DNA from: an uncultured bacterium
Lineage (GTDB): Bacteria; Armatimonadota; UBA5829
Length of the DNA: 36,267 nucleotides
Assembly: GCA_938074205.1 (NCBI GenBank)
Contig: CALJES010000001.1
Span: 1 to 36,267, forward strand
Direction of reading: 5' to 3'
Below, piece by piece: positions 1-36,267 of the stretch. Under the pieces are notes generated by a model. That model ran no database searches and was not told the origin of the DNA. It was given only the letters and a program-made list of their open reading frames with translations. The position numbers were made by a program, and so were the translations under genes. Each line of letters starts with the position of its first letter. The stretch's first letter is position 1.

Positions 1-1854
1 ACTCGATACCTTACCAGAAACGTTTACCACATCACCAGGCACAAAGCCCGTCTGGGTAGTCGACACACGTATCCCAGAAATACCCTCCGGATCCTGAATG
101 TAAATGCAACCATCCGTAGAAGCAAAATTAGCACTGACAACACGAGAATACAAATCCACAAGCCAATTGTCAGGCAAACTCTTAACAAATGAACAAGTAG
201 CATTAATAGGCACCGCCTGAGCTAAAGCCGGCGTTGAATAGTGCTCATCCCAGTCATATGCAAACGCCGCATAATAGTAAGTCGTGCCATTAGTCAAACC
301 CGTGTGAACATAGCTCTCAGAAGAACCAGGAACATTTTGCTTGTTGCACAAGAGTATACCATCCGTCGGACCAGTCGGATATCCATTGGTCTTGTATCGA
401 ACTATAGTGCCCTTAAACCAAGACTCAGGAGGATTCGTCCAAGAAAGACGTACCAGCCTGTCAGAAGGCATCGCAGAAAAGTTAGACGGCTTAGATAAAG
501 GTATTGACGTGATAGTAAAGTTCAGATCGAGAGTGCCATTCGGAGGCACTACAACGTTCGGCAAAGTCTGGCTAATATATCCAGTCTTTGACGCAGTAAA
601 GCTCCTTACCCCACTGGGTACACCAAGAGAATAGAAACCTCCACCGGTAGACACAGTCACATAAGCCCCAGAACCTACAGACGCATTCGGAATCCCACGA
701 CCATACTGATCCCTAACATAACCTCGAACAACCGCATCAGGAACCGGATTCCCCTCGCGAATAGAGAACCACTGCTGAGGACTGCCAGTATCCCAACTCT
801 CCCAAGAGGCGTAAAGCGTGCCATCGGGACCCGCGCAAACATCCGCATCTACCACAAACGCGTTAGGCCTTCCAACCGACACGAGTTCTTCACCTTGCCA
901 GGTTCCTCCCTGCCAACGTCGACCCCAAATCTGATCGGCTCTTCTATACACCAAATAAAAATCAGTAGTACCAGGCACAGCTGTAACACCGCCGAAACCC
1001 GAAGACTCGTTCGTTATGCGCTGAATAGGACCCCAACCAACTCCAGGTGTATAGATTCTGGTCCATATTCGCTCATCTTGCTCCCACATTACAAGCACGT
1101 GGCCAGTAGTATTCACTGCTATATCGTGGCGGCAGAAGAAACCAGGACTGGCTACGACAACCTGAGGCTCCCAATAACTACCATTAAAACGCCTATAGCA
1201 CACACTGAGCACACCACCGATGTTTGTGCCGTAACTGCGGTAGACCGTGCCATCATAAAGGCTTCTGCACATTCCCAAAACCTCATACACGTTGTCAGCG
1301 TTCTGGTTCATATTTACCAGCGGACCCCAAGATGTACCGTCGTATACCCTCCAGTAGAGGTTCTTATCATTGGCCTGCCAGAAGCTCATAATCACGGTCG
1401 GGCTGTCAGGAGGACCAAAAGGAACAATCAGGGGGTATTTGGTATCTCCGGTATTCGTTATCTTCTGCCAAGGCAAAAAGCTTGCACCACGATTCTTCGA
1501 AACCGCCCAGCCTACCTGTAAACCGTCGTCCCAATCCTCCCAAACAAGATGAACATCGCCGTTTCCAGCTTGGCATAAGTTCGGATTGGGCACAAAACCG
1601 GTGCGGATTACTTGGCGGGGCGAAAGCACACCGTCCTTGTATCTCCTATAAACGATCTGCCACGGGCTAGTGTTAGAATAAACAGCGTGAAAACCACCAT
1701 CAGAGGCAGGCCAAATCTCTGCATACTTGGTAGAAAACTCAGAACTGTCGTTTAATAGACGAGCTGTAGACCAACCCGCCCAACAAGCTAACGAAGTAAT
1801 AAATACTAAAAACCCGCAAAATACAAAAACCCTCAGAAACAATCGACCTCCCAT
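1..1854 (-). CDS. Secreted propeller-like / FN3 / OB-like protein, partial (C-terminus beyond window)
   Basis: An open frame of 618 codons runs from ATG at 1854 off the left edge with no stop. The start follows an AGGAGGG ribosome site about 8 bases upstream. The product begins with a signal peptide (hydrophobic residues about 5-25, ending near ACWAG). Residues about 30-365 are repeated Trp/Asp-rich strands (VWEDWDDG, MWEQDERIW, ASWESWDTG), which look like sialidase/BNR-type propeller blades. Residues about 369-455 look like a carboxypeptidase-regulatory-like fold (VRGYVRDQYGRGIPNASV). Residues about 456-548 are an FN3 domain. Residues about 553-618 begin an OB-like domain (DGCIYIQDPEGISGIRV). 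The last two match the tail of the upstream GH5-like gene in sequence and order. It lies 69 bases downstream of that gene on the same strand, so probably in one transcript. The substrate is unknown; a surface or extracellular carbohydrate-related role is inferred. Confidence 0.85.
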   Translation of the reverse strand, partial: MGGRLFLRVFVFCGFLVFITSLACWAGWSTARLLNDSSEFSTKYAEIWPASDGGFHAVYSNTSPWQIVYRRYKDGVLSPRQVIRTGFVPNPNLCQAGNGDVHLVWEDWDDGLQVGWAVSKNRGASFLPWQKITNTGDTKYPLIVPFGPPDSPTVIMSFWQANDKNLYWRVYDGTSWGPLVNMNQNADNVYEVLGMCRSLYDGTVYRSYGTNIGGVLSVCYRRFNGSYWEPQVVVASPGFFCRHDIAVNTTGHVLVMWEQDERIWTRIYTPGVGWGPIQRITNESSGFGGVTAVPGTTDFYLVYRRADQIWGRRWQGGTWQGEELVSVGRPNAFVVDADVCAGPDGTLYASWESWDTGSPQQWFSIREGNPVPDAVVRGYVRDQYGRGIPNASVGSGAYVTVSTGGGFYSLGVPSGVRSFTASKTGYISQTLPNVVVPPNGTLDLNFTITSIPLSKPSNFSAMPSDRLVRLSWTNPPESWFKGTIVRYKTNGYPTGPTDGILLCNKQNVPGSSESYVHTGLTNGTTYYYAAFAYDWDEHYSTPALAQAVPINATCSFVKSLPDNWLVDLYSRVVSANFASTDGCIYIQDPEGISGIRVSTTQTGFVPGDVVNVSGKVSS

Positions 1855-1923
1855 AACAATTCACCCTCCTAACGTTGTAAAACGTTTCACTTAATCACGT
1901 GATACCACATAAAGTCCTCATTG

Positions 1924-3927
1924 TCAATGTTTCTGGATGTCTTGAAGTGATCTTGCGTGAATACATCTGCGGTTAGATATCCAGCCAGTAGGAACGCTTC
2001 CTTCTACTACTCCGATACAGCTAACAATATCCCCCACAGATACTTCAGGATCGAAAAGACAACGCACCATCACACCGATACGCCCTAAAATATCGAGCAC
2101 ACCGCTGCCGTCGTCGACCCAGAAGTAGTTGCCAACACGACAGGTGACACGACCGGCGATCTTTACAAGCAACCCCATATTGTTTGGACCGATACCGTCA
2201 ACCACACCTGGTATCCACAAACCAAAATGACCGCCTCCTACAGATTTGTTTGACATGAATAACGGTTCGGGTGGCAAAGTGGAACCAATTTTGTTAATAC
2301 TCTGGGCGATTATCTGCCTTTCCGAACGCTGTCCGCTGAGCCATCGAGTTCCTATGTAACCTGTCAGCTCGACTATGTTGCCAGGAGTAAGACCTGTATT
2401 GGAAGCAACAACCCTTAAGCCACAAGACCTATCTGGTGACTGAACATACACACAACCATCTGTCTCAAAAACTGCTGACACTATTGCTCCACTGTAAGCA
2501 ACCCACGTGTTGTCAGGAAGCTGTTTGATGGTAGCTAGACAACCCTTGCCGGGAGTCGCGGAAGCTTTTGCCGGCGCAGAGTAGCGCCTGCTCTCGTTGT
2601 AAGCAAACGCGGAGTAGAAATAGGTCGTGCAAGGACTCACACCCAAGTGAACAAACGAATCCTCTGAGCCAGGCTTTGCAGGACGATCGCAAACCAGTTC
2701 GCCAGAGTTAGCGTCCAAGGGGTAGCCAGTTGTACTAACCCGAATGACCGTACCGACAAAGTTCGCGTCCAATGGGTTAACCCACGATAGTTTCACGGCC
2801 GAATCGATGGCTTGGGCTTTGAATCGGACAACCGGCCCAGGGGGCTCTGAACGTGAAGGGAACAGCGAGACCTGGAAATTGTCGCGGTAGTATGTACCTG
2901 CCGGCTTTAAGCTGTAGTCGTAGCGCCACAATCCGAAATAGTTCTCGAAGCTGACATTTGGATCTGATGTGTAAGCGCGGGCATCGAAAGTCATCCACTG
3001 CAGACAACCGGCAATTCCTTGCGCGGCAAATGCTGTCAGGTGGTTAGTATAAACGCCCAACTGCTCCGCCTCAGTATAGCTCCATATCAACTGCCCGTCG
3101 CGATTGCACGGTACGGGGTTCGTAGGCCACCCAAACTCTTGACAGATAATAGGCTTCGGATTGGCACCCATGTAAGATCTGATATCGGCTATCTGTTGCG
3201 TGACGTTAGGCCAGTAAGAATGAAAGACAGCGATATCGACAAAGCCGATTACGTCCTGTACGTTTTCCCACCATCTGATTCCTACGGAAACAGGATGGTT
3301 TGGATCGATAGACCTAACAGCGTTACACATCCGACTCAACCAACTTACTATCCTGTCCCGCTGCGACGGATTGGAATCCCAGTTGTCATAGCCGCCGATG
3401 TTTGCGGGGTGATCAGGCTCGTTCTTGACATCCCACATAAACACGTACTCGTTATTCTTGAGTCGGTTAACAATAGCAGACAAGTAACTCAGGTGGTCGC
3501 GTTCCTTCGACGTACCCGCAGACGGGAAACTTGTTTCCCAGTCGAAAAGCGTTATGCAGCTCCGAATGCCGTTATCACCGAAAAGATTAACCAGATCTTC
3601 AAGTTTCTGAAGCCGATCTGCCGGCGGATTCGCCCCACCCCACCCGCCTTTACTGTACGGCACTAGTATGCGGACGCAGTTGAGCCCAAGACTGCGAATC
3701 ATTGCTACTTCGCGAGTGATCTCAGGCCAGTCCCAGTTATTCCACATATCCGCCCACATGTGGTCGCGAGGGTAGTAGTTGGTTCCTTTAAACTTCACCA
3801 CCTGGCCGCGAAAAACGAACTGGTCACCCTGAATGCGCACGAAATCAGATGAGACACCACTTGTTGTCACCGTAACTAGAAGACCCCAAATTGCAGTCAT
3901 TCTAAAAAGCCCCCGCGCGTATGCCAT
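1924..3927 (-). CDS. Secreted GH5-like glycoside hydrolase with FN3 and two OB-like domains
   Basis: The product has 667 residues. ATG at 3927 follows AGGTGAGG about 6 bases upstream; a second possible start is Met10. An N-terminal signal peptide is followed by a (beta/alpha)8 glycosidase domain (about 28-355) of the GH5/mannanase-like clan A type. DVKNEP puts the acid/base Glu at 170, and CQEFGWP puts the nucleophile Glu at 264. HSYW (236-239) fits the conserved strand-6 His. An FN3 domain (about 365-458) follows, then an OB-like domain (about 466-545, DGCVYVQSPDR) and a second one (about 588-657, YFWVDDGSGVLDI). The expected role is retaining endo-hydrolysis of a beta-1,4-linked glucan or mannan outside the cell. 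The exact subfamily cannot be told by eye. It is the first gene of a pair with the truncated protein at 1-1854. Confidence 0.88.
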   Translation of the reverse strand: MAYARGLFRMTAIWGLLVTVTTSGVSSDFVRIQGDQFVFRGQVVKFKGTNYYPRDHMWADMWNNWDWPEITREVAMIRSLGLNCVRILVPYSKGGWGGANPPADRLQKLEDLVNLFGDNGIRSCITLFDWETSFPSAGTSKERDHLSYLSAIVNRLKNNEYVFMWDVKNEPDHPANIGGYDNWDSNPSQRDRIVSWLSRMCNAVRSIDPNHPVSVGIRWWENVQDVIGFVDIAVFHSYWPNVTQQIADIRSYMGANPKPIICQEFGWPTNPVPCNRDGQLIWSYTEAEQLGVYTNHLTAFAAQGIAGCLQWMTFDARAYTSDPNVSFENYFGLWRYDYSLKPAGTYYRDNFQVSLFPSRSEPPGPVVRFKAQAIDSAVKLSWVNPLDANFVGTVIRVSTTGYPLDANSGELVCDRPAKPGSEDSFVHLGVSPCTTYFYSAFAYNESRRYSAPAKASATPGKGCLATIKQLPDNTWVAYSGAIVSAVFETDGCVYVQSPDRSCGLRVVASNTGLTPGNIVELTGYIGTRWLSGQRSERQIIAQSINKIGSTLPPEPLFMSNKSVGGGHFGLWIPGVVDGIGPNNMGLLVKIAGRVTCRVGNYFWVDDGSGVLDILGRIGVMVRCLFDPEVSVGDIVSCIGVVEGSVPTGWISNRRCIHARSLQDIQKH

Positions 3928-4051
3928 ATATGCCTCACCTAAAACATTTTATACCACAACGGCTAGTTGCAGCTACTACCGCACTGTCAACCACTGTGGC
4001 ACCACGAGTCGACACAACAAACTCCTGGTTCGAAGGCAAGATAGTTCTCAC

Positions 4052-4291
4052 ATGAAACCCTTTAACCGAAGTGCATTACAACCGAAAATTATATTAAGGG
4101 GTATTGGTGGAATGTGGCTAGCAGTGCTATTCGGTTGGGTGTTTGGTAGCGCGTTTTTGTACTATCTGCTCATATCCTCGGCACAGGAAACGAATTACCC
4201 AGAGTGCATAGAATGTCGACTCACAAGCTGTAAGAATTGCCCACTCCGGGCCGCATCTCCGCAAGACTACGACGTCGAGCGCGCCGCTTAG
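4052..4291 (+). CDS. Small single-pass membrane protein with Cys-rich tail (hypothetical)
   Basis: ATG at 4052 opens a 79-residue frame. A short basic N-terminus is followed by one clear membrane segment (about 18-44, WLAVLFGWVFGSAFLYYLL). A polar tail then carries C52, C55, C60 and C63 in a CxxC-x4-CxxC arrangement. The ribosome site is weak (CGAAGG, more than 10 bases upstream). The same frame stays open further upstream, but that part crosses the GH5-like gene's start and looks non-coding. The frame is convergent with secG. The coherent membrane-plus-cysteine design is the only support. The cysteines could bind metal or be redox active. No family is recognised. Confidence 0.4.
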   Translation: MKPFNRSALQPKIILRGIGGMWLAVLFGWVFGSAFLYYLLISSAQETNYPECIECRLTSCKNCPLRAASPQDYDVERAA

Positions 4292-4380
4292 CAAGTCGGA
4301 AGCCTTGGGCTGTTGAAACTGCACCTATCCTATCCCAGGGCTAGTCAGGTGCAACGCGGTTGTCAATCAAACGAAGCAGC

Positions 4381-4608
4381 CTATCGAAACAGGTAAGCGA
4401 CTATTGCGCTCATCACCAAAAATGTTATGGCAGCCCACTTGGTAATCTCGCTGAGCCTTTCCTCCAAACCTGGTTTGCCTTGAAATGCCGACTCAGCTTT
4501 GCCGCCGATTGTACCTGTTAAGCCTTCGCTTTTTGTAGCCTGTGACATGACAATAGCGATTAACGCCACAGCGCTAATCATTTGCAATGCTACGAAGAAT
4601 GATTTCAT
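4381..4608 (-). CDS. secG: Preprotein translocase subunit SecG
   Basis: The protein has 75 residues, the normal size for SecG. It has two membrane segments (about 4-22 and 57-74) separated by a Gly-rich cytoplasmic loop containing MSQATKSEGLTGTIGG, the SecG signature (usually QxxKgxGl...gG). SecG associates with SecY and SecE in the inner membrane and helps SecA-driven export, which suits a region full of signal-peptide proteins. An AGGGGGT stretch lies about 12 bases before the ATG, rather far for a ribosome site. The gene stands alone, with no tRNA or glycolytic partner next to it. Confidence 0.88.
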   Translation of the reverse strand: MKSFFVALQMISAVALIAIVMSQATKSEGLTGTIGGKAESAFQGKPGLEERLSEITKWAAITFLVMSAIVAYLFR

Positions 4609-4949
4609 CTTGTGCTAACGACCCCCTGAGGTAGCAATCTGCTGTCAGTATTATGCTATCACACCTCACTGTGACCGGTCAACGAAGTGTGCCAGCAACG
4701 AATGTTCCCGCTAATGATCTCAGTGTGAAAACCGTCTCCTCGGCTAAGAGCCACACTCCTAAGTAGAAGTATGAACCGTACCGCGGGTCTGGTTGATGTG
4801 TCTCAAGCGGAATACGAGGCCACCCCAGATTTTAACCGGACCATCGCTTCCGTAGGCCAACATATGCAAATTAGCATCGAGTCTGATGTTCTCTTGACTT
4901 ACAGCTTCTTGTTCGATACTATGCTTCCGTGCGGGGTGGAGGCAAAAAA
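4609..4949. other. Intergenic region between secG and the UroD-like gene
   Basis: This 341-base spacer lies between two divergent genes. Short frames on both strands were read and show no ribosome site or recognisable protein. The right end holds a good promoter (4894-4922) and the ribosome site of the next gene (GGTGGAGG, 4935-4942). Nothing else was identified in the middle. Confidence 0.6.
4894..4922 (+). promoter_or_regulatory. Sigma70-type promoter of the UroD-like/GHL10 operon
   Basis: TTGACT (4894-4899) and TACTAT (4917-4922) are separated by exactly 17 bases. Transcription would begin near 4929, leaving a leader of about 20 bases with the ribosome site before ATG 4950. The spacing and near-consensus hexamers make this one of the best promoters in the window. 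Confidence 0.7.
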
Positions 4950-6029
4950 ATGACAGGACTTGATCGCTTTCTTGCTGCTTTAAATCGCGAAGAACCAGAT
5001 ATCGTTCCAATTTGGGAACTCATTATTAACGAACCCACGCTATCGGCACTTCATGGCGAAGTGGGCTACCTTGAATTCTGCGATCTCGAGGGACTCGACG
5101 GGGTAACCATTTTTGAAAACCAGGCTACATCTACTGGACCAAACGGAGCCCAACTCGACGAGTGGGGTATAATTTGGAAAACGGCAGGATTTGGCGTTTA
5201 TTACCCCTCCGGAGGACCAATCAAGAACAGGGAAGACCTTGAATCTTACGAACCGCCCGATCCCAACTCGCCACATAGGTTCGCAGATCTCAACGCCGCG
5301 GTAGAAAGGTTCAAAGGCGAGAAGGCAATAGTGTTCCTGACCCACGAAGCATTTGAGTTCTCCCATTACCTAAGGGGACTGGACAATCTGATGATCGACT
5401 ACATTGAAGATCCCACCTTCGTTCATGAGTTAGCGACTATGGTAAGCGAATACAAGATTGAGCTGGCGGAAGCCGCTATTGATCTAGGAGCGGATGTAAT
5501 AGTATCGGGCGATGACTATGCGAGTCGCCACGGAACTATAATGTCCGTGGATCATTGGGAAGAGTACTCGCTCCCTTATCTTGAAAAGTTAATCAAGGCA
5601 GTACATCGAAAAGGTGTGCCCTTTATCAAGCACACCGATGGCAACATCTGGAACATCCTAGAAAAAATGGTCAATGCGGGTATAGATGCGATAGATCCTT
5701 TGGAACCTATTGCCCAAATGGACATTGGGAAAGTAAAGGAGCGCTTTGGTGACAAAATATGCGTCGTTGGAAACGTCGACTGCACTGAGATATTGACTCA
5801 TGCGCCAATTGAAGACGTTGTAGATGCGATAAAGGAAACAATAGCTAAAGGATCCCCGGGTGGCGGCCATATTCTTGCGTCATCAAACTCAATACACCCA
5901 GGCGTGAAACCGGAAAACTACCGAACAATGGTAGAAGCCGCTCGACGATTCGGTGTGTATCCGCTGGATGAAGAGCTTATTCGCGAGTATTCTGAGCGTA
6001 GTTATATCAAGAGGTATTTGGATGAGTAG
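4950..6029 (+). CDS. UroD-superfamily protein (methyltransferase-like, not HemE)
   Basis: This is a 359-residue protein of the uroporphyrinogen decarboxylase superfamily. ATG 4950 is chosen over an in-frame GTG at 4929 because GGTGGAGG lies 7 bases before it. The family look is clear: an opening like TGLDRFLAALNREEPDIVPI, HYLRGLDNLMIDYIEDP (139-155), SGDDYAS (186-192), and a TIM-barrel ending with GNVDCTEILTHAP. It lacks the conserved Arg-rich start of true HemE. At the usual zinc site it has H228-T-D230 rather than HxC, and no obvious late Cys ligand. Its stop overlaps the GHL10 start, so the two are probably co-translated. Methyl transfer to or from a corrinoid or a small substrate is the family's known non-HemE activity; the substrate here is unknown. 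Confidence 0.8.
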   Translation: MTGLDRFLAALNREEPDIVPIWELIINEPTLSALHGEVGYLEFCDLEGLDGVTIFENQATSTGPNGAQLDEWGIIWKTAGFGVYYPSGGPIKNREDLESYEPPDPNSPHRFADLNAAVERFKGEKAIVFLTHEAFEFSHYLRGLDNLMIDYIEDPTFVHELATMVSEYKIELAEAAIDLGADVIVSGDDYASRHGTIMSVDHWEEYSLPYLEKLIKAVHRKGVPFIKHTDGNIWNILEKMVNAGIDAIDPLEPIAQMDIGKVKERFGDKICVVGNVDCTEILTHAPIEDVVDAIKETIAKGSPGGGHILASSNSIHPGVKPENYRTMVEAARRFGVYPLDEELIREYSERSYIKRYLDE

Positions 6030-7206
6030 GCATCAAAGCCATCCGACAATTTTTTCTCATTCGCATACTTATAGACTTTCGACGTGGTGTCTCGCAGCGG
6101 CGCTTGTGTGCCTCTCCACTGTTGGCTGCACCTCGGCACAATTGGAGTTCAGGGGGGCGTGGGTGACCGCGTGGACTTCCGGCTTTCTTACAGAAGAGGA
6201 AATTGACGCCACAATCGCAGCAGCAAAGAAGGCTGGCATAAAAGCTTTATTTGTGCAAGTACGTAAGAACGGTGACGCCTACTACAACTCGCAAAGCGAA
6301 CCCAAGGGAAGCGGAATTGCGCCGGACTTTGACCCACTCGCTGCGATCATCAAAAAGGCACACGCGGAGAAAATAGAAGTTCACGCCTGGGTGAATACAT
6401 TGAGGATGTGGTCATCAGGAACTCCGACTGACCCCAAGCACATCGCTAATCGTCATCCGGAATGGATCAACAAAGACAAGGACGGAAACACGCGGGCCAG
6501 CGAAGGCCTATATCTTGACCCGGGCATTGCTCAAGTCAGGGACTATGTAGCTACAGTAGTGGAGGAGATTGTCAGGAACTATGATGTCGACGGTATTCAC
6601 CTCGATTACATACGCTACCCGGGAAGGAACTGGGGTTACTCAGATTTAGCACTGGAACAATACCGCAATGAGAATGGAACCCCAGGGAAACCATCACCTG
6701 ACGACCCTAGATGGCTCCAATGGAAACGGGAGCAAGTTACTAAGTTGGTTAGGGAGATTCGAAAGCGGGTGAAAGCTGTCAAGCCTAAAGTTGTTATTTC
6801 GGCTTCGACCATAGCTTGGGGTGATTGCCCAAACGATTTTTCCGCTTCGTCGCCCTTTGCTGTTGTAACTCAGGACTGGAAGCAATGGATGAAAGAAGGT
6901 TTGCTTGACGCAAATTGTCCAATGAACTATAAGGACGAATCGAACCCGAAACAAGCAGCCTCATTCAGAAACTGGCTCACTGGGTTTAATAAATGGTCGA
7001 ATGGAAAACCTACGTATGTGGGAATAGATGTTCACACGAACAGCGTTTCGAATGTACTCAGACAGATAAAGGCCGTTCTGGAAGCTGGTTTGGAAGGATT
7101 TGTACTTTTTTCATTCAACGCATCAAAAAAGCGGGAAGCTGTGGTTGAAGCCATAGCAAATATTAGTTTCCCACAAACAGCATCGATAGGCAGCAAGGCG
7201 CGATAG
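6022..7206 (+). CDS. GHL10 / DUF187 glycoside hydrolase-like lipoprotein
   Basis: The product has 394 residues. ATG 6022 follows AAGAGGT and overlaps the end of the upstream gene by 8 bases, so translational coupling is likely. The N-terminus has a signal segment ending in STVGC (Cys36), a slightly unusual lipobox. The rest is a (beta/alpha)8 domain of the GHL10 (DUF187) family: FRGAWVTAW (43-51), GIKALFVQVRKNGDAYY (72-88), VHAWVNTLRMW (120-130) and DGIHLDYIRYP (190-200), the family's hallmark with the probable catalytic Asp. Family members are membrane-anchored, glycosidase-like proteins of poorly known substrate. Pairing with a UroD-like gene suggests a shared substrate, which is an inference. 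Confidence 0.87.
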   Translation: MSRHQSHPTIFSHSHTYRLSTWCLAAALVCLSTVGCTSAQLEFRGAWVTAWTSGFLTEEEIDATIAAAKKAGIKALFVQVRKNGDAYYNSQSEPKGSGIAPDFDPLAAIIKKAHAEKIEVHAWVNTLRMWSSGTPTDPKHIANRHPEWINKDKDGNTRASEGLYLDPGIAQVRDYVATVVEEIVRNYDVDGIHLDYIRYPGRNWGYSDLALEQYRNENGTPGKPSPDDPRWLQWKREQVTKLVREIRKRVKAVKPKVVISASTIAWGDCPNDFSASSPFAVVTQDWKQWMKEGLLDANCPMNYKDESNPKQAASFRNWLTGFNKWSNGKPTYVGIDVHTNSVSNVLRQIKAVLEAGLEGFVLFSFNASKKREAVVEAIANISFPQTASIGSKAR

Positions 7207-7294
7207 CAATTTCTATCAGTCTCCGGGAAGGTTTTGGAGAACGTGTTAGCGAAATCAACAGTAGCAAGTTAATAGGCAAATAGGAGATTCGGAG

Positions 7295-8875
7295 ATGCCA
7301 AAAGTATTAGTGAGCGACAAGATTGCTCAGGAAGGTCTCGAAATACTCAAGAAAATAGGCGAAGTGGACGTCAAGACGGGATTATCGGAAGAAGAACTTT
7401 GTCAGGTAATAGGCGACTACGAAGCTCTCGTTATACGAAGCAGCACCCAGGTTACTGCCAAAGTCCTGGAAGCAGCAAAAAAGTTGAGAATCATAGGCCG
7501 AGCAGGTGTGGGCGTCGACAACGTAGACGTGCAAACTGCAACTGAGAAAGGCGTTATCGTCGTAAACAGCCCTGGCGGAAACACAATAGCAGCTGCCGAG
7601 TTGACGGTGGCGATGCTGCTGGCCCTTGCCAGAAACATCCCACAAGCATATTACTCCATGCGCAACAAAGTATGGGATAGAAGTAAGTTCGTTGGCAATG
7701 AAGTCTACAAAAAGATCCTGGGCGTTATCGGTCTGGGAAAGATCGGACAGGAGGTAGCAAAAAGGCTTCAAGCTTTTGGCATGACGGTTATTGCCTATGA
7801 CCCATTTATAAGCGCACAGACTGCCGAGCAGATTGGTGTAGAGCTAGTAGAGTTCGAGGAATGCTTGAAGCGCAGTGATTACATCACCCTGCACGTGCCG
7901 AAGAATAAGGACACCATTGGCATGATAGGTGCCAAACAATTTGCAATTATGAAAGACGGAGTGCGGATTGTAAATGTCGCGCGCGGTGGAATCATTGACG
8001 ATGCGGCACTAATAGAAGCTCTCAAAAGCGGCAAATGTGCGGGAGCCGCTCTCGACGTTTTTGTCACTGAGCCGCCTGATTTCTCAAGTGAGCTTTTCGA
8101 ACTCCCCAACGTAGTTACAACTCCTCACCTTGGTGCTTCGACAGTGGAGGCGCAGACTAATGTAGCCATTGATGTTGCCGAGCAGATTGTGGACGTATTT
8201 GAAGGGCGTTCTGCGCGAAGTGCTGTTAATATGCCTGCTTTATCCCCGGAGGTTCTTGCAGCCGTTCAACCGTTCCTGCCGCTGGCAGAGAAAATGGCCT
8301 CCCTGGCCGCACAAATTACCGAGGGCAGAACCACGCAGGTAGAGATACGCTATTGTGGAGAGGTAGCATCAATAGATACAGGACCCATCGGTCGGTCGGC
8401 CTTAGTAGGATTCTTGAAGCCGGCTGTTGGCGAATCGGTGAATCTCGTGAACGCGCCAATAATGGCCAAGCAGAGAGGAATCGAAGTCGTTGAAAGCAAG
8501 TCGCCAGAAGGTGGAGACTACGCATCAACGATAACTATAATTGCAAAAACGGATAAAGGCACCACCGAGATAACTGGTACACTGTTCGGGGCGAAAGATA
8601 TGCGCGTGGTGCGAATGAACGGTTTCCCAATTGATATCGCGCCTGAGGGAATACTATTAGTGTCACCGCACACTGATAGACCAGGGATCATAGGCCAGGT
8701 CGGAACTATCCTCGGCAACGAAAACATCAATATCGCCAGCATGCATCTCGGACGCAAGGCTCCTCGCCAGCGTTCATTGATGGTTCTAAGCGTGGACTCT
8801 GAAGTACCGACCGACATACTGGAAAAAATCGCGAAGGTCGACGGAATCGACAGCGTGAAACAGGTCATTCTGTAG
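7295..8875 (+). CDS. serA: D-3-phosphoglycerate dehydrogenase
   Basis: The protein has 526 residues, the length of the long bacterial (type I) form. It catalyses NAD-dependent oxidation of 3-phosphoglycerate, the first step of serine synthesis. The Rossmann motif GLGKIGQEV is at 146-154. The catalytic set is R230 (NVARGG), E259 and H278 (PHLGAS). An intervening allosteric substrate-binding domain (about 315-445) and a C-terminal ACT domain (453-526) follow. The ACT domain usually binds serine for feedback inhibition. The ribosome site AGGAG (7282-7286) lies 8 bases before ATG. No partner serine genes are next to it, and a strong terminator follows. Confidence 0.96.
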
Positions 8876-8902
8876 GAACCGACCAGAATAGGTTATAGTT
8901 GG

Positions 8903-8941
8903 AAAGCCCGGCGGTTTGGTGATGCGTCGCCGGGCTTTTGC
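8903..8941 (+). terminator. Intrinsic terminator after serA
   Basis: An 11-base perfect stem (8903-8913 with 8928-8938, AAAGCCCGGCG and its complement) encloses a 14-base loop and runs into TTTT. It lies between convergent serA and the fucosidase gene. The reverse strand carries only a short T-run, so stopping in that direction would be weaker. Confidence 0.88.
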
Positions 8942-8951
8942 GGGCATAAAT

Positions 8952-10271
8952 CTACTGTGGGCTTTGCACAACTTGCGGTTCACCCTTGATATCCAAAGCA
9001 ACAACCGTTGCAATCGAATCCGGAGCTTGCTTGGGTACCTGTATTTCTATGGCGTGGGCCGTTTTCCTGTGTGGCAGCGATTTACCGGGCTCAGCAAGCA
9101 GAAATGCTGAAATCACCTCATTTCGCAGGGGCACCCTCAGCCAACCATCGGCTGGCCAATCGAACACATGCAGGTACAGCCTTGAGCCCTTTCTCGTACA
9201 ACGGCCCCACGGAAGCTGCGAAGGAAACGGACTAGCGGTCGTAGCATATATTGCTTCGCCGTTGTTCTTCAACCACTTTCCCATCCCCAGAAATCTATCC
9301 ACTATGGGTTGTGGGAAGACCCCCTCTGCCGTGGGACCAACGTTGAGCAGATAGTTCCCACCCTTACTTGCTATATCGATCAGATTCCGCAGTAGAGTTT
9401 CTGTGGACTTCCAGTTATTATCGGTGGATTTGTAACCCCAAGTATCATTAACCGTCATACACGTTTCCCAATCTCGGCCAGGAATGCCGTTCGGGGGAAT
9501 TTCTTGCTCCGGAGTTGCGAAGTCGCCCTCCACACCCCCGCCTAGCCGGTTATTCATAATAATGCCAGGCTGCAACTTCAATAGCGGAAGTAGTTCTTGT
9601 GCCATCTCCGGTGTCATCCCTACAGGCGTATCCCACCACATTATCCGTACTTTGCCGTAATTGGTCAGTAGTTCCCTGACCTGAGGAACTGCTATGTTTT
9701 TGATATATTCCATCATGTCCCCTTCTTGGGCTGGATCCCAATGAGCATCACCCCAAGCTGCACCGCCCGGATGATGCCAATCCTGCGCTTGGGAGTAATA
9801 GAAACCAAGAGGAATATTGTGCTTGCGGCATGCCTCGGCTAATTCCTTGAGAGGATCACGCCTGAATGGTGTAGCATCGCATATGTTGAAGCTGGAAGCC
9901 TTGGAACAAAACATAGCGAAGCCGTCGTGATGTTTGGATGTGATCACGATATACTTCATTCCGGCTTCCTTGGCAATCTGCACCCATTCTTCAGCGTTGA
10001 ACTTTACTGGATTAAACTGTTCGGCAAACTTTGCATACTGATCCACCGGTATCTTGGCGGTATGCATGATCCACTCGCCGATACCCGGAACCTCTTCGCC
10101 TTTCCAAACACCATCGGGCACAGAGTATATTCCCCAGTGAATAAACATTCCAAATCTGGCCTCTCGCCACCACTTCATTCGAGCGTTGCGTTGCTCAGGA
10201 GTTTCCGAGGAACCAGTGTTCGAGTCAGCCCCCACGACTGACGCTGCGACAATCGTCGAAAAACCAACCAT
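8952..10271 (-). CDS. Alpha-L-fucosidase, GH29
   Basis: This is a secreted GH29-family retaining alpha-L-fucosidase. Counting from the upstream GTG at 10313 (453 residues), it shows RFGMFIHWGIYSVP (53-66), SKHHDGFAMF (126-135), FYYSQAQDWHHP (171-182), RIMWWDTP with nucleophile D228, and NYLLNVGPTAEG (320-331). A small C-terminal beta domain follows. I prefer ATG at 10271 (Met15) because GGAGGA lies 9 bases before it, while the GTG has only AAGGTAGG; both keep a signal-like hydrophobic segment. The enzyme probably removes fucose from polysaccharides in the periplasm or outside the cell. It is convergent with serA and divergent from the next gene. Confidence 0.92.
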   Translation of the reverse strand: MVGFSTIVAASVVGADSNTGSSETPEQRNARMKWWREARFGMFIHWGIYSVPDGVWKGEEVPGIGEWIMHTAKIPVDQYAKFAEQFNPVKFNAEEWVQIAKEAGMKYIVITSKHHDGFAMFCSKASSFNICDATPFRRDPLKELAEACRKHNIPLGFYYSQAQDWHHPGGAAWGDAHWDPAQEGDMMEYIKNIAVPQVRELLTNYGKVRIMWWDTPVGMTPEMAQELLPLLKLQPGIIMNNRLGGGVEGDFATPEQEIPPNGIPGRDWETCMTVNDTWGYKSTDNNWKSTETLLRNLIDIASKGGNYLLNVGPTAEGVFPQPIVDRFLGMGKWLKNNGEAIYATTASPFPSQLPWGRCTRKGSRLYLHVFDWPADGWLRVPLRNEVISAFLLAEPGKSLPHRKTAHAIEIQVPKQAPDSIATVVALDIKGEPQVVQSPQ

Positions 10272-10313
10272 AGCAAACACTCCTCCAATGCTTTGCAAGT
10301 CCAACGTTCGCAC

Positions 10314-10628
10314 ACCCTACCTTCAATGCAAAAGTTAGTCTATGGACCTGATACGACATTGTCGCTTTGTGTTCCTCCGAAAGTAAACAATCGCAGCAAA
10401 ATCATAGACACTTACGGCAAATTTGATAGTATGAAAAAAAAGTGCGGTCATGCGTAACTGTCTGCGGAAGTATCCATCCCAAATTGGACTAGAAAAAGAA
10501 CCGTGGATCTTGAGGTTGTATTTCAGCAGCCGCAAAACTTACGTTTCTGGCATAGTTTTTGAAACACAACAGATGGCAAAACAAGTCTATAAAAAGAAGA
10601 AAACAAAACAAACGTAGAAGGTAGACAA
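10314..10628. other. AT-rich divergent intergenic region
   Basis: The roughly 315 bases separate the divergent fucosidase and PEP-CTERM-like genes, so promoters for both must lie here. The stretch is AT-rich with A-runs near 10433-10441 and 10590-10612. Candidate -10 boxes exist (TACTAT on the minus strand near 10425-10432, TATAAA on the plus strand near 10588), but I could not pair either with a convincing -35 box. No RNA gene was recognised. Confidence 0.4.
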
Positions 10629-11459
10629 ATGGCAAAGGTTTTTCTTGTATTTTGCTTGGCTGTAATCATCGCCGGGTCGTGCTGGGGAGAAATACGCAAT
10701 CCGCCAAGACCAGGTTCGTTTGTTAGGTACGCGGCAAATAGCGTCGAGGAGTTAGTCAGACAGGTCTCTCAAGATAGCGTAGTCGCCAAGCGTTATTCTG
10801 AGCATTTTGATGTATCGAAAGATTATCTCGTGCAGTATTTTCGCAACAACTTGCAAGTGACAAAGCTTACAAAGCCCGAGAAATTCAAAATGCATTTCGT
10901 GTCCAAAACAGGTACTATACTTTGCAGAAACTGCTGGCTGCCAGCTGGACACAAGGTTTTCGCCACCACCTCTGGCGAACCCGTGCTGGACATTGGTTGC
11001 GGGAATCCAATAACTGAGAAACTTCCAGCCATAAAGAGCAAGGTGAAAGGATTAACGCAGGTGATCTCAGCAAAGGCAAGGGAAGAAGCATTGGAAAACA
11101 TTTCCCAAGGTGCTCACGAAACTCCTTCTGAAACAGAACCACTAGAAGCGCTTGATGTGGCAACGGTACAATTTACCCAGGAGGAGACGTTGTTGAGGCT
11201 CGCAGAACCGGAAATATCGACTCCATTGACCATGCAAGCCTATGAACCGCTGCTAATGGAAAGTACACCAAAAGTGTCTTTTCTGCAGCTCACACGAGGA
11301 CTTTTGCCAGCCCTGTGGCTCGTTCATAAGCCACACTCCACACCAGGCGGGCCACAGCCGCCTATCGTACCCGAACAGCAAGCCGTCGCCACACTTCTAG
11401 TAGGGACGATCGCAGTCGCGTTAAAGATACGTCACAGAGAACTAGTGAAGTCAAAGTAA
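10629..11459 (+). CDS. Secreted hypothetical protein with PEP-CTERM-like C-terminal signal
   Basis: The product has 276 residues and starts at ATG 10629 after AGAAGG. A signal peptide (about 1-20, FLVFCLAVIIAGSCWG) is followed by a domain with C99, C102 and C124 (ILCRNCWLP and VLDIGCGNP). A Pro/Glu-rich linker (about 160-245) comes next. The C-terminus reads VPEQ (247-250), a hydrophobic run (251-265) and a basic tail (KIRHRELVKSK). This layout matches the tripartite PEP-CTERM sorting signal with PEQ in place of PEP, which would make the protein an exosortase substrate. No exosortase is in the window. The N-terminal domain is not recognised. Its 3' end overlaps the convergent malic enzyme gene by 28 bases. 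Confidence 0.72.
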   Translation: MAKVFLVFCLAVIIAGSCWGEIRNPPRPGSFVRYAANSVEELVRQVSQDSVVAKRYSEHFDVSKDYLVQYFRNNLQVTKLTKPEKFKMHFVSKTGTILCRNCWLPAGHKVFATTSGEPVLDIGCGNPITEKLPAIKSKVKGLTQVISAKAREEALENISQGAHETPSETEPLEALDVATVQFTQEETLLRLAEPEISTPLTMQAYEPLLMESTPKVSFLQLTRGLLPALWLVHKPHSTPGGPQPPIVPEQQAVATLLVGTIAVALKIRHRELVKSK

Positions 11460-12865
11460 ATTGGAGTCTGGGAAACAGAAGGATCAGAAGCCACTTCGAC
11501 GACTGCATTTGCCAAAGATTCGCTGACTCTCTTGTCAAAAGCGCCGGGTATTATGTAATCTGGACGAAGCTCCTCATCGGAGATGACTGATGCGATAGCT
11601 TTAGCAGCAGCAGTCAGCATCTCTCGTGTTACACGCTTCGCACCGCATTGTAGTAGTCCGCGGAACAATCCGGGAAAACATAGGACGTTGTTGATCTGGT
11701 TTGGATAATCAGATCTCCCCGTAGCCACAACCGCCGCATAATCTGCTGCAGCTTCGGGTGGAACTTCCGGGACCGGATTAGACAAAGCAAACACTATGGG
11801 AGCATCCGCCATTCTTTTGATGTCGTCTCCAGTGAGTAGATTTGGCCCTGAAACGCCCAAGAACATATCGGCACCAACCAGAGCATCCCTAAGAGTGCCC
11901 TTGAAGTTCTCTCTGTTGGAAACCTGCGCGAGCCATTGCTTTGCAGGGTTCATTTCACCTCGACCACGATAGATCGACCCTCGTCGATCACAAACAATAA
12001 CATCGCCAACACCAAGATCATACAGTGCTCGCGTGCACGCAACGCCGGCAGCACCGGCGCCGGAAATAACCACCCGCATCTTAGACGGGGCTTTACTAGT
12101 CACCTTGACAGCATTAATGAAGGCTGCTCCCACAACGACGGCCGTGCCGTGCTGATCGTCGTGAAAGACCGGAATGTCAACAGCATCTGTAAGTCGGCGT
12201 TCGATTTCAAAGCACTTTGGAGCCGCAATATCTTCCAGGTTTATCCCGCCAAATGTCGCGCCAATTGCTCGCGCGCAAATAAATAGCTCCTCCGTATCTT
12301 TTGCATCCACACAAACCGGGAAAGCATCAACGCCGCCAAATTCCTTGAATAGAAGAGCCTTGCCCTCCATTACCGGAAGCGCAGCAACTGCACCGATATC
12401 TCCCAATCCTAGTACTGCTGAGCCATCCGTCAACACGGCTACCGTGTTGCGCTTTATGGTGTAATCACGTGCAGCAGACGGTTGTGTGTAGATAGCCTGG
12501 CATACTCTGGCGACCCCTGGTGTATACGCCATTGAAAGATCACCAGCGTCGCGCAAAGCGATCTTGGACACCACCTCCAGCTTCCCACCCTCGTGTAACC
12601 TGAAAGTCCTATCATACACATCTAGTATCTGCACGCCATGTATATTCCGCAGTGCTGACACTATTCGATCTGGGTGATCGCCTCCTGTCGTGTCGACAGC
12701 TATTCTTCGAGTCACTGACTTAGCCGTGGACTCAGTGATTTCTATAGAACCTATACTGCCACCCGCTTCGGCAATGACTCGAACTATCTCAGCAAATGCC
12801 TCGACTTTGTTGTGGTGACGCACCAGAACGGATATGCTGTTTCCAGGACTTGGGGTAAGCTTCAT
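11432..12865 (-). CDS. ACT-domain malic enzyme (NAD(P)-dependent)
   Basis: The protein has 477 residues. It would oxidatively decarboxylate malate to pyruvate with reduction of NAD or NADP. An N-terminal ACT domain (about 9-85) precedes the bacterial short malic enzyme fold. Visible marks are AYTPGVA (113-119), the catalytic Lys169 in MEGKALLFKEFGG, metal ligands around NLEDIAAPKC (209-218) and FHDDQHGT (234-241), and the dinucleotide site SGAGAAGVA (268-276). GGAGGA lies about 7 bases before ATG. It is 27 bases downstream of pfkA in the same direction, so it is probably part of a carbon-metabolism operon. The ACT domain suggests amino-acid or other ligand control. The cofactor choice cannot be told from the sequence by eye. 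Confidence 0.94.
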   Translation of the reverse strand: MKLTPSPGNSISVLVRHHNKVEAFAEIVRVIAEAGGSIGSIEITESTAKSVTRRIAVDTTGGDHPDRIVSALRNIHGVQILDVYDRTFRLHEGGKLEVVSKIALRDAGDLSMAYTPGVARVCQAIYTQPSAARDYTIKRNTVAVLTDGSAVLGLGDIGAVAALPVMEGKALLFKEFGGVDAFPVCVDAKDTEELFICARAIGATFGGINLEDIAAPKCFEIERRLTDAVDIPVFHDDQHGTAVVVGAAFINAVKVTSKAPSKMRVVISGAGAAGVACTRALYDLGVGDVIVCDRRGSIYRGRGEMNPAKQWLAQVSNRENFKGTLRDALVGADMFLGVSGPNLLTGDDIKRMADAPIVFALSNPVPEVPPEAAADYAAVVATGRSDYPNQINNVLCFPGLFRGLLQCGAKRVTREMLTAAAKAIASVISDEELRPDYIIPGAFDKRVSESLANAVVEVASDPSVSQTPIYFDFTSSL

Positions 12866-12892
12866 TGAAATCCTCCGTAGAAGATGCGAGTG

Positions 12893-13867
12893 TCAGTGGG
12901 CAAGTGGTTCGGCCAAGCGAAGAGCTTCCTCGCTGAGCTTAGGAACAGTGCTCAGGACCGTCTCCAGCTCATTAACTACAATCTCATCGGCTTTGATGCC
13001 GACCATCACTCCGGACTCGCCTTTGAGTAAATAATCCACCGCTGCCGCTCCCAAACGAGTGCCCAAAAGGCGATCGTAACACGTTGGACTACCTCCGCGT
13101 TGAACATGCCCTAGCACAGTTGTGCGAACTTCGTGACCTGAAGCCTGCACGTACTCAGACAACAGCTGGGAGATACTCTTTTCCGGAGTAGATGCCCCCT
13201 CAGCAGCAATTATTATGAAATGCGGTTTGCCGCGGAGGAATGCAGATCGCACTTCGTTGACAACCTGTTCCTTATCCACACAACTCCCAGGGAGCACCAC
13301 CATCTCAGCCCCACCGGCAATACCTGCCATCAAAGCCAGATAGCCGTGGCTGCGTCCCATTACTTCTATCACGAAAGCTCTTTGCAGGGCTGCGGCGGTG
13401 TCTTTTATCCGGTCGACTGCTTCGAGAATCGTGTTCAGCGCGGTATCCACACCAATGGACATATCGGTACCTGCGATATCGTTGTCTATCGATGCCGGCA
13501 CACCTACCACAGGGAATCCCTTCCGGTGGAGCTCAAGTGCCCCCCGCAAGCTACCGTCTCCGCCTATTACTATGAGCCCGTCAATACTCCAACCCCTAAG
13601 GACCTCAATTGCCCGACACTGTCCAGCCTCGCTATGAAACTCTTGGCTGCGCGCACTCATAAGTATCGTGCCGCCCGCCCGTAGTATGCCGCTCACAGCT
13701 CGGGAATCGAGTTCAAATATCAGATTATCGATGAGCCCCCGATATCCCTGACGCACTCCGTATACCTGGACCCCTGCAGCCAAACCGTAACGTACCACCG
13801 CACGTATGCACGCATTCATACCCGGAGCGTCACCGCCACTAGTCAACACTGCTATACGCCTCAACAT
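12893..13867 (-). CDS. pfkA: ATP-type 6-phosphofructokinase
   Basis: The protein has 324 residues, the standard length of the bacterial enzyme that phosphorylates fructose 6-phosphate. TSGGDAPGMN (9-18) and GGDGS (102-106) form the nucleotide site. Gly105 at the position that is Asp in pyrophosphate-dependent enzymes points to ATP use. PASIDND (124-130) carries the catalytic Asp128; the usual residues before it are GT or KT, so AS is a mild variant. GVDTA (139-143) and MGRSHGYLAL follow. GGAG lies 6 bases before ATG 13867. It sits between the phosphohexomutase and malic enzyme genes, consistent with a glycolytic operon. Confidence 0.95.
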   Translation of the reverse strand: MLRRIAVLTSGGDAPGMNACIRAVVRYGLAAGVQVYGVRQGYRGLIDNLIFELDSRAVSGILRAGGTILMSARSQEFHSEAGQCRAIEVLRGWSIDGLIVIGGDGSLRGALELHRKGFPVVGVPASIDNDIAGTDMSIGVDTALNTILEAVDRIKDTAAALQRAFVIEVMGRSHGYLALMAGIAGGAEMVVLPGSCVDKEQVVNEVRSAFLRGKPHFIIIAAEGASTPEKSISQLLSEYVQASGHEVRTTVLGHVQRGGSPTCYDRLLGTRLGAAAVDYLLKGESGVMVGIKADEIVVNELETVLSTVPKLSEEALRLAEPLAH

Positions 13868-13991
13868 AGGTGCTCCACAGAATCAACAAGATTTTGGAGA
13901 AAATAAGGGCTGAACTTCACACTAGTACCGTAGGCAAGTTCGACGTACACCAGAGTATATCCTGCACTGCTCTATCGCAATGGTAACCAGG

Positions 13992-15806
13992 CTAGGATTC
14001 GGCGCACGCCTGCGAGAAAATCTGACGAGCCAGCGGTTCCAAAACGGAAAAATCTGAAGCGGTGTCGCAGTCAATCACCATCCTCCAGATGCCTGGTTCT
14101 GTGCGCGAGCCCCTGACAAAAACAAATGCTCGTCGCCGAGGGGTCGTAAGCATAACGCGCCAACCACCGCTCCCGTCACCGGTTCGCTCGGGCACACGGT
14201 TCGTTCCTTCGAAGTTCTCGAACTCGTAATTCTTGAAGCGCGTGGAAAGGCGAGGCCATGCCGTCTCGACAAACGCTTGCTCCAGACGTTTCTTCAGCTC
14301 AGCCTGGGATATAATGGGGGTGGATAGTCGGAGCATCGTGTTCCAATTGTATGGAACCGAAGAAATTAGCGTGCTCAAATCCCAGGCTCTGTCGCTGTTG
14401 AAATCTTTCTTGCTGTGCCCTGGGCTGCAGTCAGCTGCTACCTGAAACCATACCTGCGCTATATCTGGTTGAGATTCAGCCAATGCTGCCGCCATCGCCA
14501 CCTGCAAGCCGTCGCGACAAGTGCTGGAACCGAAAATCGTGCCTCCGTTGGGACCCTCAACTCCCACGGGCACTTCATATCCCATTGCGCGAAGCTGGTG
14601 CATTTTACTGACAACATTGATCTCGCCAGTTTCAACGACGTGCACTTCGGCACCAAACCATTCAGCAACTCTGACTGACGCCAATGAAGTTGCGTCCGAC
14701 ATAACCACTGCCAGGGGCCTATCTGTTTGGCCCATGAGCCTGTGACGTGCAAGCGCAAACCCTACATTGAACGTGGCAACGCGCTGAGGCGGAATAATCG
14801 CAAACTCGTCTACTCCGGGCAATACAAGGTTTCCGCGATCTGCGTCATAGTCAAATGCCACACCGAAGCGTGCCCGATGCCGTGCGGCCGCTCTGGCTAC
14901 CCGCAAGAGCATATGTTTGCCGCTCGCCGGATCAATTCCGTCGGTATCGATGCCATGTTCGGGAAACCCAAGTTCAGCATTTATCTCGATCGTGCGCACC
15001 CCAAAGTGTTCCAGCACGCGGGCAACCACCCCACAACCAGCCCCGCCGTTCGGATCCAAGAGAGCCGGGCCCAATGTGAGCGGCTTCAGACAGTGGGGAG
15101 TGATTCCCCAGTCACGTCCTATTTCATCCAGATATGCCCGCTCGGCTTTTACCCTTGGCGAATCGTTGTCCTGGGCTTGCAGCGCTGTTTCTACACATTG
15201 AGTACTGATTTTCCGCACTGTTTGAGTGAACTCGTCTTCGTTTGCTCGGTCCGCCAGCTTCTTGACAGCATCGATTACATTGGCCATATCCGAAGCCGAC
15301 AACAGTGCCCCGCACGGTGCTGACTGGTGTTCGGCGTTGTTGCTCCGTGACACCTCTGAATCAGTCGCATTCGCGAGGTAGTATCGATCGGAACGGAGCC
15401 CGCCGGTCAGAAACTTGAATCCATTGTGGTCCAAGGGATTGTGGCTGGCTGTAACCATTACTCCGCCATCAGCGCCTAAAGCCCTTACGGCCGTCTGAGC
15501 GAGTGGAGTTGTTATGATTCCAAGGTCGATGATTCGCAAATCGGCATGGCGTGAGGCGGCTCCAGCCAAGAACCCCTTCACCAGCGCTCGGGCAACAGCC
15601 TCACCAGTAGGCCTTGGATCTCGTCCGATTATCAACACAGGGGTACGAGACGAAACCATAGTGCGCACATAAGCCCAGCCGTATGCAACGGACAAAGCTT
15701 CGAAGCTTTCAGGTATCTCAGGACCGAGTCCAATCACGGCGCGGACGCCGGAAAAAGATTGTACTAGTTCAGAATTTATTAGGGCGGACTTTAGCAGTGA
15801 TATCAT
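13992..15806 (-). CDS. Alpha-D-phosphohexomutase (phosphoglucomutase/phosphomannomutase)
   Basis: The protein has 604 residues, longer than the typical 450-470 but near the PGM-like long forms. Domain 1 has GRDPRPTG (61-68) and the phospho-serine loop VTASHNP with Ser121. Domain 2 carries the metal loop FDYDADR (D319, D321, D323, R324). Domain 3 has VEGPNGG (416-422) where the sugar-binding Glu loop lies. Domain 4 has RGSRTEP (565-571) for phosphate binding. Residues about 140-215 are an insert of low similarity to the family. It would interconvert hexose 1- and 6-phosphates. It starts 25 bases after the UroD-like gene with a weak ribosome site, so it is probably co-transcribed. Glucose versus mannose specificity is not decided. 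Confidence 0.92.
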   Translation of the reverse strand: MISLLKSALINSELVQSFSGVRAVIGLGPEIPESFEALSVAYGWAYVRTMVSSRTPVLIIGRDPRPTGEAVARALVKGFLAGAASRHADLRIIDLGIITTPLAQTAVRALGADGGVMVTASHNPLDHNGFKFLTGGLRSDRYYLANATDSEVSRSNNAEHQSAPCGALLSASDMANVIDAVKKLADRANEDEFTQTVRKISTQCVETALQAQDNDSPRVKAERAYLDEIGRDWGITPHCLKPLTLGPALLDPNGGAGCGVVARVLEHFGVRTIEINAELGFPEHGIDTDGIDPASGKHMLLRVARAAARHRARFGVAFDYDADRGNLVLPGVDEFAIIPPQRVATFNVGFALARHRLMGQTDRPLAVVMSDATSLASVRVAEWFGAEVHVVETGEINVVSKMHQLRAMGYEVPVGVEGPNGGTIFGSSTCRDGLQVAMAAALAESQPDIAQVWFQVAADCSPGHSKKDFNSDRAWDLSTLISSVPYNWNTMLRLSTPIISQAELKKRLEQAFVETAWPRLSTRFKNYEFENFEGTNRVPERTGDGSGGWRVMLTTPRRRAFVFVRGSRTEPGIWRMVIDCDTASDFSVLEPLARQIFSQACAES

Positions 15807-15831
15807 CCCAGTTCAGTGACAAAAATCACGA

Positions 15832-16896
15832 TTACGTATTCTCCACAAGCCACCAGACTAGATCATCGGCTTCCTTCTTCGATGCAACCCCATGGACATC
15901 ATAAAAGACCCTGTCCGGTGCAAGCTCCTTGTGAAAGATAGGAAGCTCCTCAGCAGTGCAACCGACATAAACTGACTTTCCCGCCTCTTGTATGCGTTTC
16001 AGCAGGTCTATCCACTCTATCAGCGGCGCGTTTCCGGCACCTGGTACCCACTGAATAGCCTGAATCGCCGGAATTGAGAGTATGTCATCAAGATGGACGA
16101 GCGCTTCAGGTCCGTCCAGATGAAAACAGCAATGACCCAGGTACGCCGCTTCCTCCTCCAGCGCCGGCAGCACAAAACGTCGAAAATGCTCCGGACCAAT
16201 CATACAAATGAAATCGCATTGGACTACTGCGAATTTCCCAGGATAGTACATCGGAAGCCAGGTGGTGCAACCTGTTTCCTTTTGCCCAGAGGCTTCATAA
16301 AGAGCTTCGAAAACCAACGGATATGCTCTCCGCACCCAGGATAGTACTTGCTCGACAGTATCAGGACAGTCAAACAAGTCTATGCACAACTGCTCAGGCC
16401 CTCGAACAGCAGCTAGGCAGTCCAAATTAGAATGCAGGTCGAAAATTCCCACGCCGAATTTTCCGCGACCTATTTCGCGAGCCTTAATAACGAAATCTAG
16501 TGCCGCATTCCACCAATAACCTCGAGGTCTAGAAAACGCTTCCTCAACATTATCCCAATCAGTAACAAAAGGCACGACCCAGCTCGTCGAATGATCTGTG
16601 GCGAATCTCAGTTCGGCACCGAAGAACGCCGAAAAGACATCCGGCCCGAAGTTGGGTACGAAAAACGGCACCGCATCTGCGGCGAAATACGCGTTGGCCG
16701 CCCACTCATCAAACTGTCGCACGTAGCTGGCGAGGTCCCCATGCGGATTCTGTACTCCGGAGAGCGGTTGAAGATCCTTACCACTAGGCGGGACAACTAT
16801 TTTGAGACAAGGTCTGTCTAAGACTTCTTGTTCCCAAAATGCTCGCCAGTGGCGAAGTGCTTCATCGAAATCCGGTTTATACTTGAATTGGAGCAT
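15832..16896 (-). CDS. UroD-superfamily protein, divergent
   Basis: The product has 354 residues and shows the UroD/methyltransferase barrel in a divergent form: an N-terminal RHWRAFWEQEVLDRPCLKI, PNFGPD (81-86), DLHSNLDCLAAVRGPEQLCIDL-type helices (153-174), CDFICMIGPEHFRRFVLPAL (227-245), and HCCFHLDGPEA (255-265). At the zinc position it has H259-L-D261 in place of HxC, with a possible third ligand C313. It is the first gene of the run leading into phosphohexomutase, phosphofructokinase and malic enzyme. The family assignment is reasonably sure. The activity is not, and a role in sugar or methyl metabolism is only inferred from its neighbours. Confidence 0.75.
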   Translation of the reverse strand: MLQFKYKPDFDEALRHWRAFWEQEVLDRPCLKIVVPPSGKDLQPLSGVQNPHGDLASYVRQFDEWAANAYFAADAVPFFVPNFGPDVFSAFFGAELRFATDHSTSWVVPFVTDWDNVEEAFSRPRGYWWNAALDFVIKAREIGRGKFGVGIFDLHSNLDCLAAVRGPEQLCIDLFDCPDTVEQVLSWVRRAYPLVFEALYEASGQKETGCTTWLPMYYPGKFAVVQCDFICMIGPEHFRRFVLPALEEEAAYLGHCCFHLDGPEALVHLDDILSIPAIQAIQWVPGAGNAPLIEWIDLLKRIQEAGKSVYVGCTAEELPIFHKELAPDRVFYDVHGVASKKEADDLVWWLVENT

Positions 16897-16995
16897 TTAC
16901 GGGCAACTTCCTGCTGATAGTCATTTTTCTGTTGTGCTGTTCGCATTTCCAGGGTCGGAAGGAGTCTGCGTTTGGTTAGCAGGCATTACGGCAGA

Positions 16996-18009
16996 CTAGA
17001 GGTCTGGTGTTCGCGCAATTGTGTTGACGACCCAATCTGCCCGAAGGGCATCCTGTATCACACTTAAGTAGGCCACCACTTTGACTCCTTTAGGAAGCGA
17101 AGCATTAGGCTTGTTCCTCGTCAAGACATAATCAGCTCGGACAGACTTTCCGGTCGCCAAATTTGAAAACGTCAAGTTGGTCTTTTCACACTTCCAACCG
17201 TCCGGAACGGAGAGCACTATTTTTCCCGAAACGGGCAAATTGCAGTAGTTCGTAACACAGGCTTGGATGTAGGGCTTACCATTCTTGACAGCAAAACTCG
17301 TAGCAAAATCAACAGGCGTCAAACACATAACGGCAGAGTTGCGCAAATCTTGATCGGTTATTACTTTTGACATCCTCGCACGCGCTTCGTGCAACAACTT
17401 ACACGCGCGATTTACCGACGCCAAGGTATCCTCGTCATCCAATCTCGTTGGCACATTCGGACGCTGCAAAACACGACCTTCTGGAACCGCGACAACGGTC
17501 AGGGAACGGTAAGTTTTCTCAATCTGCAAGGCAGACCTCACCCATCCCATCGCCTGCTGCAGTGTGGCACAGATTCTCGCCGGCTCAGAACTTCTGACAT
17601 CCTTAAGTCGAGAATACTCCGCTTCTATCAGGGGCCTGACCGTTTCCAAACACAGAACGAGATTAGGATCAACAATTCTGCCAGGTACTGTAAGATCGAG
17701 CCCTTGCTCCAATTCCTGGGAGTCTTTCACACCCAGGTATTTGCCATTAGCGTATAAGTCATACCTCGGTTCAGTAAGGCCAGAGAACTTTACTTGCAGC
17801 TTCTGAGGTTCGACTGTCGTGTTTTGAACAAAAGCCCCGACTTGACTACCAAACGGCTTCAGCAACCTGAATTCAAGTTTTTCGTCGTCACATTTAACCA
17901 ACTGATTTGCAGCATCAACCACCAATGTTGCCACCGATGCCTGGGCTGACGAAAACAAGCCAACCAGGGAAATCGCAAGGATTAAAATCGGTGTCGCGGC
18001 TAATTTCAA
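16996..18009 (-). CDS. Secreted hypothetical protein with NEW3-like C-terminal domain
   Basis: The product has 337 residues. TTG at 18009 is the start because AGGAGGAG lies 7 bases before it; it encodes a clean signal peptide (about 1-24, ending SSAQA). The middle (about 120-235) is mostly helical with no recognised family. Residues about 245-325 resemble the NEW3 (NPCBM-associated) immunoglobulin-like domain: GKIVLSVPDGWKCEKTNLTF, then SNLATGKSVRADYVLT. That domain usually accompanies secreted glycosidases, but no catalytic module is present here. It may bind polysaccharide or a partner; this is inference. The gene is divergent from the sigma-factor operon. Confidence 0.7.
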   Translation of the reverse strand: MKLAATPILILAISLVGLFSSAQASVATLVVDAANQLVKCDDEKLEFRLLKPFGSQVGAFVQNTTVEPQKLQVKFSGLTEPRYDLYANGKYLGVKDSQELEQGLDLTVPGRIVDPNLVLCLETVRPLIEAEYSRLKDVRSSEPARICATLQQAMGWVRSALQIEKTYRSLTVVAVPEGRVLQRPNVPTRLDDEDTLASVNRACKLLHEARARMSKVITDQDLRNSAVMCLTPVDFATSFAVKNGKPYIQACVTNYCNLPVSGKIVLSVPDGWKCEKTNLTFSNLATGKSVRADYVLTRNKPNASLPKGVKVVAYLSVIQDALRADWVVNTIARTPDL

Positions 18010-18170
18010 GTCGGTACTCCTCCTAGACTACTGCTAAAATTTGCTTTGACGCAACAGCCTACCAGTTCCATTATAGCAATCGCGCACGTGTATTTGGAGA
18101 ATCGGACCTTGATAAGCCTGCCGTTTTGTGCTTTTTCTGCTCAAATTGTGCAACTAGTACCCTAGAAGGG

Positions 18171-18200
18171 TTGTAAATTCAGTTTCAGGTGTTATATAAT
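18171..18200 (+). promoter_or_regulatory. Promoter of the DUF4342-like/sigma factor operon
   Basis: TTGTAA (18171-18176) and a perfect TATAAT (18195-18200) are 18 bases apart. Transcription would begin about 18207, only about 11 bases before ATG 18218. That leaves almost no leader, which fits the lack of a good ribosome site for that gene. Confidence 0.6.
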
Positions 18201-18217
18201 GCTTCGCGATAACGGCT

Positions 18218-18502
18218 ATGAGCGAGACGGAAACCACGTCGACGGATAACCTGGAAATCGTCAAAGAACCGATTGGCAGGGCAGCAGCACGCGCAGCAGA
18301 TGCCTTGGACATTGTTATCGACCTTCTAGAAGATATTCAGAGAATTGTCTCGAGCGGCCGACCCAAGAAATTGCGAATCCGGTTCGGAGATAAGTTATTA
18401 GCTGAGATCCCGGTGGCTTTGACTGCGGCAATGGCTGTGGCTGCTGGACTGGCGGCTGTAATACTGACTAAACTTGCGATCGAGGTTGAAAACGAGACTT
18501 GA
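18218..18502 (+). CDS. DUF4342-like small membrane protein
   Basis: The product has 94 residues. An acidic helical N-terminus (EPIGRAAARAADALDIVIDL) leads to KLRIRFGDKLLAEIP (51-65), a hydrophobic stretch (66-86) and a final strand-like KLAIEVENE. The order of a basic beta segment, an EIP turn, a hydrophobic segment and IEVE recalls DUF4342 proteins, whose function is unknown. The match is by eye only. The gene ends 24 bases before a sigma factor and shares its promoter. It could be a membrane partner or regulator of that factor, which is an inference. Confidence 0.6.
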   Translation: MSETETTSTDNLEIVKEPIGRAAARAADALDIVIDLLEDIQRIVSSGRPKKLRIRFGDKLLAEIPVALTAAMAVAAGLAAVILTKLAIEVENET

Positions 18503-18526
18503 GCCAGTTGGGAAAGAGGTGAACTG

Positions 18527-19195
18527 GTGCAAGAACAATTGCAGGAAGATCGAAACCTATCCAATTCCCGCTATGCTCTCCTCAGTGACCAAGAGATAGT
18601 GAGAATCGCCCAAGCTGGCGACGAGCAGGCGGCGGAGTACCTCCTCTATAAGTACAGGGGATTAGTCAGGACTAAGGTAAGGTCCTACTTCCTGATGGGT
18701 GCGGAGAAGGAAGACCTGCTGCAGATTGGAATGATCGGATTGTGGCAGGCAATTGTGGACTATCGTCCCGAAAAGGATATCTCGTTTATTTCTTTTGCAC
18801 GGATATGCATAGAGCGCCACGTTATAACAGCGATCAAGACAGCCACAAGGCGCAAGCAAACCCCTCTCAATACATCTGTTTCTCTCGAATATCCATCTGA
18901 CGACAGTGATTCCGAATGGAATCTTGCTGATGTGCTAGTTTCCGATGACACAGTTGACCCCGAAGAGCTAGTTCTAAAGAGAGAAGATAGAGCCAGATTG
19001 GAACATATGCTTCGCAGAATGCTCTCAGACTTCGAGTACCGAGTGCTCACTGGATACCAGGTAGGAAAGTCCTACCGCGAAATAGCGTGCGAACTCCAGT
19101 GCAAGACAAAATCCGTCGACAATGCTCTGGCGCGGATCAAGCGCAAAATATCTCTATCGCCCCACCCCTGGCCTGGAATTACCGATAACAATTGA
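18527..19195 (+). CDS. Sigma-H-like RNA polymerase sigma factor
   Basis: The product has 222 residues. GTG 18527 follows AAAGAGGTGA by 4-5 bases. Region 2 (about 20-110) shows LSDQEIVRIAQAGDEQAAEYLL, KEDLLQIGMIGLWQAIVDY and ISFISFARICIERHVITAIK, very like Bacillus SigH (Spo0H). Region 4 (about 165-212) shows LSDFEYRVLTGYQVGKSYREI followed by KTKSVDNALARIKRKI. It would direct RNA polymerase to an alternative promoter class. In non-sporulating phyla such SigH-like factors serve stress or growth-transition roles; which applies here is unknown. No anti-sigma factor is adjacent unless the small upstream gene acts as one. Confidence 0.92.
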   Translation: MQEQLQEDRNLSNSRYALLSDQEIVRIAQAGDEQAAEYLLYKYRGLVRTKVRSYFLMGAEKEDLLQIGMIGLWQAIVDYRPEKDISFISFARICIERHVITAIKTATRRKQTPLNTSVSLEYPSDDSDSEWNLADVLVSDDTVDPEELVLKREDRARLEHMLRRMLSDFEYRVLTGYQVGKSYREIACELQCKTKSVDNALARIKRKISLSPHPWPGITDNN

Positions 19196-19221
19196 GTAGA
19201 GTTATGGTCATCATATGCAAA

Positions 19222-19259
19222 AAATGCGCCGGCGTCCGCTTTGGCACAGGCGCATTTCT
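19222..19259. terminator. Bidirectional intrinsic terminator
   Basis: A 9-base perfect stem, AAATGCGCC (19222-19230) with GGCGCATTT (19249-19257), lies between the convergent sigma-factor gene and the OB-domain protein gene. T-rich tracts follow on both strands (TTTCTTT on the plus strand, TTTTTT on the minus strand), so it can end transcripts from both sides. Confidence 0.87.
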
Positions 19260-19293
19260 TTGTACGCTACTCTCAACAAACGAAGTCCGAGAC

Positions 19294-20550
19294 TTACTGC
19301 GGCTCGCCCTCCGAAAGCTCCATAATTAGCGGTGGATACGACCAGGCATCTGTATGAATACGCAGTGGCACAGGTTGTCCCTGAGGCAATATAGCGTATC
19401 GGGGAAGAGCACGCCCTTGCACGCGATAGTATTTGCCGAGGGTAACACCAACGTACTCATGCTGCAGGCAAACCACCTCGATCTGCTGGCCGCTTCCGTC
19501 ATCTAGGTAGAAGTGAGCATCGTCACGCCAAGGCGGATATGAAGGTACTCCCAGAGTACGCTCCACGCAGCGTCCGTAGACAACATATGGCCAGTTTTGC
19601 GCACCTGCGCGAGACGCTGTTTCCTGAAAAGCCTTCCCGTTCATTGCAACAGGTGGGTTCTTGCTGTCAGCCTCAAAGTCGTAAACGACATAGTCAAGAC
19701 CGACCCCAACCTGCAGATAGTCCGCAAATCCCACAGCATTCAACGCCTCGCGCCACCAATTCTTCCACGGCTGATAGGGCCAGTCGCCGCCACCCTTTGA
19801 CTCAGCACCCCATTGCAAACTCAAGCCGCATCCGTTTGGCGTGTTCACAGGGTATGCCTCAGGCCATTGGCCACCAACTTGCAGATCCGGAACAGCTATT
19901 GTTGCATTCGGGTATTTGGCGAGTAATTCACCCCAAGTTCCAGTCCACAAGCAAGGAGTCTGACCGTAGTAGAACTCTGCCCAACACCCGTCCGCTCCGT
20001 ATATGCAATCGTGTGTTTTCCACACGTTGAGGTAGTTAAAATCTTCTGGATATGGAGCCAAGCCGTAACCGGGCTCGCCAGCACCTGCGAGCTTAATGGG
20101 GCGATACATCAGCATTCGAATCGGTGTCGGATCGAGAGGATCATTTGTGTTAATGACCAGCCTAAGGGTACATGGCTGCCTCGGTGGAGACCATTTGGCC
20201 TGGGGAGCATTCCAAATCCCCGAGTTCGAACACCACGCTTGGTAGGACAACATTGTCAAATCAGCCAGTTTGACGCCGGCAAACGCATTGGTGCCCAGCC
20301 ATACCTGACCGCAGTAGTCACCCGCAGGATCGCTTCCTGCACCACCGAGCGACATAAATAACGCCCCTGAACCGCCTAAGCCGCCCGGCGGAGCTGGATC
20401 AGACAGCCAAGCGTTTGCGCTGCTAACTGTCGCAAGAACCATGTCCTGCATGTTGCTGGGAGTTATCACCTTGACATCAGCCAAACACGCGGAAGCAGCA
20501 AAAAGCAGGATCACACCAACTGCGAGGAAGTTTAATCTAACCGGTTTCAT
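19294..20550 (-). CDS. Secreted protein of unknown function with C-terminal OB-like domain
   Basis: The product has 418 residues. ATG 20550 is chosen because a GGGAAGGGAAGAAG tract lies just before it and it gives a proper signal peptide (NFLAVGVILLFAASACLA). The frame extends 35 codons further upstream, but that part is GC-rich leader sequence. The N-terminal half (about 25-270) is Trp/Gly/Pro-rich, with pieces such as SYQAWCSNSGIWNAPQAKW and TLRLVINTND, and resembles a carbohydrate-binding-like beta sandwich. The C-terminal region (about 320-395) reads AHFYLDDGSGQQIEVVCL, then YYRVQGRALPR, like the OB-like domain of the GH5-like protein at 1924-3927. No catalytic residues are recognised. 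Confidence 0.7.
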   Translation of the reverse strand: MKPVRLNFLAVGVILLFAASACLADVKVITPSNMQDMVLATVSSANAWLSDPAPPGGLGGSGALFMSLGGAGSDPAGDYCGQVWLGTNAFAGVKLADLTMLSYQAWCSNSGIWNAPQAKWSPPRQPCTLRLVINTNDPLDPTPIRMLMYRPIKLAGAGEPGYGLAPYPEDFNYLNVWKTHDCIYGADGCWAEFYYGQTPCLWTGTWGELLAKYPNATIAVPDLQVGGQWPEAYPVNTPNGCGLSLQWGAESKGGGDWPYQPWKNWWREALNAVGFADYLQVGVGLDYVVYDFEADSKNPPVAMNGKAFQETASRAGAQNWPYVVYGRCVERTLGVPSYPPWRDDAHFYLDDGSGQQIEVVCLQHEYVGVTLGKYYRVQGRALPRYAILPQGQPVPLRIHTDAWSYPPLIMELSEGEPQ

Positions 20551-20959
20551 AGCACTTCTTCCCTTCCCTTCTTTTTGGAGTCTGCGGACCATTACATAGC
20601 GTCGTTCGCACGTGCTCCACCCCGGCCAAGCCAAAAGCCAGCACGCCGACGCCACGCGCTATCAGCATGCGTGCCTACCTACGAGCAGGGCATCTCGCCC
20701 CACGCGACAGGCAAGCTCCCTGACCTGAGGATCTCATCTGGGGGCCCGGCCACCCGCCCCGTGTCCTCTCTGTAAACATTGGTCCAATGGCGGTATCACT
20801 CAAGAACGGTGAGTTGTCAAGGTCTTGCATCATAGTACTTTAGTATTATTTTTGGCGGGAAAAGGCACCGCTCAAAACGGTAAGTTGTCAAGGCCTTGCA
20901 TCGCGCGCCAACTTGTGCTGGCCAGACAAGACCCATTTAGACAGCACAAAAAAGACTTA
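20551..20959. other. Intergenic region with GC-rich leader, palindrome and repeats
   Basis: This 409-base spacer separates two same-direction genes. Its 3' part (about 20600-20770), which would be the untranslated leader of the downstream secreted protein, is distinctly more GC-rich than its surroundings. On the minus strand it shows short helices such as GGGC-GAGAT-GCCC and GCACGC...GCGTGC. A 13-base perfect palindrome CATTGGTCCAATG is at 20777-20789. Two imperfect direct repeats are at 20799-20902. No protein was recognised here. A known riboswitch class was looked for and not found. Confidence 0.5.
20799..20902. repeat. Two-copy interspersed direct repeat (33/32 bases)
   Basis: Copy one spans 20799-20831 and copy two 20871-20902. 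They share CTCAA, ACGGT, AGTTGTCAAGG and CTTGCATC, differing by one indel and three substitutions. The intervening 39 bases are AT-rich. On the minus strand both copies contain CCTTGACAACT, i.e. a TTGACA -35-like box. The first copy could serve as an upstream promoter element for the gene at 19294-20550, but the -10 is poor (GATACC). Confidence 0.7.
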
Positions 20960-23032
20960 TCACCATCGTCGCACCGGACATGCTGAACCGGCGATTATTC
21001 GCCATACGCTGCGGTCTGCTGCAGTCACGCGGAAGGCGAGCGGCGGCAATCCAGACTGAGACGACCTCTTTTGAGGAAGTCGTTCGATACGAGGCTGCTT
21101 GCCGTCCAACGCAATCGCCCATACCACGGTGCTTTCCTTGCCGGCAACCCGAATTACCGCGCACGGCACCTTTTCTTGGCTGTCACAAATCCGGCCCAAG
21201 GCAGTTATGAGTTGTGCCGGAGCTGGCGGATCAATACAGATTCGAACTGCCCATCTTTCACCCAACAGCGTAGACAAAGCGACCTGCTTGTCAATCTCGC
21301 ATACTACGGCGTTTTCCAAGCACTTGTACCCGGGCTTGTCGGGTGGCAACCAAGGACGTCCGTCTGGCAGCTCCAACCACTTGCCGCGTTGGTGGTAAGC
21401 AATATCGATAATTCTGGGCTTATTTGCGGAAACCTGATCAGCGACCACAAGCAAGTTCTCATTCAACATGACCACAGTGCGCACGAATCTGACGCCGTCG
21501 TATATCGAACCGGCATCCGCCACCACAAAGTCTGCTCCGTCATTTGAGCCAAATGCTATCAGCTTGCCGTCAACGGCAGCCTGAGAATTCTCGTCGATTA
21601 CCAGAGTGTTGTGCGCCAGACTTGTTCTGAACCAATCTGCCTGAATCGGAAGCCCATAATAAGCAGTTCCTGGATCAACTGCGAGGAGTTCTCCGCGCGC
21701 ATAGAGAACAAAACTCAACTTGTCTGGATGACCGTGTCCACCACCGTAAGGACCGTACTTAAGGCATAGCCAGGTAGCTTCTTCACCTTCGCCTCTGGTC
21801 AGTATTGCGTACCCAGATGCTTCGTAGTTTGCACTTTTTAGAGGTCCTCTCGAAGCAAGCGGCAACTCAGGTTCACCAAACCAAAACGCGTAATCGCTAG
21901 TGCGTTCCCCAGAGTGCAACAGAGGTAAGTATGCCACCTCGCGATAACGAGCGTAACCTAACTCGTAAATTCCCCGAGAGGCCCGCAGATCGCACTCCCG
22001 GCTGTCGCTGAATGCGGGCAGGTGCAAATTTGGCATCGCAAACTTGAGCGGCGCATCAAACATACTACGGAACTCTGGACCGTATAAGTCAATCCCGCAG
22101 TTTCTTGCAGCTTCAACTAGTGGCCACAAGGCTGACATCGTGTAGAAATGATATCCCCAAGCGCCTTCCCACCACTGACCATCGGCAGTTACACCCTTTG
22201 TCATTTGGACGCGATAGCCCCGGTCAGGATCATCGATGGCCGCTTTCACCAGTTCTTCGTCGCCCAGCAGCAGCCCCACCAAGCCCACTGCACTATTCTT
22301 CCAGCATTGGATATTGTGTATGCCGAGTTTATGCGGCAAGATAACCTGATTGACGGCAGGTAGAAAAAGCTTCTGTGCTAGGACTTGTCGGTCTTCTTCA
22401 GAAAGGGTATCCCAAATAAGATCCGCGCCCTGGCACATCGGTATCAGCCATACCGATTCATCCAGAGACTGCGCCCCTACTTTGCCGCCACCAATTTTTG
22501 GCTCACCCCTGACTGTATGAAGAGGGTAGTTTTCGTAGACACTTGCATAGCCCAGGAGGATCCGGCGTGCTTTGACGGCGTAACGCTGGTCGCCAGTTAC
22601 TTGATAAGCTACGCCCAAATCGCGAACGGCGTAAGACCAGTCTTGGTGGACAGACGCAATTGCACAGCCGTCGTAATCTCTAGACGTATCGGAGGGCTCG
22701 CCTCGGAAAACCTCATTATCGACCGGACAGATGTGTTCCCACTGCCAGGGCGCAACCTGTTTGCCAGTCACGAGCCTTGCACCATGTTTTGGGCAGGCAT
22801 ACCAGTGAAACCAATTGCCACCGCGCTGGGGAAGCTCAAATTTTTTGTCCAACAATTCGTCGGCACGCTTCCTGCGCGACTCCCAGCACGCTCTTGCCCA
22901 ATCACACGTGGTTATGCGATTTTTCAGCTCCTCGAGACCCTGTTTGTTAAAAAGCAACCTAGGATGCTGAGGAAAAGCAATAACGCCGCAGATAGCAAAG
23001 GCGGTTAGTGTAGAGGATATCAAAATAGGCAC
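20960..23032 (-). CDS. Heparinase II/III-like polysaccharide lyase, secreted
   Basis: The product has 690 residues. It starts at GTG 23032 after AAGAAAGGG, which lies very close; a TTG three codons later has better spacing. A weak signal segment (about 1-20) leads to HPRLLF (23-28), then a small metal-finger-like stretch (WYACPKHG and HICPVD, C80 and C102). A helical (alpha/alpha)n toroid (about 125-400) contains HNIQCWKNSAVG (239-250). The beta-sandwich domain starts with the family hallmark GGHGHPDKLSFVLY (430-443) and AVDPGTAYYG (451-460). This is the alginate/heparinase II-III lyase architecture (PL15/PL17/PL21-like), which cleaves uronic-acid polysaccharides by beta-elimination. The precise substrate is undetermined. 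Confidence 0.88.
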   Translation of the reverse strand: MPILISSTLTAFAICGVIAFPQHPRLLFNKQGLEELKNRITTCDWARACWESRRKRADELLDKKFELPQRGGNWFHWYACPKHGARLVTGKQVAPWQWEHICPVDNEVFRGEPSDTSRDYDGCAIASVHQDWSYAVRDLGVAYQVTGDQRYAVKARRILLGYASVYENYPLHTVRGEPKIGGGKVGAQSLDESVWLIPMCQGADLIWDTLSEEDRQVLAQKLFLPAVNQVILPHKLGIHNIQCWKNSAVGLVGLLLGDEELVKAAIDDPDRGYRVQMTKGVTADGQWWEGAWGYHFYTMSALWPLVEAARNCGIDLYGPEFRSMFDAPLKFAMPNLHLPAFSDSRECDLRASRGIYELGYARYREVAYLPLLHSGERTSDYAFWFGEPELPLASRGPLKSANYEASGYAILTRGEGEEATWLCLKYGPYGGGHGHPDKLSFVLYARGELLAVDPGTAYYGLPIQADWFRTSLAHNTLVIDENSQAAVDGKLIAFGSNDGADFVVADAGSIYDGVRFVRTVVMLNENLLVVADQVSANKPRIIDIAYHQRGKWLELPDGRPWLPPDKPGYKCLENAVVCEIDKQVALSTLLGERWAVRICIDPPAPAQLITALGRICDSQEKVPCAVIRVAGKESTVVWAIALDGKQPRIERLPQKRSSQSGLPPLAFRVTAADRSVWRIIAGSACPVRRW

Positions 23033-23143
23033 CCCTTTCTTAGTGGCGGATCGCGAGTGAATGCATGGGTCATATTAAACACTGTTTGCGCAAGTCCTGC
23101 TTAGGGTACTAAACGAAGGAAACAGGCAGTCAACCAAAAACAG

Positions 23144-24448
23144 TTAAGGTAAGCAAGAGGCACCTTTGCCGCCGAGGGCTTCTTCAACTATCTTCATCGC
23201 GCAGTAATCTGAACACATCGAGCAGACGTCTTCATCAGCTGAAGACCTTTGAGTTCTAACCTGCTGAGCGCGTTGCGGATCCATTGACAAAAGGAACTGC
23301 TTGTGCCAATCACGCGCCTTGCGGGCACGAGCCATCTCTAGATCCCACTCCAGTGCCCCAGGCACGCCTTTTACAATGTCGGCCGCGTGACCTGCTATAC
23401 GAGCGGCAATTACGCCCTCGCGCACATCTTCAGGCGTGGGCAATCCTAGGTGCTCAGTGGGTGTTACGTAACATATGAAGTCGGCACCTGCACTTGCTGC
23501 GATGGCACCCCCTATTGCAGAGGTGATATGATCATAACCCGGCGCGACATCCGTCACTATAGGTCCGAGCACATAGAAAGGCGCGTCCTCACACAAGCGT
23601 TTTTCCAGTTGAATATTCGCCGCTATTTGGTCAAGAGGAACATGCCCAGGGCCTTCTACCATGACCTGAACACCCGCATTTCTAGCTCGCCTAACCAACT
23701 CTCCCAACACTATCAGCTCCTGAATCTGAGCTCGGTCTGTCGCATCAGCCAAACAACCAGGTCTAAGTCCATCTCCCAAAGACAGCGTCACGTCGTGCTC
23801 CCTCGCAATCGCGAGTATGTCGTCGTATCGCTCGTACAAAGGATTCTCCCGCTCATTGGTCAGCATCCAGGTAACCAAGAACGCACCGCCTCGGCTGACT
23901 ACATCAGCTACCCTGCCCTGCCTACGCAGTCTGTCAACGGTTTCCATCGTAACGCCACAATGGATCGTCATAAAATCCACGCCTTGTTTGGATTGGTGCT
24001 CAATAACGTCGAGCAGATCCTCCGCAGTCATCCGCGTGATTGATCCTCGTTCGGAACCGATTCGCACAGCAGCCTCATATATCGGCACCGTGCCGAGAGG
24101 CACGGGACATTGTTCTAGTATCTTCTTCCGAATGGAACTCAAGTCACCGCCGGTGGATAAGTCCATTACGGCATCTGCCCCCGCTTCGAGAGCCGCCCTT
24201 AACTTCTTAATTTCTTCTTCTACATCGCAGTAATCACGAGAGGTGCCAATGTTGGCATTGACCTTGGTCCGCAGGCCACGGCCTATCCCTCGAACTTCCT
24301 TGAGAGAACGATTGGCGTTCCGTGGAATAACAACACTGCCCTCCGCAATACGCTTCACCAGGGTATCCACATCCACGTTCTCCTGGCGCGCAACTTGCTT
24401 CATTTCGGGTGTTATTCTGCCCATGCGAGCTAGTTCAAGTTGTGTCAA
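23144..24448 (-). CDS. thiC: Phosphomethylpyrimidine synthase ThiC
   Basis: The product has 434 residues. It is the radical-SAM enzyme that converts aminoimidazole ribotide to hydroxymethylpyrimidine phosphate in thiamine synthesis. It matches the short (anaerobe/archaeal-type) ThiC without the long N-terminal domain. GTVPIYEA, DFMTIHCGV, EGPGHVPLDQI and the C-terminal cluster motif CxxCxxxxC (C409, C412, C416) are all present. The start is TTG 24448, with AAAGGTAGG (the end of thiE) as ribosome site about 9 bases upstream. It follows thiE with a gap of only 6 bases and is controlled by the TPP riboswitch upstream of thiE. Confidence 0.96.
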   Translation of the reverse strand: MTQLELARMGRITPEMKQVARQENVDVDTLVKRIAEGSVVIPRNANRSLKEVRGIGRGLRTKVNANIGTSRDYCDVEEEIKKLRAALEAGADAVMDLSTGGDLSSIRKKILEQCPVPLGTVPIYEAAVRIGSERGSITRMTAEDLLDVIEHQSKQGVDFMTIHCGVTMETVDRLRRQGRVADVVSRGGAFLVTWMLTNERENPLYERYDDILAIAREHDVTLSLGDGLRPGCLADATDRAQIQELIVLGELVRRARNAGVQVMVEGPGHVPLDQIAANIQLEKRLCEDAPFYVLGPIVTDVAPGYDHITSAIGGAIAASAGADFICYVTPTEHLGLPTPEDVREGVIAARIAGHAADIVKGVPGALEWDLEMARARKARDWHKQFLLSMDPQRAQQVRTQRSSADEDVCSMCSDYCAMKIVEEALGGKGASCLP

Positions 24449-24454
24449 CTCAAG

Positions 24455-25111
24455 TTACCTACCTTTCGCGATAGTTCCTATCGCTCCTTCATCGAACTTT
24501 CTTTGCAGTTCTTCAGTGGCCCTAACCATATCCTCAGCGCACACTACTGCCGAAACCACGGCGGCGCACGTGGCTCCTGCAGCCGCAACCAACGCTATAT
24601 TCTCTATTGAGATGCCTCCAATAGCTACAACAGGAATATCCACAGCTTGGCAAACGAGAGCCAACTCGTCCAGCCCTGTCACCTCCCCCGCATCCAGCTT
24701 TGTGGTAGTGGGAAATACAGGACCGAAACCGACGTAGTCAGCCCCCGCTTTTTGAGCTTCAAGAGCCTGCTCAAGGCAATCTGCGGACACGCCGATAATC
24801 GCATCGTCACCTAAAAGCTTCCTAACGGCATCAACCGGCAGATCGGTCTGACCAATGTTCACACCATCTGCGCCCACTACCGCAGCCACATCGACTCTGT
24901 CATTTACAAGGAACAGCGCACCCACACGGCGCGTCATGTCTCGAAGTTCACACGCAGTAAAGTAAAACTGTCGATCAGATGCTTTCTTGTCACGCAGCTG
25001 AATAATGCGGCAGCCGCCTGCTATTGCAGCCGCGGCTATATCGATATGCGATCTGCCAGGATACAACTCTTGATCTGTAATCACATAGAGCCCCTTGAGC
25101 TGCGCGTTCAT
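24455..25111 (-). CDS. thiE: Thiamine-phosphate synthase ThiE
   Basis: The product has 218 residues from ATG 25111, the normal ThiE length. It joins hydroxymethylpyrimidine diphosphate and thiazole phosphate. YVITDQELYPGR, IIQLRDKKASDRQF, LFLVNDRVDVA, GVNIGQTDLP, GADYVGFGPVFPT and VVAIGGIS are family signatures covering the diphosphate and metal sites. The frame is open upstream to a GTG at 25144, but that lies inside the riboswitch terminator stem, so it is not used. AGGA lies 8 bases before ATG 25111. It is the first gene of the thi operon. Confidence 0.96.
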   Translation of the reverse strand: MNAQLKGLYVITDQELYPGRSHIDIAAAAIAGGCRIIQLRDKKASDRQFYFTACELRDMTRRVGALFLVNDRVDVAAVVGADGVNIGQTDLPVDAVRKLLGDDAIIGVSADCLEQALEAQKAGADYVGFGPVFPTTTKLDAGEVTGLDELALVCQAVDIPVVAIGGISIENIALVAAAGATCAAVVSAVVCAEDMVRATEELQRKFDEGAIGTIAKGR

Positions 25112-25123
25112 CTTCCTAATCCT

Positions 25124-25166
25124 AAAAACAAAGCCGTGAACCACCTTCGGAGACGGGATTCACGGC
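25124..25166 (-). terminator. Riboswitch-controlled terminator and competing antiterminator
   Basis: On the minus strand GCCGTGAA (25159-25166) pairs with TTCACGGC (25133-25140) and is followed by TTTGTTTTT (25124-25132), an intrinsic terminator ending just before thiE. The alternative fold pairs GGAGATGG (25178-25185) with CCGTCTCC (25149-25156), enclosing the 5' terminator arm. The antiterminator's first strand shares two bases with the 3' strand of aptamer helix P1, so TPP binding should favour termination. Confidence 0.83.
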
Positions 25167-25183
25167 ATCCATATTGTCCATCT

Positions 25184-25280
25184 CCGCTTTCCCTACGTCC
25201 CAATTGACGTATTGGGTACCAGGTTCAAAGGGTTTCCTGAAAAGTTCAGGATCTCAGCCTCTAAGGGCACCCCCAGCGGC
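25184..25280 (-). ncRNA. TPP riboswitch (THI element)
   Basis: On the minus strand the conserved THI-box sequences appear in order: GGGGGTGCCC, GGCTGAGATC, ACCCTTTGAACCTG and GACGTAGGGAAAGCGG. Helix P1 is CCGCT (25275-25279) with AGCGG (25184-25188). The element lies in the leader of thiE-thiC, which it must switch off when thiamine diphosphate is abundant. The downstream hairpins point to transcriptional attenuation. Confidence 0.96.
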
Positions 25281-25316
25281 TTTCTTATTTGGTTTTTTTG
25301 AAAGTGCTTTGTACAA

Positions 25317-25345
25317 AGTATAATACCCACACAGCTACCTGTCAA
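25317..25345 (-). promoter_or_regulatory. thiE: Promoter of the thiE-thiC operon
   Basis: On the minus strand a perfect TTGACA (25340-25345) is followed after 17 bases by TATACT (25317-25322). Transcription would start near 25310, about 30 bases before the riboswitch. It lies just downstream of the aldo/keto reductase gene's stop. Confidence 0.8.
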
Positions 25346-25373
25346 ACCGCATTTCAGTCCTGCCTGCGGTATC

Positions 25374-26345
25374 TCACCATGCCCAGGCTTCAGGTCCTGG
25401 TCCTCCCGGGCCAGGCCAGATCTCGTCGAGTTTTTGTATTACATCCTGTGAAAGCTCCACTTCCAGGGATTCCACGCAACTATCTAACTGCTCGACAGTC
25501 CTAGGTCCGATTATCGGCGCGGTAACCACGGGATTAGCCAGCAACCAAGCAAGCGCCACATTGGCAGGTTTTTCGCCGATCTGGTCGCACAGCGCTTCGT
25601 ACTTCTCGACCTTGTCCCTATTTTTCTCAATCATGTCTCTGACACCTGGTTCTGCCCTGCGGCCTTCAGCAGCATTCTGCAGCACGCCAGCCAGCATACC
25701 GCTAGCAAGCGGACTCCATGGTATAACCCCCAGACCATAAGCTTGACACGCTGGCAGGACCTCAAGCTCAACTGTGCGCTCAGCCAAGCTGTATTTACAC
25801 TGCTCTGAGACCAACCCCATAAAATTGCGTCGTGCAGCGGTTTCATTCGCTCGGGCTATATGCCAGCCTGCGAAATTCGAGCTGCCAACATAGATGACCT
25901 TGCCCTCACGCACTAGCTGTTCCATTGCCTGCCAGATCTCCTCCCACGGCGTATCACGGTCTATGTGATGCATTTGGTAGAGATCTATGTAATCCGTTTG
26001 CAGACGTTTGAGACTGGCTTCACATGCACGCCTGATGTGCAAAGCGGAACATCCGCTTTCATTGGGCCAGTTTCCCATTTTTCCGTAAACCTTAGTGGCA
26101 ATCACCGTTCTTTCTCGTCTTCCACCGCCCTTTGCAAACCAACGTCCGATTATTTGCTCAGTAATCCCCTCGCCCAACTTCCAGCCGTAAACATTGGCGG
26201 TGTCGAAAAAGTTGATGCCGTGCTCGTGAGCGCGGTCCATGATAGCATGGCTCTCCTCCTCGGAAGCGTGGGGACCAAAGTTCATCGTTCCCAGGCAAAG
26301 CCTACTAACTTTCAATCCTGTCCGGCCTAGCTTGGTGTACCTCAA
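25374..26345 (-). CDS. Aldo/keto reductase
   Basis: The product has 323 residues and would be an NADPH-dependent aldehyde/ketone or sugar reductase of the AKR superfamily. The catalytic tetrad is visible: D48 (FFDTANVYG), Y53, K85 (VIATKVYG) and H126 (LYQMHHID). YVGSSNFAGW (156-165), IPWSPLASGMLAG and PIIGPRT complete the cofactor and substrate loops. The start is TTG 26345, preceded by GAGAGGGGGT about 6 bases away. The C-terminus GPGGPGPEAWAW is typical of the family. It stands alone upstream of the thi promoter. The substrate cannot be assigned. Confidence 0.93.
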   Translation of the reverse strand: MRYTKLGRTGLKVSRLCLGTMNFGPHASEEESHAIMDRAHEHGINFFDTANVYGWKLGEGITEQIIGRWFAKGGGRRERTVIATKVYGKMGNWPNESGCSALHIRRACEASLKRLQTDYIDLYQMHHIDRDTPWEEIWQAMEQLVREGKVIYVGSSNFAGWHIARANETAARRNFMGLVSEQCKYSLAERTVELEVLPACQAYGLGVIPWSPLASGMLAGVLQNAAEGRRAEPGVRDMIEKNRDKVEKYEALCDQIGEKPANVALAWLLANPVVTAPIIGPRTVEQLDSCVESLEVELSQDVIQKLDEIWPGPGGPGPEAWAW

Positions 26346-26553
26346 CTGAATACCCCCTCTCCACGTGTGCGTTCACTAAAACTGCTTTTAGACCACAGCC
26401 AACCACCTACCTTCGAGAATCAAATAAAAGTCATTCACGCAAAATTTTCTCTTGGTTCGTGGCATAACAAATGTTTAGCATCCGACTACGGTTGGGTATT
26501 TGAGAAACGGAAAAAGCGAAACATCAGAATTCGCTCAGGAGGAGGTGAGACCT

Positions 26554-27048
26554 ATGGCAAGAGCAAGAAGCTTGGCTAAAAAAGAAGCTCCTGAACTGGC
26601 TCGATGGGAGCCGTGGGACATCTTCCGAGAGATGGATCGCATGTGGGACAGAATGGTGAGAGATTTCTTCTCTTCGCCGTTCTCTTTAGTACGTCCCAAT
26701 TGGGGTTTGCGAGCCGACGTATGTTTTACGCCTGAGGTAGACCTCCGTGAGACCGAGAAGGAGTTTATCCTGTCGGTTGCCTTGCCTGGAATGGAGAAGG
26801 ACGACATCGACATCGACGTAACCGCTGACAGAATCACTATAAGCGGCGAGCGCAAGACAGAAGAGGAGAAGCCAGGAGAGCAGTATCATATCCGCCAGCA
26901 GGCATACGGTGCGTTCAACGTGTCGTACACACTGCCTGCTGAGATCAAACCGAACGATGTCAAGGCAACCTATAAAAACGGTATTCTGGAGGTGACGATG
27001 CCGAAGGCGGAAGTCCGAGAAGCTCAAAAAGTTAAGATCGAGGGCTAA
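26554..27048 (+). CDS. Small heat-shock protein Hsp20
   Basis: The product has 164 residues from ATG 26554, with AGGAGGTGAG about 5-10 bases before it; an in-frame start 18 codons earlier has no ribosome site. The N-terminal arm (WEPWDIFREMDRMWDRMVRDF) is typical. The alpha-crystallin domain (about 60-150) has VDLRETEKEFILSVALPGM, ITISGERK and the motif YKNGILEVTMP (140-150). The C-terminal anchor is only KVKIEG. It is an ATP-independent holdase that binds unfolding proteins. The gene is single and closed by its own terminator. No CIRCE element was found upstream. Confidence 0.95.
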   Translation: MARARSLAKKEAPELARWEPWDIFREMDRMWDRMVRDFFSSPFSLVRPNWGLRADVCFTPEVDLRETEKEFILSVALPGMEKDDIDIDVTADRITISGERKTEEEKPGEQYHIRQQAYGAFNVSYTLPAEIKPNDVKATYKNGILEVTMPKAEVREAQKVKIEG

Positions 27049-27095
27049 TCGGGCAGCCTACGGCGGAGGCGCAGCGTGATCAGATTGACAAGTGA

Positions 27096-27123
27096 GGCGG
27101 GACGGATGTCCCGCCTTTTCTTT
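27096..27123 (+). terminator. Intrinsic terminator after hsp20
   Basis: GGCGGGAC (27096-27103) and GTCCCGCC (27108-27115) form a perfect 8-base stem with a GGAT loop, followed by TTTTCTTT. It closes the hsp20 transcript 47 bases after the stop. Confidence 0.92.
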
Positions 27124-27190
27124 ATAGCGAATCGGCATCCAGAGTGCTAATTATCCCGCCAAACAGAGCAAATCCCCAACGTGCTATAAT

Positions 27191-27892
27191 ATGGCTAAGA
27201 CTGTGGACAGAGTTCAGGCTGTTTGTGAAGCACTTGAGCAGGAATATGGCCGGCCGCACTGGCAGCGGAATGGCAGTGTCCTTGATGAACTGATATCAAC
27301 GATACTGTCGCAGAACACGACGGCCAAACAAGCGCAAAGAGCATTCCAGGCAATCAAGGAAAGATTCGGCGATTGGGAAGCAGTTAGGCATTGCAAACTG
27401 GGCGAATTAAGTGATACCATACGCCTCGGAGGTCTTGCGGAACAAAAAGCACTCAGTATAAAGGCTGTTCTGAATGATATCTATGCTGGGCAAGGAGACT
27501 TAAACCTGGAGTGGTTAAGCGAGGTATCGGAGTCGGAAGCCTTGAATTATCTCCAGTCGTTCCGAGGAGTTGGCCGCAAGACAGCAGCTTGTGTATTGAT
27601 GTTTGGTTTGGGTAGACCCGTCATGCCAGTTGATACGCACGTTTACCGCATCGCCACTCGCCTGGGACTCATAAGACCGCAAGGGATAAACAAAGCACAC
27701 GAAGTTCTGCAGCGTCTTGTGCCGCCTGATATGGTATACTCGTGCCACATCAACTTAGTGAGGCATGGTCGGCAAATCTGCAAGGCACGAAATCCGCGTT
27801 GTCCTGAGTGCGTGCTGCGCGACTACTGCGATACCTATAGACTGGCTAACAGCAGGAGGCACAATGAACAAGGAAATAAAGGGACAGGGTGA
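27191..27892 (+). CDS. Endonuclease III-like DNA glycosylase
   Basis: The product has 233 residues with the helix-hairpin-helix DNA glycosylase fold. FRGVGRKTA carries the catalytic Lys130, PVDTHVYRI carries Asp148, and the 4Fe-4S loop is C197-x6-C204-x2-C207-x5-C213. It would excise oxidised pyrimidines and nick the abasic site in base-excision repair. The family also contains UV-endonuclease-like variants, so I leave the symbol open. ATG 27191 has no ribosome site and directly abuts a TATAAT; a GTG four codons later is an alternative. Its 3' end overlaps the DUF2007 gene by 29 bases. Confidence 0.92.
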   Translation: MAKTVDRVQAVCEALEQEYGRPHWQRNGSVLDELISTILSQNTTAKQAQRAFQAIKERFGDWEAVRHCKLGELSDTIRLGGLAEQKALSIKAVLNDIYAGQGDLNLEWLSEVSESEALNYLQSFRGVGRKTAACVLMFGLGRPVMPVDTHVYRIATRLGLIRPQGINKAHEVLQRLVPPDMVYSCHINLVRHGRQICKARNPRCPECVLRDYCDTYRLANSRRHNEQGNKGTG

Positions 27893-28157
27893 GGACCTAG
27901 TGGTGGTCTATAGGGCAGCCGATGAGTTTGTTGCGGACATTGTTATCGGTCTGCTGAAAAGCGCTGGGATCCCTGCCGTTTTGGAATCGCGCCAGGTACC
28001 GCAGATGGACGGTGTGATGAAAATGGGGGAAGGGTACTGGGGCGACGTTGTCGTACCTCGTACAGATGCCACACACGCAAGAGAGATACTCAAGGCTTAC
28101 GAGCAAACGAGTCAAGAAGCCGCCGATTGGCAGTCTAGTCAACAAGAAGACACCTAG
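27864..28157 (+). CDS. DUF2007-like small protein
   Basis: The product has 97 residues. ATG 27864 follows a perfect AGGAGG with a 4-base spacer, inside the end of the glycosylase gene. LVVVYRAADEFVADIVIGLLKSAGIPAVLES, a variable middle loop (MDGVMKMGEGYWG) and DVVVPRTDATHAREIL match the DUF2007 pattern of a betaalphabeta repeat, sometimes called a putative signal-transducing domain. Its function is unknown. The overlap with the upstream gene suggests translational coupling. Confidence 0.85.
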   Translation: MNKEIKGQGEDLVVVYRAADEFVADIVIGLLKSAGIPAVLESRQVPQMDGVMKMGEGYWGDVVVPRTDATHAREILKAYEQTSQEAADWQSSQQEDT

Positions 28158-28181
28158 TCCTAATAATGCACATGATTGGTC

Positions 28182-29099
28182 ATGTTAGAAATGGACAAAC
28201 AGGATCAGAAGACACACGTTGGCAAATGGCCCCAAAACTGCAAGCTCGCAAGTATAGAGCCGGAGCATCTTCGAAACGTTATTGTCCGAAAGGAAAAGCT
28301 CGCACCGACGGTAACGCTTGTCGAAGTTCGGGCGCCACTTGTAGCGCGATCTGCAAAACCGGGACAATTTGTTATAGTTTGGCCGCATGAAAAAAGCGAA
28401 CGCATTCCGCTTACTATTTCCGACCGTAATCCCGAAACAGGCACGATTACGCTCGTATTCCAGGAGGTTGGTCGAACCACGATCGAGCTCGGGCAAAGGC
28501 AAGTAGGTGAGGAAATCGCGAGCGTAGCCGGCCCTCTGGGTAATCCGACCGAAATAGAGCTATACGGTAGCGCAGTGGTTGTTGCGGGAGGCGTTGGAGC
28601 TGCTATTGCTATGCCAATTGCAAAAGCTCTTAAGGAGATTGGCAATAACTTGGTAGTTATTCTCGGCGCCCGCGAACGTGCGTTGGTCATCCTGGAAGAT
28701 TACATGCGAGCGATTTCCGACCAGCTGATAATTACCACGGATGATGGCTCGTACGGTCGTAAGGGAGTTGTGACCGAACCTCTGCAAGAGCTGGTTTCGG
28801 CTCAGAAGGTTGACTTTGTGTTCACTGCAGGTCCTTTGCCGATGATGAAGGCTGTTGCGCAGGTGACAAAGCCCCATGGTATCAAAACCATTGCAAGCCT
28901 GGACGCGATAATGATTGACGGCACAGGAATGTGCGGAGGCTGCAGGGTTACCGTGGGCAACAAAACATTGTTTACCTGTGTAGACGGTCCAGATTTCGAT
29001 GCCCATTTGGTAGATTGGGACGAGCTACAAGCTCGAAAATCGTTCTACTTTGACGAAGAAAAAGCCCAACTAAAAACTATTGCAGGCAATAAACAATAA
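28182..29099 (+). CDS. NADH-binding flavoprotein subunit NfnA/SudB-like (ferredoxin-NADP reductase alpha)
   Basis: The product has 305 residues from ATG 28182; TTG 28176 and ATG 28191 are alternatives, and no strong ribosome site decides between them. After an unusual 28-residue N-terminal extension it shows NVIVRKEKLAPTVTLVEV, KPGQFVIVWP (FAD domain), RIPLTISD, VAGGVGAAIAMPIAKAL (NAD domain) and an iron-sulfur loop with D246, C251, C254 and C266. One Asp plus three Cys is the known [2Fe-2S] ligand set of NfnA, distinguishing it from PyrK. With the next gene it would form NADH-dependent ferredoxin:NADP oxidoreductase, which couples NADPH to ferredoxin and NAD by electron bifurcation, or the related sulfide dehydrogenase. 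Confidence 0.88.
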   Translation: MLEMDKQDQKTHVGKWPQNCKLASIEPEHLRNVIVRKEKLAPTVTLVEVRAPLVARSAKPGQFVIVWPHEKSERIPLTISDRNPETGTITLVFQEVGRTTIELGQRQVGEEIASVAGPLGNPTEIELYGSAVVVAGGVGAAIAMPIAKALKEIGNNLVVILGARERALVILEDYMRAISDQLIITTDDGSYGRKGVVTEPLQELVSAQKVDFVFTAGPLPMMKAVAQVTKPHGIKTIASLDAIMIDGTGMCGGCRVTVGNKTLFTCVDGPDFDAHLVDWDELQARKSFYFDEEKAQLKTIAGNKQ

Positions 29100-29118
29100 A
29101 TAGTTTGGAGGTGAATAG

Positions 29119-30531
29119 TTGGCCAAAGGGGGAACAAGAAACCCCATGCCCAAGCTGCCACCCGAAATTCGAATCCGCAGCTTCGAGGAAGTGGCATTGG
29201 GCTTCAATGAAGAACAAGCGATAGACGAAGCTGAACGCTGCTTAGGCTGCAAAAACAAGCCTTGTGTGTACGGTTGCCCGGTTAACATCGATATCCCTGA
29301 GTTTATAAGACTCATAAGAGAAGCAAACCCCGTGGCAGCGGCTAGAGTTATCAAGAAAACAAATGCTCTCCCCGCTATCTGCGGGCGTGTATGTCCCCAG
29401 AAGGAACAGTGCGAAAAGGTTTGTGTACTAGCCAAGAAGAGCGAAGCTGTTGCCATTGGAGCATTGGAGCGTTTCGCAGCCGATCAAGAAGCGAAGCACT
29501 CGAACCCTGCAGAGCCGCCAAAGCCAGAAAATCCTGAGCTGTGCAAGTACTGCGTGGCAGTTGTCGGGAGCGGGCCCGCAGGTCTCACTGCAGCAAGCGA
29601 CCTCGCCAGAACAGGCTACTCCGTTACCATATTTGAAGCTCTACATAAGACAGGGGGCGTGCTGCGCTATGGAATTCCGGAGTTCAGACTTCCACGGCAT
29701 ATCCTGGATAGAGAGGTAGACTACGTAAGGTCGTTGGGGGTCAAGATCCTAACAGACGTGGTTATTGGAAAAGCTGTGGGTGTCAAGGATCTGCTGAATG
29801 AGGGCTTCGAAGCCGTTTTTATCGGAACAGGCGCCGGAACGCCTAAGTTCCTGGGTATACCTGGCGAAAACCTGTCCGGCATTTACTCAGGCAACGAATG
29901 GTTAACACGAATCAATTTAATGAGAGCTCACGAGATCGATTACGCAACTCCGATAAAAGTTCCCAAAAGAGCATGCGTAATCGGCGCCGGAAATACAGCT
30001 ATGGACTGCGCCCGGACCGCTTTGCGGCTCGGCGCGAAAGAAGTCACAATAGTGTATCGCCGCAGCCGAGCAGAAATGCCGGCTCGTGCAGAAGAAATTG
30101 AAAATGCAGAAGAGGAAGGTGTTAGGTTCCAACTCCTAACCAACCCTAAACGGTTCCTTGGTAATGAGCGCGGCGCTGTGGAAGCAATCGAGTGTTCCAG
30201 AATGGAACTGGGCGAAGCGGACGAGTCGGGACGTAGACGCCCAATACCGGTGCCAAATTCGGAATTCCGAATAGAATGCGACACTGTTATTGTAGCGCTG
30301 GGACAGAATCCGAATCCTCTCATCCGTATGACTACGCCGGAGCTGGATACCGAACCGTGGGGCGGAATAATCGTAGACCCACGGACAGGAATGACGTCGA
30401 TCCCGGGAGTGTTCGCAGGTGGTGACGTGGTGACAGGCGAAGCTACAGTGATTGCAGCAATGGGTGCTGGTAAAATAGCCGCGGCCGGGATAGACAGCTA
30501 TATTAGACAGAAGCACAACCTCATTATATGA
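29119..30531 (+). CDS. NADPH-binding flavoprotein subunit NfnB/SudA-like (GltD-type)
   Basis: The product has 470 residues. TTG 29119 is well supported by GGAGGTGA 5 bases upstream. The N-terminus carries two cysteine clusters (C41, C44, C49, C53 and C88, C92, C98, C102) for [4Fe-4S] centres. The FAD site VVGSGPAGLTAA is at about 148-159, GGVLRYGIPEFRLP follows, and the NADPH site is VIGAGNTAMDCA. The C-terminal GGDVVTGEATVIAAMGAGK closes the FAD site. It is homologous to the glutamate synthase small subunit, but the NfnA-like gene 19 bases upstream and the absence of a large subunit argue for an Nfn/Sud complex. Confidence 0.92.
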   Translation: MAKGGTRNPMPKLPPEIRIRSFEEVALGFNEEQAIDEAERCLGCKNKPCVYGCPVNIDIPEFIRLIREANPVAAARVIKKTNALPAICGRVCPQKEQCEKVCVLAKKSEAVAIGALERFAADQEAKHSNPAEPPKPENPELCKYCVAVVGSGPAGLTAASDLARTGYSVTIFEALHKTGGVLRYGIPEFRLPRHILDREVDYVRSLGVKILTDVVIGKAVGVKDLLNEGFEAVFIGTGAGTPKFLGIPGENLSGIYSGNEWLTRINLMRAHEIDYATPIKVPKRACVIGAGNTAMDCARTALRLGAKEVTIVYRRSRAEMPARAEEIENAEEEGVRFQLLTNPKRFLGNERGAVEAIECSRMELGEADESGRRRPIPVPNSEFRIECDTVIVALGQNPNPLIRMTTPELDTEPWGGIIVDPRTGMTSIPGVFAGGDVVTGEATVIAAMGAGKIAAAGIDSYIRQKHNLII

Positions 30532-30536
30532 AAACT

Positions 30537-30645
30537 GTATTATTGACCCCATTCGTTGCCAGCCAATGCGACCTGATGATCTCTCCGACTTCAGTGGAAG
30601 TTGGGGTAGTATTATTGACCCCATTCGTTGCCAGCCAATGCGACC
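30537..30645. repeat. Two perfect 37-base direct repeats with a 35-base spacer (CRISPR-like minimal unit)
   Basis: Copies at 30537-30573 and 30609-30645 are identical over 37 bases, beginning GTATTATTGACCCC and ending GCCAGCCAATGCGACC. The spacer (30574-30608) is 35 bases. No third copy is found on either side, there is no long palindrome inside the repeat, and no cas gene is in the window. The dimensions match a CRISPR unit, but two copies cannot prove one. A simple local duplication or a mobile intergenic repeat remains possible. Confidence 0.8.
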
Positions 30646-30807
30646 CCAGCTCAGGTATGTCCAACATTAGCATACAAATCCGAGATAACGTAGACGCCTT
30701 TCTATGTTGCTGCCAAGCTTGATTAACACGATTATGGAATACCGACGTTGACTGTCTGGTTTACGAAGGGTTACAATGCAGTTAATGAGCATCAGAGGAC
30801 AAAGCCG

Positions 30808-31527
30808 ATGCACCGCAAACAAGGTTTCACATTGATTGAGCTTCTCGTAGTGATCGCCATAATAGCCATACTCGCCGCCGTGCTGTTTCCGGTTTTTGCA
30901 AATGCGAAAGAACGCGCCAGGCAGGCGAAATGCCTCGCCAATTTGAGGCAACTCACCAGCGCGCTTAGGCAGTATATGGACGACAACGACGGTAGAGTGC
31001 CACCTATTTCAAAGTACAATTTTCCGAATCTAACCAATTGGTGCGGTACCCTTCAAACATTCGGCGTTACACAGGTAGAAAAGGGTTCACTTTGGCCTTA
31101 CGTTCGAAACCGCGAAGTATACATATGCCCTAGCGACATCGGTCGCGAAGCAAAAGGTCTGGACACTTCGCTTGTTCCGACGGTGGAGCAGCGAAAGGCC
31201 TATCCGCTGTCCTACAGTATGAATGGCGAGCTCAACAAGCGACTTCCGAACGGTTCATACGAATGCATCAAACTGGACTGTTATGCCTCGAGGAAGCTTT
31301 CCAAGATTCTCCTGTTGATCCACGAAAGTCGCAACACGATCAACGACGGGCTGTACCTCTGGAGAGGTAATAATCTCGATACGCCCGATAAGATTCACTA
31401 CGATGGAACAACCGCGAGCTACTGCGACGGCCACGCCCGCTGGGTCAGCAACAAAGAATTGGTGAAGGTCCAGAACACAGGTCAATACACTTACCAATCC
31501 GAATGGGACCCAGATCCTGCAAGATAG
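30808..31527 (+). CDS. DUF1559 / type II secretion prepilin-like protein (H-X9-DG)
   Basis: The product has 239 residues. ATG 30808 follows AGAGGA by 8 bases. The N-terminus is a classic type IV prepilin signal: MHRKQG then [20 protein letters not shown], cleaved after Gly6, with Glu11 as the +5 residue. [21 protein letters not shown] continues the helix. The end holds the H-X9-DG motif (H197 to D207-G208). Such proteins are abundant in Planctomycetes and Armatimonadota and are thought to be pseudopilins exported by type II secretion or type IV pilus machinery. No prepilin peptidase or secretin is nearby. It lies 30 bases before the GH94 gene and may be co-transcribed. Confidence 0.92.
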
Positions 31528-31557
31528 AGTCACACCAACTAAGCCGATGGAGGGAAT

Positions 31558-33999
31558 ATGCCTCTAGATGACTACGGATTCTTCACTGAAGATGGGCGCG
31601 AATTCGTGATAACCCGTCCCGACACTCCTGCACCCTGGATCAACTATATTTCAAACGGCCGATACACAGGGCTCGTTTCCAACACCGGCGGGGGATTCAG
31701 CTATTGGGTAGATCCGCGCGACAGCCGCCTCACGCGCTTTCGGTATAATTCACTACCGTGGGACAGGCCCGGAAGATATGTCTACCTAAAAGATCTCGAT
31801 GATATTTACTGGAGCTTATCATGGCAGCCCACTGTTCACGCTTGCACTGATTACGAGTGCAGAATAGGAATGGGCTACCAAACGATTCGCTCTCTTTATA
31901 GAGACATACGTAGCGAGATAACATACTTCGTACCGCTTGAAGATGACCTTGAGATATGGTTAGTCAAACTTCGAAACGAAAGCCTTGACACAAAACGCCT
32001 ACAAGTATTCTCCTACGTAGAGCTGTGTCTGGGTCACGCCCTGGTAGATTTGATTAATCAACCCAATGACCAACACTTCAACATAGCCCGCTTCGATCGC
32101 TCAGACAATGCAATCTATGCAACCAAGAACTACTGGGTAACCCACCGAGGAGTGTCCGTCGCGCAGCCGAATCAAGGTTGGGATAGATACGTGATGTTCA
32201 CCACCGATTTGCCCGTACAAACGTGGGACTGCTCGAAGGACGCTTTTATCGGTAAATGGCGAAGCGAGGAGAATCCGATCGGCATAGAAAACGGGATTTT
32301 ATCCAATACCGACATAACTGCGGGTGATGCTTGCGCAGCACTTCACAGCGAGATTGTCCTTGAGCCCAAAGGGGAGCTCAATTTCGTCGTGATAATGGCC
32401 TGTGTACAAGCCGACAAATATCAGGAAGAGGGACGCAAGCTGATACGCAAATATCGTCAGCCGATAGCGGTCTTAAGAGCGCTTGATCGGGTGAAATCTT
32501 GGTGGAATGAGTATCTGGATTCGGTTATCGTTGAGACGCCGGACAGTGAAATGAACCTTGTTTTAAACACCTGGGCAAAGCGGCAAGCCTGGGTAACCTT
32601 CAACTGCAATCGCAACGCTGGTTATTACCATGGCGGTTTGCTGTTTGGAGTCGGAATTAGAGACCAATGTCAAGACATGATGGGTCCTCTGTTAAGCATA
32701 CCTGAGGCTGTAGCGGAACGACTAACAGAAGTGCTTTCCCACCAATTCCAAGACGGTAGCACTCTGCACAACTATTTCAAACTTACTGGGCAAGGCGAAA
32801 AGACCGGGCACTCGGATACGCCCCTGTGGCTTCCCTTCGCAGTGGTGAACTATTTGAAAGAAACAGCTGACTGGGATTTCCTAAAACGAGTGGTTCCTTT
32901 CCAAGACGGCGGCGAAGCGGATGTTTTGGACCACGTGTTGAGAGCTGTGGACTATGTTTTATCTCAGCTCACTGAAAACCATATGCCGAAGTTTGGTCCC
33001 GGTGACTGGAACGACACTCTGGACTATGTCGGTCGAAAAGGAAAAGGCGAAAGCGTTTGGGTAGCTCATTTCCTATGCTATGTGCTTCGTGAATGTGCCG
33101 AGCTTCTTGAGTATATGGGGCGGCAAATCGTTTGCCCCAGCGCGGCGTATCTCAAGGAAAAAGCCCGCGAGTATCGCCGCGAGTATGAACTTGTAAAGCA
33201 AGCTGTCAACGATCGCTGCTGGGACGGCGAGTGGTATATCAGAGGCACGCGCGACGATGGTGGCGTTATCGGATCGCACATCAATAAAGAGGGTCGAATC
33301 TTTATGAATGCCCAAAGCTGGGCAGTAATATCCGGTGTTGCCGACGAAGCTCGCGCCAAACTTGCAATGGATTCAGCCGACCGGTTGTTGATAACTCAAA
33401 GAGGTCCAAAGATTTTGTCCCCAAGTTATACACAGGTGGACCCCGGGATCGGACTAGCAACCAGATGCGTACCAGGTAAGAAGGAAAACGGCGCCATATT
33501 CAACCATGTAGCGGCGTGGTCTATACTTGCAAACGCGATTATCGGTGAAGGAAATAGAGCGTACGATTACTTCCGCAAAACTATGCCGATGATCCAAGCG
33601 CAATCGGATCCAGACCTGTATAAGATGGAGCCGTATGTTTACTCAGAATACGTCACAAGCGACGACCACCCGACATTTGGTCAAGCTAGTCACTCGTGGC
33701 TAACCGGGTCTGCCGTGTGGATGTTAAGAACAGGTCTTGATTGGATCCTTGGGCTGCGGCCGACATATGAGGGATTGGTGTTGGATCCTTGTATCCCGTC
33801 TGCTTGGAATGGCTTTAGGATGGTGCGTAAGTTCAGAGAGGCCGTTTATGAAGTTGAAGTCAGAAATCCGGACCACGTCCAGCGTGGAGTGGCTAGGATA
33901 GAAGTTGATGGCCTACCTATCACAGGTAAACTGCTGCCGCTTCTTGAGCCTGGGCACACAGGGCGAGTACTTTGCATTATGGGAAAAGAAACACAATGA
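31558..33999 (+). CDS. GH94 glycoside phosphorylase (cellobiose/chitobiose phosphorylase family)
   Basis: The product has 813 residues, close to the 800-820 of cellobiose and chitobiose phosphorylases. ATG 31558 follows GGAGGG. No signal peptide is present, so it acts in the cytoplasm. N-terminal beta sandwich (about 1-280): YISNGRYTGLVSNTGGGFSY. (alpha/alpha)6 barrel: GIRDQCQDMM (366-375), FGPGDWNDTLD with the general acid Asp486, and GSHINKEGRIFMNAQSW. It would cleave a beta-linked disaccharide with phosphate to a hexose 1-phosphate plus a free sugar, saving ATP. The acceptor specificity is undecided. The stop overlaps the next UroD-like gene's start (ATGA). Confidence 0.93.
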   Translation: MPLDDYGFFTEDGREFVITRPDTPAPWINYISNGRYTGLVSNTGGGFSYWVDPRDSRLTRFRYNSLPWDRPGRYVYLKDLDDIYWSLSWQPTVHACTDYECRIGMGYQTIRSLYRDIRSEITYFVPLEDDLEIWLVKLRNESLDTKRLQVFSYVELCLGHALVDLINQPNDQHFNIARFDRSDNAIYATKNYWVTHRGVSVAQPNQGWDRYVMFTTDLPVQTWDCSKDAFIGKWRSEENPIGIENGILSNTDITAGDACAALHSEIVLEPKGELNFVVIMACVQADKYQEEGRKLIRKYRQPIAVLRALDRVKSWWNEYLDSVIVETPDSEMNLVLNTWAKRQAWVTFNCNRNAGYYHGGLLFGVGIRDQCQDMMGPLLSIPEAVAERLTEVLSHQFQDGSTLHNYFKLTGQGEKTGHSDTPLWLPFAVVNYLKETADWDFLKRVVPFQDGGEADVLDHVLRAVDYVLSQLTENHMPKFGPGDWNDTLDYVGRKGKGESVWVAHFLCYVLRECAELLEYMGRQIVCPSAAYLKEKAREYRREYELVKQAVNDRCWDGEWYIRGTRDDGGVIGSHINKEGRIFMNAQSWAVISGVADEARAKLAMDSADRLLITQRGPKILSPSYTQVDPGIGLATRCVPGKKENGAIFNHVAAWSILANAIIGEGNRAYDYFRKTMPMIQAQSDPDLYKMEPYVYSEYVTSDDHPTFGQASHSWLTGSAVWMLRTGLDWILGLRPTYEGLVLDPCIPSAWNGFRMVRKFREAVYEVEVRNPDHVQRGVARIEVDGLPITGKLLPLLEPGHTGRVLCIMGKETQ

Positions 34000-34961
34000 C
34001 TAGTAGAGAGAGAGTAGCACGAACTCTCAGATTTGAAAGGCCGGATCGACTACCATACGATTTCCCTGAACCATATGGCACGGATTTCTTCTACACTGGT
34101 TTGGAGCCGAGTCCGGACATGCGGCCGGCCAACGGTGTTGATGAGTGGGGCGCTGTCTGGAAAAACATCGGAAGTTCTTACCACGGGGAAGTAAAAGAGT
34201 TTCCTCTGAAAGACTGGACTGATCTCAAGAAGTTGCATATACCGGACGTTGCCGCACCACACAGGTGGCAGAAGGTTGAATCGGCACGACGCGAAGCAGG
34301 CGATAAGTTCATACTAGGGTTCGGACTATCAATCTACGAGCGAGTGCACTTCCTCAGAGGACTCGAGAACACGTGGATAGACATATATGAAAACCCGGGG
34401 CCCTTGTCCGAACTTATCGATATCCTCGTGCAGATGAACTTGGAAGTCATAAGTAGATACTCACGCTATGATATAGACGGTTACTTCTTTGGTGACGACT
34501 GGGGTCTACAGAATCGGTTGATGATCTCACCCGAAAAATGGCGGGAGATCTGGAAGCCGGCTTACACAAAGGTCTTCAAAGCTGCGCACGAAGCCGGTAT
34601 GTTTACAGTACTTCACTCGTGCGGTTACATAGTGGATATTTTAGACGACCTTATTGAGATAGGTTTAGACGTCATACACATGGACCAACAGGAAAACATG
34701 GGGCTGGAGCTTCTCGGCAACCGTTTCGCAGGCCGCATAACGTTTTTCTCACCAGTAGATATACAAAACACAATGGCACGCGGTAACCTGGATGAGATTA
34801 AAGCTTACTGCCGCAGGATGGCATCTCTTTTGTGTACTCCTAACGGCGGGTTCATACCAAGATGGTATTCGGACCCGGTGGGTGCCGGACATACTAAGGA
34901 AGCACTGGACGCGATGTGCAGAGAGTTTATAAAAATAAGCGAGGAGTTCGCTCGTGTCTGA
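33996..34961 (+). CDS. UroD-superfamily methyltransferase-like protein with intact HxC...C site
   Basis: The product has 321 residues. ATG 33996 shares ATGA with the GH94 stop, a coupling overlap. RERVARTLRFERPDRLPYDF, VHFLRGLENTWIDIYENP (117-134) and FFGDDWGLQNRLMISPEKW (164-182) are typical of the UroD-like group. It has LHSCG with H207-x-C209 and a later C280, matching the HxC-Xn-C zinc site of corrinoid-linked methyltransferases such as MtaA (a spacing of about 70 residues against their about 77). This argues for methyl transfer rather than porphyrin decarboxylation. It overlaps the DUF362 gene at its end. Confidence 0.82.
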   Translation: MTSRERVARTLRFERPDRLPYDFPEPYGTDFFYTGLEPSPDMRPANGVDEWGAVWKNIGSSYHGEVKEFPLKDWTDLKKLHIPDVAAPHRWQKVESARREAGDKFILGFGLSIYERVHFLRGLENTWIDIYENPGPLSELIDILVQMNLEVISRYSRYDIDGYFFGDDWGLQNRLMISPEKWREIWKPAYTKVFKAAHEAGMFTVLHSCGYIVDILDDLIEIGLDVIHMDQQENMGLELLGNRFAGRITFFSPVDIQNTMARGNLDEIKAYCRRMASLLCTPNGGFIPRWYSDPVGAGHTKEALDAMCREFIKISEEFARV

Positions 34962-36168
34962 AGGACCTGTTGTTTCGATCTCCCGTGTGGATGACCCATC
35001 AGATGAAAAATCCATAGAAGCAGCCGTTAGAAAGGCTGTGGTAGATGCGTGCAACTTTGAGAAGCTATGCAGATCCAAGCAAGTGGTTATCAAGCCCAAC
35101 GTATACTGTCCCTCGCCTGCCCCAATAACGACTGATCCGCGCGTTGTAGCATCTTTGATCCGTCTAGCAAAAGACTGCGGCGCAAGGGAAGTGGTAGTAG
35201 CAGAAGGTCGAAGTATATCCACGACCCTATTCAGACCTCAAGCACGAACGACACGCGCTTGTTTTGAGGCAGTGGGTATGGACAGGGCAGCAACTGAGAA
35301 TGCCGCGAGAATAGTATACCTGGAAGAAGATGAGCTAATCACGTTGCGGCGGCCTGAAGCTCTGGTGTTGAAAGAAGCACGCGTCATGCGAACTGTGTAC
35401 GAAGCTGAGGTATTAGTCAACGTTCCGGTGCTGAAGAATCATAGCCTTACACTTACCACACTCGGCATAAAGAATCTACACGGCATTTTATCCGACGAGG
35501 ACAAGCTCTTCGGACATGACTACAGACGTATCCCGCAGAAGCTAGTGGATATTCTGCGTTACGTAAAGCCGCATCTGACGGTAATTGACGGTATTCGCGG
35601 ACAGGAAGGCGACCACGCAGATATGGGCAGAACAGTCGATACCGGAATAATAATTGCTGGAACTGATGTCGTGGCTGTTGACGCCGTTGGCGAAGCGGTT
35701 ATGGGGCTTAAAAACCTTGAAGTCGATACCACCCGTTTAGCCCACGAGCAGGGAATCGGCATAGGTGACCGGAATCTGATAAATATTGTCGGATCTAAAA
35801 TAGACAATGTTGTACACCGATTCGCCAGACCGGATATCCAAATATCTGAAGATAGGTTCCCCGGGCTTCGTGTTAGAGCCGGCGATTATTGTAAGGGGTG
35901 CGAATACTATATTCGACGTGGCGTTGACCGTTTGGTATCCGCTGGAGTGCTTAAACCTGAGAACAAGCTAACCCTTGTCTTCGGCAAAAATCCTGATGTC
36001 GAAGAGAACCTGGATGGTAGGGTACTTATTTTAGGGGATTGCGCAATTGAAAGCGAATCCGTAAAACGACTTCGGAATCGACTTTGGTTGACGGGACGGC
36101 TGAGGGTGATCTACTGCTGCCCGCCGATGGAGTTTCGCATGCGCGCGCTCGAGCTTGCTGGAGATTGA
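34954..36168 (+). CDS. DUF362 domain protein
   Basis: The product has 404 residues. GTG 34954 follows GAGGAG by about 7 bases and overlaps the UroD-like stop by 8 bases. DUF362 marks are VVIKPNVYCPSPAPITTDP (43-61), VAEGRSI, VNVPVLKNHSLTLTTLGIKN and HADMGRTVDTGIIIAGTDVVAVDAVGEAVM. A C-terminal segment has YCKGCEYY and later GDC and CC, which may bind an iron-sulfur centre, though no full ferredoxin domain is present. The biochemical role of the family is unknown. The tight packing with GH94, UroD-like and HAD genes suggests a single pathway. Confidence 0.87.
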   Translation: MSEGPVVSISRVDDPSDEKSIEAAVRKAVVDACNFEKLCRSKQVVIKPNVYCPSPAPITTDPRVVASLIRLAKDCGAREVVVAEGRSISTTLFRPQARTTRACFEAVGMDRAATENAARIVYLEEDELITLRRPEALVLKEARVMRTVYEAEVLVNVPVLKNHSLTLTTLGIKNLHGILSDEDKLFGHDYRRIPQKLVDILRYVKPHLTVIDGIRGQEGDHADMGRTVDTGIIIAGTDVVAVDAVGEAVMGLKNLEVDTTRLAHEQGIGIGDRNLINIVGSKIDNVVHRFARPDIQISEDRFPGLRVRAGDYCKGCEYYIRRGVDRLVSAGVLKPENKLTLVFGKNPDVEENLDGRVLILGDCAIESESVKRLRNRLWLTGRLRVIYCCPPMEFRMRALELAGD

Positions 36169-36186
36169 TCTGGAGCGTTGCTGCCG

Positions 36187-36267
36187 ATGAACCAAAACAA
36201 GAACACATTTCATGATGACTTGCCGAAAGCGGTTATATTCGATATGGACGGTGTGCTGGCGGACACA
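36187..36267 (+). CDS. HAD-superfamily hydrolase, N-terminal fragment (cut by window end)
   Basis: Twenty-seven codons from ATG 36187 are visible, with GGAG about 12 bases upstream. They encode PKAVIFDMDGVLADT, HAD motif I with the nucleophile and general-acid aspartates (DxD). This form is typical of the beta-phosphoglucomutase/phosphatase subfamily (Pgm-like). The gene starts 18 bases after DUF362. A sugar-phosphate mutase or phosphatase would fit beside GH94, but GH94 products are usually alpha-1-phosphates, so a beta-phosphoglucomutase role is uncertain. Confidence 0.8.
   Translation, partial: MNQNKNTFHDDLPKAVIFDMDGVLADT

Follow-up and report, generated by a model that had tools for sequence, protein, structure and literature searches.

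A GH94 glycoside phosphorylase gene in a lineage-specific four-gene operon of one Armatimonadota genus

What could bring a glycoside phosphorylase, a methyltransferase-like protein, a DUF362 protein and a HAD protein together in one tightly packed set of genes? The question arises at the end of the window, by which we mean the whole stretch of DNA that was analysed, which opens a contig of 211 kb and takes in its first 36,267 bases; the genome is an Armatimonadota one of 3.02 Mb (97.9% complete). The original prediction, made from the letters of the window, saw here a candidate phosphorolytic pathway in which a modified disaccharide is cleaved, with methyl removal and sugar-phosphate handling. 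The genes concerned, and the one preceding them, are as follows.

30814..31527, + strand: type IV pseudopilin-like gene (N-methylation motif, DUF1559-like), from Pfam/NCBIfam
31558..33999, + strand: GH94 inverting glycoside phosphorylase, 813 aa, from Pfam, PDB alignment (3qde, 1v7v), residue mapping and a tree
33996..34961, + strand: URO-D/MtaA-superfamily protein, 321 aa from the ATG at 33996, from Pfam, alignment, model, fold match and profile alignment
34954..36168, + strand: DUF362 protein, 404 aa, GTG start, from Pfam, alignment, model, fold search and hhalign
36187..36267, + strand: 5′ part of a HAD gene (beta-PGM/YqaB-like); the full gene runs to contig base 36903

The four genes from GH94 to HAD are co-directional. 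GH94 and URO-D overlap by 4 bp (ATGA), URO-D and DUF362 overlap by 8 bp, and the HAD ATG at 36187 follows DUF362 after an 18-bp gap, so that the predicted packing holds to the base. Reading the contig past the window end, as had been proposed, gave the complete HAD protein of 238 aa (L011:6187-6903). GH94, URO-D, DUF362 and HAD are predicted to be one transcription unit, present in one Armatimonadota genus. The pseudopilin-like gene ends 30 bp before the GH94 start on the same strand and is possibly co-transcribed with GH94, while being probably unrelated to the operon in function. It occupies the same place in the congener G015, where it is 96% identical, above every operon gene.

The GH94 protein matches Glyco_hydro_94 (PF17167) over 420/420 positions (8.5e-110) and the supersandwich domain (PF06165) at 1.2e-74. 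With the catalytic, −1 and phosphate residue roles taken from published work (PMC5309861, PMC8741936), residue mapping places the general acid at D486 in a DWND motif and finds all the −1 and phosphate residues present: R368, D369, W484, E643, H650, T716, and G717. This complete set lends good support to the original assignment of a glycoside phosphorylase working by phosphorolysis. Judging by the conserved residues, the enzyme would split a beta-linked disaccharide by inverting phosphorolysis, yielding an alpha-sugar-1-phosphate and a free sugar.

The acceptor side is another matter. In cellobiose phosphorylase (CBP), we take the +1 subsite to consist of Glu649, Tyr653, and Lys658 (C. gilvus numbering), some of the CBP residue roles used in the comparison being assumed. 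The equivalent positions in the window’s GH94 are Leu633, Cys637, and Lys642, of which the Leu and Cys are unlike CBP and the Lys is the same; the Arg occupying subsite +2 of CBP and of N,N′-diacetylchitobiose phosphorylase (ChBP) is absent. These changes are near-invariant across a clade, here clade A, in which the catalytic and phosphate residues are kept. Clade A comprises 40 rows of the tree (SH-aLRT 99) and lies apart from CBP of C. thermocellum (CtCBP) and from ChBP of V. proteolyticus (VpChBP), the place of the latter being unsure because of its long branch. About seven phyla contribute to it, namely Armatimonadota, Abditibacteriota, Calditrichota, Marinimicrobia/Fidelibacterota, KSB1, Sumerlaeota, Kryptoniota, and a few others, and the residues flanking the active site are not quite the same in Armatimonadota as in the rest of the clade. 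Elsewhere in the tree, GH94 genes from Methanosarcinales/Methanophagales archaeal MAGs (L163, L164, L165) branch with an Armatimonadota paralogue clade.

In other phyla, the genes around clade A GH94 speak for amino sugars and not for methylated ones. NanE, the ManNAc-6-P epimerase, is encoded near the clade A GH94 gene in 17 of 23 non-Armatimonadota loci, often immediately downstream, and a PGM/PMM/GlmM-like mutase in 12 loci, immediately upstream in several phyla. Near the other GH94 groups NanE was found in 0/40 loci (clade B 0/22, CBP-like 0/7, others 0/11); Fisher’s test of 17/23 versus 0/40 gives 1e-10, a descriptive value, since the NanE loci are related and their counts are not independent. 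The placement of NanE within clade A is varied: it may directly follow GH94, stand about 3 kb off, or be on the other strand, and this variety speaks against descent from a single shared layout. NanE is also present, 3.3 kb from GH94, in two loci of Armatimonadota (G007, G008). In the window’s genome and its family, no NanE reaches the curated cut-off, the matches all being sub-threshold; because NanE is absent there, the amino-sugar route cannot be identical in this genome, which is the chief point against reading the operon in terms of amino sugars. None of the operon’s own genes is an amino-sugar gene.

Three further neighbourhoods were seen. In Calditrichota and Marinimicrobia (L125:5048-8649, L132, L177, L123), the cluster of phosphomutase, GH94 and NanE has DUF5009 (NagX-like) and hydantoinase-A-like genes next to it. 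A pseudouridine-5′-phosphate glycosidase-like gene occurs near GH94 in L044, L045, L046, L047, L062, L054, and L055; in five loci from the same family it is divergently oriented and at most two genes away. The sister group, clade B (Bacteroidota, Ignavibacteriota, Calditrichota; L141-L157), adjoins GH130 in 19 of 22 loci, which suggests a substrate of the glucomannan type for clade B GH94.

The explanation that we favour, tentatively, is that the operon grew stepwise around a clade A GH94 core whose substrate may contain an N-acetylhexosamine, perhaps ManNAc. Such a disaccharide is preferred because of the altered +1 subsite together with the NanE and GlmM-like neighbours in other phyla, and it is most likely a better lead than plain cellobiose or a methylated sugar. 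A more specific form of the proposal, for which we would claim little probability, is that clade A enzymes are phosphorylases of ManNAc-containing beta-disaccharides (e.g., ManNAc-GlcNAc) and that the resulting ManNAc-1-phosphate or ManNAc is converted by a phosphomutase and NanE into GlcNAc-6-phosphate; the Armatimonadota variant would use other enzymes in NanE’s stead, possibly including the LarA-fold DUF362 protein. N-acetylmannosamine has no mention in the 2022 review of glycoside phosphorylases (PMC8950772), and the literature found to connect GH94 with N-acetylmannosamine or NanE consists of one mucin paper that names the two incidentally, together with genome papers on unrelated matters. 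If the ManNAc reading is true, GH94 would gain a donor or acceptor class beyond those now listed.

The strongest competitor, though on balance unlikely, is that GH94 is a cello-oligosaccharide or plain beta-glucoside phosphorylase of a plant-polysaccharide degrader and that the other genes hitchhike. Plain cellobiose phosphorylase is disfavoured by Leu633 and Cys637, which stand where we presume Glu649 and Tyr653 to act in the C. gilvus enzyme and are invariant over most of clade A, and CtCBP falls outside clade A in the tree. Nevertheless, the best PDB match of the window’s GH94 is CtCBP (3qde, 1.3e-164), most known GH94 enzymes release alpha-Glc1P (PMC8950772), and other polysaccharide genes are found beside URO-D paralogues in the genome.

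How far do the partners of GH94 follow it? In a survey of 28 genomes of the class, GH94 orthologues (56–88% identity) occur in 20, with fragmentary copies in 2 more. The full order GH94-URO-D-DUF362-HAD is present in the window’s genome (G000) and in one congener, G015, the amino acid identities between the two being 88% for GH94, 90% for URO-D, 83% for DUF362, and 80% for HAD. Because G015 keeps both order and overlaps while synonymous sites are at or near saturation (dN is low), the open reading frames of the operon did not come to lie together by accident. Another congener, G014, has GH94-URO-D-HAD with 217 bp where DUF362 would stand; a DUF362 remnant was looked for in this gap, and none was found. 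GH94-DUF362 without URO-D occurs in G016, G017, G023, and G026, the last two having HAD as well. Overall, URO-D is linked to GH94 in one genus only (3 genomes), DUF362 in three genera (6 genomes), and HAD in 5 genomes. Six other class members carry DUF362 orthologues unlinked to GH94 (G006-G009, G012, G013); in G006-G008 the gene immediately preceding the orthologue is NDP-sugar epimerase-like. Beyond the genus, G013 has a URO-D orthologue (61%), as do two members of a different family in the phylum (64%), in every case with no GH94 alongside.

It follows from this distribution across the class that the cluster grew in steps and that its URO-D part is genus-specific. The ancestral core would be GH94; DUF362 may have been added inside the family, HAD in certain lineages, and URO-D in this genus only. 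A conserved four-gene pathway is rejected, given the confinement of the URO-D–GH94 linkage to one genus. The original prediction had named neighbourhood conservation as a check: the order is kept in the congener, but the four-gene set is not conserved more widely, and the want of linkage elsewhere that was to count against the idea is largely the case for URO-D and half the case for DUF362. What emerges is a real operon of mostly known protein kinds in a lineage-specific combination.

The same distribution bears on a reading that we consider rather doubtful, in which no common pathway extends beyond GH94-DUF362, the overlaps are a product of compaction of the genome, and the insertion of URO-D and HAD was fortuitous. 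Consistent with it, most clade A genomes have neither URO-D nor HAD at the GH94 site, and the best URO-D relatives outside the genus, those at 64%, have no adjoining GH94. Against it are the retention of order and overlaps between two species at near-saturated synonymous divergence, the GH94-URO-D-HAD set of the third congener, and the recurrence of DUF362-URO-D adjacency elsewhere. In G219 and G220, from another family of the phylum, a DUF362 orthologue is directly followed by a distant URO-D (33–34%) with no GH94 (L216:6816-9110, L217:5506-7829); because this pair is independent, DUF362 and URO-D may share a role.

The URO-D protein (Pfam URO-D, 5.3e-14) gave a model of pLDDT 95.5, which matches URO-D (1r3y) with a fold Z of 25.9 and MtaA (4ay7) with 25.7 over about 290 aligned residues. 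H207 and C209 are conserved in the orthologues and match the His-x-Cys pair of MtaA. The position of the third zinc Cys (about 286–288), extrapolated from MtaA spacing because the profile alignment to 4ay7 ends some ten residues short of that Cys, reads Phe-Ile-Pro, and no orthologue has a Cys there. The zinc site, which had been called intact, therefore retains only two of three ligands, His207 and Cys209, and with the third Cys missing is not an intact site of the S-methyltransferase (MtaA) type. In this superfamily, S-methyltransferases use His-Cys-Cys and O-methyltransferases replace one or both Cys (PMC10418091), so O-demethylation is possible for the protein. The protein is likely related to zinc methyltransferases, with His and Cys as the two ligands of its site.

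At least 27 URO-D genes are present in the window’s genome, and 3–47 per class genome among the matches listed; this abundance gives URO-D adjacency less weight. At 4929-7206 in the window, a second URO-D gene adjoins the carbohydrate gene GHL10. When ten of the genome’s URO-D loci were read, a carbohydrate-active gene stood next to URO-D in six (GH94, GHL10 twice, AXE1, GH65, pectate lyase 22), a count that is descriptive. The genome has one stand-alone corrinoid protein, encoded next to uvrA and unlinked to the operon, and inside the operon no corrinoid or reductive-activase gene was found.

A fuller form of the original idea of methyl removal, in which URO-D would move the methyl of an O-methylated disaccharide to a corrinoid protein, a DUF362 Fe-S protein would keep the corrinoid active, GH94 would split the sugar, and HAD would take the sugar phosphate, is improbable: it draws on the MtaA/URO-D fold, on a His-Cys site without the third Cys, as reported for O-methyltransferases of the superfamily (PMC10418091), on the single corrinoid protein of the genome, and on the pairing of DUF362 with a URO-D, seen again where GH94 is missing in two genomes from a different family of the phylum, but the URO-D–GH94 linkage is limited to this genus, the operon has neither a corrinoid nor a reductive-activase gene, and one congener does without DUF362.

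DUF362 proteins and LarA belong to the same Pfam clan, CL0471 (PMC11770544). The protein encoded here (DUF362, PF04015, 1.2e-47) was modelled at pLDDT 85.5 with a LarA-like fold over about residues 11–296, plus a C-terminal domain, and a fold search with the model returned LarA at Z 18.6 (6d6z), the next unrelated match being at Z 5.8, with a Foldseek value of 1.7e-7 (9eia). H163 and K173 have the spacing of H174 and K184 in LarA, which we take to be the catalytic His and the tether Lys. An hhalign comparison with a LarA homologue puts His163 and Lys173 on this pair at a probability of 0.3%, which is not significant, and a profile sequence search against the PDB gave chance matches only. Cysteines C316, C319, C363, and C391/392 are invariant in 12/12 orthologues; the CxxC pair that had been predicted is present but belongs to this set of four. 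No match to LarC (PF01969) was found in G000, nor in G012 and G013, which carry a DUF362 orthologue. Because the genome is without LarC, use of the nickel-pincer cofactor is unlikely, and a nickel-pincer (NPN) enzyme is disfavoured. LarC is present in 21 of the 28 class members. The protein is probably an Fe-S or metal-binding enzyme.

The last gene had been described as a Pgm-like HAD. It is beta-PGM/YqaB-like, but its score against the NCBIfam beta-PGM model is 103.6 bits, below the cut-off of 189.4, and it also falls below the phosphatase equivalog cut-offs. Inverting GH94 enzymes yield an alpha-1-phosphate, and beta-PGM takes the beta anomer. Because GH94 makes the alpha anomer, a beta-PGM could not act directly on its product; a role of the HAD as mutase for the GH94 product is rejected on this mismatch and on the low score. 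The protein is probably a sugar phosphatase or a related enzyme.

GH94 activities are few, and the enzymes are used for making defined oligosaccharides. Clade A spans about seven phyla, most of them uncultured, and combines a different acceptor site with a consistent amino-sugar gene context; it offers a concrete place to look for a new phosphorylase specificity. Clade A GH94 and this context are the parts most worth following, and then the LarA-fold DUF362 protein, since a LarA fold in a genome without LarC provides a testable structural starting point for the widespread DUF362 family.

The proteins compare with known systems as follows. GH94 shares with the cellobiose phosphorylases of C. 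thermocellum (3qde) and C. gilvus (2cqs) the full-length domains, the catalytic Asp, and the −1 and phosphate residues, but it belongs to a separate clade, with Leu633/Cys637 for their +1 Glu/Tyr and Phe363 for the Arg before GxGxRD. With VpChBP (1v7v, also 8bou), it shares the fold, the catalytic set, the TR-x-x-x-G-x-KENGAIF-H segment, and a small residue at the Tyr653 position (Val631 there, Cys637 here), whereas Arg343 of that enzyme, at the +1/+2 boundary, is Leu362 here, and the two are on separate branches. The URO-D protein resembles MtaA/soluble coenzyme M methyltransferases and URO-D in its whole-chain fold (Z about 26) and His-x-Cys motif, and differs in lacking the third zinc Cys, at 14–18% identity. 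The DUF362 protein has the fold of the LarA lactate/malate racemase superfamily in residues 11–296, with a His and a Lys ten residues apart, but at 13% identity, with the LarC gene missing and with another C-terminal domain bearing four Cys. Finally, the ferredoxin-type DUF362 paralogues (L109, L110) share PF04015 at about 30% identity and have two [4Fe-4S] motifs, in place of which the protein of this operon carries another kind of C-terminal domain, with its four conserved Cys.
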